Origin: Legionella shakespearei DSM 23087
GTDB taxonomy: Bacteria; Pseudomonadota; Gammaproteobacteria; Legionellales; Legionellaceae
Assembly (NCBI RefSeq): GCF_000373765.1
Contig: NZ_KB892393.1
Coordinates: 62,001 to 126,000, forward strand
DNA length: 64,000 nucleotides
Direction: 5' to 3'
Part shown: positions 1 through 64,000 of the stretch, one piece after another
Numbering within the stretch: the stretch's first letter is position 1
Layout of the letters: each line of letters starts with the position of its first letter
The notes under the pieces: generated by a model
Database searches by the model: none
Seen by the model: the letters and a program-made list of their open reading frames with translations, nothing else
Told to the model about the DNA's origin: nothing
Translations under genes and position numbers: made by a program

Positions 1-234
1 TCGGTAAAACTACCCGATGAGCCGATTAAACTTGAAAAAAGCAGCCCATTGTCTGATTCATCTCTTGATGAGGAAACAAAACAAGCACTGGATCATGCAA
101 CAGGTTTACTGCAGACTATAGTAACGGATAAAATTTCTGATAAAGTAATACGTAAAATGCCTTCGGATGAATATTTGCATTTATTAAGTTTGCTTGATGA
201 AATAATCAGTGGTTCTATAGATAAGCACGTTTAA
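1..234 (+). CDS. flaG: FlaG-like flagellar protein, C-terminal part (cut by window edge)
   Basis: The reading frame is open from base 1 to a TAA at 232-234, so this is the end of a gene that begins outside the window. An in-frame TTG at 49 is not a convincing start because coding continues upstream of it. The last residues (VIRKMPSDEYLHLLSLLDEI) match the pattern at the end of FlaG proteins, where a V-I-R-x-I/M-P-S/P-E motif precedes a short helix. FlaG usually sits between the flagellin gene and fliD and affects filament length. The next gene here is fliD, 61 bp downstream, which supports the call. The remaining uncertainty is that only about 77 residues are visible. Confidence 0.75.
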   Translation, partial: SVKLPDEPIKLEKSSPLSDSSLDEETKQALDHATGLLQTIVTDKISDKVIRKMPSDEYLHLLSLLDEIISGSIDKHV

Positions 235-295
235 TAAATGGACTTATTAAATTTTAATTGCATTATCAGCCAGATTGACACAGATAAGGACGACT

Positions 296-1930
296 ATGAG
301 TTTATCAGCGCCAGGTGTAGGTTCCGGACTTGATGTAAAAGCAATGGTTGACGCTTTGGTTAAAGCAGAAATTACACCCATACAATTGCGTCAGGACAAG
401 CGCCTGCTCAGTGTGAATACAGAACTATCCGCCGTAGGACAATTGAAAAGCACTCTGGCTACACTGCAAACCACCCTTACAAAATTATCTGACATAAAGC
501 AATTTTACACGATGAAGTTCTCAGTCAGCGATCCTGATTATTTTTCTACAACTGTATCACCACAAGCAGTGAAAGGTACCTATCAAATAGAGGTAGAGCA
601 ACTGGCGCAGCAGCACACACTGGCAAGTGATTATCTTACTAATACTGGCAGTGGTACCCTGACTATTGATTTTGGTACTTATGAAAACAACAATACAACT
701 TTTACTCCAAATGCATCTGCAACCTCAGTTTCTGTAACAATTGCCCCAGGCAGCGACAGTCTGGTTGCGGTGCGTGATGCAATCAATAATAAAAATGCAG
801 GCGTTACCGCAAGCATAGTAAAGGATAGCCAAGGTTCAAGGCTGACCATTGCCTCATCAAAAACCGGTGAAAATTATGCCATGAGAATCAGTGGTGATAT
901 TACTGCATTGAATTACGATGCAACAGCCCCTTCTAACGTCATGACAGAAACGATTGCAGCTCAGGACAGTATCGTAAAAATAAATGGCCTTACCTTAAAG
1001 CAAAATTCCAATCAACTTGAAGAAGCCATAGCAGGGGTAACGCTGAATTTAAAAAAAGCAGCAGGCGCGAATGAAACTAAAATTATTACCTTAACGGTTG
1101 ATGATAATAAAGAACAATTAACAGGACTTATTAATGATTTCATCAAACAGTACAATGATTCAATGACCTTCTTAACTAATTTGACTGGTTATAATCAGGA
1201 AACAAAGCAAAGCGGTGTCTTTCAGGGTGATCCGCAATTTAGAAATTTGAAATTAAACCTTAATAAGTGGGCTACCTCTCCCCTGTCAACCAACAGCCCG
1301 ATCAAATCATTGGCTGATTTGGGTATAGTAACGAATAAACAAACAGGATTACTTGAAGTAAAACAGGATCAATACAAAAAAGCATTGGATAATAATTACG
1401 CCAGCATAGGCGCACTCTTTGCGAAAACGGCAAGTGCCACCGATTCAGACATCAGGGTAAAATCGGTTGGAGCTAATGTAAAAGCGGGATCATACAATGT
1501 TGAATTAAGCGAATTTACTCCAGGGGTCAGCATGTCTGGTATGATTGGTGGCGCTTCTGCAACATCACCTGATGGATTCACCCTCACCGGAAGTGGTGAT
1601 CTTGGCGGTTTATCAATAAATGTTTTGTCTGGAACAACCGGAAGCCGAGGTCAAATCACAGTCAATGACGGTATCGCCGTACAGATGAATTCCTTTCTTG
1701 ATAATTACATGAAAACAAAAGGTGATCTTGATCAAAGGGCAACTCAGTTAGACAAGCAGATGAAAATGTTGGGCAGAGATCAGGAAGCGCTTGACTTGCG
1801 AAGCAAAAAAATTGAAGCCCGTTATTTAGCACAGTTTACTGCGCTGGATACCTTAATTTCAAGCTTACAAAACACCAGTGGTTTCCTGACCCAGCAACTC
1901 GCTAATTTACCGCAATTTAAATCAAAGTGA
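296..1930 (+). CDS. fliD: Flagellar filament cap protein FliD
   Basis: FliD (HAP2) caps the growing flagellar filament outside the cell and helps flagellin subunits fold into place. The 544-residue product opens with SLSAPGVGSGLDVKAMVDAL, the hallmark of the FliD N-terminal domain (about residues 2-105). It has a long low-complexity, Thr/Asn-rich middle and a C-terminal helical region (about 455-535) expected to form a coiled coil. I chose the ATG at 296, preceded by AAGGA, over a TTG at 275. fliS follows 10 bp after the stop, so the two are very likely cotranscribed with the upstream flaG-like gene, as in other Legionella and Pseudomonas. Confidence 0.95.
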   Translation: MSLSAPGVGSGLDVKAMVDALVKAEITPIQLRQDKRLLSVNTELSAVGQLKSTLATLQTTLTKLSDIKQFYTMKFSVSDPDYFSTTVSPQAVKGTYQIEVEQLAQQHTLASDYLTNTGSGTLTIDFGTYENNNTTFTPNASATSVSVTIAPGSDSLVAVRDAINNKNAGVTASIVKDSQGSRLTIASSKTGENYAMRISGDITALNYDATAPSNVMTETIAAQDSIVKINGLTLKQNSNQLEEAIAGVTLNLKKAAGANETKIITLTVDDNKEQLTGLINDFIKQYNDSMTFLTNLTGYNQETKQSGVFQGDPQFRNLKLNLNKWATSPLSTNSPIKSLADLGIVTNKQTGLLEVKQDQYKKALDNNYASIGALFAKTASATDSDIRVKSVGANVKAGSYNVELSEFTPGVSMSGMIGGASATSPDGFTLTGSGDLGGLSINVLSGTTGSRGQITVNDGIAVQMNSFLDNYMKTKGDLDQRATQLDKQMKMLGRDQEALDLRSKKIEARYLAQFTALDTLISSLQNTSGFLTQQLANLPQFKSK

Positions 1931-1940
1931 GACCCCTTTC

Positions 1941-2351
1941 ATGAAAAATCCATACACACAAGCATCGAACCAGTACAAATCAATTGAATTGCAAACACGT
2001 ATTGATACAGCGTCTCCACATGAGCTTATTGAGTTATTGCTTCAAGGAGCACGTACTCATATTGCAACGGCTCAGGGTAATATTCAAAGAAATCAGATAA
2101 AAGAAAAAGGCGAGCATATTGGTAAAGCTTTGAGTATTATTGAAGGTTTAAAAATGAGTTTAAACCACGAGCAAGGCGGTAGCATCGCTGAAAATTTGCT
2201 TAAATTATACGATTATATCCAGCATATTTTACTGAAAGCCAATTTGAATAATGACGAAGATTTGCTGGCTCAATCTAATTTGCTCCTTGCCGAAATACAT
2301 CAAGCCTGGCAGTCGATAAATATCAGTTCTGAACAGTCTGGGAATACTTAA
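1941..2351 (+). CDS. fliS: Flagellin export chaperone FliS
   Basis: FliS is a cytoplasmic chaperone that binds the C-terminus of flagellin and prevents early polymerisation. The 136-residue, almost entirely helical product has typical FliS features: an opening Y-x-Q/A-N-x-Y segment, a T-A-S-P-H-E-L-I-x-x-L-L-x-G-A motif near residues 23-37, and a closing leucine-rich helix. Length is normal for the family. It begins 10 bp after fliD and ends the visible flagellar operon. No fliT-like gene follows; the next 300 bp are repeats. Confidence 0.95.
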   Translation: MKNPYTQASNQYKSIELQTRIDTASPHELIELLLQGARTHIATAQGNIQRNQIKEKGEHIGKALSIIEGLKMSLNHEQGGSIAENLLKLYDYIQHILLKANLNNDEDLLAQSNLLLAEIHQAWQSINISSEQSGNT

Positions 2352-2391
2352 AATACGATCAGGCATCACACGCCCCATGCCCCAACAAAAA

Positions 2392-2551
2392 TTCCGCTCC
2401 CTCACGGTCGCGGCTCGGTTTTCGTGCTCTCGTATTTACTTCATCGTGCACCGAAAACCGAGCCGCGACCGTGAGGAAGCGGAACAGTTATACTGGCACC
2501 ATGCCGCTTTCGGGAGATCCTTCGCGCAAAAAGACGCGCTCAGGACGACGT
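2392..2551. repeat. Composite palindromic repeat: B element followed by half of an A element
   Basis: Bases 2392-2424 (TTCCGCTCCCTCACGGTCGC...) return as their reverse complement at 2452-2484, giving a 33-bp inverted repeat with one mismatch and a 27-bp centre. From about 2493 to 2551 lies the right half of the A palindrome that is complete at 44769-44870. The B element recurs inverted at 54835-54927, including its flanks (CAACAAAA on one side, CAGTTATACTGGC on the other). The locus fills the gap between fliS and the L,D-transpeptidase. A short ORF running through it (2377-2574) is repeat-derived and not considered a gene. Confidence 0.9.
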
Positions 2552-2652
2552 GCCGCTATTTCAATGTCATCTAAAATTAATCCCATCAAAATGTAAAGTA
2601 ATTTTCCACATTGCCGTTAAAACAGATACCACGAATAAAAATTGAGACCATT

Positions 2653-3387
2653 ATGAAAAAAATTATGATATCAATAATAAGTGTAATGTCTCTGATGCTT
2701 GGTTCACAGTTAGCCTTTGCATATCAAAGATATGGAGAAACCCTATGCAATCAGCCTGATTACTTTTGCATGAAGGTAAAACAAGGGGAAAGTTGGGAAG
2801 GGCTTTTTCCCAATGTAGAAGAACGAGATATAGTAAGACGTATCAACCGCATGAATATCAGACTGAAACAGGGTATGACCATTGCTGTGCCTAAAAATAT
2901 AGACAGGCTTACCATTTATGATGTCTCCCCTTTCCCCCGTTATATCGAATCAGATGGTGAGAAAACGATTTATGTCAGCCAAAAGAAACTGGCATGGGGA
3001 GCTTATGATGAAGATGGTGAACTTCTTTGGTGGGGTCCCATATCATCTGGCGTAGGAAAATGCAACGTTGCCGGAGGTTGTGGCACACCTACAGGCTCAT
3101 TCAGAATCATCCGCAAACAGGATATAGAATGCGTTTCTACTGTTTTTCCAAGAAGAGCCAATGGTGAAAACGGAGGTGCACTCATGCCATATTGCATGCA
3201 TTTCTTCAGAGGCTTTGCCTTACATGGTAGCTACGAAGTGCCTGGATACAGGGCAAGTCATGGCTGTGTCCGTATGTTTATTGAAGACGCACGCTGGCTG
3301 AATGAGGAGTTTATTGATGTGCCAGGAGGCGGTATGAAAGGAACTCGAGTAATACTGGATTCTCCAGATGATCCTAATGAGCGTTAA
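2653..3387 (+). CDS. Exported L,D-transpeptidase (YkuD family)
   Basis: This is a periplasmic peptidoglycan-modifying enzyme of the YkuD/ErfK family, which makes meso-DAP crosslinks or attaches proteins to stem peptides. The 244-residue product has a signal peptide (residues 1-23, ending AFA), a LysM-like segment (about 35-85) and a YkuD catalytic domain (about 100-225). The active-site signature SHGCVRM is intact, with His203 and Cys205. I chose the ATG at 2653 because the signal peptide starts there; the in-frame TTG at 2611 adds only a non-signal-like extension. Which crosslink it makes cannot be told. The gene stands alone between a repeat locus and an MFS transporter gene. Confidence 0.88.
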   Translation: MKKIMISIISVMSLMLGSQLAFAYQRYGETLCNQPDYFCMKVKQGESWEGLFPNVEERDIVRRINRMNIRLKQGMTIAVPKNIDRLTIYDVSPFPRYIESDGEKTIYVSQKKLAWGAYDEDGELLWWGPISSGVGKCNVAGGCGTPTGSFRIIRKQDIECVSTVFPRRANGENGGALMPYCMHFFRGFALHGSYEVPGYRASHGCVRMFIEDARWLNEEFIDVPGGGMKGTRVILDSPDDPNER

Positions 3388-3622
3388 GGAAAAACGCAAA
3401 GAAATCGCGCTTATAGACAAATTATAAACAAGGTGTTAATATTTTAATTGGTGAAATTTAGCTATTTATATGTTATCGTGCGCGTTGACTTTGTGACTAA
3501 ATAAACTGCATTTTGACTTACGGCCAAGATACAAGAAGGTGTTATTGTATAAGGGCCTATTTTTTTGTCAAAAATTCCCGCAAAGCAAATGGTGCAGTTA
3601 AAATCTGGAGATTTAAAAAATA

Positions 3623-4924
3623 ATGGCTCATTATAATACACAGTCCAACACAGCGCAGGCAGAAAGCAGCAAATCATTTATGCCCTGGATGGTATGGGGA
3701 TTAGGTTGTCTCTTTTATTTTTATGAATGTCTGTTACAAGTTTCCCCCAGTGTAATGAGCAATGAGTTAATGAGGGATTTCTCTGTCACCAGCCAGACTT
3801 TAGGTATTTTGTCAGGCATTTATTTTTATTCTTATGCCGCCATGCAATTGCCGGGTGGTGTGCTAATGGATCATTTTGGTCCCCATCGACTGTTAACTAT
3901 CGCAACCATTGTGTGTGCCGTGAGTACTATCGCTTTTGGTATGACTGATAATTTCTTTATGGCCTGCGTTGCGCGCCTGATGATAGGCTTTGGTTCCGCT
4001 TTCGCTGCAGTCGGCACAATGAAACTGGCAGCCAACTGGTTTCCGGCTCAGCGTTTTGCTTTATTGACCGGATTAATGGTTACTATAGGTATGATGGGAG
4101 CAATAGGTGGAGAAGCACCACTGGCCTTATTGATTGACGGTTTTGGCTGGCGTCACAGTATGATCATCATGGGTAGCATAGGCCTGTTACTGGCTGCGCT
4201 GATAACTCTGATTGCTCGGGATGCCCCAAAAAATTACGTTGCACCAAAACACCAGCACCCTCTTGAGGAAGAAGAAAAACTCTGGCCCAGTCTTACGGCT
4301 TTAATAAAGAACAAACAGTTATGGCTGGTCGCGACTTATGGCGGTCTGATGTACATGGCAACTCCTGTCTTTTGCGGCCTTTGGGGTGTTCCCTTTTTGA
4401 TGGATAAAATGCTGTTAAGTAAAGCTATGGCAGCTAACTTCATTTCCTTAGTCTTTGTTGGTTGGGCTATAGCCAGCCCCTTGTGGGGAATATTTTCCAA
4501 TCGCATAGGATTGAGAAAACCCCCTATGTACATAGGCTGTATTGGTGCTCTGGTTTGCTCCACTGTCTTTATTTTCGTGCCTATCAGCTCCCCATTTGTC
4601 ATGGAGTTCCTGCTTTTTGCTTTTGGTATTTTTTCAGCAGGATTCTTACCCGCATTTTCTGTTGCAAAAGAATTATGTAATAAGAAGTATGTAGCAACCG
4701 GTTTGAGTTTCATGAATATGATGAATATGGTGGGCATTGCCTTGGCCCAACCATTGATTGGCTTTATTCTGGATAGAATGTGGCAGGGAGAACTCGAGGG
4801 TACCGTAAGAGTGTATCCTTTAAGTGCTTATCATACCGCTCTTGGCATTCTTCCGCTCGGTATGCTGGTTGCTCTGCTTATTTTACCTAAAATAAAAGAA
4901 ACCTATTGCCAAAGCGTACATTAA
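3623..4924 (+). CDS. MFS transporter
   Basis: This inner-membrane transporter of the major facilitator superfamily has 433 residues and about 12 hydrophobic segments. The loop after the second segment has the MFS pattern [13 protein letters not shown] hydrophilic linker (about residues 195-225) separates the two six-helix halves. It resembles the anion/sugar-acid symporter type (GudP/phthalate-like) common in Legionella and Coxiella, but the substrate cannot be read from sequence. The ATG at 3623 is preceded by GGAG. The 235-bp upstream gap holds no repeat element. miaB starts 34 bp after the stop, so transcription could read through. Confidence 0.85.
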
Positions 4925-4958
4925 TGAAATAATACCCCGTTTTAAAAGTAGAATTATT

Positions 4959-6302
4959 ATGGCTAAAAAATTATTTATCAAAACGAATGGCTGCCAGATG
5001 AATGAATACGATTCATCCAAAATGGCGGAAGTGCTTAACGAGTCACACGGGCTTATTAAAACAGACCAGCTTGAAGAGGCAGATGTAATTCTTCTCAATA
5101 CCTGTTCCATACGTGAAAAAGCACAGGAAAAGGTCTTTTCCCAACTTGGCCAATGGCGTGAGTACAAAGCGAAAAATCCGCATGTAGTTATAGGTGTAGG
5201 TGGTTGCGTGGCCAGTCAGGAAGGTGCTGATATTATTAAAAGAGCACCATACGTTGATATCGTTTTTGGTCCCCAAACCTTACACAGACTCCCTGCCCTG
5301 CTCAATGAACGGCTTGAAAAGAAAAAATCGGTAGTTGACATCAGCTTTCCCGAAATTGAAAAATTTGACCATCTTCCAGCCCCAAGAGCTGAAGGCCCGA
5401 CTGCTTTCGTATCAATAATGGAAGGTTGCAGCAAATACTGCAGTTTCTGCGTGGTTCCTTACACTCGCGGTGAAGAAATAAGCAGACCTTTTGATGACGT
5501 GCTTGCTGAGTGTTATCAACTGGCCGCACAAGGGGTACGAGAAGTTAATTTATTAGGCCAGAACGTTAATGATTATCGCGGCACTATGGAAAATGGCGAA
5601 ACGGCTGATTTAGCCTTGCTGATTCATTATCTTGCCGCTATAGATGGCATAGGCAGAATTCGCTTTACGACCTCTCACCCATTGGCATTTTCAGATAATC
5701 TGATTAATGCTTATGCCGAAGTACCAGAGCTTGCGAATCATCTGCACTTACCGGTACAAAGTGGATCTGACCGTATTTTGGGTTTAATGAAGCGCGGCTA
5801 TACTGCTTTGGAATTTAAATCGAAAATCAGAAAATTGCGTAAAGTTCGTCCTGATATTCGTTTATCCACTGACATCATTGTTGGTTTTCCTGGCGAAACA
5901 GATAAAGATTTCCAGGATACTATGGATTTGGTTCATGAAATTGGCTTTGATACTTCATTCAGCTTTATCTATAGCCCAAGGCCAGGAACCCCAGCTGCCA
6001 ATCTGATTGATGACACACCTTTAGAAGTCAAAAAACAACGCCTGCAGATTCTGCAAAACAGATTGCTGATGAATGCCTCCCGATACAGTCAATCAATGAT
6101 AGGTACAACGCAAAGAATCCTGGTTACAGGACAATCCAAGAAAGACAGTAACCAATTGGCAGGACGCACTGAATGCAACCGAGTGGTCAATTTTGATGGT
6201 GCACCGCATTTGACAGGCCAATTTGTAACCGTACAAATCAGCGATGCCTTGCCTAACTCCCTGAGAGGCCGCTTACTTGAAGATGAGATGCAACCCGCCT
6301 GA
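4959..6302 (+). CDS. miaB: tRNA-2-methylthio-N6-dimethylallyladenosine synthase MiaB
   Basis: MiaB is a radical-SAM methylthiotransferase that adds the 2-methylthio group to i6A37 in tRNAs reading UNN codons. The 447-residue product shows all three parts. The N-terminal UPF0004 domain has cluster cysteines Cys12, Cys49 and Cys83. The radical-SAM core has Cys157, Cys161 and Cys164 in a CxxxCxxC motif. The C-terminal TRAM domain covers about residues 375-440. Its stop overlaps the start of rluD by one base (TGATG), the first link in the operon miaB-rluD-pgeF-degQ. Confidence 0.97.
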
Positions 6303-7267
6303 TGACAGAACTTATTCAAAAACAAATCACCGTTCCCCGCGAGTACCACAGTCAACGTGTTGACAGCGTACTCGCCCAATTATTGCCTGAATATTCACGC
6401 TCGCAAATTACCAACTGGATTAAATCCGGTGCTGTTACCATGAATCAAAAAGCATGTAAACCTAAGGATAAAGCCTTAGGTGGCGATCTGATTGAACTGA
6501 ATGCTGAATTGACGAAAGTGGATGGCGATTTTAACCAATGCAATCCTGAAGACATTCCACTCGATGTCATTTTTGAAGATAATGAAGTTCTGGTTTTAAA
6601 TAAGCCTGCCGGTCTGGTCGTACACCCTGGGGCAGGTAACAGGGAACACACTCTGGTTAATGCCCTCTTGCATCATGCGCCACAATTACAACATCTGCCC
6701 AGAGCAGGTATAATTCATCGTCTGGATAAGGACACAACAGGTTTACTTATTGTTGCCAAATCACTGACCGCCCATACTTCATTGATTCGTCAAATGCAGG
6801 CTCGCGATATTCAGCGCAATTACATCACGCTGGTGCTGGGGCATGTCATTTCCGGAGGTACTATAGATACTGGTTTTGGCAGACATCCGAGAAATCGTTT
6901 GAAAATGGCCGTAACAGGGCAAGGAAGACAGGCTATTACCCATTACATGGTAAACAGGCAATATCAGGACTATACCCTGCTTGATGTAAGTCTTATGACG
7001 GGAAGAACCCATCAGATAAGAGTGCATATGGCGCATATTAATCACCCCGTAGTGGGTGACCCATTGTATAACGGACGCATGAGAATACCCGTTCACGCCA
7101 GCGATGAGTTAAGAACCTTGATCCAGCAATTTAAACGTCAGGCACTTCATGCCTGTTCCATTACTTTTTATCATCCAAAAACTGATGAAGAGTTGACATT
7201 TGAAGCTCCCTTGCCTGATGATTTCAAATTACTTCTTAACACTCTGGATGAGCATTATGAGTACTAA
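6302..7267 (+). CDS. rluD: 23S rRNA pseudouridine synthase RluD
   Basis: RluD converts uridines 1911, 1915 and 1917 in helix 69 of 23S rRNA to pseudouridine. The 321-residue protein has an S4 RNA-binding domain (about 15-75) and an RsuA/RluA-type catalytic domain (about 85-300). The catalytic motif HRLDKDTTG is intact with Asp142, and the later motif G-R-T-H-Q-I-R-V-H is present. The ATG overlaps the miaB stop, and pgeF overlaps its own end by 11 bp, showing a tightly coupled operon. Length and architecture fit RluD better than RluC, since the RluD-pgeF (YfiH) pairing is widely conserved. Confidence 0.95.
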   Translation: MTELIQKQITVPREYHSQRVDSVLAQLLPEYSRSQITNWIKSGAVTMNQKACKPKDKALGGDLIELNAELTKVDGDFNQCNPEDIPLDVIFEDNEVLVLNKPAGLVVHPGAGNREHTLVNALLHHAPQLQHLPRAGIIHRLDKDTTGLLIVAKSLTAHTSLIRQMQARDIQRNYITLVLGHVISGGTIDTGFGRHPRNRLKMAVTGQGRQAITHYMVNRQYQDYTLLDVSLMTGRTHQIRVHMAHINHPVVGDPLYNGRMRIPVHASDELRTLIQQFKRQALHACSITFYHPKTDEELTFEAPLPDDFKLLLNTLDEHYEY

Positions 7268-7994
7268 ATCAGCCAACTGGCCTGCTCCTGCAAACGTAAG
7301 TGCAGTAACTACAACCCGAGTCCAGGGATTTAGCCAAGCTCCTTATGATCAAAATAATCTTGGCTTGCATGTAGGTGATAATGACCTGCATGTAATGAAA
7401 AACAGACAGCAATTATCTGAATTACTAAATCTGCCCGCAGAACCCATCTGGCTGGAGCAGACACACAGCACTACCTGTATAATCGCTGAAAAGGAAAGCA
7501 ACCGAAATGCTGATGCGGCTGTAACCCGCTCTTTTTTACACCCATTGGTTATCATGACTGCTGATTGCCTCCCTATCATGTTATGCAACAAACAGGGAGA
7601 TGAAATTGCAGCCATTCATGCTGGATGGAGGGGGTTATGCAACGGGATTGTAGAAAATACACTGAGCAAAATGGACTCGAATCCCTCAGAGCTTCTGGCA
7701 TGGATAGGCCCTGCCATATGCGGCAAATGCTATGAAGTCGGGGAAGAAATGTATTCCGCATTTACCAGCAAGTACCCACAAAGCAACCGCTCCTTCAAAC
7801 CAGTACAATCCAAATGGATGGCTAATTTGCCTGAAATTGCGGAGATGGTGCTGAATTTACAGGGGGTAAACGCTGTTTATCAATCAGATTTATGCACTTT
7901 TGAATTAAAAAATCAATTCTATTCCTATCGGAGAGAGCCACAAACGGGTAGAATAGGCACTTTAATTTGGTTCAATAATCAACCTCAGGATTAA
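7257..7994 (+). CDS. pgeF: Peptidoglycan editing factor PgeF (YfiH, multicopper-polyphenol-oxidase fold)
   Basis: This family was first described as a laccase-like domain. It is now thought to prevent misincorporation of serine into peptidoglycan precursors, and homologues act on purine nucleosides. The 245-residue product has the family motifs VTTTRVQGFS near the N-terminus, T-A-D-C-L-P-I-M-L, and A-A-I-H-A-G-W-R-G-L, with the His and Cys residues expected to bind zinc or copper. I chose the ATG at 7257, which gives the usual family length. A TTG at 7200 would add 19 residues without family similarity. It overlaps rluD, as in many gammaproteobacteria, and degQ follows 4 bp later. Confidence 0.92.
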   Translation: MSTKSANWPAPANVSAVTTTRVQGFSQAPYDQNNLGLHVGDNDLHVMKNRQQLSELLNLPAEPIWLEQTHSTTCIIAEKESNRNADAAVTRSFLHPLVIMTADCLPIMLCNKQGDEIAAIHAGWRGLCNGIVENTLSKMDSNPSELLAWIGPAICGKCYEVGEEMYSAFTSKYPQSNRSFKPVQSKWMANLPEIAEMVLNLQGVNAVYQSDLCTFELKNQFYSYRREPQTGRIGTLIWFNNQPQD

Positions 7995-7998
7995 TCAT

Positions 7999-9372
7999 AT
8001 GATGACTCGTATAAAATTATTCATAGGTACCCTGCTCTTTATAGCAGGTTCTTTTGCATTTGCTGCTGAGCAAGCACAAATGCCCAGCTTGTCCCCTGTT
8101 TTAAAAAACATTATGCCAGCTATCGTTAACATTGCAGTTCAGGGATACATGCCTGATGCTGTGATTCCTGGTGCTACTGGTGATGATGAGGAAGCGGAAA
8201 ACAAACAACCATCAAGAACCCCGCAAAAAGGACGTAAATTCGAAAGTATTGGTTCAGGTGTTATCATTGATCCCAAAAATGGAGTGATTATCACTAATGA
8301 CCATGTTATCCGTAATGCCAACCTGATTACGGTGACATTGCAGGATGGCAGACGTTTAAAAGCTCGCTTAATTGGTGGCGACAGCGAAACAGATCTTGCT
8401 GTTCTGAAAATTGATGCTAAAAATCTTAAGTCGCTGGTGATTGGTGACTCTGATAAACTGGAAGTGGGGGATTTTGTCGTAGCAATAGGAAACCCCTTTG
8501 GCTTAAACAGCTTTGGTAACAGTCAATCAGCAACTTTTGGTATCGTCAGTGCATTAAAACGCAGTGATTTGAATATTGAGGGTGTAGAAAACTTTATCCA
8601 GACTGATGCGGCAATCAACCCAGGTAACTCAGGTGGTGCTCTGGTGAATACCAAAGGCGAACTGATTGGTATCAACACAGCAATTATATCTCCTTACGGC
8701 GGTAACGTAGGTATAGGCTTCGCTATTCCTATCAACATGGCAAAAGATGTAACCCAGCAAATTATTAAATTTGGCTCCATCCATCGTGGATTAATGGGTA
8801 TTTTTGTACAGCACCTGACACCAGAATTAGCACAGTCAATGGGATATCCTGAAGACTTGCAAGGTGCGTTGGTTTCTCAGGTTAATGAAAATTCTCCAGC
8901 TGAACTTGCAGGTTTGAAAGCAGGAGACATTATCACCCAGATTAATGACACCAAGATCTTACAGGCAACCCAGGTCAAAACAACAATCAGCCTGTTGCGT
9001 GTTGGTGCTACTGTCAGTATTAAAATTTTACGTGATAACAAGCCATTAACTCTGAATGCTGAAGTTACTGACATTAAAAAGCACGAACAAAAATTACAGT
9101 CCAACAATCCTTTCCTTTATGGCCTGGCTTTACGTACTTTCGAACAGGAATCACCTCCTCATGGTAATGTAGTTGGTGTACAGGTAGTCGGTGCAACTGA
9201 AAACAGTGCGGGCTGGAGAGCAGGCTTAAGACCTGGTGATATCATTATCTCTGCGAATAAGACTGAAGTTAAAGATGTAAAATCCTTGCAAAATATTGCC
9301 CAGGCTAAAAAGCAGCAATTGTTAGTACAGGTTTTACGTGGTGCAGGCGCACTGTATATTCTGATTATCTAG
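7999..9372 (+). CDS. degQ: Periplasmic serine endoprotease DegQ/HtrA
   Basis: This is an HtrA-family protease and chaperone for misfolded envelope proteins. The 457-residue product has a signal peptide (residues 1-24, ending AFA), a trypsin-like domain with an intact catalytic triad (His102 in TNDHV, Asp132 in ETDLAVLKID, Ser211 in PGNSGGAL), and two PDZ domains (about 255-345 and 365-455). The acidic insertion before the catalytic His (about 57-75) is the LA loop and is of intermediate length, which fits DegQ better than DegP. It lies 4 bp after pgeF as the last gene of the operon. Two hairpins follow the stop. Confidence 0.94.
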   Translation: MMTRIKLFIGTLLFIAGSFAFAAEQAQMPSLSPVLKNIMPAIVNIAVQGYMPDAVIPGATGDDEEAENKQPSRTPQKGRKFESIGSGVIIDPKNGVIITNDHVIRNANLITVTLQDGRRLKARLIGGDSETDLAVLKIDAKNLKSLVIGDSDKLEVGDFVVAIGNPFGLNSFGNSQSATFGIVSALKRSDLNIEGVENFIQTDAAINPGNSGGALVNTKGELIGINTAIISPYGGNVGIGFAIPINMAKDVTQQIIKFGSIHRGLMGIFVQHLTPELAQSMGYPEDLQGALVSQVNENSPAELAGLKAGDIITQINDTKILQATQVKTTISLLRVGATVSIKILRDNKPLTLNAEVTDIKKHEQKLQSNNPFLYGLALRTFEQESPPHGNVVGVQVVGATENSAGWRAGLRPGDIIISANKTEVKDVKSLQNIAQAKKQQLLVQVLRGAGALYILII

Positions 9373-9380
9373 TAATCTTA

Positions 9381-9408
9381 AATGTCATCAGCTCACGCTG
9401 GTGACATT
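9381..9408 (+). terminator. Hairpin downstream of degQ
   Basis: AATGTCATCAGC at 9381-9392 pairs with GCTGGTGACATT at 9397-9408 (12 bp, one G-T pair, 4-base loop), starting 8 bp after the degQ stop. There is no strong T-run after it, only CTCTCCCATT. It is a plausible operon terminator but unproven. Confidence 0.55.
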
Positions 9409-9427
9409 CTCTCCCATTAAAATAGAC

Positions 9428-9463
9428 GTAGCCTTGATTTCGCTATCGCTGCATCAAGGCTCC
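9428..9463. repeat. Short F-type palindrome (TAGCCTTGAT ends)
   Basis: GCCTTGAT at 9431-9438 is inverted at 9453-9460 around a 14-base centre. The same outer sequence caps the long elements at 10878-11219 and 41145-41455 and forms another minimal copy at 20245-20279. It may be a solo remnant of that element family, and it could also serve as a terminator for degQ. Confidence 0.75.
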
Positions 9464-9544
9464 AGTTTTATATATTTTTAATCAGCCCAGCTGTAAATCT
9501 AATATATACTATGAATTAATAGTGCCATTCGACAAAAGCATAAA

Positions 9545-10861
9545 ATGCCACGTAAATACGACCTGAACATAATTTACAGAGAAGATGCAGGACATCTTGG
9601 TGACAAGATTGATTATGCCTGGTCTGTATATCAGGCCGTCGAACCTGTCGCAGGTGAAGTAGATACTAATGAATCAGAAGCAAAGAAGAAAGCTGCATTG
9701 ATGTTTTTGATTTATGCATTGGATATACAAGATAGTGCTTTGGATTCTGATCGTTTAAACCATCTATTACGGCAATTAATAGACGAAAGGCAACTACATA
9801 AGACCATTAATCCAGAATACATTCCCGGAAAGTCCCCCTCTCATCTGCCCTTTTCGCCCCAAAAAACTGTGCCTCTGCAAACCACAAGACATGGTAAATC
9901 AAAGCAAGCCAGGGTAAAAAAGGGAATAAAAACTAAAGAAATTCTGGATGTTCATGATGATTCCAAAAAAGAGGACCAGACAGGAGGTTTATTTATCACT
10001 TCCGCTGTAGAACGTGCTCAGTATCGAGTAAACATCCATCAAGGATTGTTTAAAAAGAATGGTGTACTTTTTGACACCCACAAAATGATATCCCATGGCA
10101 AACCTGGTTTTGCATCATTCACTCTCAATGCTAATGGCGAACTGTCCGTTTTTAGTCATTTGAACAAACGAGATGGCTTCACTCATGCAACGATGAATGC
10201 TGGCGCGCCAATTGTGGCTGCAGGTGAAATAAAAATTGAGAATGGCCAGTTAAAAGCGATAACCACTTACAGCGGCCACTATCAACCGTCACTGTTTAAT
10301 GTGTACCGGCTATTAGAGTATTTTTCCCAGCATAATGTGGATATCAGCCACGCAGTAGTCATTACCTTCCAAAATCCTTCACTCTATCTTCCTGGAATAG
10401 AATCTCATATTTATTATATAAATAATGTCGCTGATGGCTACAGGACACCCGCTTCACAAATTTATAATGGCATAAATGAATTGATTTCTACTTGTATTAA
10501 AAAATTACAGCCCTCTCCTATTGATAAATTGAAAACCAAATTACCCAAGTCAGAGCTGACGAAACAAAGAGTCCTTTTGCATGAACGGCTACAGCATGAG
10601 CTTTTAGAATTTCAAAATAATTTAAAGAGCAATTTATCCCCTTTTGAATTGCACTACAGACTCGTTGAACTGGAAGGTATTATTTCCCGATATGAAGAAC
10701 AAAATAACGCTTTATCTCAGGAATACGGCAAACAAAGATCTAAAAACCACCTGGCCAATACCCTGTTATCACAAAAAAAAGAGATAGATGATTTTAAAAC
10801 AGGGAAAAAAGCGGATGATGCAGATCATCAAAAAATGCAGAGTATGAAGAAGATATATTGA
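9545..10861 (+). CDS. Effector-like protein with an SGHY/AGE motif module
   Basis: The function is not recognised. The 438-residue protein lacks a signal peptide or membrane segment. The first 95 residues are helical. A basic, Lys-rich linker follows (about 95-150), then a core (about 165-290) with T-M-N-A-G-A-P-I-V-A-A-G-E-I, E-N-G-Q-L-K-A-I and T-Y-S-G-H-Y-Q-P in order. That order (small-residue-AGE, NG-x-L-K-A-I, SGHY-x-P) is, from memory, shared by plant IQM calmodulin-binding proteins and several proteins of intracellular bacteria. The last 110 residues are charged and likely coiled coil. Eukaryotic-like content, cytoplasmic character and a Legionella genome suggest a Dot/Icm substrate, which is inference. 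The gene stands alone between repeats. Confidence 0.7.
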   Translation: MPRKYDLNIIYREDAGHLGDKIDYAWSVYQAVEPVAGEVDTNESEAKKKAALMFLIYALDIQDSALDSDRLNHLLRQLIDERQLHKTINPEYIPGKSPSHLPFSPQKTVPLQTTRHGKSKQARVKKGIKTKEILDVHDDSKKEDQTGGLFITSAVERAQYRVNIHQGLFKKNGVLFDTHKMISHGKPGFASFTLNANGELSVFSHLNKRDGFTHATMNAGAPIVAAGEIKIENGQLKAITTYSGHYQPSLFNVYRLLEYFSQHNVDISHAVVITFQNPSLYLPGIESHIYYINNVADGYRTPASQIYNGINELISTCIKKLQPSPIDKLKTKLPKSELTKQRVLLHERLQHELLEFQNNLKSNLSPFELHYRLVELEGIISRYEEQNNALSQEYGKQRSKNHLANTLLSQKKEIDDFKTGKKADDADHQKMQSMKKIY

Positions 10862-10877
10862 TGAATTTTTAATTAAT

Positions 10878-11219
10878 GTAGCCTTGATTACACTAAGGTG
10901 GCATGGTCTGACTCCCTCGCCCGCGAAAGGAGTTTATTAATAATCATATTTTTATCGCGGGAGAGGGCTGGGGAGAGGATTAAGATCGATATTCGCCCTC
11001 TCCCTAACCCTCTCCCGCGTTCAACTGCAGTTCTATACACGAATTTCTAGCGCGGGCGAGGGGACTGACCGTGCCGTTTGCGTCTTCTGAGCCTTATCCT
11101 GACGGGGCACCCTCCTCCCGAAGAGGGGCACTTGCTAAGATCATCCTGTTTATTTGCCTCCTTTTTACAGGGCTAAAATAGGAGAGAAGCACTTACAGCG
11201 ATAACGAAATCAAGGCTAG
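10878..11219. repeat. F-type repeat element, long form (342 bp)
   Basis: The element begins GTAGCCTTGATT (10878) and ends AATCAAGGCTA (11218), so it has terminal inverted repeats. The right end, from about 11139 to 11219, is nearly identical to 41376-41455 (shared GATCATCCTGTTTATTTGC and TTTTTACAGGG). The left interior is different: it carries nested palindromes of the type CGCGGGAGAGGG ... CCCTCTCCCGCG. No ORF resembling a transposase is inside, so it looks like a non-autonomous, MITE-like element. It fills the gap between the SGHY-module gene and tRNA-Met. Confidence 0.85.
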
Positions 11220-11288
11220 GTTTTGAATTATTTAAGTATTGAAGAGTATCACTTGCAGGTAAAATTTATAAAAAAACACAAAACCTAC

Positions 11289-11317
11289 TTGACATTAACC
11301 CGCGAAAAAGACAAAAT
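11289..11317 (+). promoter_or_regulatory. Promoter of tRNA-Met
   Basis: TTGACA at 11289-11294 and CAAAAT at 11312-11317 are separated by 17 bp, about 14 bp before the mature tRNA 5' end. The following CACGCC is a G+C-rich discriminator, as in stringently controlled stable-RNA promoters. Confidence 0.7.
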
Positions 11318-11330
11318 CACGCCTCGTTGT

Positions 11331-11407
11331 GGCTATGTAGCTCAGCCGGTTAGAGCGCGGCACTCATAATGCTGAGGTCGGTGGTTCGAGTCCACCTATA
11401 GCCACCA
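11331..11407 (+). tRNA. tRNA-Met (anticodon CAT, elongator type)
   Basis: A 77-base cloverleaf can be drawn. The acceptor stem is GGCTATG/TATAGCC, the D arm is GCTC...GAGC, and the anticodon stem is CGGCA/TGCTG around loop CTCATAA with anticodon CAT. The T arm is GGTGG-TTCGAGT-CCACC, and the CCA end is encoded. The acceptor sequence is very close to E. coli metT, which favours elongator Met over the CAT-bearing tRNA-Ile2. Initiator features (unpaired first base, three G-C pairs in the anticodon stem) are absent. Confidence 0.93.
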
Positions 11408-11615
11408 CTTAAATACATCACTTCCCTGTTTTCACATTAGATATCCTTGATTCTTAAACAAAAATCGTTGAATTGAACAATAACTTTCTTTTTATACCTT
11501 TTTATGACCATGATTAACCAGAAGCATAAAAATCCTTAAGTTAGTTGCCAAAAAAGCTATGGTAAGACGTTAAATTTGGTTATTATGTTTGTACCCATTA
11601 CTTTACGGTTTTTAA

Positions 11616-13979
11616 ATGCGCTCAATAGTATTTTTACTTTTAGCCCTGATTTGGTCCTCGCTGATTCATGCTAATGACGTCAATATTTCAACCGTAACCA
11701 AAAATGGTACTACCGTATTTTACCTGCAGGCAGGTGCCTTTAATTTAGAAAAAGACGCGCAATCGCGCCAGAAAGAACTTTCAGCCCTTGTAGAACAAAC
11801 TGTTGAAATTAAAAATCTTGCAGACAAGCATCTGTACCTCGTACAGATTGGCCCTATAAATGACTATCAGACTGCCCGTGCCTTAAAAGACAAGTTATCG
11901 CAGAATACAGACAAAAAAACCTTCAAACAAAGCAGCACGTCACAGTCTTCCCTGAGCATCAGTCAGCCCCCCACTAATGCTGACCAGACTCTTGCTCCCT
12001 CCAGCAAATTATGGAATTTAAGAAATGCTGACATACGTGCGGTTATAGCCGAAGTGTCACGGGTTACAGGTAAAAATTTTGTGATTGATCCCAGAGTTCA
12101 GGGCAAAATATCCATCATTTCATCCACCCCATTATCCAACCGCGAACTCTATCAGGTATTTCTGTCAGTACTGCAAGTGTCAGGCTATGCCGCAATTCCT
12201 AATGGCGAAATTATAAAAATCATCCCTAATATAGATGCTAAAACTCAATCGCCCGATTTACTGAGCGGCATGAGAAATCAGCCCAAAGGCGATGACATGA
12301 TGGTGGCTGTAATTCCTGTTCATTATGTTCCTGCAGAACAACTGGTTCCTGTTTTAAGGCCATTGATGCCACAGTGGAGCAGTGTTTCTGCTTATGCGCC
12401 CTCCAACATGCTCATCATGTCAGGACGTGCCAATAACATTAAAAGCCTGGCAGACATTATCAAGCAAGTAGACAGTTCCAATGCTAATGGCATTGATATA
12501 GTACCGCTTCATCATGCTCTTGCCATGGATGTGGCTAATACGCTGAAGGATTTGGTAAAAACACAGCCGAGCATAGGTAGCCGAACGCAAATTACCATTG
12601 CAGCAGATGATCGTTCCAATTCTTTATTAGTCAGTGGTAATAAAACAGACAGGATCAGACTGAGAATGTTAATCCTTAAGCTGGACAAAGAAAGTTCCGC
12701 GGGGCTTAATTCAAATACTCAGGTAGTTTATTTAAATTATTTAAGGGCTGAAGATTTGGTACCTATTCTTGCCGGTATTGCCCAGGCGAATTTTAGTGGT
12801 AATGTTGGAACAACCATTGGAACAATCACACGCCCTGCTCTAGACAGCACTAATCCTGCATCAAGCCTTGCAACCGGCAGTTCCTCTGATACACAAGGAA
12901 GTTCCCCGTTAATGTCTTCACCGGCAGTAAACAGTTCAGCTGCGACAGCGAATACAACATCAGCCAGCACACAGAATGAAGGTTCAACGAAACCAACAGT
13001 ACAAATCATTGGAGAACCCAATACGAACTCTATCATTATTAATGCCCCTGCATCGATAATACGCATTCTAAAAACAGTTATTGCCCAGCTGGATATCAAG
13101 CCGGCACAGTTACTCATTGAAGCTCTGGTAGCTGAAGTAGATCAAAATGATGTGAATAGCCTTGGCATCGAATGGGGTACCGATCAGCAAAGAGGAAATC
13201 CACGTGATTTTCGCCCAGGCTTTGCTATTATCAACAGCAAAACCAAAATAGATGATTTCCAGGCTCAGATTTATGCTCTGGCACGCCAGCAAAAAGCGAA
13301 CATTTTATCCACGCCATCTGTTGTCGTTTTAGATAATCGACAGGCTAAAATACTGGTAGGTAAACAAGTATCCGTAGCATCTACAAGCTATCCCAATAAC
13401 GCAGGCGGCACCACTACAGCCAGCCCTTACACTACATTTAACCGCGTTAATGTGGCACTGCACCTTTACGTTCGCCCACAGATTACGCGCGGTCAGGGAA
13501 TTCAGATGCAAATTGATCAGGGGAACGATACTCTTGACCCTGCAAGTACAGTGGACAGTGTGAATAACCCTACTTTCAAGATCAGCAGTATTGTTACCTC
13601 CGTGCATGTAGAAAGTGGCGACATTGTGGTTTTAGGAGGTCTTACTCAAGACAGTATAGGAAATGACAATAATCGTTTGCCTATATTGGGTGATATTCCT
13701 GGGGTGGGACGGCTGTTCCAGCACAATATCCGCAGTCGGGACAAACGGGTACTTATGGTCTTTATCAAACCGATTATTCTCCATAATGAAAGGGATAATC
13801 TGCAGGTTACCGGCCAAAAATACAATGACATACGTCAATATCAGCTGGATTGGCTGCGCTCTCAGGAAGAATTTGAACAGTCGAATAGTGAAACTGCGTT
13901 ACCGCCTTTAACGCAAGGCAGTTTACCTATTCCATTCAGTGGGCCGCCTCAGCAACAAAAATTACCAATGACTAAATAA
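11616..13979 (+). CDS. lspD: Type II secretion outer-membrane secretin LspD (GspD) with N-terminal SPOR domain
   Basis: LspD forms the outer-membrane channel through which type II substrates leave the periplasm. The 787-residue product has a signal peptide (1-19, ending IHA). A SPOR-like domain follows at about 30-98 (TVFYLQAGAF ... LYLVQIGPI), which is unusual for secretins and implies binding to denuded peptidoglycan. N0 and N1-N3 domains run from about 130 to 500. The N3 domain holds a Ser/Thr/Ala-rich insert (about 400-455). The secretin core is about 505-740, with the V-x-S-G-D-I-V-V-L-G-G motif near its end. No lspS-type pilotin is adjacent. lspE starts 4 bp after the stop. Confidence 0.96.
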   Translation: MRSIVFLLLALIWSSLIHANDVNISTVTKNGTTVFYLQAGAFNLEKDAQSRQKELSALVEQTVEIKNLADKHLYLVQIGPINDYQTARALKDKLSQNTDKKTFKQSSTSQSSLSISQPPTNADQTLAPSSKLWNLRNADIRAVIAEVSRVTGKNFVIDPRVQGKISIISSTPLSNRELYQVFLSVLQVSGYAAIPNGEIIKIIPNIDAKTQSPDLLSGMRNQPKGDDMMVAVIPVHYVPAEQLVPVLRPLMPQWSSVSAYAPSNMLIMSGRANNIKSLADIIKQVDSSNANGIDIVPLHHALAMDVANTLKDLVKTQPSIGSRTQITIAADDRSNSLLVSGNKTDRIRLRMLILKLDKESSAGLNSNTQVVYLNYLRAEDLVPILAGIAQANFSGNVGTTIGTITRPALDSTNPASSLATGSSSDTQGSSPLMSSPAVNSSAATANTTSASTQNEGSTKPTVQIIGEPNTNSIIINAPASIIRILKTVIAQLDIKPAQLLIEALVAEVDQNDVNSLGIEWGTDQQRGNPRDFRPGFAIINSKTKIDDFQAQIYALARQQKANILSTPSVVVLDNRQAKILVGKQVSVASTSYPNNAGGTTTASPYTTFNRVNVALHLYVRPQITRGQGIQMQIDQGNDTLDPASTVDSVNNPTFKISSIVTSVHVESGDIVVLGGLTQDSIGNDNNRLPILGDIPGVGRLFQHNIRSRDKRVLMVFIKPIILHNERDNLQVTGQKYNDIRQYQLDWLRSQEEFEQSNSETALPPLTQGSLPIPFSGPPQQQKLPMTK

Positions 13980-13983
13980 AGCT

Positions 13984-15468
13984 ATGGATAACGACGACAA
14001 AGTACTGAAGCTTCCTTACAGTTTTGCCAAGAACAATGGACTGGTCATTGGTGACATTAAAAATGAAAAAGCGCTTGTTTATCACCTGGCCAGCACGTCA
14101 CTCCAGGCTCTTGCTGAGGTAAAGCGAATAGTACAATGTGAATTGGATACCAAACAGGTTGATGAAACAACTTTTCAACAGCATCTTGCGCAGATTTATC
14201 AGTCCAAATCATCCATTCTGGATGCGGCGGAAGGAATGGAAGACGATATGGATCTTTCCATGCTCGCCAGTCAATTACCCGTTAGCGAAGACTTATTGGA
14301 AAATCAGGATGATGCACCAATTATTCGCTTACTCAATGCCTTATTTACTCAAGCCATCAAATTTAAGGCATCAGATATCCATATAGAAACTTACGAAGAC
14401 AGGGTTTTGGTTCGTAATCGTATTGATGGCGTATTGCAGGAAGTACTGGAAATTCAACGTGCTATAGCACCGCTTGTCATATCCAGGGTTAAGGTTATGG
14501 CAAAACTAGATATTGCTGAAAAGCGTATTCCTCAGGATGGACGTATCTCTTTGCGTATAGGCGGACATAATATTGACGTGCGTGTTTCCACTCTTCCTTC
14601 CAATCACGGAGAACGTGTGGTTTTGAGGATATTGGATAAGCAGGCAGCTCAGTTGGATTTAAATTTGTTAGGTATGCCACAATCTACTTTAAAAGCTATG
14701 CGACAGATGATTGCAGAACCCCATGGAATTATTCTGGTTACAGGTCCTACAGGGTCAGGTAAAACAACGTCTTTATACGCCATGCTTACAGAATTGAATC
14801 AGGTGACACGGAATATTCTGACTATTGAAGACCCTATAGAATATGATTTAGCAGGTATTGGACAAACCCAGGTCAATACTAAAGTGCAGATGACCTTCGC
14901 CAAAGGATTAAGGGCTATTCTCAGGCAAGACCCTGATGTGGTCATGATAGGAGAAATTCGTGATCTTGAAACGGCTGAAATTGCCGTTCAGGCCAGTTTG
15001 ACAGGCCATTTGGTCCTATCAACCTTGCATACCAACAGTGCCCTCGGCGCTCTGAACCGTCTCAGAGATATGGGCGTTGAATCCTTTTTAATGTCTTCCA
15101 GTATCGTAGGTTTGATTGCCCAGCGTCTGGTCAGAAGACTATGTCCGCATTGTAAAATTCCACATCAACTTCGTGATGACGAGTTAGAACTGATGGGAGT
15201 TAAACCAGGAACTGATATATCTCAGGTTTATGAGCCTAAAGGTTGTGAGTTATGTAATAACCTGGGCTTTCGCGGTAGAACGGGTATTTATGAGCTTATT
15301 GGCATTGATGAAACACTCAGAGGTATGATTCATAGAAATGATGACATACAGACTCTGGAAAATTATCTGCGCCCCACTACTCCCAGTATTCGTGAGGATG
15401 GATTTAAACGGGTGCTGGCGGGTGATACGTCACTTTCGGAAATTCTGCGTGTGACGAGTCAAAATTAA
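13984..15468 (+). CDS. lspE: Type II secretion ATPase LspE (GspE)
   Basis: LspE is the cytoplasmic hexameric ATPase that drives pseudopilus assembly. The 494-residue protein has an N-terminal region for binding the LspL/LspF platform (1-120). The Walker A motif is GPTGSGKTT with Lys260, and an Asp-box and Walker B segment (VVMIGEIRD) follow. The zinc-binding tetracysteine motif Cys387/Cys390/Cys421/Cys424, typical of GspE rather than of twitching ATPases, is present. It lies 4 bp after lspD in the same operon. Other T2S genes are not in this window, consistent with the scattered lsp loci of Legionella. A palindromic repeat array begins 10 bp after the stop. Confidence 0.96.
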   Translation: MDNDDKVLKLPYSFAKNNGLVIGDIKNEKALVYHLASTSLQALAEVKRIVQCELDTKQVDETTFQQHLAQIYQSKSSILDAAEGMEDDMDLSMLASQLPVSEDLLENQDDAPIIRLLNALFTQAIKFKASDIHIETYEDRVLVRNRIDGVLQEVLEIQRAIAPLVISRVKVMAKLDIAEKRIPQDGRISLRIGGHNIDVRVSTLPSNHGERVVLRILDKQAAQLDLNLLGMPQSTLKAMRQMIAEPHGIILVTGPTGSGKTTSLYAMLTELNQVTRNILTIEDPIEYDLAGIGQTQVNTKVQMTFAKGLRAILRQDPDVVMIGEIRDLETAEIAVQASLTGHLVLSTLHTNSALGALNRLRDMGVESFLMSSSIVGLIAQRLVRRLCPHCKIPHQLRDDELELMGVKPGTDISQVYEPKGCELCNNLGFRGRTGIYELIGIDETLRGMIHRNDDIQTLENYLRPTTPSIREDGFKRVLAGDTSLSEILRVTSQN

Positions 15469-15477
15469 TTTGATGGA

Positions 15478-16121
15478 TGCTTCGAGACGGGGTTACCACC
15501 CCTCCTCAGCACGAACGGGCCGGTGAGTAGGATGGGCTAAGAAAACCCTTATTTTGAGTTCACATCAGTCCTGAATAACACCCTAATCTTTTTGGCACTC
15601 GCACAATCCGTTCGTGCTGAGGAGGCGCGGCTTTTTTGCGCCGTCTCGAAGCATGGGCACAGACTTTTGCTCTGAGCATGCTTCGAGACGGGGTTACCAC
15701 CCCTCCTCAGCACGAACGGGCCGGTGCGTGGGATGGGATAATAAAACCCTTATTTTGAGTTCACATGGGTTCTGAATAACACCGTACCTTTTTGCCCTCG
15801 CACAATCCGTTCGTGCTGAGGAGGCGCGGCTTTTTGCGCCGTCTCGAAGCATTGTCACAGATTTTTTGCCTTGGTGCCTGCTTCGAGACGGGGTTACCAC
15901 TCCTCCTCAGCACGAACGGGTCGGTGGGTGGGATGGGATAATAAAACCTTTATTTCGAATTCACATCAGTTCTGAATAACACAGTAGCTTTTTTTTGCAC
16001 TCGCACAATCCGTTCGTGCTGAGGAGGCGCGGCTTTTTGCGCCGTCTCGAAGCATTGGCACAAACTTTTTGCCTTGGTGCCTGCTTCGAGACGGGGTTAC
16101 CGTCTTCTCAGCACGAACGGT
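15478..16121. repeat. Tandem array of C-type palindromic units (period about 200 bp)
   Basis: Units start with TGCTTCGAGACGGGGTTACC at 15478, 15679, 15879 and 16082, giving periods of 201, 200 and 203 bp. The fourth unit is truncated. Each full unit is itself an inverted repeat. Its left arm (TGCTTCGAGACGG ... CCTCCTCAGCACGAACGG) returns as CCGTTCGTGCTGAGGAGG ... CCGTCTCGAAGCA, around an AT-rich centre with ATAAAACC and TCTGAATAACAC. The same unit occurs inverted at 38076-38334. The array occupies the gap between the convergent genes lspE and the propeller protein. The unit is too long and too self-complementary to be CRISPR. Confidence 0.93.
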
Positions 16122-16164
16122 TCAGGAGATTTAGTCAAGACTTCGGTTGTCTAACGAGCGTCAG

Positions 16165-16192
16165 TTCCCGGCTGCAAGCAGACCGGGCTACG
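16165..16192. repeat. E-type short palindrome
   Basis: TCCCGGCTGCAAGCAGACCG is followed by GGCTACG. This is the reverse complement of the E element GTAGCCCGGTCTGCTTGCAGCCGGGA seen at 38014, 49886, 54960 and elsewhere. It lies 34 bp beyond the stop of the minus-strand propeller gene and could terminate it. Confidence 0.75.
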
Positions 16193-16225
16193 AGCCGGTG
16201 CCGTGGCCGGATTAAGGTTGTGCCC

Positions 16226-17401
16226 CTAACCAAACTCTATGCTTTGCCCATGAGTGACCTGATAAAGAACTGACTTCACTTTAAAGCGCACGTCCTTACT
16301 CAGGCTGTTTGCTACAGTCAGATAAAGAAAACCATCCATATGAAAGACATGCGCTTTGCTGCCTCCAAAAGTCGGAATGTTTTGGACGACAACAAATTTG
16401 CCATCTTTCCATTGATACAATGGCGACTCCAAATCTGTTTTAGGATTAGTGCGTCCGCCTGTTATGTGGTTCATACGAAAAAGATAATGCTCATTATCTA
16501 AAGTAAAATAGGCAAAACTGCGGCCACCCTGCCCCTCCAGTTTTTGATACGGAGTGAATAACTTGCCATCCCAGACATAAATTGCTGAATCAGTACTGAT
16601 ATTTGCAAAGGCCAGATAATGCTTCTGATCAATAGTAAAATAATCAAAATCGCGTCCGCCATTTCCCTTAAACTGCTGATAAGTCACAAACCGGGTCCCA
16701 TCCCACCGGTAAAGAGTAGACTGATTTAAATGATCTGCAAAAGCGAGAAATACCGTACCATTCAAAGTGAAGGACTTGAATGAATATCCCCAGGAAGATG
16801 GAATGATTTGAAAAGGAATAAACTGTTTGCCATTCCATTCATAAATCATCGATTGGGTTTGTGCAGGATCAGGCTTTTTATCGGGGTTGACCACTCCATT
16901 GGCGATTGCCAGAAAGTGTCTTTTTCCTATATTAAAATAATAAATCTGTTTCGCAGCAAAAGTATAAAATTGTTGTACCGGATAGAAAAAACGACCATCC
17001 CAGCGATACAGCATGGAATAAGTATGATGATTAAACGGAGGTTTTGGACCCGAGTTAACAGAAGGTATTGCAAGATAAGAATTACCCTCCATGGTAAAAT
17101 AGGTAGCCCCTTCATTGCCATGTCCAGGTATACGTTGATACTCCACAAATTTCTCGTTTTTCCTTTTCAAAAGAACTACGTCCACATCCGCATCACCACC
17201 ATTCATAGAAGCAGGAGTATCGGGTATGTCTTTGGCAAGCTGGGCTATAGCAATATAATGCTCTTCATTGATGGTGAATGGAGTCAATTCACGGGCTCCA
17301 GAAGTATCAAAATACTGGTCGGGAGTCAGCAATTGGCCTGCAAAGGTGAGCCCAGGGAAGCAAAGCTGAATTATTATTACAGCACCATATAGAAATTTCA
17401 T
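16226..17401 (-). CDS. Exported seven-repeat EAR/EPTP-like beta-propeller protein
   Basis: The 391-residue product has a signal peptide (MKFLYGAVIIIQLCFPGLTFAG). Seven degenerate repeats of about 42-55 residues fill the rest of the protein. Each follows the pattern F-T/N-I-x-x-x-x-Y/F-L-A-I/F-A-N, then S-x-I/L-Y-x-W-D/N-G-K-x-F-x-P/T-Y-Q. Clear examples are YFTIDQKHYLAFAN and IYVWDGKLFTPYQ. This is the signature of EAR/EPTP repeats, known from animal LGI1/epitempin, where seven repeats form a seven-bladed propeller. A role in binding a surface ligand is inference. I chose ATG 17401, with GGA 7 bp upstream; TTG 17413 and ATG 17407 are alternatives. The gene diverges from the next one with a 97-bp shared promoter region. 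Confidence 0.8.
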   Translation of the reverse strand: MKFLYGAVIIIQLCFPGLTFAGQLLTPDQYFDTSGARELTPFTINEEHYIAIAQLAKDIPDTPASMNGGDADVDVVLLKRKNEKFVEYQRIPGHGNEGATYFTMEGNSYLAIPSVNSGPKPPFNHHTYSMLYRWDGRFFYPVQQFYTFAAKQIYYFNIGKRHFLAIANGVVNPDKKPDPAQTQSMIYEWNGKQFIPFQIIPSSWGYSFKSFTLNGTVFLAFADHLNQSTLYRWDGTRFVTYQQFKGNGGRDFDYFTIDQKHYLAFANISTDSAIYVWDGKLFTPYQKLEGQGGRSFAYFTLDNEHYLFRMNHITGGRTNPKTDLESPLYQWKDGKFVVVQNIPTFGGSKAHVFHMDGFLYLTVANSLSKDVRFKVKSVLYQVTHGQSIEFG

Positions 17402-17498
17402 AAGCATATCCAATATTTGCTAAGGATTGACCCTGCTATTTAATATCGTAATAATAGAAGTCATTCAGGATTAAGTAATCGTTCAGGGACGTTAGCCA

Positions 17499-18794
17499 AT
17501 GAAAAATCATACCCTAGTTGTTTTCATAATGCTATGCACTTTATTGTTCAGTGCTGCAGTTAATAGTACTGATCAAACAACAGGTTATAGCACTCCTCCC
17601 CAGTTTATGGATCTGTATTTTGACTTCACTGGCAAAGAGGAAAGTGATTTTCCCAAAGGTCAAAAAACCATAGCTGATTATTTAATTCAATCAGAAAAGG
17701 ATAAATACAAAGCCGATAACGGTCCCTTAATTATGTTCCTTGATTCGTCAGTTTATATTTATGATCAAAACCGTAAATTGCTCTATTCAAAACTTATGCG
17801 AACCAACAGGGCGTCAGGTTTTTTCGAAATGACGGCTATATCCCATATAGGTCCGGCTTTGTCTTATCTGGCCAAGGTAAAACAAAATGGCGATCCCGCA
17901 TGGAAAACAGGCATGGCTGACTTGCTCGAAAGCATTAAAGCAGTGAGAGCACTTAATGCCCAGGCGGAGAATAACTGGCTGGATCAGGCTAATATCAAAG
18001 CCTGGCAACCTCATAAAGATCAAATAAGGGCAATGATAGATTATGCTTTATCTATGGCTGGTAATTATATTGTTTCTGTACAAAACGGTGCTGCTTTTGA
18101 TTTGAGTTCTGTGCAGCAAAACTTTTTAAACGGGAATGCAGAATACCCTATACCCTATAATTCCGTCATGGTAGCCACCTTCATGCTCACCGCCATGCAA
18201 AGTATGTCTGCAATTCATGATGATTTGGCTAATTTGAGCATTGACTGGCCGCATGCCAAAGTACTTGTCCGAAACCAGGCGGGTTCTAATGTTTCTTCAG
18301 GCCTGACTACTGGTACCAATTGGATGGTACCCTTTTTAAATGCCTTGTCTAACAACCAGATTCCTGCTGACCGAATTCTTATTACCCCCTATGCCCAGGT
18401 GCAGGCAGATGTTGGGAAAGATCCCTTATCTGAAGCGTCCTATCAATATTATACCAATGCAGTTTGGGGCAGCATTTACAATCGCAGCAAAATTTCTCAG
18501 GCCGTATTTACAGATTTGGAAACCATATACCTGCCCGATCGACCGGCTATCCCCGGAGATTATGCTTACAGTAAAGCATCTGATGTAAATGATTTTATGG
18601 TACGGTTAAAACATTCACTCCAGGATCCACGTGAAATGTTATCCAATACAGTTGGTTTTTGGATGGCGGGAGAAATGCAAAATAAAAATTGGGATGTTAC
18701 TAAAGTTGCACTTCCCGGGCTGACGACAGGATTTCCAGAAGGGATAAACGCTTATCCAACGGAGAATCCACCTATTAAAAATGCAACTCAATAG
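17499..18794 (+). CDS. Exported protein of unknown function
   Basis: The 431-residue protein begins with a signal peptide (MKNHTLVVFIMLCTLLFSAAVNS), so it is probably periplasmic or secreted, possibly a type II substrate. The rest is soluble. An N-terminal stretch has I-M-F-L-D-S-S-V-Y-I-Y-D, followed by helical segments (about 110-200) and a Ser/Asn-rich region. No catalytic motif is recognised. It may belong to a Legionella-restricted DUF family (I considered DUF5624), but I cannot confirm this from sequence alone. It is divergent from the propeller gene, so the two could be co-regulated. A D-type palindrome follows the stop by 13 bp. Confidence 0.65.
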   Translation: MKNHTLVVFIMLCTLLFSAAVNSTDQTTGYSTPPQFMDLYFDFTGKEESDFPKGQKTIADYLIQSEKDKYKADNGPLIMFLDSSVYIYDQNRKLLYSKLMRTNRASGFFEMTAISHIGPALSYLAKVKQNGDPAWKTGMADLLESIKAVRALNAQAENNWLDQANIKAWQPHKDQIRAMIDYALSMAGNYIVSVQNGAAFDLSSVQQNFLNGNAEYPIPYNSVMVATFMLTAMQSMSAIHDDLANLSIDWPHAKVLVRNQAGSNVSSGLTTGTNWMVPFLNALSNNQIPADRILITPYAQVQADVGKDPLSEASYQYYTNAVWGSIYNRSKISQAVFTDLETIYLPDRPAIPGDYAYSKASDVNDFMVRLKHSLQDPREMLSNTVGFWMAGEMQNKNWDVTKVALPGLTTGFPEGINAYPTENPPIKNATQ

Positions 18795-18807
18795 AATCTA
18801 GTGTGTT

Positions 18808-18897
18808 GTAGCCCGTATTAGGCGTCAGCCGTAATACGGGATCGAAGTGGCAATAAACTTATTTCCCGTATTACGGCTGACGCCTAATACGGGCTAC
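18808..18897. repeat. D-type palindrome (34-bp arms)
   Basis: GTAGCCCGTATTAGGCGTCA... at 18808-18841 is perfectly inverted at 18864-18897, around a centre containing TCGAAGTGG. Each arm is itself a hairpin (GTATTA ... TAATAC). It lies between the convergent 431-residue protein and the kinase gene and could terminate both. Confidence 0.9.
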
Positions 18898-18957
18898 GAA
18901 ACTGCCTCTTTCCCGGATTCACGTCAAACACCTGTCAATTACTGCGTTGATGCAGGC

Positions 18958-20118
18958 TTATTCAATGCCATTTCCAAATCCGAGATATCCTCCATAATCA
19001 TCCTCTTCTTCATCAAACTTGAATATTCCATCATGTGCTGTTGGTGTGAAGACACTGTTTGGTTCCAATGTAGCTCTTAAACCTTCGAATTGCTCGAGCA
19101 GATCAGCCAGATCTGGCCTCTGACTCATAATAAGCTGACACATATTTTCAAAAATGATTTTTAATTCACGGTGACACCCGGGTTTTGGATCGAGTTTGTA
19201 AAACAGATTATTAAAGGCCGGTGCACAAGCCTCATCATACTTGTCCCTACCGTGATCCAGTTGACGGTAACCCCATAAAAACATCAAAGTACGCCCCATG
19301 GCATAAATATCTGTTTTTTCTGTTTTGTCATTGAACGTGCTATAACATTCAGGTGCAGCATAGGGAGGCGAGCCCATTTTGGCATTCGCATCAGAATATT
19401 CCTTTCTTTTAATAAACCCGAAATCAATTATATAAATTTCAAATTGAGAACCGTTTTTATAAACGAGAATATTATCTGGCTTAATGTCTCTGTGTACATA
19501 TCCCAAATCATGAACTTGCTCCTTTAAGGCTGTTAATAAAGCAATGGACAGGTCAAGCCGCTCCTGCAAAGTAAGTTCATTATCTTCAATCATTTTTAAT
19601 AATTGAACGCCAGGCAGCTCTCTCATGATCATGTATGTTTTATTATCAACCTGAACCATGGGTTTAGCATGAAAAATTTCCGGTTTATCATGTAAACGGT
19701 GCCAGGTGTCTGAGCGTTGCATAGCCTCGGCTTCGCTTACCATGAGTTTCAAATGCTCTGCAGTTTTTTCTCTGATATTTTGTTCTTTGACTAATCTGAT
19801 TCGACCTTCCTGGCGTTTCTTTACTAATAATTTGCCGTCATTATCAAAGGATAAGGTGTAACGGCAACGATAGTATTTGCCGTATGTACCTTCGTCATTA
19901 AATACTTCGTTATCGATCACTTCATAACGCACGCGTGGCCCAGGAATTCCATCACGAGGTTTGTCTGAACTGAAATGCTTGATAATTCTGAAGCCCAGTT
20001 TTAATTCGTCATGCTCACCAACAGCCCAGAGCCTGGTATCATCGTCTTTTTTCAGGAGTTTTGCCAATGCAATTTTTGCATCGTCATTCAGATTATCAAA
20101 GTCATTAATATCTATCAT
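18958..20118 (-). CDS. Eukaryotic-like Ser/Thr protein kinase, LegK-type effector candidate
   Basis: The 386-residue protein has a kinase domain at about residues 60-330. The catalytic loop H-R-D-I-K-P-D-N has Asp211, D-F-G follows at about 230, and the activation-segment end is A-P-E. A VAIK-type lysine is likely in the K-K-R-Q-E-G-R region or nearby, and a Glu-rich alphaC helix precedes M-I-M-R-E-L-P-G. The N-terminus is unusual, with a long lead (1-60) before the first kinase strands. The last 25 residues contain EEEDD, resembling the E-block of Dot/Icm substrates. There is no signal peptide or transmembrane segment, so it is not a PknB-type receptor. It is similar in layout to LegK kinases of L. 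pneumophila; the exact orthologue is not claimed. Confidence 0.82.
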   Translation of the reverse strand: MIDINDFDNLNDDAKIALAKLLKKDDDTRLWAVGEHDELKLGFRIIKHFSSDKPRDGIPGPRVRYEVIDNEVFNDEGTYGKYYRCRYTLSFDNDGKLLVKKRQEGRIRLVKEQNIREKTAEHLKLMVSEAEAMQRSDTWHRLHDKPEIFHAKPMVQVDNKTYMIMRELPGVQLLKMIEDNELTLQERLDLSIALLTALKEQVHDLGYVHRDIKPDNILVYKNGSQFEIYIIDFGFIKRKEYSDANAKMGSPPYAAPECYSTFNDKTEKTDIYAMGRTLMFLWGYRQLDHGRDKYDEACAPAFNNLFYKLDPKPGCHRELKIIFENMCQLIMSQRPDLADLLEQFEGLRATLEPNSVFTPTAHDGIFKFDEEEDDYGGYLGFGNGIE

Positions 20119-20244
20119 TCAGGAATACTCTACATCAAAATGTTTGGAAGAATTTTAGGCAACAAAGTTTCGATTATACATTTGGAATTCAGTATAGGCA
20201 AATAAAGATCTTGGCGTTTTAATTTGGTTCACTATATAAAAACT

Positions 20245-20279
20245 GTAGCCTTGATTAAACTCCGCTGCATCAAGGCTAC
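20245..20279. repeat. Short F-type palindrome, possible cysS terminator
   Basis: GTAGCCTTGAT at 20245-20255 is inverted as ATCAAGGCTAC at 20269-20279 with a 13-base centre. It lies 3 bp beyond the cysS stop on the minus strand and before the kinase promoter region. On the minus strand the stem is followed by AGTTTTTATA, so it could work as an intrinsic terminator. Confidence 0.75.
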
Positions 20280-20282
20280 GAT

Positions 20283-21650
20283 TTATTCAGAAACTTTGCG
20301 CCAGCTTGTGCCTTGCGCTCCGTCTTCCAGTTCAATACCCTGGCTTAGTAATTCTGCTCTGATTTCATCGGCTCTTGACCAATTTTTGTCAGCACGCGCC
20401 TGCAGGCGTTCTGCAATAAGTTGCTCAATGGTAGCCTTGTCTTCGTCAGCCAGGCCTGATTGTAAGAATGAAGCTGGATTTTCCTGTAAAACACCTAATA
20501 TAGAGCCTAAGTGTTTCAAAGTTGCTGCCAAAGCAGGTGAATTATTTTTGTTTACTTCATGGCTTAGCTGGAATAACACGGACAAAGCTACAGGAGTATT
20601 AAAATCATCATTCATCGCGTCGTTAAACTGATTTAACCAATACTCATCCATTCCATCTATTTCAGCAGGAGAAACATCTTTAATAGACTGATAGAGTCGG
20701 GTCAATGCCTTTTTCGCATTAGACAAATTCTCTTCAGAATAATTTAAGGGACTGCGATAATGGCTGCTTAAGAGAAAATAGCGAATCACCTCAGGATGAT
20801 GCTCTTTTAATACATCAGCAATAGTGTAGAAATTGCCAGTTGATTTCGCCATCTTTTCGCCATTGATTTGCAACATACCAGCATGCAGCCAGTAATTGGC
20901 AAAGGTTTTACCTGAAGCAGCTTCACTTTGCGCAATTTCATTTTCATGATGTGGAAACTGTAGATCAAGACCACCACCATGAATATCAAATTGCTCCCCT
21001 AACTCATGCATGGCCATAGCGGAACATTCTATATGCCAGCCAGGACGTCCATCGCCCCAGGGAGAAGGCCAGCTAGGTTCATTGGCTTTGGCCTTTTTCC
21101 ATAAAACGAAATCCAGCGGCGAACGCTTTTCCTTGACGATTTCGATACGAGAGCCTGATATCAGGCCTTCAATATCTTTATTGGATAATTTGCCGTATTC
21201 AGGAAACGAATCAACCTGATAGCACACATCGCCATTATCACTGACATAAGCATTGCCCTTATCCAACAAGCGCTCTATCAGGCGAATAATGGTATCCACA
21301 TGCCCCGTTGCTCTGGGCTCTATGTCTGGAGGCAGAATATTCAATGCTCTGGTATCTTCGTTCATTGCATCAATGTAACGGGCAGTTAACTCATCGATTG
21401 ATATGCCCCGCTCATTTGCCCGAGCGATAATTTTGTCGTCAATATCAGTGATGTTGCGGACATAAGTTACATCAAAGCCTTGGGAACGTAAAAAGCGGAC
21501 AATCACATCAAAGGCAACCATAGAGCGACCATGGCCTAAATGGCAGTGGTCATAAACCGTAATTCCGCACACATACATTCCCACTTTTCCGGGCTTAATC
21601 GTAACAAACGGTTCTTTCTTTCTGGTTAATGAATTGTATAAATGTAACAT
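20283..21650 (-). CDS. cysS: Cysteinyl-tRNA synthetase
   Basis: This class I aminoacyl-tRNA synthetase charges tRNA-Cys. The 455-residue protein has the CysS N-terminus with [10 protein letters not shown] and the HIGH-type motif H-L-G-H-G-R-S. A zinc-binding W-H-I-E-C-S-A-M motif follows, and the KMSKS loop reads [11 protein letters not shown]-terminal anticodon-binding helical domain closes it. Length is standard. It starts 9 bp after glnS and is the last gene of a minus-strand run from truA. A hairpin follows its stop. Confidence 0.97.
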
Positions 21651-21659
21651 GTCTGCCCC

Positions 21660-23315
21660 TTAGCTCACTTTTCCCCAAGTATCTTTCAAGTCGACCACGC
21701 GATGGAAAGCCTGTACTTTGCCAGCTTCAACCTTATTCACGCAATAATAGCCTATGCGTTCGAACTGAAACACTTCACCCTCGGCCTGTTCCGCCATGGA
21801 TGGCTCACAGAATCCTTGTTGGGTTTGTAACGAATCATGATTTAAAAACTGGAGAAAATCTTCTTCCCGCGCAGGATTTGCATCATGGAATAATCTGTCG
21901 TATTGATAAACAGTTACCGGATAAGCCTCTGCGCAAGAGACCCAGTGAATGACCCCTTTGACCTTACGATCTTCAGGATTTTTGCCTAAAGTGTTTTCAT
22001 CATAAGTACAACGAAGTTCGACTACTTCACCTTTATCATCATGAATTACTTCATGGCATTTAATCACATAGGAGTGACGCAAGCGCACTTCAGCTCCGGG
22101 TGAAAGACGGAAGTATTTTTTCGGCGGATCTTCCATAAAGTCAGAACGTTCGATATAAACTTCACGTGAAAAAGGTAATTCCCTGCTTCCAGAATCGGGA
22201 TCCTGAGGATTAAAATTGGCTTTTATCCATTCTACTTTCCCTTCAGGATAGTTTTCGATTACTACTTTGACAGGATCCATAACGCAGAGCGCCCTTTTCG
22301 CTGTCCTGTTAAATTCAGCGCGTACACACTCCTCTAACAAAGACATATCAATTACAGAATCGCTGCGCGAAATACCTATCATGTCACAAAACTGACGGAT
22401 GGCTGCAGGCGGATACCCTCTTTTGCGCATGCCTCGTAAAGTAGGCAGACGTGGATCATCCCAGCCGTTTACTATGTTTTTTTCAACCAATTCACGTAAT
22501 TTACGTTTAGAAGTTACGGTATGTGATAAATTCAAACGGGCAAATTCTGTTTGCACCGGTTTGGCAGGTAAAGGCAGATTATCGACCAGCCAGTCATACA
22601 AAGGCCTGTGATCCTGAAATTCCAGAGTACAGAGCGAATGAGTAATTTTTTCCAATGCATCAGATATAGGATGGGCATAATCATACATGGGATAAATGCA
22701 CCAGGCATCACCGGTACGCTGATGATGAGCATGGCGGATACGGTACAAAACAGGATCTCTCATGTTGATATTGCCTGATTTCATATCGATTTTTGCGCGC
22801 AACACATGAGTTCCGTCAGCAAACTCCCCTGCCTTCATCCGGGTAAATATATCAAGGCTTTCTTCTACTGGCCTGTTTCTGTAAGGACTCTCGCGACCAG
22901 GCTCTTGCAAGGTACCTCTGTAAGCACGTATTTCTTCCATAGACAGGCTGTCTACATAAGCCATATCTTTTTTAATCAAGTGCACGGCTAAATCATACAA
23001 TTCCTGATAATAATCAGAAGAATGGGTCATATCGCACCATTCAAAACCAAGCCATTTCACATCGTCTATGATGGCATTAACGTACTCTTCCTCTTCTTTG
23101 ATCGGGTTGGTATCGTCAAAGCGTAAAAAACATTTACCGTTAAATTCTTCTGCCAAACCAAAATTCAGGCAAATGGATTTGGCATGCCCCACATGCAAGT
23201 ATCCATTAGGTTCGGGGGGAAAACGGGTCGCTACTGATTGATGCTTACCGCTGGCTAATTCGTCAGTAATAAGTTGTCTGATAAAATGTGAGCGTTTTTC
23301 AATTAAGTCTGTCAT
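21660..23315 (-). CDS. glnS: Glutaminyl-tRNA synthetase
   Basis: This class I synthetase charges tRNA-Gln. The 551-residue product contains the HIGH motif (P-N-G-Y-L-H-V-G-H-A-K) in an R-F-P-P-E-P-N-G context and a KMSKS-type loop in the form T-S-K-R-K-L. The C-terminal half holds the two beta-barrel anticodon-binding domains. Its presence suggests direct Gln-tRNA formation rather than the amidotransferase route for Gln. It overlaps trpA by 4 bp (ATGA), an uncommon pairing that couples translation of tRNA charging and tryptophan genes. Confidence 0.97.
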   Translation of the reverse strand: MTDLIEKRSHFIRQLITDELASGKHQSVATRFPPEPNGYLHVGHAKSICLNFGLAEEFNGKCFLRFDDTNPIKEEEEYVNAIIDDVKWLGFEWCDMTHSSDYYQELYDLAVHLIKKDMAYVDSLSMEEIRAYRGTLQEPGRESPYRNRPVEESLDIFTRMKAGEFADGTHVLRAKIDMKSGNINMRDPVLYRIRHAHHQRTGDAWCIYPMYDYAHPISDALEKITHSLCTLEFQDHRPLYDWLVDNLPLPAKPVQTEFARLNLSHTVTSKRKLRELVEKNIVNGWDDPRLPTLRGMRKRGYPPAAIRQFCDMIGISRSDSVIDMSLLEECVRAEFNRTAKRALCVMDPVKVVIENYPEGKVEWIKANFNPQDPDSGSRELPFSREVYIERSDFMEDPPKKYFRLSPGAEVRLRHSYVIKCHEVIHDDKGEVVELRCTYDENTLGKNPEDRKVKGVIHWVSCAEAYPVTVYQYDRLFHDANPAREEDFLQFLNHDSLQTQQGFCEPSMAEQAEGEVFQFERIGYYCVNKVEAGKVQAFHRVVDLKDTWGKVS

Positions 23316-24130
23316 GCTTTATTTCCATTGTTATCCATTGCCTTGCGCATGGAACTGATTAAAGCCCCACCTGCGTGCAGCGCGTTTTTATTTGATTCAT
23401 GTGCTTCTAAAATCTCGGAGATTAAAGCGGCACCAACAATAACTCCATCCGCAAAACTCGCTACATCAGAAGCCATTTCTGCTGTTTTGATGCCAAAGCC
23501 CACCATCAGCGGTAATTTCGTTTGCGCTTTACGTTGTTCGTATTGAGCCTTCAGAGAGGCAATGTTGAGTGCATCAGAACCGGTAACTCCCTTGAGGGAT
23601 ACATAATACAAATATCCATCAGCATACTGATTAATCAAGTCCATGCGGTCTGCAGAAGTGGTTGGGGAGCACAGATAAATACTCTGTAACCCATGCTTCT
23701 GCCACACTCTGTACACGCCTGCACCTTCTTCTGGTGGTAAATCCACCAGGATGGTACCATCTACCCCGGCTTCTACTGCGTGCTGGGCAAAAAGATCATA
23801 ACCGTATTGCTCTATAGGATTCAAATACCCCATAACCACTACGGGAGTGTTTTGGTCTTGCTCACGGAATTCCTTAACCATGTTTAACACATCATGGCAG
23901 GTAATCGAGTGTGCCAGTGCACGTTCCATTGCATGCTGAATCACAGGGCCTTCTGCCATAGGATCAGAAAAAGGAATACCAAGCTCCAGAATATCAGCGC
24001 CAGAATCAACCAGTTCATGCATCAAGGCAACAGTCATTTTAGGATGAGGATCACCTGCTGTAATATAAGGGCTCAGCATTTTTTTATTATTGGCTTTTAG
24101 TTTTGCCAGAGTTTTATCAATACGGTTCAT
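23312..24130 (-). CDS. trpA: Tryptophan synthase alpha chain
   Basis: TrpA cleaves indole-3-glycerol phosphate to indole and glyceraldehyde 3-phosphate and passes indole through a tunnel to TrpB. The 272-residue TIM barrel has the L-E-L-G-I-P-F-S-D-P segment that carries the catalytic Glu and Asp. It also has the phosphate-binding V-G-F-G-I-K and D-G-V-I-V-G-A-A motifs. It lies 27 bp after trpB and overlaps glnS. The order trpF-trpB-trpA without trpEGDC is the usual split arrangement in gammaproteobacteria with truA upstream. Confidence 0.97.
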   Translation of the reverse strand: MNRIDKTLAKLKANNKKMLSPYITAGDPHPKMTVALMHELVDSGADILELGIPFSDPMAEGPVIQHAMERALAHSITCHDVLNMVKEFREQDQNTPVVVMGYLNPIEQYGYDLFAQHAVEAGVDGTILVDLPPEEGAGVYRVWQKHGLQSIYLCSPTTSADRMDLINQYADGYLYYVSLKGVTGSDALNIASLKAQYEQRKAQTKLPLMVGFGIKTAEMASDVASFADGVIVGAALISEILEAHESNKNALHAGGALISSMRKAMDNNGNKA

Positions 24131-24157
24131 AATGTACCTGAAATTCCAGTTGTTTAT

Positions 24158-25357
24158 TTAAACATTAATGTTATCTATAGCTGCGACGGTGTGCATGTCT
24201 TTATCGCCCCGTCCAGACAAGTTCACAATAATGCATTGATCTTCAGTCATGGTTTTAGCCAGTTTCATTGCATAAGCCAAGGCATGGCTGGATTCAAGGG
24301 CGGGAATAATACCTTCCACACGGGTTAACGTTCTGAAAGCACTTAAGGCCTCATCATCGTTTATAGCCTGATAACTTACCCGCCCTGTATCTTTCAGATA
24401 AGCGTGTTCTGGCCCTACTCCTGGATAATCAAGACCTGCTGAAACGGAATGGGTATCTTTGATTTGTCCATTCTCATCACAAAGCAAATAGGTGCGATTA
24501 CCGTGTAACACGCCTGGTTTTCCTGCTATAAGCGATGCTGAATGTTCACCTGTTTCCAGTCCCTTACCGCCTGCTTCAACACCATAAATGGCAACCGACT
24601 GATCGTTTAAAAACGGATAAAATAAACCAATAGCATTAGAGCCGCCACCTACGCAGGCAACAAGAGCATCAGGGAGCCTGCCGGTTTTTTCCAGGCATTG
24701 TGCTTTCGCTTCTTCACCAATAATAGCCTGGAAATCCCTGACCATTTGCGGGTAAGGATGAGGGCCTGCAACAGTACCTATAATATAAAAGGTATCATCA
24801 ACATGGCTTACCCAATCTCTCATTGCTTCATTCAAAGCATCTTTAAGCGTTTTGGATCCGGAAGTAACAGGAACCACTTCAGCACCCAAAAGTTTCATGC
24901 GATAGACATTACTTGATTGGCGCTTTATATCTTCTGAACCCATATAAACAACGCATTCAAACCCAAGTTTCGCAGCGACTGTAGCGGAAGCAACACCATG
25001 TTGTCCGGCACCTGTTTCGGCAATAATTCGGGTTTTGCCCATACGTTTGGCCAACAAGGCTTGCCCAACGGTATTATTAACCTTGTGAGCCCCAGTATGG
25101 TTTAAATCTTCCCTTTTGAGATAGATTTGTGCACCGCCAACATGCTTGCTTAACCGTTCGGCATGGTACAAAGGATTAGGGCGACCCACATAATCTTTTA
25201 ATTCCGCACGCAGCTCTGCGATAAAATCAGGGTCAGTACGATATTTACTGTAAGCTTGCTCCAATTGATTTAATGCATACATCAAGGTATCTGCTACAAA
25301 AACACCGCCATAAGGGCCAAAATGCCCATGTTCATCTGGTAGTTCTTTTTTACTCAT
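24158..25357 (-). CDS. trpB: Tryptophan synthase beta chain
   Basis: This PLP enzyme condenses indole with serine to give tryptophan. The 399-residue protein has the PLP-lysine motif T-G-A-H-K-V-N-N (Lys92) and the phosphate-cup motif G-G-G-S-N-A. It also has E-T-G-A-G-Q-H-G, which contains the catalytic Glu region. Its N-terminus, with F-G-P-Y-G-G-V-F-V, is typical of TrpB1. It overlaps the end of trpF by 8 bp. Confidence 0.97.
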
Positions 25358-25982
25358 TCTGTCCCCACAATGCTTTTGTAAATTGACTCATTTTAAAATG
25401 GTCTTTTATCCCCGGAGAAGCTTCAATGCCACTGCATACATCCACTGCATAAGGTTTGCAAGTCCTTACCGCTTCGTTCAGATTTAGCTGGTTCAAACCA
25501 CCGGCCAGAATATATGGATGCTTTCTCTTTTCAGGAATAATGTGCCAATCAAATGTTAATCCCGTCCCACCTCTCATGTTTCCCGAAGCGGTATCCAACA
25601 GTATAGCCCGAGCTTCAGAAAATTCATTATCCATCTGAATAATCTGCTCTTTGCTTTCCGGATGAATAGCCTTGATATAAGGAATTTTAAACTGCTTACA
25701 AAACTCAGGCGATTCATCACCATGGAACTGTAATAAAGTCACTGGCAATTCAGCAATTATTTGTTGAACAAATTCCTGGTCCGGATTAACCAGAACAGCG
25801 GTTGCAGCAACAAAAGGCGATAATCCATCAAGTAATGCTTTGGCGTGATCTATAGATACATTACGAGAACTTTTTGCATAAAAAATTAACCCAATAGCAT
25901 CTGCACCCAAAGCTACGGCATGCGCTACATCTTCCTTACGTGTCATACCGCACATTTTGACTCGTATACGAGAGGGATGCAA
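25350..25982 (-). CDS. trpF: Phosphoribosylanthranilate isomerase
   Basis: TrpF performs the Amadori rearrangement of phosphoribosylanthranilate in tryptophan synthesis. The 210-residue TIM barrel starts with R-V-K-M-C-G-M-T-R (catalytic Cys). It has L-Q-F-H-G-D-E-S in the middle, then L-L-D-T-A-S with the catalytic Asp, L-A-G-G-L, and the final D-V-C-S-G-I-E motif. It directly abuts truA, with the truA stop immediately before the trpF start, and overlaps trpB. Confidence 0.96.
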
Positions 25983-26771
25983 TTATTTCTCCCACAGAAA
26001 TAAGGGGCCAGGGTTATTCTGCAATACAGAAAACTCCGGCGGGTACCCTACCTGAATCAGGTATAATCCATAGGACGGTGCCGTTTCTGCACCCAGTTTC
26101 CTGTCTTTTGCCTTAAGTACTTCTTCGACCCAGGAAACAGGATGCTTACCTGAACCAACAGCAATCAAAACACCGGCGATATTTCGCACCATGTGATGCA
26201 GGAAGGCATTGGCAGTAATGTCAATGACAACCAAGTCACCAGTCCGGGTTACCTGTATTTGATGTATGTTCCGCATAGGGGTTCGGGATTGGCATTCCAC
26301 TGACCGAAAAGAAGTAAAATCATTTTCCCCCAATAAAAGCTGCGCGCCCTGGTGCATCAGACGATGATCCAGCTGTCTGTACTGCCAGGTGACATTGCTG
26401 CGCAACAAGGCAGGACGAATGGCGCCATTATAAATCACATAACGGTAACGTCTGCTGATGGCAGAATAACGGGCATGAAACTCTTCCTTCATTTCTTTGC
26501 CCCATTTCACGCATACGTCTTTAGGCAAAAAGGAATTTGCCCCATGAATCCAGGCTCTTATGCTTCGTTCTTTTTCACAATCAAAATGGATAACCTGATT
26601 TGTCGCATGAACTCCAGTGTCTGTCCTGCCGGCACAAACTACTGAGATAGTACTGTCAGCTACTTTCGATAAAGCGTGTTCAACTACCTGTTGAACTGTA
26701 TGCAGCCCCGTCTGTGCCTGCCAGCCATGATATTGGCTACCATCGTATTCGACCACTAAGGCAATACGCAT
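25983..26771 (-). CDS. truA: tRNA pseudouridine synthase A (TruA)
   Basis: TruA makes pseudouridine at positions 38-40 of tRNA anticodon arms. The 262-residue protein has the catalytic motif A-G-R-T-D-T-G-V-H-A with Asp51, the N-terminal V-E-Y-D-G-S-x-Y-x-G-W-Q motif, and the F-L-H-H-M-V-R-N motif near residue 200. It lies between fimV and trpF, an order conserved in many gammaproteobacteria, and it heads the run trpF-trpB-trpA-glnS-cysS. The 117-bp gap from the fimV stop may contain its promoter. Confidence 0.96.
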   Translation of the reverse strand: MRIALVVEYDGSQYHGWQAQTGLHTVQQVVEHALSKVADSTISVVCAGRTDTGVHATNQVIHFDCEKERSIRAWIHGANSFLPKDVCVKWGKEMKEEFHARYSAISRRYRYVIYNGAIRPALLRSNVTWQYRQLDHRLMHQGAQLLLGENDFTSFRSVECQSRTPMRNIHQIQVTRTGDLVVIDITANAFLHHMVRNIAGVLIAVGSGKHPVSWVEEVLKAKDRKLGAETAPSYGLYLIQVGYPPEFSVLQNNPGPLFLWEK

Positions 26772-26888
26772 TCAATATTCCCGATAAAAAGGCCAATGTA
26801 TAATACCCTATTTATTTTGTCCATAGGCTCTGTTTACATTTCTACTGTTTTGGCTAAACCGCAGGCCGGAAAAATCATACATTAAGGC

Positions 26889-29444
26889 TTATTTGTCCTT
26901 AATCTGATCCAATAAACCCCTGGCTTCTTCCTTTTGTTCCTCAGTACCGAACTCCAGTACCTCATCCAGCGAATGGCGTGCAGACTCAAAATCATCCATG
27001 CCAATGTACGTTTTGGCCAGATCCAGCAAAGTCTTTAATGCCTTGGTACTCTTCAAAGGATTAGCCGGTTCATTTAGAGTATCCAAATCGGAGTTCGCAG
27101 CTGTTTCATCTATATCAATGGTATCTTTAGCAATAATATTATCCTGCTCGGATTCAGCGAAGAAATCAGTAATGGATTGATCCAGATCCGTATCGTAATT
27201 TACGTCTTCAGGAGTTTCGGGCTGGCTGTCCTCAATCTCTGTCAGTTGCTCATCAGCTGAAGAATCATCGAAGTTTATTCCATCGAACTGTTCTGGTTCA
27301 GCTGGTACTTCTTTGTCTGCTTTCTCATCCTTTAACGGCTCATCCTGCGGAGAGACGAAATCCAGAGCATCATCAGCTTCGTTACTGTCCTCTACTTTCT
27401 CAGTTTCTGCAGCAGGTTTCTTTTGGATTAAGTCAAGCAATCCACTCTCAAATTCAAGCATGTCATGTTCAACAGGCTCTTCATCCCCTGGTTTTGTGAT
27501 AGAAGGTTCATCCTCTTCAGTAACTACAGAACTGAGTATTGATAGAGGCCTTTCGGGATGTTGCGGGGTTTCATGTTTCATTTCTAAAGGCTTGTCTTCT
27601 ACGGGAGCCTTAAATTCCGGAATATCGATGTCCTGACTTTTTTCAGTAATTAAAGAACTATCATCAATTATCGGCTGTTCTTCTGATTCTGGCACAACCG
27701 GTTCTTCAATATTCGTTTCTTCTTTTGGGCTCTCCTCAACAGCCGGCTCTTCAGGAATATGGATTACCGTGGACTCAACATCAGTTTCTTTCTTTTTCTT
27801 AGTGGCTTTTTTAGCTGACTTGCCCGTCATTTCTGAAACTTCAGCTTGTGTTTCGTCCTTTACCAATGCAGCCTCCTGAACAGTCTCTTCAACATCCTGT
27901 TTAGCGCTGACACGGATGTCTGCGGTTGGAATGGGCTCTTCCTGTTCAGATGATGATTTTATTGGGGCAAAATCACTAATCATCTGTGTTTTTGTGGAAA
28001 CATCTTCAACCGGAGGTATTACAGGCTTCATCAGAGCGGTGGATGATTCCTGCCCTTCCTTGCTATCTATTGAATAAGGATCTTGACTTTCTTTTTGGCG
28101 AAGCTTGAAGTACCAGTAGGCAAAACCTCCGCCTCCTGCCGCCAACAGCAATAAAAGTATTAAAGGTAAATAACTGGAAGAAGAACCCTCAGAAGTTGCA
28201 GAACTGGCCTGAGATGCCGCTGCCAGTCGCTGTTTCATCAGAACTTCCATCTGATGACGCATCGCTTCCAAATCTTTATCACGTTTTATCAATTGCTGTT
28301 GTAAGGTCTTGTTTTGTTCCTGCAACAGGCGTAATTGTTCCATTAACAAAGCATTAGATTCCCGTACCGATTCTACTGCCGCTGCAGTTATAGAAAGCTC
28401 CGCTTTCATACGCGCGTCTTGTTCGCTGTTCTGTGGTTTTTGATTCTGTATTTGCGGCTGAGTTCCTGTAGTCACAGGAACTGCGGCATTAGTCGAGATC
28501 AACTGCTGATGTATGTGATCCGAAACAGCAGACTGCATAGTCAACTTGGGTATGCTCGATACGTCGTTATTCTGGGGTACTGGCTGAGCAGGAGGCGTAT
28601 TATTGCTTTGCCCGGTCATGTAGGGAGGATTCAACACATGATTGATTGCTGTCTTTTCATTCCATGCCTTATCATGCGCCATGGCCTCTTCCGTAGCCAA
28701 ATCTGCAGGCACCTGCATGATTTCTTCTGTGGAGGGAATATTAAGGCGCACGCCTACTTTTAATCCGTTTAAGTTACCGTCTTTAAAGGCTTCCGGATTC
28801 GCACCAACGATTGCCAGGACTACCTGAGGAAGTATTACTGCAGAAGTTTTGTATCTTTGCGCTATCTGCCACACATTCTCATTGGTGATTGTAGGACCGT
28901 AAGTCGTCTTTTTCTTACCGTCGTTCTTGGTCACAGGATTATGCTCTACGGTGCTGACAATAGCCTTGTCGATAACACCAGGCTCATTAGAATAATGATT
29001 TACTTTTTTATAATGGGTGGTACTGCTTTGAGCTATTGTAGTTGTCAGTTGGTAACCCGGCGGATCCAGCAAGACTGTATAGGCTTTATATAGTTGTCCT
29101 GTTGGCCAGGTCAAATCAACAACCAGCTCCATATAGGGCTCTGTCATTCGTTCAACCGATTGAACTTTGATAACAAATTTACCCTTCTCGTTTTTTTCAA
29201 TTTTAAAATTCAACAGAGAAAGAACTGCTGCACGATCCATCCCTATTTGTTCAAAATTTTCAGGATCCGCTATGCCAACTTTGATACCAGGAATGGGCGT
29301 ACTTCTGACATCAATTAGTTCTATTTCTGCAAGGAATGGCTGATTAAGAGATGATTTGACTGTCATCTCACCTAAGCCTAGCGCATAAAGAGACATAGGC
29401 ATGCTCAAGGCGAATAGTGCCGCATGCAAAACAGTTTTTTTCAA
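26889..29444 (-). CDS. fimV: FimV-like polar/inner-membrane scaffold protein
   Basis: FimV proteins link peptidoglycan and cell poles to type IV pili and type II secretion. The 851-residue product has a signal peptide (ending LYA) and the FimV N-terminal domain (L-G-L-G-E-M-T-V-K-S-S-L-N-Q-P). A LysM domain (about 185-240), a Gln-rich coiled coil (about 350-415) and a transmembrane helix (about 425-447) follow. A long Glu/Asp-rich region (about 460-780) precedes a C-terminal TPR-like FimV cap. The start is TTG (29444-29442) with GGAG 6 bp before it; no in-frame ATG gives the signal peptide. It sits upstream of truA, as in Pseudomonas. Confidence 0.92.
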   Translation of the reverse strand: MKKTVLHAALFALSMPMSLYALGLGEMTVKSSLNQPFLAEIELIDVRSTPIPGIKVGIADPENFEQIGMDRAAVLSLLNFKIEKNEKGKFVIKVQSVERMTEPYMELVVDLTWPTGQLYKAYTVLLDPPGYQLTTTIAQSSTTHYKKVNHYSNEPGVIDKAIVSTVEHNPVTKNDGKKKTTYGPTITNENVWQIAQRYKTSAVILPQVVLAIVGANPEAFKDGNLNGLKVGVRLNIPSTEEIMQVPADLATEEAMAHDKAWNEKTAINHVLNPPYMTGQSNNTPPAQPVPQNNDVSSIPKLTMQSAVSDHIHQQLISTNAAVPVTTGTQPQIQNQKPQNSEQDARMKAELSITAAAVESVRESNALLMEQLRLLQEQNKTLQQQLIKRDKDLEAMRHQMEVLMKQRLAAASQASSATSEGSSSSYLPLILLLLLAAGGGGFAYWYFKLRQKESQDPYSIDSKEGQESSTALMKPVIPPVEDVSTKTQMISDFAPIKSSSEQEEPIPTADIRVSAKQDVEETVQEAALVKDETQAEVSEMTGKSAKKATKKKKETDVESTVIHIPEEPAVEESPKEETNIEEPVVPESEEQPIIDDSSLITEKSQDIDIPEFKAPVEDKPLEMKHETPQHPERPLSILSSVVTEEDEPSITKPGDEEPVEHDMLEFESGLLDLIQKKPAAETEKVEDSNEADDALDFVSPQDEPLKDEKADKEVPAEPEQFDGINFDDSSADEQLTEIEDSQPETPEDVNYDTDLDQSITDFFAESEQDNIIAKDTIDIDETAANSDLDTLNEPANPLKSTKALKTLLDLAKTYIGMDDFESARHSLDEVLEFGTEEQKEEARGLLDQIKDK

Positions 29445-29684
29445 TCAGAGCTCCATGCACCCAATTATAGGCAGGATTGTTTTATTATTATTATAAAAAT
29501 TAACATTATCCAACTCTCTATTCAATAAGGGTGCTCATTAAATCTTTAATAATCATTAAGTTATGGCTAAATATAAATCACAAAAGCTTTAATTAAAGCA
29601 AATTCGGCGAGCAGTATGGTTAATAATCCCTGTGCTATGCTTTATTTACCACATCGCCAAAAGGCAATCTGCAAAGGACTTGCT

Positions 29685-30869
29685 ATGTATCGGTATATCG
29701 TCTGGTTCATTACCACACTGTTTGTCGTATATGCCTTTTGCCTGAATACCGCTTCAGCTGTATTTTCCCAATCAATTAAAATGTCACTCCATGCAACTGA
29801 TTTCAGTATCTCATTAGCCATGAGCGCCTTTATCCTTGCCTTTGCCTGCATGCAGATACCTGCTGGCTTCTTACTGGACAAATTTAATCCGCGTTATGTA
29901 GTAAGTTCAGCCGTTATTTTGCTTGCATTGGGAAATGTGCTTTTATCCTATGCCGATTCGTTAATCCTGTTGGCTACGGCTAATTTTCTTCAGGGAGTCG
30001 GAGCCTCTTTTGCCTTTGTTTCAGCAGCTGTTCTTATTTCACAATGGTTTGCCGAAAAGCAGTTTCCCATATTATTTGGACTTACCCAGGCTGTTTCCTG
30101 CATTCTCGCTGCGGTTATCCATTATTCATTTACTATTGCCTTAACCCATTACAGTTGGAATGAAATTTACCGCGTTCTATCCTTGGTTGGCCTGTCTGTA
30201 TTTGTGTTGTCATTAACGTTCATCAGTTCACCGCCTAACAAAAAGCATTCAGCTAATGTCTCTCTGCCTGCATCCTTGGCTCTGGTTTTTCAAAACCGAC
30301 AAATTCTTCTTTGCTCTTTGGCTGCGGCAACGTCCTTTGGTGTGCTGCTGACCTATGCCGGGTTTTGGTATTTTACAATTCAGACTTATTATTCAGTAGC
30401 TAATCTGCAATCAGTTGTCATCAGTGGCGCGATTTTTCTAGGGATTGGTTTTGGAACGCCTCTGCTTGGCTGGGTTTCTAATAAAGTAAAATCACGAGTC
30501 ATGATCATTCATGTCACTTTGTGTCTGGGGACTATGGCACTTATCGCTGGAATTTACCTTCCTCATTTTAATGTAAATACATTGATTTTTATAAAAATAA
30601 TTTCATTTCTAATCGGATTTTTTCTTTCTGGATCCATGCTTTTTTATACTATGGTTAATGAGTTATCAACTGATGCGACACGAGGAGTAAGCATCAGCGT
30701 ATTAAATACTGCTGTCTTTCTGTTTAATACCCTGATGATTTTTATGCCCTATCTTTTTATAACTGCCCAATCAAACAATTACTTTACTTATCTATGGATA
30801 TTGCCCTTTTTCATCCTGATTTCGATTTTATCGCTTTACTTTATCAAAGACAGCTATTCACCAAAGTGA
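29685..30869 (+). CDS. MFS transporter paired with guanine deaminase
   Basis: The 394-residue inner-membrane protein has about 12 hydrophobic segments and the MFS loop motif G-F-L-L-D-K-F-N-P-R after helix 2. I chose ATG 29685 because AAAGGA lies 6 bp upstream. An ATG at 29616 would add 23 residues that are hydrophilic and poorly supported. It lies 13 bp before the guanine deaminase gene, so the two are probably one transcript. A role in moving guanine, guanosine or a related purine is inferred from that pairing only, since the family is not one of the classic purine permeases. Confidence 0.85.
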   Translation: MYRYIVWFITTLFVVYAFCLNTASAVFSQSIKMSLHATDFSISLAMSAFILAFACMQIPAGFLLDKFNPRYVVSSAVILLALGNVLLSYADSLILLATANFLQGVGASFAFVSAAVLISQWFAEKQFPILFGLTQAVSCILAAVIHYSFTIALTHYSWNEIYRVLSLVGLSVFVLSLTFISSPPNKKHSANVSLPASLALVFQNRQILLCSLAAATSFGVLLTYAGFWYFTIQTYYSVANLQSVVISGAIFLGIGFGTPLLGWVSNKVKSRVMIIHVTLCLGTMALIAGIYLPHFNVNTLIFIKIISFLIGFFLSGSMLFYTMVNELSTDATRGVSISVLNTAVFLFNTLMIFMPYLFITAQSNNYFTYLWILPFFILISILSLYFIKDSYSPK

Positions 30870-30882
30870 CAGGAGTTATTAC

Positions 30883-32217
30883 ATGAATGATAAAACTGCA
30901 TACAGAGGCGCCCTCTTCTATTTTAAAGACACCGCAACTATGAATAATGTTCCTGTTAACAAAAAGAATAGTAAAGAGGAAGAGTGTCACTATGTATATA
31001 TAGAAGATGGTCTGTTGATTATTGAATCGGGCAAAATTGTAGCGGTGGGTGATTACGAACAGTTAAAAGCCAGCCTTGCAGAAATAAAACTCATAGATTA
31101 TCAGGGAAAACTGATTACCCCAGGCTTTATCGATACGCATCAGCATGCCACCCAGAGCGCTATTGTTGCTGCATATGGTGAAAAGCTTTTGCACTGGTTA
31201 GAAGACTATGTTTTTCCCGGAGAAAGCGTTTATGTTGATGATGAAACTGCTACAAAAGATTTAAATTTTTTCCTGGATCAGCTTGTTAGAAACGGGACTA
31301 CTACTGCAGTGTCTTATGGGCCGCTGTTTTACAGTGCTTCAGATATTTTCTTTGAAGAACTTAAAAGAAGAAATATGCGCTTTATAACCGGCAATGTTCT
31401 CATGGATATTAATTCTCCAGATAACCTTAAACTCTCGGTGGAGCAAAATTACGATAACTGCAAACAACTTATTGAAAAGTGGCATAATACCAGACGTCTT
31501 TCTTATTGTATTTCACCAAGATTTGCTCTTGCTTGTTCAGAACAAATGCTGGAACTCTGCGGCACCTTGAAAAAGGAAAATCCCGATTGCTACATTCAGA
31601 CTCATCTTGATGAAAACATTAATGAAGTAGCTGAGGTGAAAAAGCTCTATCCCTGGAGTAAACATTATATGGATGTATACGACCGTTTTGGTCTGGTCAC
31701 GGATAGAAGCGTTTTTGGCCATTGTATTCATACTACCGATGAGGAATTAAAGCTGTTCAAAAAGTCTGGAGCCATTATGTCATGGTGTCCTTTGAGTAAT
31801 AATTTTCTGGGTAGCGGCTTGTTTGATTTTGGCAGAACACGAAAATATACAGATAAAATTACTTTAGGAACGGATTGGGGGGCTGGAAATTGCCTTTCCA
31901 TGTTTGCTGTACTGGACGATGCTTATAAAGTTTCCATGCTTAACAGCGTAAAATTACCCAGTATGACCCGCTGGTATATGGCGACTTATGGTGCCGCCAA
32001 GGCCTTGCAGCTCGATGACAAGATTGGAACATTCAAGCCAGGAATGGAAGCTGATTTTATCGTGATTGATGCCGATGCTACACCTTATTTAAAATACCGA
32101 AGAGAAAAAGTGAACGATATTTTTGAGCTTTTATTTATCTTAATGACCTTGGGTTCTGAGGAAAACATAAAGGCTACTTATATTTATGGAGAGGCGGCAT
32201 ATATAAACGGGATTTAG
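30883..32217 (+). CDS. guaD: Guanine deaminase (amidohydrolase family)
   Basis: It converts guanine to xanthine and ammonia. The 444-residue protein has the amidohydrolase metal motif P-G-F-I-D-T-H-Q-H, followed by the guanine-deaminase-like W-L-E-D-Y-V-F-P-G-E. Further conserved points are Q-T-H-L-D-E-N (metal His), F-G-H-C-I-H and L-G-T-D-W-G-A-G, where D is the last metal ligand. The C-terminus ends with an amidohydrolase F-K-P-G-M-E-A-D-F motif. AGGAG is placed before ATG 30883. It follows the MFS gene by 13 bp. A related deaminase such as an atrazine-chlorohydrolase-like enzyme is less likely given the W-L-x-x-Y-x-F-P signature. Confidence 0.88.
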   Translation: MNDKTAYRGALFYFKDTATMNNVPVNKKNSKEEECHYVYIEDGLLIIESGKIVAVGDYEQLKASLAEIKLIDYQGKLITPGFIDTHQHATQSAIVAAYGEKLLHWLEDYVFPGESVYVDDETATKDLNFFLDQLVRNGTTTAVSYGPLFYSASDIFFEELKRRNMRFITGNVLMDINSPDNLKLSVEQNYDNCKQLIEKWHNTRRLSYCISPRFALACSEQMLELCGTLKKENPDCYIQTHLDENINEVAEVKKLYPWSKHYMDVYDRFGLVTDRSVFGHCIHTTDEELKLFKKSGAIMSWCPLSNNFLGSGLFDFGRTRKYTDKITLGTDWGAGNCLSMFAVLDDAYKVSMLNSVKLPSMTRWYMATYGAAKALQLDDKIGTFKPGMEADFIVIDADATPYLKYRREKVNDIFELLFILMTLGSEENIKATYIYGEAAYINGI

Positions 32218-32225
32218 CTCAGAGT

Positions 32226-32364
32226 GTAACCCGTATTAGGCGCCAGTCGTAATACGGGAAATCTTGCCACTGCGATCCTGTATTACGCTTCGCTAATACA
32301 GGCTACGGAATTGTGCCAATTACAGGTCTGTAGCCCGTATTAGCGAAGCGTAATACGGGATCGA
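32226..32364. repeat. D-type palindromes, one and a half copies
   Basis: GTAACCCGTATTAGGCGCCA (32226) and TCCTGTATTACGCTTCGCTA ending GGCTAC (32307) form a degenerate palindrome whose two arms have different inner loops. A further single arm, GTAGCCCGTATTAGCGAAGC, runs through CGGGATCGA (32330-32364). A degraded B fragment (CCCTCCCGATCGCGGCCCGG) follows at about 32424-32443. The locus fills the gap between the convergent guanine deaminase and carbonic anhydrase genes. Confidence 0.85.
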
Positions 32365-32454
32365 GTCCTGGCTCGTCCACGCATCTTTTCCATTTCCCGA
32401 TCCACGTCGAAGGGGGTACCTATTCCCTCCCGATCGCGGCCCGGTTTTCTTAAT

Positions 32455-33198
32455 TTACTCAGGCACTGAGCGCTCTTCATCAAAGAAGGTGACTTGACCT
32501 GTTTTGATGTTGTGTATCCCGGCAATAATCCCTACTTTTTTGTTTTTTACCAATTCACGCAGGATGGGACTTCTGGCCTGAATGTCTTGCACCACATGTA
32601 AGGCATTATTTCGGGCTATGGTGTCTACAAGTTTTGGATCAGCACAGTTTTTTACACCAAGTTCTTTCATGCTGGGTTCTACAACTGGTTCGATTTTATG
32701 TAATACATCAGTCAAATGCCCCATTTCTACCCCACTACAGGCTCCGGCAACAGCACCGCATGAAGTATGAGCCAATACTACTACAAGACGCGAGCCTACT
32801 ACTTTAGTGGCAAACTCCATACTTCCGAGGATGTCATCGTTTACTACATTACCCGCAACCCGCAGAGTGAATAAATCAGCAAGACCCTGATCAAAAAAGA
32901 ATTCAGGAATACTGCGTGAATCCATACAATTGAGCACTACTGCAAAAGGAAATTGTCCATAAGAAGATTGTTTTGCCTGCTGGAGGTAATCTCGAGACAA
33001 TTGCTTATTCGTTAAAAAGCGTTGATTCCCCTCTTTCAAACGAATCAAGGCCTGTTTCGGTGTCATCTCCTGTTGCTTTGATTGGCTCAATGTTTCTCCA
33101 AGAAGAATTGTTTCCGTATCTGCCGCATAAGAACAATTCAGCAAGGAACACAAAAGACTGCCTGATAAAACAACCATCTGTAACAATGCACGATACAT
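32455..33198 (-). CDS. Exported beta-class carbonic anhydrase
   Basis: It interconverts CO2 and bicarbonate. The 247-residue protein has the beta-class zinc signature: L-N-C-M-D-S-R (Cys and the Asp-Arg dyad) and L-A-H-T-S-C-G-A-V (His and Cys). Unlike the usual cytoplasmic enzyme, it begins with a signal peptide (MYRALLQMVVLSGSLLCSLL, then a likely cleavage after YAA), so it is probably periplasmic. I chose ATG 33198, preceded by AAAAGGAG; an upstream start at 33231 has no such support. It is convergent with guaD. Periplasmic beta-type enzymes may assist pH or bicarbonate handling in the phagosome, which is inference. Confidence 0.9.
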   Translation of the reverse strand: MYRALLQMVVLSGSLLCSLLNCSYAADTETILLGETLSQSKQQEMTPKQALIRLKEGNQRFLTNKQLSRDYLQQAKQSSYGQFPFAVVLNCMDSRSIPEFFFDQGLADLFTLRVAGNVVNDDILGSMEFATKVVGSRLVVVLAHTSCGAVAGACSGVEMGHLTDVLHKIEPVVEPSMKELGVKNCADPKLVDTIARNNALHVVQDIQARSPILRELVKNKKVGIIAGIHNIKTGQVTFFDEERSVPE

Positions 33199-33331
33199 AA
33201 GAAAACTCCTTTTATTATGTTTATTTATCATAACGTTAAACTATTTATGCTGGTAAAGGAAGGATTTTTAAAATCGTCTAATGAATACTCAACTATAATT
33301 TAAGATATCCTACAGTTTTGTCGAGGCCGAT

Positions 33332-33535
33332 ATGAACAGGGAAGTCGAAGTGATTGAAATATACCTTATGGATATTAGCAAAGAGGAAAAATGCAAGCGG
33401 CTCAATGACTTCTTGCTGGATTGTTTTAATGAGATGGAAGCGCAAGATGAAAACATGCGTCCCGAAGTGCATCATAACGCTGCCAAAGCGTATCAACTGG
33501 CAAAAAATTATTTACGTGAATTAGAAGATACTTAG
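33332..33535 (+). CDS. Small acidic protein of unknown function
   Basis: This is a 67-residue, mostly helical acidic protein with no signal peptide, starting at ATG 33332 with GAGG upstream. It contains two helices (about 8-32 and 42-63) and no motif I recognise. It lies 69 bp before folD on the same strand. Composition and codon use look like those of its neighbours, so I accept it as a likely gene, but with moderate confidence. Confidence 0.55.
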   Translation: MNREVEVIEIYLMDISKEEKCKRLNDFLLDCFNEMEAQDENMRPEVHHNAAKAYQLAKNYLRELEDT

Positions 33536-33604
33536 TGCAGTGCTCTATTGCATTAGCATGACCCATAATTCATAATTCATGCGATTAGGTTTTATGAGGT
33601 CGTT

Positions 33605-34459
33605 ATGTCAGCATCATTGATTGATGGGAAGGCTCTGGCTACTCTGCGCAGAAATGAGTTAAAGCAATGTGTACACCAGCACATACAAGAAGGCAAACGC
33701 GCACCAGGACTTGCGGTTGTATTAATAGGTAATGATCCGGCCTCAGCAATTTATGTGCATAATAAGCGCAAAGCATGTGAAGAAGTAGGCATCACGTCGC
33801 ATTCTTATGACTTACCGGCTGAAACTTCTCAGGAAGAGTTACTGCACCTGGTCAGCGAATTAAATGATTCGTCACTGATTGACGGTATACTCATCCAACT
33901 CCCCTTGCCTAAGCATATTAATGAACGAACAGTCATAGAGCATATTAAACCTGAAAAGGATGTCGATGGCTTTCATCCCTATAATTTAGGCCGGCTCGCG
34001 CAAAGAAATCCTTTATTAAGGCCTTGTACTCCCTTAGGCGTGATGAATTTGCTGCAGCATTACCAACTGGATGTAAAAAGGAAACATGCCGTCGTCATCG
34101 GGGCGTCAAATATCGTAGGCAGGCCGATGAGTCTGGAGTTGTTGCTTGCAGGAGCTACTGTTACTGTCTGTCACAAATTCACTCAAAACCTGCAGCAGAT
34201 GGTGGGTATAGCTGACTTTGTCGTAGTAGCTACGGGAAAAAAGGATGTAATCGATGTTGATTGGTTGCGTGAGCATCAGGTTGTCATTGATGTAGGAATG
34301 CACAGACTGGAAGATGGCAGTATTCGCGGTGATGTTGATTTTAAAAAGGCAGTTAATAAAGTAGCATGGATTACCCCTGTTCCAGGAGGCGTTGGTCCAA
34401 TGACTATAGTGACCTTGCTGGAAAATACAATGATGGCTGCAACTCAATTGAATGGATGA
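33605..34459 (+). CDS. folD: Methylenetetrahydrofolate dehydrogenase/cyclohydrolase FolD
   Basis: FolD is a bifunctional cytoplasmic enzyme that interconverts 5,10-methylene-, methenyl- and 10-formyl-tetrahydrofolate. The 284-residue protein has the catalytic Y-V-H-N-K-R-K-A segment (Tyr, Lys) and the substrate loop [17 protein letters not shown], the NADP-binding [11 protein letters not shown] and the closing [10 protein letters not shown] motif are all intact. Length is normal. The gene ends 2 bp before the end of the convergent small acidic protein gene, leaving no room for a terminator. Confidence 0.97.
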
Positions 34460-34461
34460 AA

Positions 34462-34662
34462 TTATTTATCCAGTTCATCCCAATCAAATTCGCCGCTTAG
34501 CTCATCAAAATCGTCTTTAAACTCATCACGCAAACGTTTACGTTCGAGCCTGTCTTCTAACATACGTTTGATTCGTTTTCGATGAGTCGTGTCTTCCATA
34601 TCATCTTCTTCATAATTGTAATCAGAAAATGACTGGTCCTCATATTCCTCATGCAACCCCAT
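34462..34662 (-). CDS. Small, highly charged protein (PA3496-like)
   Basis: The 66-residue product starts at ATG 34662, with AAAGGAG 6 bp upstream. The longer frame to 34704 has no ribosome site. It has an acidic N-terminus, a basic arginine helix with R-M-L-E-D-R-L-E-R-K-R-L-R-D-E, and an acidic tail ending W-D-E-L-D. This layout recalls the small PA3496-type family of gammaproteobacteria, but the match is by pattern only and no function is assigned. It is convergent with folD and divergent from rlmJ. Confidence 0.65.
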   Translation of the reverse strand: MGLHEEYEDQSFSDYNYEEDDMEDTTHRKRIKRMLEDRLERKRLRDEFKDDFDELSGEFDWDELDK

Positions 34663-34778
34663 TTCAAGCTCCTTTTTTTGCCTGTTATGCAAAGTATAGT
34701 GCACAATTTTAAAATAGGCATAGTGAAGCCAACATAATGGGTATATACTTCATCAATCCCTATTTACCAGTACTTTTT

Positions 34779-35630
34779 ATGCTGAGCTACCAACACGGAT
34801 ATCATGCAGGAAACTTTGCCGATGTCATCAAACACCTGACGCTAACGCGTCTCCTGAATTATCTGAAACTTAAAGATAAGCCTTTATTTTATCTGGAAAC
34901 CCATTCCGGTAAAGGAATATACGATTTAAGGGACAAACAGGCAGAAAAAACTGGCGAATACAAACAGGGAATACAATTAATCTGGCCTGACAGAAAGCAA
35001 TTACCGGCAGAATTTAAAGAGTATTTCGAGACGATTAAATTTTTAAATCAGGACGAAGGTTTAAGATACTATCCTGGCTCCCCATTTTTCGCAATAAATG
35101 CCTTACGGATGCAAGACAGATTGTATTTGTGTGAGCTTCATCCTGCAGAGTTTGATGCTCTGGATGAAATGGCTCATTACAATAAGAAAGTACATCTGAG
35201 TAATAATGATGGTATCCACAGTATGAAAGCGTTGGTGCCACCACCTGAAAAAAGAGGATTAATCTTTATTGATCCTTCCTTTGAACGTAAAGAAGAATAC
35301 AAAGAAATCCCGCTTGCAATAAAACAGGCTTTTGCCAAATTTTCAACCGGTGTGTATTGCCTCTGGTATCCGGTTGTAAACCGTAAACTGACTGAGCAGC
35401 TCATTCGTGGAATGAAAAGCATTCCCTCTAAAAATGCCCTGAGAATCGAATTTAATCTGACCCTGGCACCAAAAGATGGGATGACAGGTTGTGGTTTATG
35501 GATTATCAATCCTCCTTATACTTTGGAAGCTGAAATGAAATCTGTTATGACGGCATTGAGAAGCTACTTCAACCCGGGCGTATCTTCCTTCATTCTCGAA
35601 TCAGAAACTGGTCAAGGTGCTGAGAAATAA
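34779..35630 (+). CDS. rlmJ: 23S rRNA (adenine(2030)-N6)-methyltransferase RlmJ
   Basis: RlmJ methylates A2030 in 23S rRNA using S-adenosylmethionine. The 283-residue protein opens with the family signature M-L-S-Y-Q-H-G-Y-H-A-G-N-F-A-D-V-I-K-H. It has T-H-S-G-K-G-I-Y-D in the SAM-binding part and I-D-P-S-F-E, which corresponds to the D-P-P-Y/F catalytic motif. I chose ATG 34779 because it matches the RlmJ N-terminus; an ATG at 34737 would add 14 non-conserved residues. The stop directly abuts the gloB start. The family's usual catalytic motif is D-P-P-(Y/F); here Ser replaces the second Pro. Confidence 0.93.
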   Translation: MLSYQHGYHAGNFADVIKHLTLTRLLNYLKLKDKPLFYLETHSGKGIYDLRDKQAEKTGEYKQGIQLIWPDRKQLPAEFKEYFETIKFLNQDEGLRYYPGSPFFAINALRMQDRLYLCELHPAEFDALDEMAHYNKKVHLSNNDGIHSMKALVPPPEKRGLIFIDPSFERKEEYKEIPLAIKQAFAKFSTGVYCLWYPVVNRKLTEQLIRGMKSIPSKNALRIEFNLTLAPKDGMTGCGLWIINPPYTLEAEMKSVMTALRSYFNPGVSSFILESETGQGAEK

Positions 35631-36389
35631 ATGACTGTTTACCCGATTCCTGCATTTACCGATAACTATATCTGGGCGATCATTGATGCAAAGGCCGCAG
35701 TATTTGATTGTGTTGACCCGGGGGATGCAGCGCCTGTTATTCACTTTGCCCGCCAAAATCAGCTAAACCTCAGGACTATACTGTTAACGCACCATCACCA
35801 TGATCATATTGGCGGTGTAAAAGATCTGGTGAACGCCTACCCTGCGTGCCAGATATATGGGCCTGATGATGCACGCATTGCCAATATGACGCATGTTGTA
35901 CAGGAACATCAGATTATTCAGGTGGGTAACTGCCGTTTTCGCATACTGTTTAATCCTGGCCATACTTCCAGCCATATCAGCTATTACGAACCCGAACAGG
36001 AGTGGTTGTTTTGCGGTGATACTTTATTTTCAGCCGGTTGTGGCAGAGTATTTGATGGAACCATAGAACAGTTACATCGCTCCATGCTGCTGTTTAAAGA
36101 TTTGCCTCGAACGACAAAAGTATTTCCTGCACACGAATACACGCGGCAAAACCTCAGGTTTGCCCATACTGTAGAACCAGGAAATCAGGTTATAAGCCAA
36201 TATCTTAAAAAGCTGGAAACACCAGCCTGCTCGCTTCCCTCAACCATGGATTTGGAATTATCAATCAATCCGTTTTTGCGCACAGACCAAGAGGAAGTAA
36301 TCGCTTATGCACTTAGAAACGGCGCGTTGACAAGTAATTCTCTGGATGTGTTTACAGAGCTGAGAAACAAAAAAAATACATTTCAATAA
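35631..36389 (+). CDS. gloB: Hydroxyacylglutathione hydrolase (glyoxalase II)
   Basis: It hydrolyses S-lactoylglutathione to lactate and glutathione in methylglyoxal detoxification. The 252-residue metallo-beta-lactamase-fold protein has the dinuclear metal motif [10 protein letters not shown] and the N-terminal P-A-F-T-D-N-Y-I-W. It also has G-H-T-S-S-H (metal His), F-C-G-D-T-L-F (metal Asp) and H-E-Y-T (metal His). Length is as expected. The ATG follows the rlmJ stop with no gap, so the two are cotranscribed. Confidence 0.96.
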
Positions 36390-36473
36390 GAATCCGGAAA
36401 CTCATGACAAAATACTCATGGAGTTCTAATTTGGCTCTCTTTGGATCTTTGAGGGTCAAGAAGGTTTAATACT

Positions 36474-37988
36474 TTGTCAAATTTTAGTAGACTGTTAAAC
36501 CCTCTATATTCACAGGCAATACTATTGAAATCTAAGTTATTCATAATAAAAATTTTTTTATTTTGCTGCTTGATCTTTAATGGCATTTCTAATGCATCAA
36601 TTGCTAGTGAAGCACCTGATGTCTGGGATGTATTGCGTAGTGAATTTATGATAAGTCATGAAGTCAATCGTCCTGAGGTCCAGGAACAAATCCGATGGTT
36701 AGCTGCTCACCCCAGTTATCTGCAGAAAGTGAGTCGTCAGTCAGAACCTTACATTTATCACATCGTTGGTGAAATTAAAAGACGTCATCTTCCTGGCGAA
36801 CTGGCCTTGCTGCCGATGATAGAAAGTGCTTATGATCCTTTTGCCTATTCAGGAGTAGGTGCCGCAGGCCTATGGCAATTAATGCCGGGGACCGGAACCG
36901 ATTTAGGCTTGAAGCAGGATTGGTGGTTTGATGGCAGACGCAGTATCAGACCGTCTACAGATGCGGCCTTAAATTACCTGGTTTATCTGAACAGATTCTT
37001 TGAGGGTAATTGGATACTGGCAATAGCTGCCTATGACGCAGGAGAAGGTACTGTATCCCGTTCGATTAAATCGACGACTCGCCCTAGTCGTGCTGTAGAT
37101 TTCTGGAATATCCCTCTTCCGGCAGAAACAAAAGCATACATTCCACGCTTGTTGGCTTTGGCAGAAGTTATAAATAATCCTGCTCGTTATAAAATTGATT
37201 TACCCAATATCCCTTATTTGCCTTATTTTGAGGAAGTAAATATTGGCAGCCAAATTGATTTAAATCATGCAGCAAAGCTTGCAGGTATCAGTTACAAAGA
37301 GTTAATTAAGTTAAATCCCGGCTATAATCGATGGACAACAGCGCCTTACAAGCCCTTTAAATTATTAATCCCTGCTGAAAAAGTACAACGCTTTAACTTA
37401 AACCTGTCGAATGTACCAGAGGAAGATCGGATTAGCTTCACCAAGCATCAGGTAAAACATGGGGATAGCCTTGATACTATAGCGACAAAATATCACACCA
37501 CCGTGAGTTTAATTAAACAATTAAACCAGCTTAAAACGAATCATGTGAAGCCCAACCAGTCCATTTTAATTCCTAACAGTAAAAATACCTCTGTCGTGGC
37601 CAAAAGCGAGACGCCAAAGATGACAGCTTCAGCAGCGCCGGTATCAGCAACACCGCTGTTAAAACCATTAACTGCGGCAAGAAATCACCGCGTCATTCAC
37701 ATAGTGCAAAATAACGAAAACTACAAAAAAATTCAGCAAACCTATGGCGTCAGCGCAAAAGACATTCAGCTGTGGAATAAACTGGATATAAATAAGCCTT
37801 TACGAAAAGGCCAGCAACTCATCATATGGAAACGGGTAAAAGAACCCATCCAATATGTGGTAAAATCTGGCGACAGTCTGAGCGCTATAGCCAGACTTCA
37901 TCAAACTAAAGTTCACAAGATTCTTGAATTAAATCCCTCGCTAAAGGGCAGAGCGTTGCAGCCGGGGCAAAAAATATTGATAGGATAG
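36474..37988 (+). CDS. mltD: Membrane-bound lytic transglycosylase D with LysM repeats
   Basis: MltD cleaves the glycan strand of peptidoglycan, forming 1,6-anhydro ends. The 504-residue protein has an N-terminal hydrophobic export signal (about 22-42). An SLT domain (about 95-240) carries the catalytic Glu in M-I-E-S-A-Y-D-P, plus A-A-G-L-W-Q-L-M-P-G-T-G and A-Y-D-A-G-E-G. Three LysM domains follow (about 325-370, 400-445, 455-503). No in-frame ATG precedes the signal. TTG 36474 has AAGAAGG 9 bp upstream and is used here; TTG 36525 would give a cleaner signal peptide. No lipobox cysteine is evident at the expected site. E and C repeats begin shortly after the stop. Confidence 0.92.
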   Translation: MSNFSRLLNPLYSQAILLKSKLFIIKIFLFCCLIFNGISNASIASEAPDVWDVLRSEFMISHEVNRPEVQEQIRWLAAHPSYLQKVSRQSEPYIYHIVGEIKRRHLPGELALLPMIESAYDPFAYSGVGAAGLWQLMPGTGTDLGLKQDWWFDGRRSIRPSTDAALNYLVYLNRFFEGNWILAIAAYDAGEGTVSRSIKSTTRPSRAVDFWNIPLPAETKAYIPRLLALAEVINNPARYKIDLPNIPYLPYFEEVNIGSQIDLNHAAKLAGISYKELIKLNPGYNRWTTAPYKPFKLLIPAEKVQRFNLNLSNVPEEDRISFTKHQVKHGDSLDTIATKYHTTVSLIKQLNQLKTNHVKPNQSILIPNSKNTSVVAKSETPKMTASAAPVSATPLLKPLTAARNHRVIHIVQNNENYKKIQQTYGVSAKDIQLWNKLDINKPLRKGQQLIIWKRVKEPIQYVVKSGDSLSAIARLHQTKVHKILELNPSLKGRALQPGQKILIG

Positions 37989-38012
37989 ATTCATCAAGAA
38001 TCCTGGCAGAAT

Positions 38013-38334
38013 GTGTAGCCCGGTCTGCTTGCAGCCGGGATGGCAAGAACGCTGCGGGGAAAAATCTTGTGCCAATGCTTCGAGACGGCGCAAAAAAGCC
38101 GCGCCTCCTCAGCACGAACGGATTGTGCGAGTGCGAAAAAAATTATGGTGTTATTCAGAATTCATTGTAAACTCAAAATAAGGTTTTAGTTAGCTCATCC
38201 CACTCACCGACCCATTCGTGCTGAGGAGGGGTGGGAACCCCGTCTCGAAGCAGGCACCAAGGCAAAAAGTTTGTGCCAATGCTTCGAGACGGCGCAAAAA
38301 AGCCGCGCCTCCTCAGCACGAACGGATTGTGCGG
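38013..38334. repeat. E palindrome followed by one and a third inverted C units
   Basis: GTAGCCCGGTCTGCTTGCAG with CCGGGAT (38014-38040) is an E element. A full C unit in reverse orientation relative to the 15.5-kb array runs from 38076 to 38252, and a second left arm starts at 38280 and stops near 38334. The spacing of the two starts (204 bp) matches the period of the large array. The locus lies between mltD and yciB. Confidence 0.9.
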
Positions 38335-38465
38335 AGGTAAAAAGTTGCATTCCTATCCAAAACTCACATTATTTTAAGTTTATTTTGATTTTCCGGTACG
38401 AAGCTTGCAGGAGAGTGCCAAAACTTGTGTTATACTGTTATTAACTTATTAATAATTTAAATAAT

Positions 38466-39011
38466 ATGAAATTACTGTTTGATTTTTTCCCCATAGTCTT
38501 ATTTTTTATCGCGTATAAATTTTTCGATATTTATACTGCTACTGCTGTTGCCATGGCTGCATCTTTAAGTCAGGTCGCTTTTTATCGCTTGAAATTTCAG
38601 CATTATGAGAAAATGCATATAATAAGTCTGGCAATCATTATGGTGCTTGGCGGTGCCACTTTGTTTTTCCATAATCCCTTGTTTATCAAATGGAAGCCTA
38701 CAGGAGTATACTGGTTATCTGCTATAGTCTTTTTTGGCTCCAGCTATATTGGCTCGAAACCTCTGATTCAACGAATGATGGAAGCTAAAGTTAAACTTGC
38801 TCCAAGAGTCTGGCATAGGCTCAATATGGGCTGGTCTCTGTTTTTTATTTTGATGGGCGCATTAAATCTTTACATTGCTTATTATTATGATACAAATGCA
38901 TGGGTTAACTTTAAATTGTTTGGCGGAGTCGGATTTACTTTACTGTTTGTATTAATACAAGCATTCTATCTGACAAAACACATGGATGAAGGCGAACTCG
39001 AGAAGCAATAA
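38466..39011 (+). CDS. yciB: Septation/intracellular division membrane protein YciB (IspZ)
   Basis: This 181-residue inner-membrane protein has five to six hydrophobic helices and the family opening [18 protein letters not shown]. The later motifs K-P-T-G-V-Y-W and the R-V-W[11 protein letters not shown] segment are typical. Members influence cell-envelope synthesis and septation, with the mechanism unclear. It starts at ATG 38466 after an AT-rich leader and ends 38 bp before pmrA. Confidence 0.92.
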
Positions 39012-39049
39012 TAACTGAATCTGCATCCAAAAGATCAGCAGGAGCACTA

Positions 39050-39727
39050 ATGAGACTATTACTTGTTGAAGATGATGAACTACTTGGTGATGCTGTAAAA
39101 ACTGGTTTAACGCAATTTGGTTATATTGTTGACTGGCTTAAAGATGGTGAAGCAGCACGTGCCGCACTAAAATCTGAATCCTTTGAGTTAATCATTCTCG
39201 ACTTGGGGCTACCCAAAATGTCGGGTCTTGCCCTGTTGCAGAGTATCAGACATGATGGGAACCCTACTCCAGTTATCATCCTCACAGCCCGTGAATCTAT
39301 AGAAGACAGAGTTAAGGGACTGGATAGCGGTGCTGACGATTACTTGATTAAACCTTTTGATTTAAATGAATTAAGTGCACGTATCAGAGCTTTGGTAAGA
39401 CGTTCTCAAGGCCGTGCAGACTCTGTTCTGCAATACAGGAACATTACTCTTGACCCGGCGGCTCACTCCGTTTTGGTTGATGACGTAGTGGTTAATGTGC
39501 CACGCAGGGAATTCGCTTTATTGCAGAAATTACTGGAAAACAGCGGACAGGTATTATCTCGCGAACAGTTAATGCAAAGTATTTATGGCTGGGAGGAAGA
39601 CGTTGACAGTAATGCGTTGGAAGTCCATATCCATAATTTACGTAAAAAACTTAACGCCAACTTTATTCGCACCATTCGTGGTGTTGGATATATGGCTGAA
39701 AAAAATGATGGTGTCATTGCATCGTGA
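39050..39727 (+). CDS. pmrA: Response regulator PmrA (OmpR family)
   Basis: This two-component DNA-binding regulator in L. pneumophila controls many Dot/Icm effector and icm genes. The 225-residue protein has a receiver domain (1-115) with the acidic pocket E-D-D, the phospho-acceptor Asp in I-L-D-L-G-L-P (about residue 51), and the conserved Lys in L-I-K-P-F-D. An OmpR-type winged helix (about 125-218) follows, with E-V-H-I-H-N-L-R-K-K-L. The assignment to PmrA rests on the paired sensor gene and on gene order similar to L. pneumophila from memory. A QseB-type name would describe the same family. Confidence 0.82.
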   Translation: MRLLLVEDDELLGDAVKTGLTQFGYIVDWLKDGEAARAALKSESFELIILDLGLPKMSGLALLQSIRHDGNPTPVIILTARESIEDRVKGLDSGADDYLIKPFDLNELSARIRALVRRSQGRADSVLQYRNITLDPAAHSVLVDDVVVNVPRREFALLQKLLENSGQVLSREQLMQSIYGWEEDVDSNALEVHIHNLRKKLNANFIRTIRGVGYMAEKNDGVIAS

Positions 39728-41136
39728 AATCTTCTATAAGAAAATTTCTATTAATTAATCTTCTTTTAGCCATTACGATTACTACATCATTAACCGCCAT
39801 AGGTAACTATTATCTGGATCAGAAAGACATTCAGGATCACCTTGATACCTTAATGGCTATCTCTGCCCTATCCTACCAGGCTTTATTAGGCGATGATTTA
39901 CACCAAAGACCTTTAACCAAAATTCAGGATGCTCTGGAAACCATTCCACAAAAAATTAATGCTTATTATCAAAAGCGCTATTTAAATGATGAATCTCCTG
40001 AAAACTATCTCGATAAATTTAACTTTCAGGTATGGACTAACGGTGGCAAATTATTGCTTCATTCATCTACGGCACCCAAAATACCACTCACGTCAGAAAT
40101 TGATGGCTTTAGTGATAAAACACTGGCAAATCAGGATTGGCGCGTTTTTACTACTTATAACGATAAGGCTGGAGTCCGCACTGTGTTAGCGGAACGTTAT
40201 GATACGCGAAATGAATTGGGACATAGAATTGCCCAGGATGATTTGTACATCATGCTATTGACCTTTCCTTTATCAGGCTTATTGATCTGGATTATCATCG
40301 GACGAGGGTTGGATAGCCTTGATAAAGTTGCTGAAGAGGTTGCCAACAGAGCGCCGACTCACCTCGAACCGGTAGATTTGCAAGAGGTTCCAGAAGAAAT
40401 TAAGCCTGTGATTGATGAACTTAACAAGTTGTTTTATCGTCTTAAAGAAGGCTTTGAACGTGAAAAGCGTTTCGCTGCTGATGCAGCCCATGAACTGCGT
40501 ACACCGTTGGCGGCATTGAAAGCACAAGCACAGGTTGCCCTTAATTCAAATGACATAGAAGAAAAGAATCAGGCGCTGCAAAAGCTAATCGCCAGTGTGA
40601 ACCGCAGTACTCATATAGTTCAACAGTTATTGACCATGAGTCGATTAGTCCCTGAAGCGACCAGCATTCAAGATGAAGATGAAGTCAATTTAGGCAAATT
40701 GGCGCGGGAAATATTGGCCATGCTGGCCCCTTCCGCTCTGGAGAAACATATTGAACTGGAGTTTGAAAGTGATGATAAAATTCCTAAAATATACGGCAAT
40801 CCAACGGCATTGGGAATTTTGATCCGTAATCTTGTTGATAATGCCATTCGTTACTGCAATAACAATGGACGTGTTATTGTTCGTTTGTTACAGCAAAACG
40901 ATGAATTGGTTCTTGAAGTCGGCGATAATGGTCCAGGCATTCCACCCGAATTACAGGCTCGCGTTTTTGAACGCTTTTTCAGAGTGTTAGGGAATAAAAG
41001 CCCGGGAAGTGGTCTGGGGCTAGCCATAGTACAACAAATCTGCGAACTGCATGGCGGCCGGATAACTCTTGATTCACCAAAAGAAGGAACAGGCCTTATT
41101 GTAAGGGTTTTCTTACCATTAAGAACCGAATCATAA
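39724..41136 (+). CDS. pmrB: Sensor histidine kinase PmrB
   Basis: The 470-residue inner-membrane sensor starts with GTG that overlaps the pmrA stop by 4 bp (GTGA). It has TM1 (about 7-28), a periplasmic sensor region (about 30-170) and TM2 (about 175-195). A HAMP-like linker is followed by a HisKA domain with the phospho-His in D-A-A-H-E-L-R-T-P-L. The ATPase domain has the N box N-L-V-D-N-A-I-R-Y, D-N-G-P-G-I-P and G-S-G-L-G-L-A-I. All kinase motifs are intact. The pair is likely one operon. It is convergent with ruvA, separated by an F-type repeat element. Confidence 0.84.
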   Translation: MKSSIRKFLLINLLLAITITTSLTAIGNYYLDQKDIQDHLDTLMAISALSYQALLGDDLHQRPLTKIQDALETIPQKINAYYQKRYLNDESPENYLDKFNFQVWTNGGKLLLHSSTAPKIPLTSEIDGFSDKTLANQDWRVFTTYNDKAGVRTVLAERYDTRNELGHRIAQDDLYIMLLTFPLSGLLIWIIIGRGLDSLDKVAEEVANRAPTHLEPVDLQEVPEEIKPVIDELNKLFYRLKEGFEREKRFAADAAHELRTPLAALKAQAQVALNSNDIEEKNQALQKLIASVNRSTHIVQQLLTMSRLVPEATSIQDEDEVNLGKLAREILAMLAPSALEKHIELEFESDDKIPKIYGNPTALGILIRNLVDNAIRYCNNNGRVIVRLLQQNDELVLEVGDNGPGIPPELQARVFERFFRVLGNKSPGSGLGLAIVQQICELHGGRITLDSPKEGTGLIVRVFLPLRTES

Positions 41137-41144
41137 TATTAAAT

Positions 41145-41455
41145 GTAGCCTTGATGGAGTGATCCTCACCTATTCAGTAACACTCAGATCGATGCAGAAT
41201 CGCCTTCCCCTCTCCGGGGGAAGGTGCCCGACAGGGCGGATGGGGGGATCAAAAGGAGTCTTTTATCAATAAGGCATGTTGTTTTGAGCTTTTACGTTTC
41301 ATGAGTGTTTTTTTTGATCCCCCCACCCGCCCTGTCGGGCACCCTCCCCCGGAGGTGGAGGGGCTACTTACGAAGATCATCCTGTTTATTTGCATCCTTT
41401 TTACAGGGTTAAAATAGGTGAGGAGCACTCAGAACGACAGCGTAATCAAGGCTAC
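41145..41455. repeat. F-type repeat element, long form (311 bp)
   Basis: It starts GTAGCCTTGAT (41145) and ends AATCAAGGCTAC (41455), so the termini are inverted repeats. Inside is a nested palindrome (GGTGCCCGACAGGGCGG ... CCGCCCTGTCGGGCACC with GGGGGGATC arms). The right 80 bp match those of the 10878-11219 element, while the inner palindrome does not. It occupies the entire gap between the convergent pmrB and ruvA genes. Confidence 0.87.
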
Positions 41456-41487
41456 GGTTAATATATTAGAACCCCATGAATTGTTGT

Positions 41488-42090
41488 CTATCGCGAAGAC
41501 AAAAGCTGTAGTGCTTCGCGTATTAATTGTTCGCAGCTTTTGATTCCATCGTCAATTTTATTCACTACTTTCAACGCTTCTTGTGGTTTATATCCTAAAG
41601 CCTCTAAAGCGCTTATTGCTTCATCCTGGCTGTTACGAATTAAAGGGCTTTGTCTGTGTGACGATTCGGCTGCTGCCTCGCCAAATTGTTTAATGCTGTC
41701 GCGCATTTCAACAACCAAACGCTCCGCCGTTTTCTTGCCTATGCCAGGTAATTTAGTCAATAAGGCTGCATTTTCCTGGTGGATGCATTGGATGAATTCA
41801 TCAGGAGAAATACTGGAAAGAATGGCCATAGCCATTTTAGGCCCTACACCATTGACTTTGATTAATGCTCTGAATAAGGCTCTTTCCTGCTTGTCCAGAA
41901 AGCCATAAAGCAATAAGGCATCTTCACGGACTACAGTATGAATGTGCAGGCCAACAGGCTTATTATGGCTTTCTAATTGGAAGAAAGTATTTAATGAAGT
42001 TTCAACATCATAACCCACCCCATTCACATCAAGCACTAACCTTCCGGGTTGATGTTTATCAACAATAGTGCCATTTAACCAACCGATCAT
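41488..42090 (-). CDS. ruvA: Holliday junction DNA-binding protein RuvA
   Basis: RuvA binds four-way junctions and loads RuvB for branch migration. The 200-residue protein has the N-terminal OB fold (1-62), two helix-hairpin-helix motifs ([12 protein letters not shown] and [12 protein letters not shown]) and the flexible linker. The C-terminal RuvB-binding domain has [11 protein letters not shown]. Its start overlaps the ruvC stop by 4 bp. ruvB does not follow; the next DNA is a repeat element and then the convergent pmrB. Confidence 0.96.
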
Positions 42091-42611
42091 CGCGTTCTCC
42101 TTCCCCTGCTGTATCCTTGTTTTCCTGCCAAAGAAGCCAGGCCATTGCGCATATGGCTATGACAAATAGCTATGGCCAAAGCGTCCGCAGCATCATTTTG
42201 TGGTGAACTGTTAAGCATCAGCAAATGAACAACCATGTGATTCACCTGATCTTTTTCAGCAGCGCCATACCCCACAACCGTCTGCTTCACCTGACGCGCA
42301 GAGTATTCACTTACCTTGATACGGTGTGAAGCCGCTGCGACCATTGCAACACCACGCGCCTGGCCTAATTTCAAAGCAGAATTAGGATTCTGATGCATAA
42401 AGACTTGCTCAATAGCTACTTCGTCGGGCGAGTAATGATCCATCAATTCACAGATGCCGTCATATATCTGTAATAATTTGGCACTTAACTCCGCATCTGG
42501 CGAAGTACGGATACACCCACTGTCTATGTATTCAATTTTACGGTTTGTTTCTTTTATCAAACCGTATCCGGTAATCCGTGAACCTGGGTCTATCCCTAAG
42601 ATAATAGTCAT
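42087..42611 (-). CDS. ruvC: Holliday junction endonuclease RuvC
   Basis: RuvC is a homodimeric resolvase of Holliday junctions with an RNase H fold. The 174-residue protein shows the catalytic acids in L-G-I-D-P-G (Asp7), A-I-E-Q-V-F (Glu) and D-A-A-D-A-L-A-I-A (Asp pair). Length is standard. Its start overlaps the yebC stop (TAATG), and it overlaps ruvA, so the operon is yebC-ruvC-ruvA. Confidence 0.97.
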
Positions 42612-43354
42612 TAATTCATTGATTCTAATAAGCTTTCAGAAAATTCTGCATTATAATAAACTTCCTGAACATCATCCAAATCCTCAAGCATATCGATGAG
42701 TTTGATTAATGAGTCCGCAGTTTCATCATCGACCGCAATCAAAGTCTGGGCACGCATGGTCAAATGCGATTGTTCTACAGCAAGACCTGCATCCTGTAAT
42801 GCATTTAAAACAGCATGATAAGATTCTACGGGAGTAATGATTTCAATTTGGTCTTCATCCACCGAAACATCAGAAGCGCCAGCATCTATAGCAACTTCCA
42901 TCACCTGATCTTCAGATTGGCCAGCGGTCATCAGGATTTCACCCTGATTAGAGAACAAATAGGATACAGAGCCATCAGTCCCCAGATTACCACCATTTTT
43001 TGTAAAGGCATGGCGCACGTCAGAAACAGTTCTGTTTTTATTGTCAGACAGGCAATCAACCAAAACAGCAATTCCACCTGGACCATAACCTTCATAGCGC
43101 ATAGCAACCATAGCATCTCCATCCAGGCCGCCGACTCCGCGCTTCACTGCATTGTCTATGGTATCGCGTTTCATGTTGTTGCTCAGAGCCTTTTTTACCG
43201 CATCACGCAGCCGAGGATTTGTTGACTCATCACCGCCGCCCATGCGGGCAGCTACTGTAATTTCACGAATTAATTTGGTAAATATTTTCCCGCGTTTGGC
43301 ATCTTGAACCCCCTTACGGAATTTTATATTTGCCCACTTACTATGACCTGCCAT
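42611..43354 (-). CDS. yebC: YebC/PmpR (TACO1-like) protein
   Basis: YebC-family proteins were described as transcription regulators and more recently as factors that help ribosomes on difficult sequences. The 247-residue protein opens with the signature [11 protein letters not shown]. It has the family motifs [14 protein letters not shown] and [11 protein letters not shown] chose ATG 43354 after GAGG; a GTG one codon earlier is less likely. It heads the yebC-ruvC-ruvA operon and diverges from hmgA. Confidence 0.95.
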
Positions 43355-43504
43355 CACATCACCTCATACTCAATTTGTAATTACCCCAATTATACCTTGC
43401 TCCCGCATTAAAAAGAACGCCCTAAACCCATTTCGCACTCGACAATTTTAAGTTTTATAGACTATGCTAGCCAGATCCGCGAAATTTTTTAAAGGAGATG
43501 AACA

Positions 43505-44755
43505 GTGTATTTGCAAGGATTTGGTAATTATCATCACAGTGAGGCAGTAGCTGGTGCCTTACCTAATAATCAAAATTCACCACAGCACTGTAATTTAGGT
43601 CTTTATGCCGAACAATTAAGCGGTACTGCCTTTACTCGGCCCCGACATAATAATCTTCACAGCTGGCTTTACAGGATTCTTCCTTCCGTGGCTCAGGGCA
43701 GTTATTATCCATACGAAAAAATGATAAGCCATCCTTATCATAAAGAACAATCACCCAATCCATTACGCTGGTCTCCTGTGTATTCGAGTTCACAAATTGA
43801 ATGTACTTTTGTTGATGGATTATTTCATGTGGCAGGAACAGAAACAGTTCAAGCCTATACTTATGCATGCAATCATTCCATGACCCATCAGTATTTTGCC
43901 AATAATGATGGGGAAATGCTTTTTGTGCCTTATCATGGGGAAATTAATTTGCACACTGAATTCGGAAAGCTCAACCTTTGTCCTGGCACAATTGCAGTGA
44001 TTCCTCGCGGAGTGAAATTCAGAGTAGAAGTAATTGGGAAAGAAGCTAAAGGCTATCTGTGTGAAAACAGCGGTAATCCCTTAACCTTGCCCCAGCTTGG
44101 GCCAATAGGTGCTAATGGATTGGCGAATCCCCGTCATTTTAATTATCCGGTAGCATCATTCGAAAAAACCAGTGCTGAGTGTACTATAGTCTGCAAACAC
44201 CAAAACAAATTATGGTTTTCTGTCAGCGATCATTCTCCCTTGAATGTTGTTGCATGGCATGGCAATTATGCACCTTACAGTTACGATCTCTCGCTGTTTA
44301 ATACGATTAATACCGTAAGCTTTGATCATCCGGATCCGTCTATATTTACCGTACTTACATCAGAAAGCGATACTCCGGGAGTCGCCAATCTGGATTTTGT
44401 TATTTTCCCCCCCAGATGGATGGTAGCGGAACATACATTCAGACCTCCTTATTTTCATCGCAATTACATGAACGAGTTAATGGGTCTAATACGAGGTGAG
44501 TACGATGCCAAAAAAGAGGGTTTTACTCCGGGCGGTATCAGTATCCATAATTGCATGATACCTCATGGCCCTGATCACAACTCTTATGAAAAGGCTGCGG
44601 AAAAGGAATTAAAGCCTGAATATTACGATGCCCTGGCATTTATGTTTGAAACCAGAGGACTATGGCAAGTGACAGAACAGGCAAGGCATAATCCTGCTTT
44701 TCAGGGGGATTATATTAATTGCTGGAAGGGTTTTAAAGCTAATTTTAAGGGGTAG
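43505..44755 (+). CDS. hmgA: Homogentisate 1,2-dioxygenase
   Basis: It opens the aromatic ring of homogentisate to maleylacetoacetate in Phe/Tyr degradation. In Legionella its activity limits formation of the brown homogentisate pigment. The 416-residue protein has Y-L-Q-G-F-G-N-Y-H at its start. The iron-binding region [19 protein letters not shown] is followed by N-E-L-M-G-L-I, and P-H-G-P-D near residue 360 completes the site. The start is GTG 43505 with AAAGGAG 7 bp upstream. The next aromatic-pathway genes (fahA, maiA) are not adjacent. Confidence 0.95.
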
Positions 44756-44768
44756 TGTAACCAGTTCC

Positions 44769-44870
44769 CGTCGTCCTGAGCGCGTCTTTTTGCGCGAAGG
44801 ATCTCCTAATACTGGCACCGTGCCGCTTTTCGGGAGATCCTTCGCGCAAAAAGACGCGCTCAGGACGACG
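44769..44870. repeat. A-type palindrome (complete)
   Basis: CGTCGTCCTGAGCGCGTCTT and its continuation to 44806 is a 38-bp arm whose exact reverse complement lies at 44833-44870, around a 26-bp centre containing ACTGGCACCGTGCCGC. It begins 13 bp after the hmgA stop, between hmgA and rpoS. Complete copies also occur at 49957, 56761 and 61362, and a half copy near 2493. Confidence 0.95.
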
Positions 44871-44911
44871 TAGTTCTACGACATGGTTCTACAATGTGGT
44901 TTTGGGAATGG

Positions 44912-44939
44912 GTAGCCCGGTTGCTTGCAACCGGGCTAC
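44912..44939. repeat. E-type perfect palindrome, possible rpoS terminator
   Basis: GTAGCCCGGTTGC and GCAACCGGGCTAC form a perfect 13-bp stem around TT, ending 7 bp beyond the rpoS stop on the minus strand. It belongs to the E repeat family and is placed where a terminator for rpoS is expected. No T-run follows. Confidence 0.75.
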
Positions 44940-44946
44940 GAAAGGT

Positions 44947-45975
44947 TTAGAACAGATCTTCCTGGGTTAAGCCTACTCGTTCCAATAGCGATCTCAGAGT
45001 CTTCAAAGCCTCAACCTGAATCTGTCGCACTCGTTCACGAGTTAAATCAATTTCTTTACCTACATCTTCCAGAGTCGCCTTTTCAAAGCCTCTCAGCCCA
45101 AAGCGTCTTGCAATCACTTGCTGCTGATTTTCTGTTAGCTTGTCTAACAGAGACTCTATATGCAAACGCAGATTTTCATTCGTTAATAATTCAGCAGGAT
45201 TAACGCTGTTTTCATCTGCTATGGTATCCAAAAGTGATTTGGTTTCATCATAACCGATTGGCGTATCAACCGAGGTGATTTTGTCATTTAGCCCCAGAAG
45301 CTTTTGTACGTCCTCCAAGGGTTTATCAACCATTTCGGCAATTTCTTCCGGAGAAGGCTCGTGATCCAGCTTTTGGGTTAATTGGCGCGCCGCACGCAGG
45401 TATACATTAAGCTCTTTGACCACATGAATTGGCAAACGAATAGTTCTCGTCTGGTTCATAATAGCCCGTTCTATGGTTTGGCGTATCCACCAGGTGGCAT
45501 AAGTTGAAAATCTGAAGCCGCGTTTGGGATCAAATTTTTCTACAGATTTCATCAAGCCCAGATTGCCCTCTTCAATCAAATCAAGTAAGGGCAAGCCACG
45601 ATTCAGATAACGGCGGGAAATTTTAACGACCAGGCGCAAATTGGATTCGATCATTTTTTTACGTGCAGCCACATCACCCTTAAGGGCAAGTGTCGCGTAA
45701 TGAACTTCCTCCTCAGCACTCAGCAATGGCGAAAACCCGATTTCACTCAAATAAAGTTGGGTCGCATCCATAGCCTTAGCTATATTCTTGCCTCGATGGA
45801 AAGAAGGAAAGGCAACATCATCAGCGAAATCAGGAAAGTCACCGAGCTCTTCATCTTCTGATTTGTCGACAACCGAATCCATATCTTCTTCGATTAATAA
45901 CGATTCATCATCAGGCTCAGCCCATTCTTCATCCTTGATTTCAGTCTCTTTAATTGGCTCGTCTTCCTCATGCAT
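44947..45975 (-). CDS. rpoS: RNA polymerase sigma factor RpoS
   Basis: RpoS is the stationary-phase sigma factor; in Legionella it influences the switch to the transmissive phase. The 342-residue product has an acidic N-terminus and sigma region 1.2 ([11 protein letters not shown]). Region 2 holds the core-binding and promoter-melting segment N-L-R-L-V-V-K-I ... T-Y-A-T-W-W-I-R-Q. Regions 3 and 4 follow, the latter ending [15 protein letters not shown] chose ATG 45975 because AGGTGAT lies just upstream; ATG 46026 would add 17 residues. It follows nlpD, and the rpoS promoter in other species lies within nlpD. Confidence 0.95.
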
Positions 45976-46112
45976 TGTATCACCTATAATGTTTAGCCTG
46001 CCGTTAAAGGTTTCAAGTGGTGTCATCTTTTCTGTTTTAGATCATCAGATTAAATACCAACCACCCACTCTTTCCCAACATGTCTATTGTTGCTATAACT
46101 ACAAGTTATATG

Positions 46113-46856
46113 TCAACCTTTTTGTAGATAATTCAATGGATTGACTGGTATACCTGCCTTTCTGATCTCAAAATGAACACCCCAGTACTTTCTTTCTATG
46201 ACTCCGGCTTCCGCAATAACCTGCCCAGAACTCACTCGCTGCCCTTCTGTAACCAGATTCCTTGCATTGTTACCATAAGCTGTTAAATATTCATTATTAT
46301 GCTTGATAATAATCAGATTACCATATCCTGCCAGACCACTTCCAGCATAAGCCACCACACCACTGGATGATGCCCTGACTTTGTCCCCTTTCTTACATGC
46401 AATATTTATGCCTTTTTTACCCTGAGATGGGATAAATGACGCAACCACCTGTCCATTTACCGGCCATAACCATCCACCGGATGAATGTCGCGAAAAGATT
46501 GGAGAATGAATGATTGGTTGTTTCACTCGCGGAGCCGGACGGGAATAATGTGGCGTATAAACACGGCGTGGAGCGGCAGATCGGCGCGGCAAACCTTGTA
46601 CATTAAGAACTTGCCCAACTCGCAGGGAGTAAGGTGGCCGCAAATGGTTCAACTGGGCCAGACGCCTGAAATCAGTATCATAGCGGAATGCAATGGCGTA
46701 AAGCGTTTCACCACGTCGGACAATATGGTTGTTTTGATTTCTGGAATAAGGCTGCCACTTTAATTCAGAAACAGGCGCTAATTGACTTCTTGTCCCGCAA
46801 GCGGCAAGAATTAGCACCAGAAGGAGGCAAAAAAGTCTTTTGCATAAAGTCAGCAT
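46113..46856 (-). CDS. nlpD: NlpD-like lipoprotein with LysM and degenerate M23 domain
   Basis: NlpD activates the septal amidase AmiC during cell division. The 247-residue protein has a lipobox (L-I-L-A-A-C-G) with Cys20, and a LysM domain (about 43-90, I-V-R-R-G-E-T-L-Y-A-I-A-F-R-Y). A Pro/Arg-rich linker precedes an M23/LytM domain (about 130-245). In that domain the metal-binding H-x-x-x-D is changed to K-K-G-I-N, so it should lack peptidase activity, as in E. coli NlpD. ATG 46856 gives the complete lipoprotein signal. It sits between surE and rpoS, the conserved order. Confidence 0.93.
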   Translation of the reverse strand: MLTLCKRLFCLLLVLILAACGTRSQLAPVSELKWQPYSRNQNNHIVRRGETLYAIAFRYDTDFRRLAQLNHLRPPYSLRVGQVLNVQGLPRRSAAPRRVYTPHYSRPAPRVKQPIIHSPIFSRHSSGGWLWPVNGQVVASFIPSQGKKGINIACKKGDKVRASSSGVVAYAGSGLAGYGNLIIIKHNNEYLTAYGNNARNLVTEGQRVSSGQVIAEAGVIERKYWGVHFEIRKAGIPVNPLNYLQKG

Positions 46857-46921
46857 GGTTACATACTCAAATTTAATAAATTAATACTGCAAACCAGTCT
46901 CACATACTCAGATAATAACAT

Positions 46922-47680
46922 TTAATCAAGAACATTAAATCCATTAAGCCAGGTAGATAACTGATCAAAAATTTTATAATGGGTCATGTCCAAATGAAGT
47001 GGGGTAATGGAAACATAGCCCGAATTAACAGCATGAAAATCCGTTCCTGGCCCTGCGTCCGCCTCCAATCCAGGAGGACCAACCCAATAAATAGGTCTGC
47101 CACGCGGATCATATTCTTTTACCATGGGCTCGGCACCATGACGGGTTCCAAGGCGCGTCACCTGTAAGCCCTTAATTTTTTCCAGTGGTAAATTAGGTAC
47201 GTTTATATTGAGGATTGTTTGCGATGGTAATTTATTACGGCTTAATTTCACTACCAATTGCTTTGCAATCACTGCTGCCGTCTGATAATTCAGATTGTGT
47301 TCACCAACCATGGAAACAGCTATAGCTGGCAACCCCAGATAGCGACCTTCCATTGCCGCAGCCACAGTACCTGAATAGAGGACATCATCACCCAAATTGG
47401 CGCCTTCATTAATTCCTGACACCACAATATCAATAACGGGTTCTAAAAACCCGGTTAATGCCAAATGCACACAATCCGTAGGAGTGCCTTCAACGCTGTA
47501 ATAGCCATTATCGAGTTGCTTTACTCTTAAAGGGTCTCTCAAGGTCAGGGAATTACTCGCGCCACTACGGTTTCTGTCCGGTGCAACGACATTGACTTCC
47601 GCTATAGTAGCTAATTCAGTTGCTAACACTTTGATTCCAGGAGCAGTTACTCCATCATCATTACTAACTAATATTCTCAT
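46922..47680 (-). CDS. surE: 5'/3'-nucleotidase SurE
   Basis: SurE is a metal-dependent survival phosphatase acting on nucleoside monophosphates and polyphosphate. The 252-residue protein opens with [11 protein letters not shown], which holds the Asp pair for the metal. It also has the family motifs [10 protein letters not shown] and [11 protein letters not shown] chose ATG 47680 because it matches the family start; ATG 47683, which overlaps the upstream stop as TAATGATG, is also possible. The classic pcm gene between surE and nlpD is missing, and nlpD follows by 65 bp. Confidence 0.95.
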
Positions 47681-47682
47681 CA

Positions 47683-48063
47683 TTAACTCTCTGGTGATTC
47701 CAGCCATTTTACGACAGCTAAATAATCCACTAAATCCAGTTCATTTTGTTTCAAGGCTTTCTTTAATTCTTCATTAGAACCGTCAGTTTTTAATTTGCTT
47801 CGCTGATCTGCAATGGTTTGCTGAATGGCCAGAATTTTGTTACCAAAGCCTTGTGGACTGTACTGTAACTGATAGGCAAGACTGGTTAAACGACTATTAA
47901 GCTCGCCAAGCTGGGCACAGGTTGCCCCTTCTGGTTGTTGATTGGGGCAGGCTTTTATCGCCTGTTGCAATTCTTTTATATTGTTTCGGTAATACTGCTC
48001 ATCTTTCTGATTGCAGGACGTTAATCCGAGGATCATTAACCCTAGCACCAAGTACTTATTCAT
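47683..48063 (-). CDS. Small lipoprotein upstream of surE
   Basis: The 126-residue product has a lipoprotein signal with the lipobox L-T-S-C (Cys17), so it should be anchored in a membrane facing the periplasm. The mature part is helical, with a probable coiled-coil repeat and two further Cys residues in [13 protein letters not shown] that could form a disulfide. No enzymatic motif is visible. Its stop overlaps the surE start (TAATG), so it is translated with surE. It diverges from the malic enzyme gene. Confidence 0.8.
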
Positions 48064-48142
48064 TCACACCCTCTTGATGTAGACTACAAAAAACCGATAT
48101 TATCACCAGTCAAGAAGTAACGCTATCTTATGAGAAGACCAT

Positions 48143-49864
48143 ATGCTTGATTTCAGATTGAATCGTGATCCACAAACCGGTGAGCTGTACATTGAAACAT
48201 CACTAAGTGGAAAACCTTTACTCACCACCCCTCAATTAAATAAAGGCACCGCTTTCACTCAGGAAGAAAGAAAAGATTTTGGCTTATTAGGAAAATTGCC
48301 AAACCGTGTAGAAACCATAGATGAACAGGTAAAACGCGCTTACCTGCAATATTCCAGTTACACCACACGATTACAACAAAATATTTATCTGAATAATTTG
48401 CACGACAAAAATCAGATTCTTTTTTATAAACTGCTAAGCCGTCATTTGGGAGAAATGTTACCTACTATTTATACTCCAATTGTAGGAACAGCAGTAAAAC
48501 GTTTCAGCCATGAATACCGCCAGCCTCGTGGTCTTTACATAGCCCATTCGGATAAAAACCAGATTGAAGAAATCATTGCTAACCGCTCCAATCCGGAAAT
48601 TGATCTTATAGTAGTAACTGATGGTGAAGGAGTTTTGGGTATTGGCGATCAAGGGATAGGTGGAATGGATATTCCGGTTGCTAAACTCATGGTGTACAGC
48701 CTCTGTGGCGGAATTGATCCTACACGCACCCTTCCCGTTTTTCTGGATGTTGGAACGAATAACCAGGATTTACTCAATGATCCTATGTATCTCGGTTGCC
48801 GTCATCCGCGTATTCAAAACGCAGATTACGATGAATTTATTCTGGCCTTTGTTACGGAAATACATAAACAATTCCCCAATGCCTTTTTACACTGGGAAGA
48901 TTTTGGACGAGGCAATGCCAGACGTTTGCTTGACCAGTATCAGGATGAATTATGTACTTTTAATGATGACATTCAGGGAACAGGAGCTGTAACACTTTCT
49001 GCATTACTGGCAGCTTGTGATGTAACCGGCACTCCGTTAAAAGATCATCGTATCGTTGTGTTTGGAGCAGGTTCTGCGGGCACGGGTATCAGCGATCAAA
49101 TCGTTGATGCTATGGTCAGAGAAGGACTTTCTCCAAAAGAGGCTTATCAGCGATTCTGGCTTATTGACAGACAAGGCTTGCTACTCGAAAGCGATCAGGA
49201 TTTGACTGATGCGCAAAAACCTTATGCACGATCATCTAAAGAGATTAAAGCATGGGCTATTAATGAAAAGCAGCATCCATCACTTACTGATACGGTACGT
49301 CATGTGAAACCCACTATTTTAATTGGCTGTTCGGCCCAGACTGGTGCCTTTTCACAAGATATCATTGAAACCATGGCAGTCACTTGCGAGCGCCCTATTA
49401 TTTTCCCACTGTCTAATCCTGATGAAAAGTGCGAGGCACAACCGGCTGATATTCTGCACTGGACTCAGGGACGCGCCTTGATTGCAACGGGTACGGCATT
49501 CCCTGCTGTTGAATATCAAAACCGTATGGTTGAGATAGCTCAATGCAATAATGCCTTGGTCTTTCCCGGTATTGGTTTAGGCGTTTTGGCAGTCAGCGCC
49601 ACTCGTTTGACTAAAGACATGATTTTGGCGTCTGCCGAAGCATTATGTCAGTTTGCTCCGAGTAAAAAAGACAGCTTTTTACCTCTATTGCCTTCTCTGG
49701 ATAATGCACAAACGGTTGCCAAGTCTATTGCGGTTGCAGTGGCTCGTTGTGCTATTGAATCAGGTTATGCACAAACGAATCAGGATAAGGATTTAGAACA
49801 ACTGATAGAAGATATGTTTTGGGAGCCACGATACTTGCCTTTCAGGAAGGGAATGGTTGAGTAA
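48143..49864 (+). CDS. maeA: NAD-dependent malic enzyme
   Basis: It converts malate to pyruvate and CO2. The 573-residue protein matches the large malic enzyme type. The N-terminal domain has catalytic Tyr in Y-T-P-I-V-G-T-A and the V-V-T-D-G-E-G-V-L-G-I-G-D motif. A metal-binding E-D-F-G-R-G-N-A follows, then F-N-D-D-I-Q-G-T-G-A and the dinucleotide fold V-F-G-A-G-S-A-G-T-G. NAD rather than NADP preference is inferred from length and family similarity to E. coli MaeA (SfcA). The gene is monocistronic, followed by E and A repeats. Confidence 0.93.
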   Translation: MLDFRLNRDPQTGELYIETSLSGKPLLTTPQLNKGTAFTQEERKDFGLLGKLPNRVETIDEQVKRAYLQYSSYTTRLQQNIYLNNLHDKNQILFYKLLSRHLGEMLPTIYTPIVGTAVKRFSHEYRQPRGLYIAHSDKNQIEEIIANRSNPEIDLIVVTDGEGVLGIGDQGIGGMDIPVAKLMVYSLCGGIDPTRTLPVFLDVGTNNQDLLNDPMYLGCRHPRIQNADYDEFILAFVTEIHKQFPNAFLHWEDFGRGNARRLLDQYQDELCTFNDDIQGTGAVTLSALLAACDVTGTPLKDHRIVVFGAGSAGTGISDQIVDAMVREGLSPKEAYQRFWLIDRQGLLLESDQDLTDAQKPYARSSKEIKAWAINEKQHPSLTDTVRHVKPTILIGCSAQTGAFSQDIIETMAVTCERPIIFPLSNPDEKCEAQPADILHWTQGRALIATGTAFPAVEYQNRMVEIAQCNNALVFPGIGLGVLAVSATRLTKDMILASAEALCQFAPSKKDSFLPLLPSLDNAQTVAKSIAVAVARCAIESGYAQTNQDKDLEQLIEDMFWEPRYLPFRKGMVE

Positions 49865-49885
49865 ACCAGAAAATGGCACAGTGCC

Positions 49886-50057
49886 GTAGCCCGGTCTGCT
49901 TGCAGCCGGGATAAACCATGTACAGTAAAGGCAGAACCACATCACCTTCCAGTACCCGTCGTCCTGAGCGCGTCTTTTTGCGCGAAGGATCTCCAAATAT
50001 CAGCACCATGCCGCTTTCAGGAGATCCTTCGCGCAAAAAGACGCGCTCAGGACGACG
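49886..50057. repeat. E palindrome followed by A palindrome
   Basis: GTAGCCCGGTCTGCTTGCAG with CCGGGAT (49886-49912) is an E copy 21 bp after the malic enzyme stop. A complete A palindrome (CGTCGTCC ... GGACGACG) follows at 49957-50057. Between them is 44 bp of unrelated sequence. The locus separates convergent genes. Confidence 0.93.
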
Positions 50058-50084
50058 TGAATCCGAAAATTGCGTCAGTTTCTT

Positions 50085-50453
50085 CTACTGTGTTTCAAAA
50101 TTCACCGTAACTTTTTGAACCGTGCCCCCTTTGTCCTCCCAGGGACGTGCATATTTGAATACCATATCGGTTTTGGCCGGATAGGTTTTTCCCTTGTTCA
50201 GGGTAAAAGTAAACAACATCTTTCCTCCCGCGCCAATTAATTTATTATTGGGCTTTTGATATTGACTGCCTGAGAGCGTTAATAGCCCTTTATCAAAGGA
50301 AACAACCTTCCATTGGTATCCTGTTGTAGGATTGGCATTCAGTGATACAGTAAAATTCTTGTTGTTGGAATTTACATCGATTGATACATCATCCGCATGA
50401 GCCATTAGCGAGTACCCAAAAAGTAAAGCCAGGAGTAAAATAAATTTTTGCAT
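50085..50453 (-). CDS. Exported chagasin-type (I42) cysteine-protease inhibitor
   Basis: I42 proteins block papain-like proteases with three loops. The 122-residue product has a signal peptide (ending AHA, about residue 20). All three loop motifs are present in order: N-P-T-T-G-Y-Q-W, G-A-G-G and R-P-W-E. Its size matches chagasin and Pseudomonas homologues. A role against host cathepsins or its own secreted proteases is inferred; nothing in the neighbourhood resolves it. It is convergent with the malic enzyme gene across repeats, and another B palindrome lies upstream. Confidence 0.9.
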   Translation of the reverse strand: MQKFILLLALLFGYSLMAHADDVSIDVNSNNKNFTVSLNANPTTGYQWKVVSFDKGLLTLSGSQYQKPNNKLIGAGGKMLFTFTLNKGKTYPAKTDMVFKYARPWEDKGGTVQKVTVNFETQ

Positions 50454-50476
50454 AGTGATCCTTAGTCAGTTCTGGT

Positions 50477-50575
50477 AAACCGAGCCGCGACCGTGAGGGA
50501 GCGGAACAGTTGGATGATGGCACAATTTATTCGTATTACCAACTGTTCCGCTCCCTCACGGTCGCGGCTCGGTTT
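50477..50575. repeat. B-type palindrome, arms in outward arrangement
   Basis: AAACCGAGCCGCGACCGTGA ... GCGGAACAGTT is inverted as AACTGTTCCGC ... GGTCGCGGCTCGGTTT, about 36-bp arms around a 26-bp centre. The arms are the same as in 2392-2484 but swapped, so the AACTGTT ends face each other. It lies between two minus-strand genes. Confidence 0.88.
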
Positions 50576-50595
50576 TCTTTGCCGGTAACAGCTAT

Positions 50596-50913
50596 TTAAT
50601 AAGGATTTCGATTCGCATTAATCTGTTTCAAAATACCGCCATCAAACATCAATTGATACTGAAACTCTGCCGGAGATTTTTGATAGATCCAGGTTTCTAT
50701 ATACGTAGTACTAACTCCTATCTGATAACCAAATTCATTGAAAACAGGCACTGCTTGTTCGAATATCTGTTTATCCAGAGGCTCTCCGCATTTAGACAAT
50801 ACAGTGTAGGCGCTGTCTCCCTCATAAACCAGCTTCTCACCACATCGCATAGCATAAACATTGGGAAGCAATAGAGTAAACAAAATCAGAGCCAGTGTAT
50901 ACCGTATCAACAT
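50596..50913 (-). CDS. Small exported DUF2845-like protein
   Basis: The 105-residue product has a signal peptide (MLIRYTLALILFTLLLPNVYA). The mature part begins M-R-C-G-E-K-L-V and contains V-L-S-K-C-G-E-P, the two Cys-bearing motifs of DUF2845 (periplasmic, function unknown), with I-E-T-W-I-Y downstream. I chose ATG 50913 with GGAG 6 bp upstream; a longer frame to 50952 would bury the signal. It lies before the ABC exporter end on the same strand. Confidence 0.8.
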   Translation of the reverse strand: MLIRYTLALILFTLLLPNVYAMRCGEKLVYEGDSAYTVLSKCGEPLDKQIFEQAVPVFNEFGYQIGVSTTYIETWIYQKSPAEFQYQLMFDGGILKQINANRNPY

Positions 50914-50964
50914 TCCATTCTCCAACCAGACATCATGCTTAAAGTGTAGCACTTTGAAGTAGAA

Positions 50965-52776
50965 TTATTCATCCCAATCGTCCCTTTCCTTATCGGATTC
51001 GGGCAAGAAACCACCTACCTGAGCGTCCCACATGGATTTATACAAACCATTTTTTGCCACCAACTCTTCATGAGTACCATCCTCAACAATCTTGCCTTGT
51101 TCAAAGACCAAAATTCTATCCATATGCAGCAAAGTAGATAATCTATGGGCAATGACTATGGTCGTTTTGGACTCCATTAACTGCCACAAAGAATTTTGGA
51201 TGGCTTCTTCTGTCAGCGAATCCAGTTGTGAGGTTGCCTCATCAAGAATCAATATCTTTTCTTTTTTGAGAATAGCTCTGGCTATGGCGATCCGCTGCCT
51301 TTGACCTCCTGATAATTTAATCCCTCGTTCGCCAACCATAGTTTCGTAACCTTCAGGTAAAAGAGCGATAAAATCATCACAACAGGCCTGTTTGGATGCC
51401 CAAATCACTTCTTCATCGGTCGCATCAGGCTTACCGTAACGAATATTTTCCATTAAAGTACGATGAAACAAGGTAGTATCCTGTGGGATCATACTGATAG
51501 AAGATCGCAAAGAATCCTGAGTGACCTGACTGATGTTCTGGCCATCAATCAAAATCCGTCCCAATTCCACATTAAACAGACGCAAAATTAAATGGATAAA
51601 GGTGGTTTTACCGCTTCCTGAAAAGCCAACAAGACCTACTTTTTGGTTTGGCTTGATGGTTATCGATTTATTTTCGAAAACCTTTTTGCCTTTATTATAA
51701 TGGAAGGTAACGTTTTCAAACTCAATTTTACCTTCGGTAACCTTCAGTGGTTTTGCTCCAGGAATGTCCTGGACATCAATGGGAGCGCTGAGCAACTCAA
51801 TTGCCTGACGTGCTATACCGATCTCACGGTAAAAATCAGCCATGGCATGGCAGAGGTACCAGATTTGGGTCATGATGGCAAAAGATACATTAAAGATGAA
51901 CACCAAATCACCAGTGGTAATCATTCCACGCTGCCAGAAAGACAGGAGTAAATACACCATGGTCACAAGCATTATGGTGACGGGAATATCCAGATATAAG
52001 CGAAATATGTTCATATAAATCATTAATCGCTTGTTACTGTTTCGCTCCTTTTCCTGACTTTTACCTACATAAGCCAACTCATCACGAGATCTGGCGAATA
52101 ATTTCACCGCACCCGAATTACTTAAACTGTCTACTATTTTTCCGCTTAACGCACTTTTATCCTCAGCATTTTCTATAGAATATTTATCTACTTTTTTTGA
52201 TAATTTATAACTGATAAATAACTGCACTATAATCCAGGTCAATAACACAATGGCGAACCAGTAATTGATAGTGCACATTAAAATCAAGGCAACAATAATG
52301 GATGAAAATGCAGCAATCGCATACCAGGTAATAATCATAAAAATAGAATCAAGGGCACGAGGCAAATCATTCACCTTATTTGCCAGGCTTCCCGCCATTT
52401 GATTAGAGAAATAGCGATATGATTGCCTGGTTAAATAGCCTAATACAGACATTCTGACATCAGCCTGAAATCTGGGAATTACATAACCCTGCCACCAGTT
52501 TTCCAATCTTAGAATCAACAGCAAAGTAATCCATGCGCCACCGCCAAGCCACAAGGCAGGCGCTACTGCTGCGAAAATATTTCCTCCTGCTGTATGAGCT
52601 CCCAGAGCATCGACAATCATTTTCAGAGAATAAGGAATGGCATTATTTTCCAGCACCATGGTAATAGGAGCTAAAAAAAAGACCGTAAAGGCCAGACGTT
52701 GCTTTTTTATAAAATGCCAGAAAAAGCGTCCCAGTTTTTTAGGAAGTACCACCTCTTGTTCTTGATCATTATTCAT
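50965..52776 (-). CDS. ABC exporter (fused membrane and ATPase domains)
   Basis: The 603-residue inner-membrane protein has a six-helix type-1 exporter domain (about 20-320) and an ATPase domain (about 350-585). Walker A is G-F-S-G-S-G-K-T-T, the ABC signature is L-S-G-G-Q-R-Q-R, Walker B is I-L-I-L-D-E-A-T, and the H-loop His is in I-V-I-A-H-R. All catalytic residues are intact, so it can act as a homodimer. The substrate is unknown; the group includes MsbA-like and multidrug exporters. I chose ATG 52776 after AGG; an upstream start at 52818 would add 14 residues of doubtful value. Confidence 0.92.
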   Translation of the reverse strand: MNNDQEQEVVLPKKLGRFFWHFIKKQRLAFTVFFLAPITMVLENNAIPYSLKMIVDALGAHTAGGNIFAAVAPALWLGGGAWITLLLILRLENWWQGYVIPRFQADVRMSVLGYLTRQSYRYFSNQMAGSLANKVNDLPRALDSIFMIITWYAIAAFSSIIVALILMCTINYWFAIVLLTWIIVQLFISYKLSKKVDKYSIENAEDKSALSGKIVDSLSNSGAVKLFARSRDELAYVGKSQEKERNSNKRLMIYMNIFRLYLDIPVTIMLVTMVYLLLSFWQRGMITTGDLVFIFNVSFAIMTQIWYLCHAMADFYREIGIARQAIELLSAPIDVQDIPGAKPLKVTEGKIEFENVTFHYNKGKKVFENKSITIKPNQKVGLVGFSGSGKTTFIHLILRLFNVELGRILIDGQNISQVTQDSLRSSISMIPQDTTLFHRTLMENIRYGKPDATDEEVIWASKQACCDDFIALLPEGYETMVGERGIKLSGGQRQRIAIARAILKKEKILILDEATSQLDSLTEEAIQNSLWQLMESKTTIVIAHRLSTLLHMDRILVFEQGKIVEDGTHEELVAKNGLYKSMWDAQVGGFLPESDKERDDWDE

Positions 52777-52986
52777 AAAATTACCTGTTAATGTCTGTCT
52801 GCTTAAGAGAAGTAACACCTACTTCCAAATCAAATGCCGAGCTATGTATAAGATAATTATAGTGAAGATCTTTAAAAATGGTTTTTAAGGAGCACGGCAC
52901 ATCGTTCAATATGCCCAATTTGTGCTACTATAAAATATATAAAGAGATTATATCTTGCCATATCAAAAACCTATGCGAGGGATTCA

Positions 52987-53211
52987 ATGAGTGAACAATC
53001 AACCATGCCGCCAGAATTTTTTGCTGAGCTGACCTGGTTTAAAACGGGTGATGCATTATATCCTTATGCTAATACAGATGATGAGGATCAGGATTTTAAA
53101 ATCAGGATTAATGATTTTCCTGAAGAGCCTCTGTATACCCTGATTAAAGATAGCAAAGTCCTGTGCAGCTTTAATGATTGGCCCCAACAATGGATCATTG
53201 AAGATAAATAA
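52987..53211 (+). CDS. Small protein of the NDFPEE family (copy 1)
   Basis: The 74-residue protein has no signal peptide. It shares an ordered set of motifs with the 54215-54529 product: W-F-K-T-G-D-A-x-x-P-Y-A, then K-I-R-I-N-D-F-P-E-E-P-L-Y-T-L, and a C-terminal F-N-D-W segment. The shared core covers about 55 residues, so they are paralogues. The ATG at 52987 has GAGGGA upstream. Function is unknown. It is followed 159 bp later by the 240-residue unknown protein on the same strand. Confidence 0.75.
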   Translation: MSEQSTMPPEFFAELTWFKTGDALYPYANTDDEDQDFKIRINDFPEEPLYTLIKDSKVLCSFNDWPQQWIIEDK

Positions 53212-53370
53212 TCGGATAATATCGGGTTCCTGTTCCACTTTCATATCTCTTAATTCCAATGTATTACGTTGCCATAACCCATTAGAACAAATCAAAGACA
53301 AAAATATCTTTTTTTGTGCTATATTTTTAATAAATACTACTGAAACGTGATTTATTCATTGGAGCATACT

Positions 53371-54093
53371 ATGTCAATGGCAAAAATTGCTGGCTTGATA
53401 AAGTCAGGGGTTCGACAAGCTTCAAGCCATGCACCTAGAAATCCTCATAGTGAACGAGCAATGAGTGCGCTAAAAGCGATACCTCATGAATTGAGACAAG
53501 ATATAGAATTTAAGTGCAGGAAAGTGGTGACTAGACTTTTTGCTCAGAATTTAACATTAGTGGAAGATGATTTCGATAAGATGTACACAGCAAAACCTAT
53601 AGCAAAAGTTCCACATAACGGGAATCAGATAAGAGCCGCCTATCATAATGCTCTGGAACAAGCTGGCTTAAAAATGTCTCAAGGTACTTTTAATGGAATT
53701 CTGGAAATGGAAAAGGAGCATGGACCAGCAATCCCTGCGATACTGACACACATGTTAAGAGAAGAAATCAGGATATGCGCCTGGACGCATATGAGTGATC
53801 AAGAGTCAGTAGGTCTTTTAAGAAACAGGAATCTGTCTAAACATGGGAGAGCGGAAGGTCCTAGTATTGAGGCACTTATCGATAGATATTCTGCTGAAGC
53901 CCCCGATATGACAGCAGAGCAACTTTGGGAAAAAATTGGTGGCAAAGGGTTTGGCAGTACAAGTAAAGAATATGATAGGGATTTTGGAGCAATACCGGTA
54001 TCTATCAGGGTAGGCCCTGATGGAGAGGTAGAATCTGCAGCTCAAAGATTGGCGCGCATGGTTGAGGACGAATTAAATAATCCAAAGCTTTAG
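53371..54093 (+). CDS. Protein of unknown function between two NDFPEE proteins
   Basis: The 240-residue protein is soluble and helical and has no signal peptide. The first 20 residues (MSMAKIAGLIKSGVRQASSH) could form an amphipathic helix. No catalytic motif is recognised. I chose ATG 53371 with TTGGAG 6 bp upstream; a GTG at 53347 would add 8 residues. Lack of an export signal and presence among Legionella-type small proteins make an effector or toxin-like role possible but unsupported. A D-type hairpin follows the stop by 38 bp. Confidence 0.7.
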   Translation: MSMAKIAGLIKSGVRQASSHAPRNPHSERAMSALKAIPHELRQDIEFKCRKVVTRLFAQNLTLVEDDFDKMYTAKPIAKVPHNGNQIRAAYHNALEQAGLKMSQGTFNGILEMEKEHGPAIPAILTHMLREEIRICAWTHMSDQESVGLLRNRNLSKHGRAEGPSIEALIDRYSAEAPDMTAEQLWEKIGGKGFGSTSKEYDRDFGAIPVSIRVGPDGEVESAAQRLARMVEDELNNPKL

Positions 54094-54131
54094 TTACTAC
54101 TTCAATGAGTTCTGCGTTGACTGACAGAATC

Positions 54132-54176
54132 GTTATAGCCCGTATTAGCGCCAGTGACACTAATACGGGCTATAAC
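54132..54176. repeat. D-family single hairpin between convergent genes
   Basis: GTTATAGCCCGTATTAG (54132-54148) and CTAATACGGGCTATAAC (54160-54176) form a perfect 17-bp stem with an 11-base loop, located between the stops of the 240-residue protein and the copy-2 NDFPEE protein. It is likely a bidirectional terminator, as well as a member of the D repeat family. Confidence 0.85.
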
Positions 54177-54214
54177 GACAACCTTCCTTTGGGCTATGTG
54201 ACATAACTAGTGAA

Positions 54215-54529
54215 TTACTTGGGACCTTTATATGAACTTGAAACAGGCAACTCCCAATTAGATAACATACCATTTGCATGAAAAACAGCTTTACCCTCAT
54301 TATCTACCACAGACAATAAATTCTCTTCTGGAAAGTCATTTACTCGTATTCTTACAGGTTGACCAGCAACACGTGCAGCATAAGGAAATTCTGCATTTCC
54401 GGTTTTGGCCCAGGCAATTGCTTTTTCTGATAATTCTTTTGCCCACTTCTCACCTACAGATGTAACTGTAGAAGCAGCTCTTCTTCCTGCTGCTGAACCT
54501 GCGAAAATACCAATACCTCTTGCTAACAT
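54215..54529 (-). CDS. Small protein of the NDFPEE family (copy 2)
   Basis: The 104-residue product shares W-A-K-T-G-N-A-x-F-P-Y-A and R-I-R-V-N-D-F-P-E-E-N-L-L-S-V with the protein at 52987-53211. It has an added N-terminal 40 residues: a Gly/Ala-rich amphipathic stretch (M-L-A-R-G-I-G-I-F-A-G-S-A-A-G) that could bind membranes. AGGAG lies 7 bp before ATG 54529. Function is unknown. The gap upstream (54530-54708) holds no gene I can support. Confidence 0.78.
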   Translation of the reverse strand: MLARGIGIFAGSAAGRRAASTVTSVGEKWAKELSEKAIAWAKTGNAEFPYAARVAGQPVRIRVNDFPEENLLSVVDNEGKAVFHANGMLSNWELPVSSSYKGPK

Positions 54530-54708
54530 AAATAACTCCTGAACGAAGATCTTGAAACCTTCTGTATGAGGGGAATACCTGAATCACTTCATCAGATTGA
54601 AATGATCGCCTTAAAGACAACATTAGAACATATTGATACCATATTGGTCAATATAATTTGATAAAAAAACTCATAAAAAGTGAGAGCAGCACTTAATTAA
54701 GCTGTTTT

Positions 54709-54996
54709 GTAGCCGGTCTGCTTGCAGCCGGGATCGAAGTGGAATGATCCTTACAGAGCAAGCCCCCCTTGACTTCGCTTGTCCGTGGGAACCATGGATT
54801 CAGGGCAGAAACCCAGTCCCTGCCAGTATAACTGTTCCGCTTCCTGACGGTCGCGGCTCGGTTTCCGGTGCACGATAAAGTATCTACGAGCACACGAAAA
54901 CCGAGCCGCGACCGTCAGGAAGCGGAAATTTTGTTGCGGCACAGAGCCTGATTGAGTGCGTAGCCCGGTCTGCTTGCAGCCAGGATCGAAGTGGCA
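54709..54996. repeat. Nested repeats: E, B, E
   Basis: An E copy (GTAGCCGGTCTGCTTGCAGC ... GGGATCGAAGTGG, 54709-54742) comes first. A complete B palindrome follows at 54835-54927 with 30-bp arms around a stem-like centre. A second E copy (GTAGCCCGGTCTGCTTGCAG ... CAGGATCGAAGTGG, 54960-54996) closes the locus. It lies between the divergent copy-2 NDFPEE protein and the ETF-QO gene. An ORF running through it on the minus strand matches the one through the 2.4-kb copy and is repeat-derived. Confidence 0.9.
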
Positions 54997-55106
54997 CAAT
55001 TCCCGGCTACAAAAACCTCTTAAGCAAGTAAAGATTATTATCAATATAATCTTGATCTTAAACCGCATTAAAGCGATCATTTCCTCTTTTGCCAGTAGGA
55101 GTGCGT

Positions 55107-56735
55107 GTGGAACACGAAACCATGGAGTTTGATGTCGTCATAGTCGGAGCTGGTCCGGCTGGTTTGGCTGCTGCGATAAAATTAAAGCAATTGGCTTTGG
55201 CGGCGCAAAAAGAAATAAGTATTTGTATTCTTGAAAAAGGGGCTCAGGTAGGAGCACATATACTTTCTGGTGCAGTTTTGGAGCCTCGCAGCTTACAGGA
55301 ACTTTTACCTGATAGCTGGCAGGATGCGCCATTAGACACGCCGGTCAGTAAAGACCTTTTTTATTTTATGACCAAGAATAAAGCTTATAAATTACCCACT
55401 CCCAAACCCATGCATAATCAGGGCAATTACATTATCAGCTTAGGCGAGCTCTGTAAGTTCCTGGCCGACCAGGCCGAAGCTCTCGGCTGTGAAATCTATC
55501 CTGGTTTTGCTGCTGCCGAAGTGCTCTTTAATGATAAAGATCAGGTTTCTGGCGTATCAACAGGTAGCGTTGGCATTGATAAAGCAGGAAAAGAAACCAA
55601 CAATTATCAACCAGGCATGCATTTATTAGCCAAGCAGACTTTATTGGCAGAGGGATGTCGTGGCCAATTGAGTCAATATGTGATGAACCGCTATCATTTG
55701 CGTGACGATTGCCAACCCCAAACCTATGGTATAGGGATTAAAGAGATATGGCAGGTTGACCCATCACAACATGAGCCAGGTAAAGTGATTCATACCATAG
55801 GCTGGCCGTTGGATCAGGCAACTTATGGTGGCTCCTTTATGTATCATTTATCCAAACATCGCGTTGCTGTTGGCTTTGTTGTTGGGCTGGACTATAAAAA
55901 CCCCTGGTTAAACCCCTTTGGTGAATTACAACGCTTTAAAACCCACCCTTTAATTCGCCCTGTTTTAACTGGTGGAGAACGTTTGAGCTATGGAGCTCGC
56001 GCGCTTAACGAAGGTGGTTGGCAATCGCAGCCGAAACTCACCTTCCCTGGTGGTGCGTTAATTGGTGATGCCGCTGGCTTTCTCAACGTTCCTAAAATCA
56101 AGGGAATTCATACTGCCATGCAATCCGGAATGTTGGCAGCACAATCCTGTTTTGAAGCCCTGCAGCAAGAACATACGGCTCAATTTGAATTAACCAGCTA
56201 CCCGGAAAAAGTAAAAAATTCCTGGCTGGAAAATGAGCTTTATTCAGTACGTAACATCAGGCCAGGCTTTAAGTATGGCCTCATTCCAGGATTAATGAAT
56301 GCTGCTTTTGAAACCTACATCACAAGAGGAAAATCACCCTGGACATTAAAAAATCATGCAGATTACAATACCTTAACGCCTGCAGAGAAAGCCCCTAAAA
56401 TTGACTATCCCAAAGCAGATGGTGTTTTGACCTTTGACAAACTGTCCTCCGTGTTTTTGTCCAATACCTTTCACGAGGAAAATCAACCCTGCCATCTTAA
56501 ATTAAAGCAACCGCGATTAGCTATAGACGTGAATTTAAAGACTTATGCTTCGCCAGAAAGCCGTTACTGCCCTGCTGCTGTGTATGAAATTGTTGAGGAA
56601 GAACACGGACCCAGACTGCAAATTAATGCACAGAACTGCATTCATTGTAAAACCTGCGACATAAAAGATCCGAAACAAAACATAGTCTGGCAAGCCCCTG
56701 AAGGCGGCGGTGGTCCAAACTATACAGGAATGTAA
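55107..56735 (+). CDS. etfD: Electron transfer flavoprotein-ubiquinone oxidoreductase
   Basis: This inner-membrane-associated FAD/4Fe-4S protein passes electrons from ETF (fatty acid and amino acid oxidation) to ubiquinone. The 542-residue protein opens M-E-F-D-V-V-I-V-G-A-G-P-A-G-L (FAD fold). It contains the quinone-binding region and ends with the cluster motif Q-N-C-I-H-C-K-T-C-D, preceded by another Cys in Y-C-P-A. I chose GTG 55107 (then EHETMEFD) because TAGGAG is 5 bp upstream and this matches the family N-terminus; TTG 55089 is less likely. etfAB are not adjacent. Confidence 0.95.
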   Translation: MEHETMEFDVVIVGAGPAGLAAAIKLKQLALAAQKEISICILEKGAQVGAHILSGAVLEPRSLQELLPDSWQDAPLDTPVSKDLFYFMTKNKAYKLPTPKPMHNQGNYIISLGELCKFLADQAEALGCEIYPGFAAAEVLFNDKDQVSGVSTGSVGIDKAGKETNNYQPGMHLLAKQTLLAEGCRGQLSQYVMNRYHLRDDCQPQTYGIGIKEIWQVDPSQHEPGKVIHTIGWPLDQATYGGSFMYHLSKHRVAVGFVVGLDYKNPWLNPFGELQRFKTHPLIRPVLTGGERLSYGARALNEGGWQSQPKLTFPGGALIGDAAGFLNVPKIKGIHTAMQSGMLAAQSCFEALQQEHTAQFELTSYPEKVKNSWLENELYSVRNIRPGFKYGLIPGLMNAAFETYITRGKSPWTLKNHADYNTLTPAEKAPKIDYPKADGVLTFDKLSSVFLSNTFHEENQPCHLKLKQPRLAIDVNLKTYASPESRYCPAAVYEIVEEEHGPRLQINAQNCIHCKTCDIKDPKQNIVWQAPEGGGGPNYTGM

Positions 56736-56740
56736 TGTTC

Positions 56741-56861
56741 GTAACCCGGTTGCTCGCACACGTCGTCCTGAGCGCGTCTTTTTGCGCGAAGGATCTCCAA
56801 AGACTGGCACTATGCCACTTTCAGGAGATCCTTCGCGCAAAAAGACGCGCTCAGGACGACG
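56741..56861. repeat. Truncated E followed by A palindrome
   Basis: GTAACCCGGTTGCTCGCAC at 56741-56759 is the left half of an E element, interrupted at 56761 by a complete A palindrome (CGTCGTCC ... GGACGACG, 56761-56861). The junction suggests A inserted into E. It sits between the convergent ETF-QO and RND genes. Confidence 0.9.
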
Positions 56862-56882
56862 TGCTACAAAACCCATATGGAT

Positions 56883-59800
56883 TTAATCGTTATTATCTAT
56901 TTTCTTCTCTTTTCCCCTACGCAAATAAGCAGATAAAGCACTGGTCAATACATAAAAGATCGGGGTAAAGACAAGTCCGAAGAACGTTACTCCCAACATA
57001 CCGCTAAAAACGGCCACACCTAAAGCGCGCCTCATTTCAGCACCAGCCCCTATAGCAATCACCAGAGGGAAAACACCTAAAATAAAAGCAAAAGAAGTCA
57101 TTAAAATGGGACGTAATCTCAGTTTAGCGGCCTGAATGGCTGCTTTCCAGCGATTGGCGCCATTATTTTCCAGTGTTCTTGCAAACTCGACAATGAGGAT
57201 TGCATTTTTAGAGGCCAAACCAATAAGGATGATAAAACCGATTTGCGTCATAATATTGTTTTCCATACCCAAAAGCTTGATGCCCAACATGGATGAAAAA
57301 AGACACATGGGTACGATAAGAATAATTGCCAACGGCAAGATCCAGCTTTCATATTGAGCCGCCAAGACTAAAAAGACGAATACAACGCCTAGTAAAAATG
57401 CAATGATCGCCGTATTACCGGCTGTCCGTTGCTGAAACGCAATTTCAGTCCATTCATAACTAATTCCTTCGGGTAAATACTCTCTGGCTAATTGCTCCAT
57501 AGTATTCAGGGCATCACCACTACTGAAGCCTGGTGTCACATCCCCCATTAAATCCACTGCAGGATAGAGGTTAAATCTTGGCACTCGTGAGGGACCGACT
57601 GTATCGTTAACCGTTGCTAAAGCACCTATAGGGACCATGTTGCCATTATTGTTACGCACTCTTAAACGGAAAATATCTTCAGGCCTTGAGCGATAGCTGT
57701 CATCAGCCTGCACCATCACCCGAAAGGTTCTGCCCAGATAGTTAAATTCATTGACAAAAACAGAGCCTAAATAAACTTCCAGAGCCTGAATCACTCTGGC
57801 GACTGGCACTCCAAGACGTTCAGCTTTTTCCCGATCAAAATCAAGAAATTTCCGAGGGGTAGTATTTTCAAACAAGGTAAATACCGAAGTCGTTGCTTTA
57901 GCCTGATTGGCTTTTTCAGCCAACAAGGTAACAGCCTCTGTTAATACTTTAATCCCCCTGCCGCCCCTGTCCTGAACCATCATTTTAAAGCCACCGGCGT
58001 TACCAATACCGCGAACAGGTGGCGGGGGAATGACGACGATAAAGGCATCCTTGATAGAGCCCATTTCCTCTCTTAATTTGGACAGAATCGTATTGTATTC
58101 CAAACCTTGTTTGTGTCGGTCTTCAAAAGAAGTTAAAACAGGAAATATAGCGGCCGCATTGGATGAGTTAGTAAAGTTCGCACCTGAAAATCCGGTAAAA
58201 GCTACTGCGTTGGCTACCCCCGGAGTGGCCATGATCTTGTTAATCGCCTGCTTCACTACAGCATCAGTCCTGGTGATGGATGCACCAGGAGGTAACTGGA
58301 TTGAAACAATGAAATAACCCTGATCCTGTTTGGGAATAAAACCTCTGGGCACCCAACTGAACAAGCCAACGGTTAATAGAATCAGGGCAGCATAGACCAA
58401 TAACATCCAACCGCTTTGATGAATTAATTTACCAAGCAGCTTGCCATACCAGGCAGAAACTTTATCAACCAGATGATTAAAGCCACTTAAAAAGCGCTGT
58501 ACCGGATGTTTCCAAAAGGAAATCTCGGAAGTATCTTTAACTATATGATGTGGCTTAAGTAATAAGGCAGCCAGAGTCGGACTCAACGTCAGGGACACGA
58601 ACACTGAAATGATGGTTGCAACAGCAACGGTCGTACCAAATTGCTGATAGAATCGGCCAGAAAGTCCTTCAAGGAATAAAGTAGGTAAAAATACCGAAAC
58701 CAAAACCAATCCAATAGCAACCAGAGCAGAACCTACTTCGGTCATAGTCTTCCTTGCTGCATCCCGGGCACTCATTCCCGCCTGCATGTTACGCTCCATA
58801 TTTTCCACAACAACGATGGCATCATCCACTACCACACCGATGGCTAAAACAAGGCCAAACAAGGTTAAATAATTTAAAGAAAAACCAATGGCATCCATTG
58901 CAGCAAAGGTACCAATCAATGAGATAGGAATAGCTACCACCGGAATAATGGCCGCACGCCATGTCTGTAAGAACACAAGAATAACCAGTACTACAAGCAA
59001 AACGGCTTCATAAATGGTGTGTTTTACCGCATCAATTGACTCTGCCACGAAATTCGTTGGGTTATAGGCAATTTTATAAGTAAGGCCGGGAGGAAATGAT
59101 TTGGATAATTCTTTCATGGTTACCAGAACTTCATGGGCTGTATCCAGCGCATTGGTGCCTGGACGCTGAAATACCGGCAAGGCAATTGCCGGATTTTTTC
59201 CTAAATAACCACTGGTGAGATAGTCCTGAGTTCCTAAAGCGACTCGTCCAATATCCCTGATACGGACAATACGCCCATCTGTACCAGACTTGATAATGAT
59301 ATTGGCAAACTCTTCCGGTGCAACCAATCGCCCTTGAGTTTCCACATTGTATTCAATACCTAGCTGATTTTTCTGAGGCTTTTTATTGAGTGTACCACTG
59401 GCGACCTGGATGTTTTGTGATTGCAAGGCAGTAATAACATCACTGGCAGCGATATCATAAGTATTCATTAAATCGGGATTGAGCCAGATCCGCATGGCGT
59501 ATTCACTGGCACCAACCAGACGAATATCCCCTACTCCTTCTATACGCTTGATTTTGTCCCTGATTTGCAATACGGCATAGTTACCCAGATAGGTCTGATC
59601 ATAACGGCCATCGGGAGAATACATATTAATAACCAACATCAGATCGGGGGAGTTTTTAACCGTAGTAATACCAATCTGACGCACCTCTTCCGGTAATCTG
59701 GGCTCTGCAATAGCTACCCTGTTCTGCACCAGTACCTGTGCCAAATTCAAATCCGTACCCAGTTTAAAGGTAATGGTTAAACGCATTTGTCCATCGTCAG

Positions 59801-60053
59801 TAGACTGTGAGTCCATGTACAACATGTTTTCCACGCCATTCACTTCCTGCTCTATAGGTGTTGCAACCGTTTGGGCAACGGTAGTCGCATTGGCTCCGGG
59901 ATAAGATGCCGTCACCTGGATAGTAGGAGGTACTACCTGCGGGTATTGCTCTATAGGTAAATTAAAATAGGCCAGAGAGCCCACAATCACAATGATGATG
60001 GACACAACCGTTGCAAATATAGGCCTATCTATAAAAAAATGCGCAATTTTCAT
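56883..60053 (-). CDS. RND efflux pump, inner-membrane transporter (AcrB/HAE1 type)
   Basis: The 1056-residue trimeric proton-driven pump has 12 transmembrane helices and two large periplasmic loops. TM4 holds the proton-relay Asp pair in V-V-D-D-A-I-V-V-V-E-N, and the TM10 Lys is expected near the C-terminal R-L-R-P-I-L-M-T-S. The length and the pore-domain motifs fit the hydrophobic/amphiphilic efflux (HAE1) type rather than a heavy-metal pump. I chose ATG 60053 rather than GTG 60059. The gene lies 47 bp after the adaptor gene. No TolC-like gene is present in the window, so an outer-membrane partner must be encoded elsewhere. Confidence 0.94.
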   Translation of the reverse strand: MKIAHFFIDRPIFATVVSIIIVIVGSLAYFNLPIEQYPQVVPPTIQVTASYPGANATTVAQTVATPIEQEVNGVENMLYMDSQSTDDGQMRLTITFKLGTDLNLAQVLVQNRVAIAEPRLPEEVRQIGITTVKNSPDLMLVINMYSPDGRYDQTYLGNYAVLQIRDKIKRIEGVGDIRLVGASEYAMRIWLNPDLMNTYDIAASDVITALQSQNIQVASGTLNKKPQKNQLGIEYNVETQGRLVAPEEFANIIIKSGTDGRIVRIRDIGRVALGTQDYLTSGYLGKNPAIALPVFQRPGTNALDTAHEVLVTMKELSKSFPPGLTYKIAYNPTNFVAESIDAVKHTIYEAVLLVVLVILVFLQTWRAAIIPVVAIPISLIGTFAAMDAIGFSLNYLTLFGLVLAIGVVVDDAIVVVENMERNMQAGMSARDAARKTMTEVGSALVAIGLVLVSVFLPTLFLEGLSGRFYQQFGTTVAVATIISVFVSLTLSPTLAALLLKPHHIVKDTSEISFWKHPVQRFLSGFNHLVDKVSAWYGKLLGKLIHQSGWMLLVYAALILLTVGLFSWVPRGFIPKQDQGYFIVSIQLPPGASITRTDAVVKQAINKIMATPGVANAVAFTGFSGANFTNSSNAAAIFPVLTSFEDRHKQGLEYNTILSKLREEMGSIKDAFIVVIPPPPVRGIGNAGGFKMMVQDRGGRGIKVLTEAVTLLAEKANQAKATTSVFTLFENTTPRKFLDFDREKAERLGVPVARVIQALEVYLGSVFVNEFNYLGRTFRVMVQADDSYRSRPEDIFRLRVRNNNGNMVPIGALATVNDTVGPSRVPRFNLYPAVDLMGDVTPGFSSGDALNTMEQLAREYLPEGISYEWTEIAFQQRTAGNTAIIAFLLGVVFVFLVLAAQYESWILPLAIILIVPMCLFSSMLGIKLLGMENNIMTQIGFIILIGLASKNAILIVEFARTLENNGANRWKAAIQAAKLRLRPILMTSFAFILGVFPLVIAIGAGAEMRRALGVAVFSGMLGVTFFGLVFTPIFYVLTSALSAYLRRGKEKKIDNND

Positions 60054-60100
60054 TAGCACTATCCCTGTAATGCATTGTCACAGCATGCAGCTACAACTGC

Positions 60101-61189
60101 TTACTCCGTTAATTGAATCAGATTCGGTTTAACTTCCTGCTCTGGTACACGAATACGCTGAATACCACTGATGACCACACGCTCATTTCCCTTTAAACCG
60201 GAGCGAATGACATAGAATCCGCTATCGCGCAATGGACCTAACTCCACGTAAACTCGTTGTACTTTGTTATGTTCATCGACAACATAAACATATTTGCGCG
60301 TCTGATCTGTATTAATTGCTTTATCCGGTAAAAGAATGGCTTCATATTCACCGCTTCCTTCAACACGGGCGCGGCCAAATAAACCGGGATAAATCAGACC
60401 ATCAGAATTGGGAACCACAGCACGCTCCAGAATGGTTCCTGTTCCCCTGTCGACTATATTGTCCAAAAAATCTATGGTGCCCTTACGGGTAAAATCCTTT
60501 TCATCCTGTAATTTGATTAAAATCTGTTTCAGATAGTTTTTGGATTCTGGCAAGTTTGCTTCTTTGGACAGACGTGAATATTTCAAGAGATCGTTTTGGC
60601 TGATTTCAAAATAAAAATGAATGGGATCAAAGGAAACTACCCGCGTTAAAACGGTATCATCCATGCGAATCAAATTACCCACGCTGACAAAATAACGACT
60701 TATCCGTCCCGCAATGGGAGAGGTTACCTGAGTGAATTCAAGATTCAGCCGCGCTTCATCTACCCTTGTTTCAGCTGTTTGCATTTCCTGATAACGCTGA
60801 TCAATAGTTTCTGCAGAAATGAAGCTTGATTTTTGCAGTTTAAGGGCTCGTTCATATTGCTTTTTTGCCAGTTCAAGTTCTGCTGTAGCCCGTTCCAGAG
60901 CATATTGGAAAGACCGTGGATCAATGACAAATAGAACTTCCCCTTTTTTGACAATCTGTCCGTCTTTAAATTTGATTTCATTTAAATAACCGGTAACACG
61001 AGAACGGACATCAACCTCTTCAATGGCCTGAAAACGCCCGGTATATTCATCCCATTCAATGATCTTCTTTTTAAGCGGCAAAGCAACATCGACTTCTACA
61101 GGCCCAGCAGCTGCAGAGTCTGGAGAATTATCGCAAGAAACAAGAAAGAAGCTTAAAAACAGAAACAAGACCATAGTTCTTCTGATCAT
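60101..61189 (-). CDS. RND efflux adaptor (membrane fusion) lipoprotein
   Basis: The 362-residue periplasmic adaptor connects the RND pump to an outer-membrane channel. It has a lipobox L-V-S-C (Cys19), a biotinyl-lipoyl hairpin domain (R-S-R-V-T-G-Y-L-N-E-I-K-F-K-D-G), a coiled-coil hairpin (about 95-170), a beta-barrel, and a membrane-proximal domain. I chose ATG 61189 with GAGGGG 7 bp upstream; TTG 61204 is an unlikely alternative. It is first in the adaptor-pump operon. No local repressor gene of the TetR type is adjacent. Confidence 0.92.
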   Translation of the reverse strand: MIRRTMVLFLFLSFFLVSCDNSPDSAAAGPVEVDVALPLKKKIIEWDEYTGRFQAIEEVDVRSRVTGYLNEIKFKDGQIVKKGEVLFVIDPRSFQYALERATAELELAKKQYERALKLQKSSFISAETIDQRYQEMQTAETRVDEARLNLEFTQVTSPIAGRISRYFVSVGNLIRMDDTVLTRVVSFDPIHFYFEISQNDLLKYSRLSKEANLPESKNYLKQILIKLQDEKDFTRKGTIDFLDNIVDRGTGTILERAVVPNSDGLIYPGLFGRARVEGSGEYEAILLPDKAINTDQTRKYVYVVDEHNKVQRVYVELGPLRDSGFYVIRSGLKGNERVVISGIQRIRVPEQEVKPNLIQLTE

Positions 61190-61331
61190 CAGAAGTCCCC
61201 TCAAATTATTTTTATTTTAAACAAACACTTAGTTATATAAATATAGATTAGTATAATATGAGGAAAATACCAGGTAACAGCCCTGAAGTTGGAACAGGCA
61301 TAAAAGAAAAATTTCCGACCTGGCACGATTC

Positions 61332-61462
61332 GTAGCCCGGTCTGTGCCATTCCCGGAACTACGTCGTCCTGAGCGCGTCTTTTTGCGCGAAGGATCTCCA
61401 AATACTGGCATCATGCCGCTTTCAGGAGATCCTTCGCGCAAAAAGACGCGCTCAGGACGACG
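61332..61462. repeat. E fragment followed by A palindrome
   Basis: GTAGCCCGGTCTG at 61332 is a left E end, interrupted by 17 bp of other sequence, then a complete A palindrome at 61362-61462. The locus lies upstream of both the efflux operon and the small membrane protein, so here the A element is in a divergent promoter region. Confidence 0.9.
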
Positions 61463-61565
61463 TGGTTCGGCGATACAGATCACCAACTGTCAACCTTATG
61501 CAAAAGACCTCTTCTTGACATATACTTATATTGAGCAATATTTGCTCAAACAATGGAGAGGTATG

Positions 61566-61853
61566 ATGGAAATCATTAATTTAATCATCAGCCTGATTAG
61601 TGGTGTTGCCGGTGGTAATGTTGCCGGTACACTTGCTAAAAAGGAAAGCCTGGGCGCCATAGGTAATTCCCTTACCGGATTAATCGGTGGCGGTCTGGCA
61701 ACCTATCTTGCCAAAGCCATGGACTTGTTACAACAAGTACAAGGCTCAGGTGTAGATGTGGGAGCCTTGTTAGGTAATGTTGGAACTGGAGGTGTCGGTG
61801 GTGCTGTTCTGATGCTGATTGTTGGTTACATTAAAAAGGCAATGGCAAAATAA
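61566..61853 (+). CDS. Small glycine-rich membrane protein
   Basis: The 95-residue product has two hydrophobic stretches (about residues 2-15 and 70-88) and a Gly-rich middle (G-V-A-G-G-N-V-A-G, G-L-I-G-G-G). It is probably an inner-membrane protein. GGAG at 61555-61558 gives 7-bp spacing to ATG 61566; ATG 61563 is also possible. The longer ORF that starts at 61344 runs through the A repeat and is not credible. The pattern recalls small widespread proteins of unknown role; holin-like activity is possible but not shown. Confidence 0.75.
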   Translation: MEIINLIISLISGVAGGNVAGTLAKKESLGAIGNSLTGLIGGGLATYLAKAMDLLQQVQGSGVDVGALLGNVGTGGVGGAVLMLIVGYIKKAMAK

Positions 61854-61931
61854 CATTGTCTCTTTCAGGATACAAAAATTATCCTGGCATGTTTAGAGTA
61901 ACCGTTCAGGGGTATGGGCTTATGTGTACTC

Positions 61932-62050
61932 GAACAGCCAGATTTGAGCTCAGGTTGAGAGAAAAACCCGCGAAATGAGCGGAGCATAGGCGGCTATGTG
62001 AGCATCATTTCACGGGTTTTTCTCTCAAGATGAGCCAAATATGGCTGTTC
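61932..62050. repeat. G-type long palindrome
   Basis: GAACAGCCAGATTTGAGCTC ... GAGAAAAACCCGCGAAATGA is mirrored by TCATTTCACGGGTTTTTCTC ... GAGCCAAATATGGCTGTTC. This is an imperfect inverted repeat of about 119 bp with a small inner hairpin (CATAGGCGGCTATG). It lies between the convergent small membrane protein and the 338-residue unknown gene. It appears once in this window. Confidence 0.85.
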
Positions 62051-62140
62051 CTTCAATAGGGCTGAACACTTACTGTTTAGAACGCAGGGCGCATGAAGTA
62101 TGGCTGACCTACTTCAACGACCTGCGTTTGTGTATAAACA

Positions 62141-63157
62141 CTACAAAATAATCTGTTGCTGCATTATTTCAAACCCCAAAAACTCCTCCATCTGCAAGGA
62201 AAGGTTAACTGCGGTGCCGGAAGGGAGCCATACATTATCCTTAGGGCTGTTCCCCTCATGACTCTCCAGTTCATCCATGATAAGTTTCAATTGGCACAAA
62301 TCAATATCAACGCCCCTCCTGGCCATCTTTGCCTGCTGGCGAAAGAAACTCAATGCGTCCCTGACTCCATTCAAAGACATAAAAATCTGTGGGTCATTCT
62401 GATACGTTTCATTTAATTCAATGGCAGAAAGGATTTTGAATGCCCTTTTATATTCAGCATCTTTTACCAAATGATAATCCACTGCTATGCTATCCAGAAC
62501 ATCACCAAGCTCCAGAGACCAGTGATAAGCGATGCTTTCCCTTTGAACCGTTAACTCTTCAAAACGCCTTAAGCAATGCAGACGATAGTCTTTAATTATT
62601 TTAATAAAGGCCTCTACATTAACCGCATCGGTGCTTTCATGGCTCACGACCTGTCTCACATGCACCGGCTCTGTCACAAGACAAAGGAGAGCATGGTTAT
62701 CCGTAACACTGTATGCCATGTTGGTTTGTGATAACGACGGGTAAAGAATACTAAGGAGATTTCGCAAATCATAATCTTTAAGAGCAGTTAAACTGTCACA
62801 CTTTAAACGACAAAAGAGCTTTGTTCCCTCAAGCGTAAATTTGAATTTCAGAAAAGAATGCACGGCCTGCTCTGCATATTGCGCAGGAAAAGGTGAGGTT
62901 CCCTTACCAAGTCGATAGTACACAGGAAAGTTAACAATAAACTCTCCCGCAGAGACATGACTCTCCATTTTCCCAAATTGCACTACGAAAGTACAATCAT
63001 AAGCTTTCTTTTGAGTAGTAAGGACATCTGATACACCATTAAAAAAGAAAGAGACGTGACGTAGTTCCAAGTCCCCTCCACTCCCTGCTTCATCAGCATT
63101 CAAGTCTATCTTTCTGCCCTGACCTTCCCTGACAACTTTACCGTCCCCAATTCCCAT
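62141..63157 (-). CDS. Large protein of unknown function, effector candidate
   Basis: The 338-residue protein has no signal peptide or transmembrane helix. The first 25 residues are Gly/Asp-rich, the middle (about 35-170) is of mixed beta/helix type, and the C-terminal half is helical. The last 30 residues (E-E-F-L-G-F-E-I-M-Q-Q-Q) mix acidic and hydrophobic residues near the end, as in many Dot/Icm substrates, but this is weak evidence. The ATG at 63157 has AAAAGGA 7 bp upstream. No family is recognised. It lies between a G palindrome and tRNA-Arg. Confidence 0.68.
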   Translation of the reverse strand: MGIGDGKVVREGQGRKIDLNADEAGSGGDLELRHVSFFFNGVSDVLTTQKKAYDCTFVVQFGKMESHVSAGEFIVNFPVYYRLGKGTSPFPAQYAEQAVHSFLKFKFTLEGTKLFCRLKCDSLTALKDYDLRNLLSILYPSLSQTNMAYSVTDNHALLCLVTEPVHVRQVVSHESTDAVNVEAFIKIIKDYRLHCLRRFEELTVQRESIAYHWSLELGDVLDSIAVDYHLVKDAEYKRAFKILSAIELNETYQNDPQIFMSLNGVRDALSFFRQQAKMARRGVDIDLCQLKLIMDELESHEGNSPKDNVWLPSGTAVNLSLQMEEFLGFEIMQQQIIL

Positions 63158-63314
63158 ATTGAATTCCTTTTAATCAAAGACCGCGAGCGATGAACTCAAC
63201 GGTAACGTAATTTAAAAGTTCAATCAAGCATAAAAGAATCTGATAAAACAAGAACAAAATGAAGCAATTTTTATTCACTACCATATAATTTTAATACGAG
63301 TTCCCTCGTTTCCG

Positions 63315-63343
63315 TTGTCATTTATTAAGGTTAAAGGTAGACT
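63315..63343 (+). promoter_or_regulatory. Promoter of tRNA-Arg
   Basis: TTGTCA at 63315-63320 and TAGACT at 63338-63343 are separated by 17 bp, ending 13 bp before the tRNA 5' end. Strength is probably moderate. Confidence 0.6.
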
Positions 63344-63356
63344 TGCAAATACCAAA

Positions 63357-63433
63357 GTCCCGGTGGCGCAGCTGGATAGCGCGGCCCCCTCCTAAGGGGC
63401 AGGTCGCAGGTTCGAATCCTGCCCGGGACGCCA
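63357..63433 (+). tRNA. tRNA-Arg (anticodon CCT)
   Basis: A 77-base cloverleaf fits. The acceptor stem is GTCCCGG/CCGGGAC, the D arm is GCGC...GCGC, and the anticodon stem is GCCCC/GGGGC around loop CTCCTAA with anticodon CCT, reading AGG. The T arm is GCAGG-TTCGAAT-CCTGC, and the CCA end is encoded. tRNA-Arg genes are frequent attachment sites for integrating elements, and the DNA past this one is unusually AT-rich. Confidence 0.94.
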
Positions 63434-63678
63434 GTAAAATCAATAAGTTATGTGAATGCAATAATAATCCAGGTGCTCTTTTATAAAATAGGGATAACCA
63501 CAGGGATAACCAAGCTATATGCTATTATCATTAATAAGTTACAGCCTCTCCAAAATTAATGAAAATGGCTATAACCTAATTTAAGCAATAGAACGACAAA
63601 CAATCAATTGGTTAGTTTTTGATCAATCTTATTTTTAAACTATACTTAAAGAATAGATTTCTAATAAGGAAGTTAAAA
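63434..63678. other. AT-rich gap after tRNA-Arg
   Basis: These 245 bp contain no convincing ORF. A short direct repeat, AGGGATAACC ... AGGGATAACC, lies at about 63489-63511. The region then becomes strongly AT-rich. No integrase gene or second copy of the tRNA 3' end is visible within the window. Confidence 0.5.
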
Positions 63679-64000
63679 ATGAGAATTAAGGATGATTTAA
63701 AACGCGCTATAGATGCGAGAAACACTATTTCTTTCGATTATAAAGGACATACAAGAATAGTCGAACCTTATCATTATGGACAACTTTATATGACCCCTCA
63801 GTATAAATTAATTAAAAAACCTCAAGAGGATTCTCTCCTCTGTTACCAAATAGGAGGAACATCTAATTCAAACCTTAAAAAAGGTAAACCAATTGAATTT
63901 AAAACAATATTATTGAGTGGCATCGAGAATTTAAAAATAAATGAAAATACAAATTTTGATGTAAGAACTGACTATGATGCTAATGATAGAAGGTGGAAAA
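63679..64000 (+). CDS. WYL-like domain protein, N-terminal part (cut by window edge)
   Basis: The frame is open from ATG 63679 (AAGGAAG upstream) to the window end, giving 107 residues. The segment I-S-F-D-Y-K-G-H-T-R-I-V-E-P-Y-H-Y-G follows the WYL-domain pattern (I-x-F-x-Y-x-G/N, then R-x-V-x-P-Y), found in ligand-sensing regulators and in many phage-defence loci. An HTH is not seen before it, so this could be a stand-alone WYL protein, or the match may be coincidental. Codon use is more AT-rich than in the neighbours. Its position just after tRNA-Arg suggests an integrated island. Confidence 0.6.
   Translation, partial: MRIKDDLKRAIDARNTISFDYKGHTRIVEPYHYGQLYMTPQYKLIKKPQEDSLLCYQIGGTSNSNLKKGKPIEFKTILLSGIENLKINENTNFDVRTDYDANDRRWK

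What the first reader, a model, noticed from the sequence alone, without database searches (positions are those of the whole stretch)
16226..17401. Bacterial exported protein made of seven EAR/EPTP-like repeats
The sequence shows seven repeats of the F-T-I-x-x-x-x-Y-L-A-F-A-N / I-Y-x-W-D-G-K-x-F-x-P-Y-Q type after a signal peptide. EAR/EPTP repeats are known mainly from animal LGI proteins and adhesion GPCRs, where they form a seven-bladed propeller binding other surface proteins. An exported bacterial version in an intracellular pathogen could act outside the bacterium. That role is inference.
Basis: partly seen in the sequence, partly recalled or inferred. Interest (0 to 1): 0.72.

Follow-up and report, generated by a model that had tools for sequence, protein, structure and literature searches.

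The report
Bacterial EPTP propeller with partner gene
A Legionella-type bacterium makes an exported propeller-shaped protein of a type known mainly from animal nerve proteins; its gene usually travels beside one other gene of unknown function, which suggests the two proteins work as a pair rather than as a copy of a host protein.

Summary

The host-directed reading is not supported. The gene belongs to a bacterial gene pair with a DUF5624 gene, next door in the window (17499-18794). The two are adjacent in 18 of 22 EPTP-bearing Legionellales genomes and in 13 of 13 further standalone loci, among them actinomycetes and rhizobia. Presence matches exactly in 200 actinomycete-family genomes (the same 6) and in 72,556 plasmids (the same 2). 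In 30 pairs compared, both proteins carry an export-type signal (17) or neither does (13).

Best explanation: the propeller is a partner or scaffold of the DUF5624 protein, exported with it in most Legionella carriers. The shared pathway is well supported; physical contact is inferred; the reaction or ligand is unknown. DUF5624 has one solved structure (4JX2, lpg1979) and no clear fold relative found. I found no paper on the pair.

The parts
16226..17401 (-). EPTP propeller gene, 391 aa, ATG at 17401
   Evidence: PF03736 E 8e-52
17339..17401 (-). Sec-type signal peptide, residues 1-21
   Evidence: read from the translation; hydrophobic stretch scored
17300..17335 (-). closing strand (residues 23-34) that completes blade 7
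   Evidence: AlphaFold2 model
17129..17296 (-). blade 1 (residues 36-91), with the conserved B-C loop LAKDIPDTPASMNGGDADVD
16958..17104 (-). blade 2 (residues 100-148)
16802..16948 (-). blade 3 (residues 152-200)
16670..16789 (-). blade 4 (residues 205-244)
16538..16657 (-). blade 5 (residues 249-288)
16367..16525 (-). blade 6 (residues 293-345)
16244..16363 (-). blade 7, strands A-C (residues 347-386)
17402..17498 (.). 97-base gap between the two divergent genes; possible shared control region
   Evidence: promoter-like hits in 15400-19000 are about as many as shuffles give (8 against 7.3)
17499..18794 (+). DUF5624 protein, 431 aa, with its own signal peptide; partner gene
   Evidence: PF18538 E 1.1e-53; relative of solved 4JX2/lpg1979, E 1.6e-157

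Best explanation
The gene encodes an exported, seven-bladed EPTP (EAR) beta-propeller that works together with the DUF5624 protein encoded next to it. Most likely the propeller binds the DUF5624 protein, through its D-A/B-C loop face or central channel, and acts as its scaffold, specificity or regulatory subunit, while DUF5624 carries the ligand-binding or catalytic function. In most Legionella carriers both have Sec-type signals and go to the periplasm or beyond; in the Hyphomicrobiales MAG both carry twin-arginine-like signals; in Streptomyces, the Lentzea family, Sinorhizobium, G714 and one Legionellaceae lineage neither has a signal, so both probably stay in the cytosol, sometimes with an alpha/beta-hydrolase-fold third protein. 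Shown here: fold (predicted, confident), adjacency, co-occurrence and matching export signals. Inferred: direct contact, which face binds, and that DUF5624 is the active part. Rough odds: fold 0.97, same pathway 0.8, physical complex 0.55, small-molecule chemistry rather than adhesion 0.4.
For: Adjacency: 18 of 22 EPTP-bearing Legionellales genomes (of 143 searched; places; in one, G142, the DUF5624 gene is broken), and 13 of 13 further standalone EPTP loci: G714, Hyphomicrobiales MAG L065, Sinorhizobium, two S. mirabilis copies, six actinomycete genomes, and MAGs L060 and L063, whose order is not told. Co-occurrence: Legionellales EPTP 22, DUF5624 28, both 19 (p 4e-14); in 200 genomes of the Lentzea family, whose centre was chosen as a carrier, the same 6; in 72,556 plasmids the same 2; in a 229-genome class sample G714 is the only genome outside the family with DUF5624, and it has a full EPTP. 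Gene order varies (divergent, DUF-EPTP, EPTP-DUF), so linkage is kept against rearrangement; several tandem pairs overlap stop and start codons. Export signals agree in 30 of 30 pairs (17 both, 13 neither); on both gene trees that label needs three changes (at least two forced), around the same rows L063 and L065. Distance matrices correlate at r 0.85 (0 of 2000 permutations). DA+BC loops are more conserved than AB+CD loops (0.61 against 0.51, p 0.016 per residue, 0.03 per loop).
Against: No complex was modelled or measured. DUF5624 occurs without EPTP in 9 of 28 Legionellales genomes, and no EPTP remnant (tblastn 1e-3) lies in the roughly 12 kb fetched around it in any of the nine, so DUF5624 can act alone. 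EPTP occurs without DUF5624 in 3 of 22 (G044, G111, G115), and in G037 the two lie on different contigs. G156 (giant ORF) shows EPTP matches with no DUF5624 in the 19 kb fetched, and G627 has one weak repeat match and no DUF5624. The p values and the mirror correlation are not corrected for shared ancestry. The DUF5624 tree carries long-branch warnings, L063 among them. The loop contrast comes mainly from the D-A loops (0.68); B-C loops as a class (0.59) are no more conserved than the whole protein (0.60). No reaction, ligand or phenotype is known.
Confidence: 0.6

Rival explanations
1. Host-directed mimic: the exported propeller imitates an animal- or protist-type EPTP ligand and binds host surface proteins, reaching the host by type II secretion.
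For: Signal peptide; closest fold LGI1; the gene lies beside the type II secretion genes gspD/gspE in the window; 16 of the 21 loci are Legionella or Legionellaceae by title, and Legionella live inside protists and macrophages (general knowledge).
Against: Versions without export signal and versions in non-pathogens; partner gene conserved across phyla; identity to LGI1 only 15-18%; gspD/gspE nearby only in the window and L053-L056 of 21 related loci, within the flanks fetched; 121 of 143 Legionellales genomes lack a match.
Confidence: 0.12
2. Metabolic module: propeller, DUF5624 and, in some lineages, an alpha/beta-hydrolase-fold protein act on a small molecule as an enzyme complex; Legionella moved the pair to the periplasm.
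For: S. mirabilis carries two clusters of isochorismatase, short-chain dehydrogenase, (called in one) an FAD-binding protein, EPTP, DUF5624 and alpha/beta-hydrolase fold; hydrolase-DUF5624-EPTP order also in G714, L064, L068 and L070.
Against: In the 11 loci only EPTP and DUF5624 recur widely; other neighbours differ. The hydrolase has Ala where the nucleophile is expected (GFAS[AG]GH; my reading of the elbow), so it may not be a hydrolase. DUF5624 has no clear enzyme relative among solved folds.
Confidence: 0.3
3. Envelope or adhesion module: the pair binds a cell-surface or matrix component such as a glycan, in the bacterium's own envelope or biofilm.
For: Export signals in most Legionella carriers; EPTP repeats also occur in a giant 19,352-aa ORF of another proteobacterium that looks like a surface adhesin (reading by eye).
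Against: 13 of 30 pairs show no export signal. The giant ORF has no DUF5624 in the 19 kb fetched.
Confidence: 0.15

Closest known systems
LGI1 EPTP domain (animal LGI family; PDB 5y2z, 5y31)
   Same: EPTP repeat family, seven-bladed four-stranded propeller with the N-terminal strand closing blade 7 (PMC5906670 section 6, read); [quoted passage not shown]
   Different: 15-18% identity; no LRR domain, no Cys260-Cys286-type disulfide, and in the window protein no acidic residue at the LGI1 calcium-ligand positions; its gene is paired with DUF5624, whereas LGI1's partner is ADAM22.
DUF5624 family, PDB 4JX2 (L. pneumophila lpg1979, 'putative secreted protein')
   Different: Its function is unknown, and searches for DUF5624, PF18538, 4JX2 and lpg1979 found no held paper.
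EPTP domain reported in a sponge-symbiont thaumarchaeon (PMC7848895)
   Same: A prokaryotic EPTP domain, listed there among eukaryotic-like protein domains.
   Different: Only a domain mention in the passages read; no partner gene discussed in them.

Membership tests
EPTP/EAR repeat family (PF03736) | profile score over the curated cut-off | tested here: met
   173.5 bits against 21
EPTP/EAR repeat family (PF03736) | seven repeats forming a seven-bladed, four-stranded propeller | tested here: met
   seven stretches at max_evalue 10, five at 0.001; 28 strands in a predicted model
EPTP/EAR repeat family (PF03736) | fold nearer to the LGI1 EPTP domain than to other propellers | tested here: met
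LGI proteins | N-terminal LRR domain | tested here: not met
   Pfam finds EPTP only, at E up to 10; the propeller starts directly after the signal peptide
LGI proteins | calcium site (Asp334, Glu336, Asp381, Glu383) in the channel | tested here: not met
   G98, T100, Q152, Y154 in the window protein; Q152/Y154 from the alignment, with LGI1 numbers counted by me, G98/T100 by hand register; across 30 relatives D occurs at 98 in 12 and E at 100 in 10
LGI proteins | Cys260-Cys286 disulfide | tested here: not met
   no Cys after residue 24
LGI proteins | binds ADAM22/ADAM23 | not testable with these tools
   -
Type II secretion substrate | Sec or Tat signal peptide | tested here: met
   (hydrophobicity and reading, no SignalP)
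Type II secretion substrate | Lsp-dependent appearance outside the cell | not testable with these tools
   bench step referred
EPTP-DUF5624 gene pair (proposed here) | adjacent DUF5624 gene | tested here: met
   17499-18794, 97 bases away, divergent
EPTP-DUF5624 gene pair (proposed here) | both proteins with matching export signals | tested here: met
   both N-termini hydrophobic (mean Kyte-Doolittle maxima 2.27 and 3.12)
EPTP-DUF5624 gene pair (proposed here) | physical complex | not tested
   only single-chain prediction was available

The most novel reading that the evidence does not exclude
The EPTP propeller is at root a bacterial subunit: with DUF5624, a protein without a clear fold relative in the PDB, it forms an undescribed two-protein (sometimes three-protein) complex shared by actinomycetes, rhizobia and gammaproteobacteria, which has moved between cytosol and envelope as a unit. 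The animal LGI-ADAM pair, a propeller capping an enzyme-like domain, would then be a later use of the same capping mode.
Probability: 0.3. Interest if true: 0.68.

Novelty: new variant of a known kind. Interest (0 to 1): 0.5.

Why it matters
It turns a lone 'animal-like domain in a pathogen' into a testable bacterial system: a propeller of a medically known family tied to a solved but unexplained protein family (DUF5624). The pair gives a lead on what DUF5624 does, carriers such as Streptomyces and Sinorhizobium exist to test it in, and the co-switching of export signals is an argument that the two proteins share a compartment and task. It also warns against reading EPTP domains in bacteria as host mimicry.

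Tried and rejected
Host-derived gene (recent transfer from an animal): rejected as a lead, because bacterial members are closer to each other (34-62% to the window protein) than to LGI1 (15-18%). No animal sequences beyond PDB chains were at hand, so no tree with animals was built.

Phage or viral carriage: no relative found in viral contigs or phages.

Type II secretion linkage by neighbourhood: gspD/gspE sit near it only in the window and L053-L056, so the neighbourhood is not used as evidence.

Shared third gene: the alpha/beta-hydrolase fold is found in only 6 of the 30 pairs, so it is not part of the core.

Remnant EPTP beside solitary DUF5624: none found in nine loci.

Papers: EPTP with bacteria or Legionella (20 of 57 listed, the one hit is unrelated by its passages, 40 of 68 listed, 20 of 22 listed), DUF5624/PF18538 (none), 4JX2 (none), lpg1979 (none). 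with guessed orthologue tags returned PMC2824747 for one tag; I saw the listing only and did not follow it. (Legionella type II secretion) was seen as a listing only. The library holds open-licence papers only.

Rows dropped: of the 21 loci, L050, L052, L056 and L066 (no adjacent DUF5624 found) and L069 (broken DUF5624) are not in the 30 pairs. L066 (frame-split) and L068 (match start not in its frame) are not in structure alignment A2, which holds 19 of the 21 loci plus the window. DUF5624 alignment A3 holds the window and 13 of the 16 other loci with that cluster (L054, L058 and L069 left out). For L062 and L142 the script missed the EPTP N-terminus, and I read it by eye.

Full report

Distribution. 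PF03736 matches 11 of 45 genomes of the genus, 22 of 140 of the family, 22 of 143 of the order, 5 of 229 of the class (three Legionellaceae, G714 with a full protein, G627 with one weak repeat) and 2 of 398 of the phylum (the window's genome and G156, a 19,352-aa ORF). Named carriers include L. feeleii, waltersii, moravica, quateirensis, bozemanae, parisiensis, tucsonensis, quinlivanii and jamestowniensis, a Hyphomicrobiales MAG and Lentzea fradiae (21 loci). In the phylum of Lentzea 1 of 198 genomes matches (Lentzea itself); in its family 6 of 200. Of 72,556 plasmid records, two carry it: Streptomyces mirabilis and Sinorhizobium sp. RAC02. None was found in phages or viral contigs.

The partner. 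The gene 97 bases away, divergent, is a DUF5624 protein with its own signal peptide (PF18538), related to solved 4JX2, 'putative secreted protein (lpg1979)'. Clustering the ORFs around the 21 named loci and the window, DUF5624 is by far the commonest neighbour: 17 of 22 loci, the next cluster 5; Lentzea's copy was missed there and found. In 143 Legionellales genomes EPTP occurs in 22, DUF5624 in 28, both in 19; they are adjacent in 18 (Fisher 4e-14, uncorrected for ancestry). EPTP stands alone in G044, G111 and G115, and DUF5624 alone in nine genomes, without EPTP remnants in the fetched surroundings. Besides these, 13 of 13 standalone EPTP loci have DUF5624 next to them: 11 outside the order, and MAGs L060 and L063, whose order is not told. 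In 200 genomes of the Lentzea family the same six carry each gene, and in the plasmids the same two records. Order and orientation differ between lineages, and several tandem pairs overlap stop and start.

Export switches together. In 30 pairs I scored the stretch before each domain for hydrophobicity: 17 pairs have a signal-like stretch on both proteins, 13 on neither, none on one only (two N-termini read by eye). The Hyphomicrobiales pair has twin-arginine-like signals on both (by eye). On trees of the two proteins the label needs three changes each, at least two forced by well-supported branches, around the same rows L063 and L065 (the DUF5624 tree has long-branch warnings). Copies without signal in the gammaproteobacteria hold 4-6 Cys in the propeller and exported ones 0-1, which fits the compartments; but those of actinomycetes and Sinorhizobium hold only 1-3.

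How it may work. Loops on the D-A/B-C side are more conserved than those on the other side (0.61 against 0.51), most of all around blades 7-1-2; the difference comes mainly from the D-A loops, while B-C loops as a class equal the protein's mean. By my reading this is the side from which LGI1 residues 330, 331 and 378 contact ADAM22 (contacts from PMC5906670). I therefore propose that this face, or the channel rim, binds DUF5624. The window protein lacks LGI1's calcium-ligand acids and disulfide. DUF5624 shows no clear fold relative beyond 4JX2, so its activity is open. In S. mirabilis two clusters place the pair among an isochorismatase-type hydrolase, a short-chain dehydrogenase and, in one, an FAD-binding protein, followed by an alpha/beta-hydrolase-fold protein; that third protein also precedes the pair in G714, L064, L068 and L070, with Ala where the nucleophile is expected. 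This favours small-molecule chemistry, weakly.

Against the host-mimic reading: carriers that are not pathogens, versions without signal, a bacterial partner and low identity to LGI1. It is not excluded for Legionella alone.

Novelty. The domain family is known and a prokaryotic case is in print (PMC7848895, passages). I found no paper on the EPTP-DUF5624 pair, on DUF5624 or on 4JX2 in the held library (some listings were cut, see Tried and rejected).

Noticed in passing
15464-16120: Three to four tandem copies of a roughly 200-base repeat with inverted arms (CCGTTCGTGCTGAGGAGGCGCGG) between gspE and the EPTP gene. Whether they recur in the genome was not tested.
   Followed up: no
18808-18897: 41-base inverted repeat, 93% complementary, 8-base loop, just after the DUF5624 gene.
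   Followed up: no
18958-20118: Ser/Thr kinase gene; best NCBIfam match is the Dot/Icm effector kinase LegK1, but far below its cut-off (145 against 550 bits). A relative lies beside the pair in L053-L055 and beside EPTP in L056.
   Followed up: partly
L037/L144 (genome G156): A 19,352-aa open frame with 13 EPTP matches in two blocks, no DUF5624 in the 19 kb fetched: EPTP repeats inside a giant, probably surface protein.
   Followed up: partly
L066 and L069 (L. tunisiensis): One EPTP gene and one DUF5624 gene are split by frame or stop changes; intact relatives exist elsewhere.
   Followed up: no
L124, L126 (S. mirabilis plasmid NZ_CP108478.1): Two closely similar copies of the pair plus an alpha/beta-hydrolase-fold gene, each with isochorismatase and SDR genes upstream.
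   Followed up: partly
L064, L068, L070, L124, L126, L143: The module's alpha/beta-hydrolase-fold protein reads GFAS[AG]GH at the nucleophile elbow, with Ala in place of the usual Ser/Asp/Cys (my reading).
   Followed up: partly
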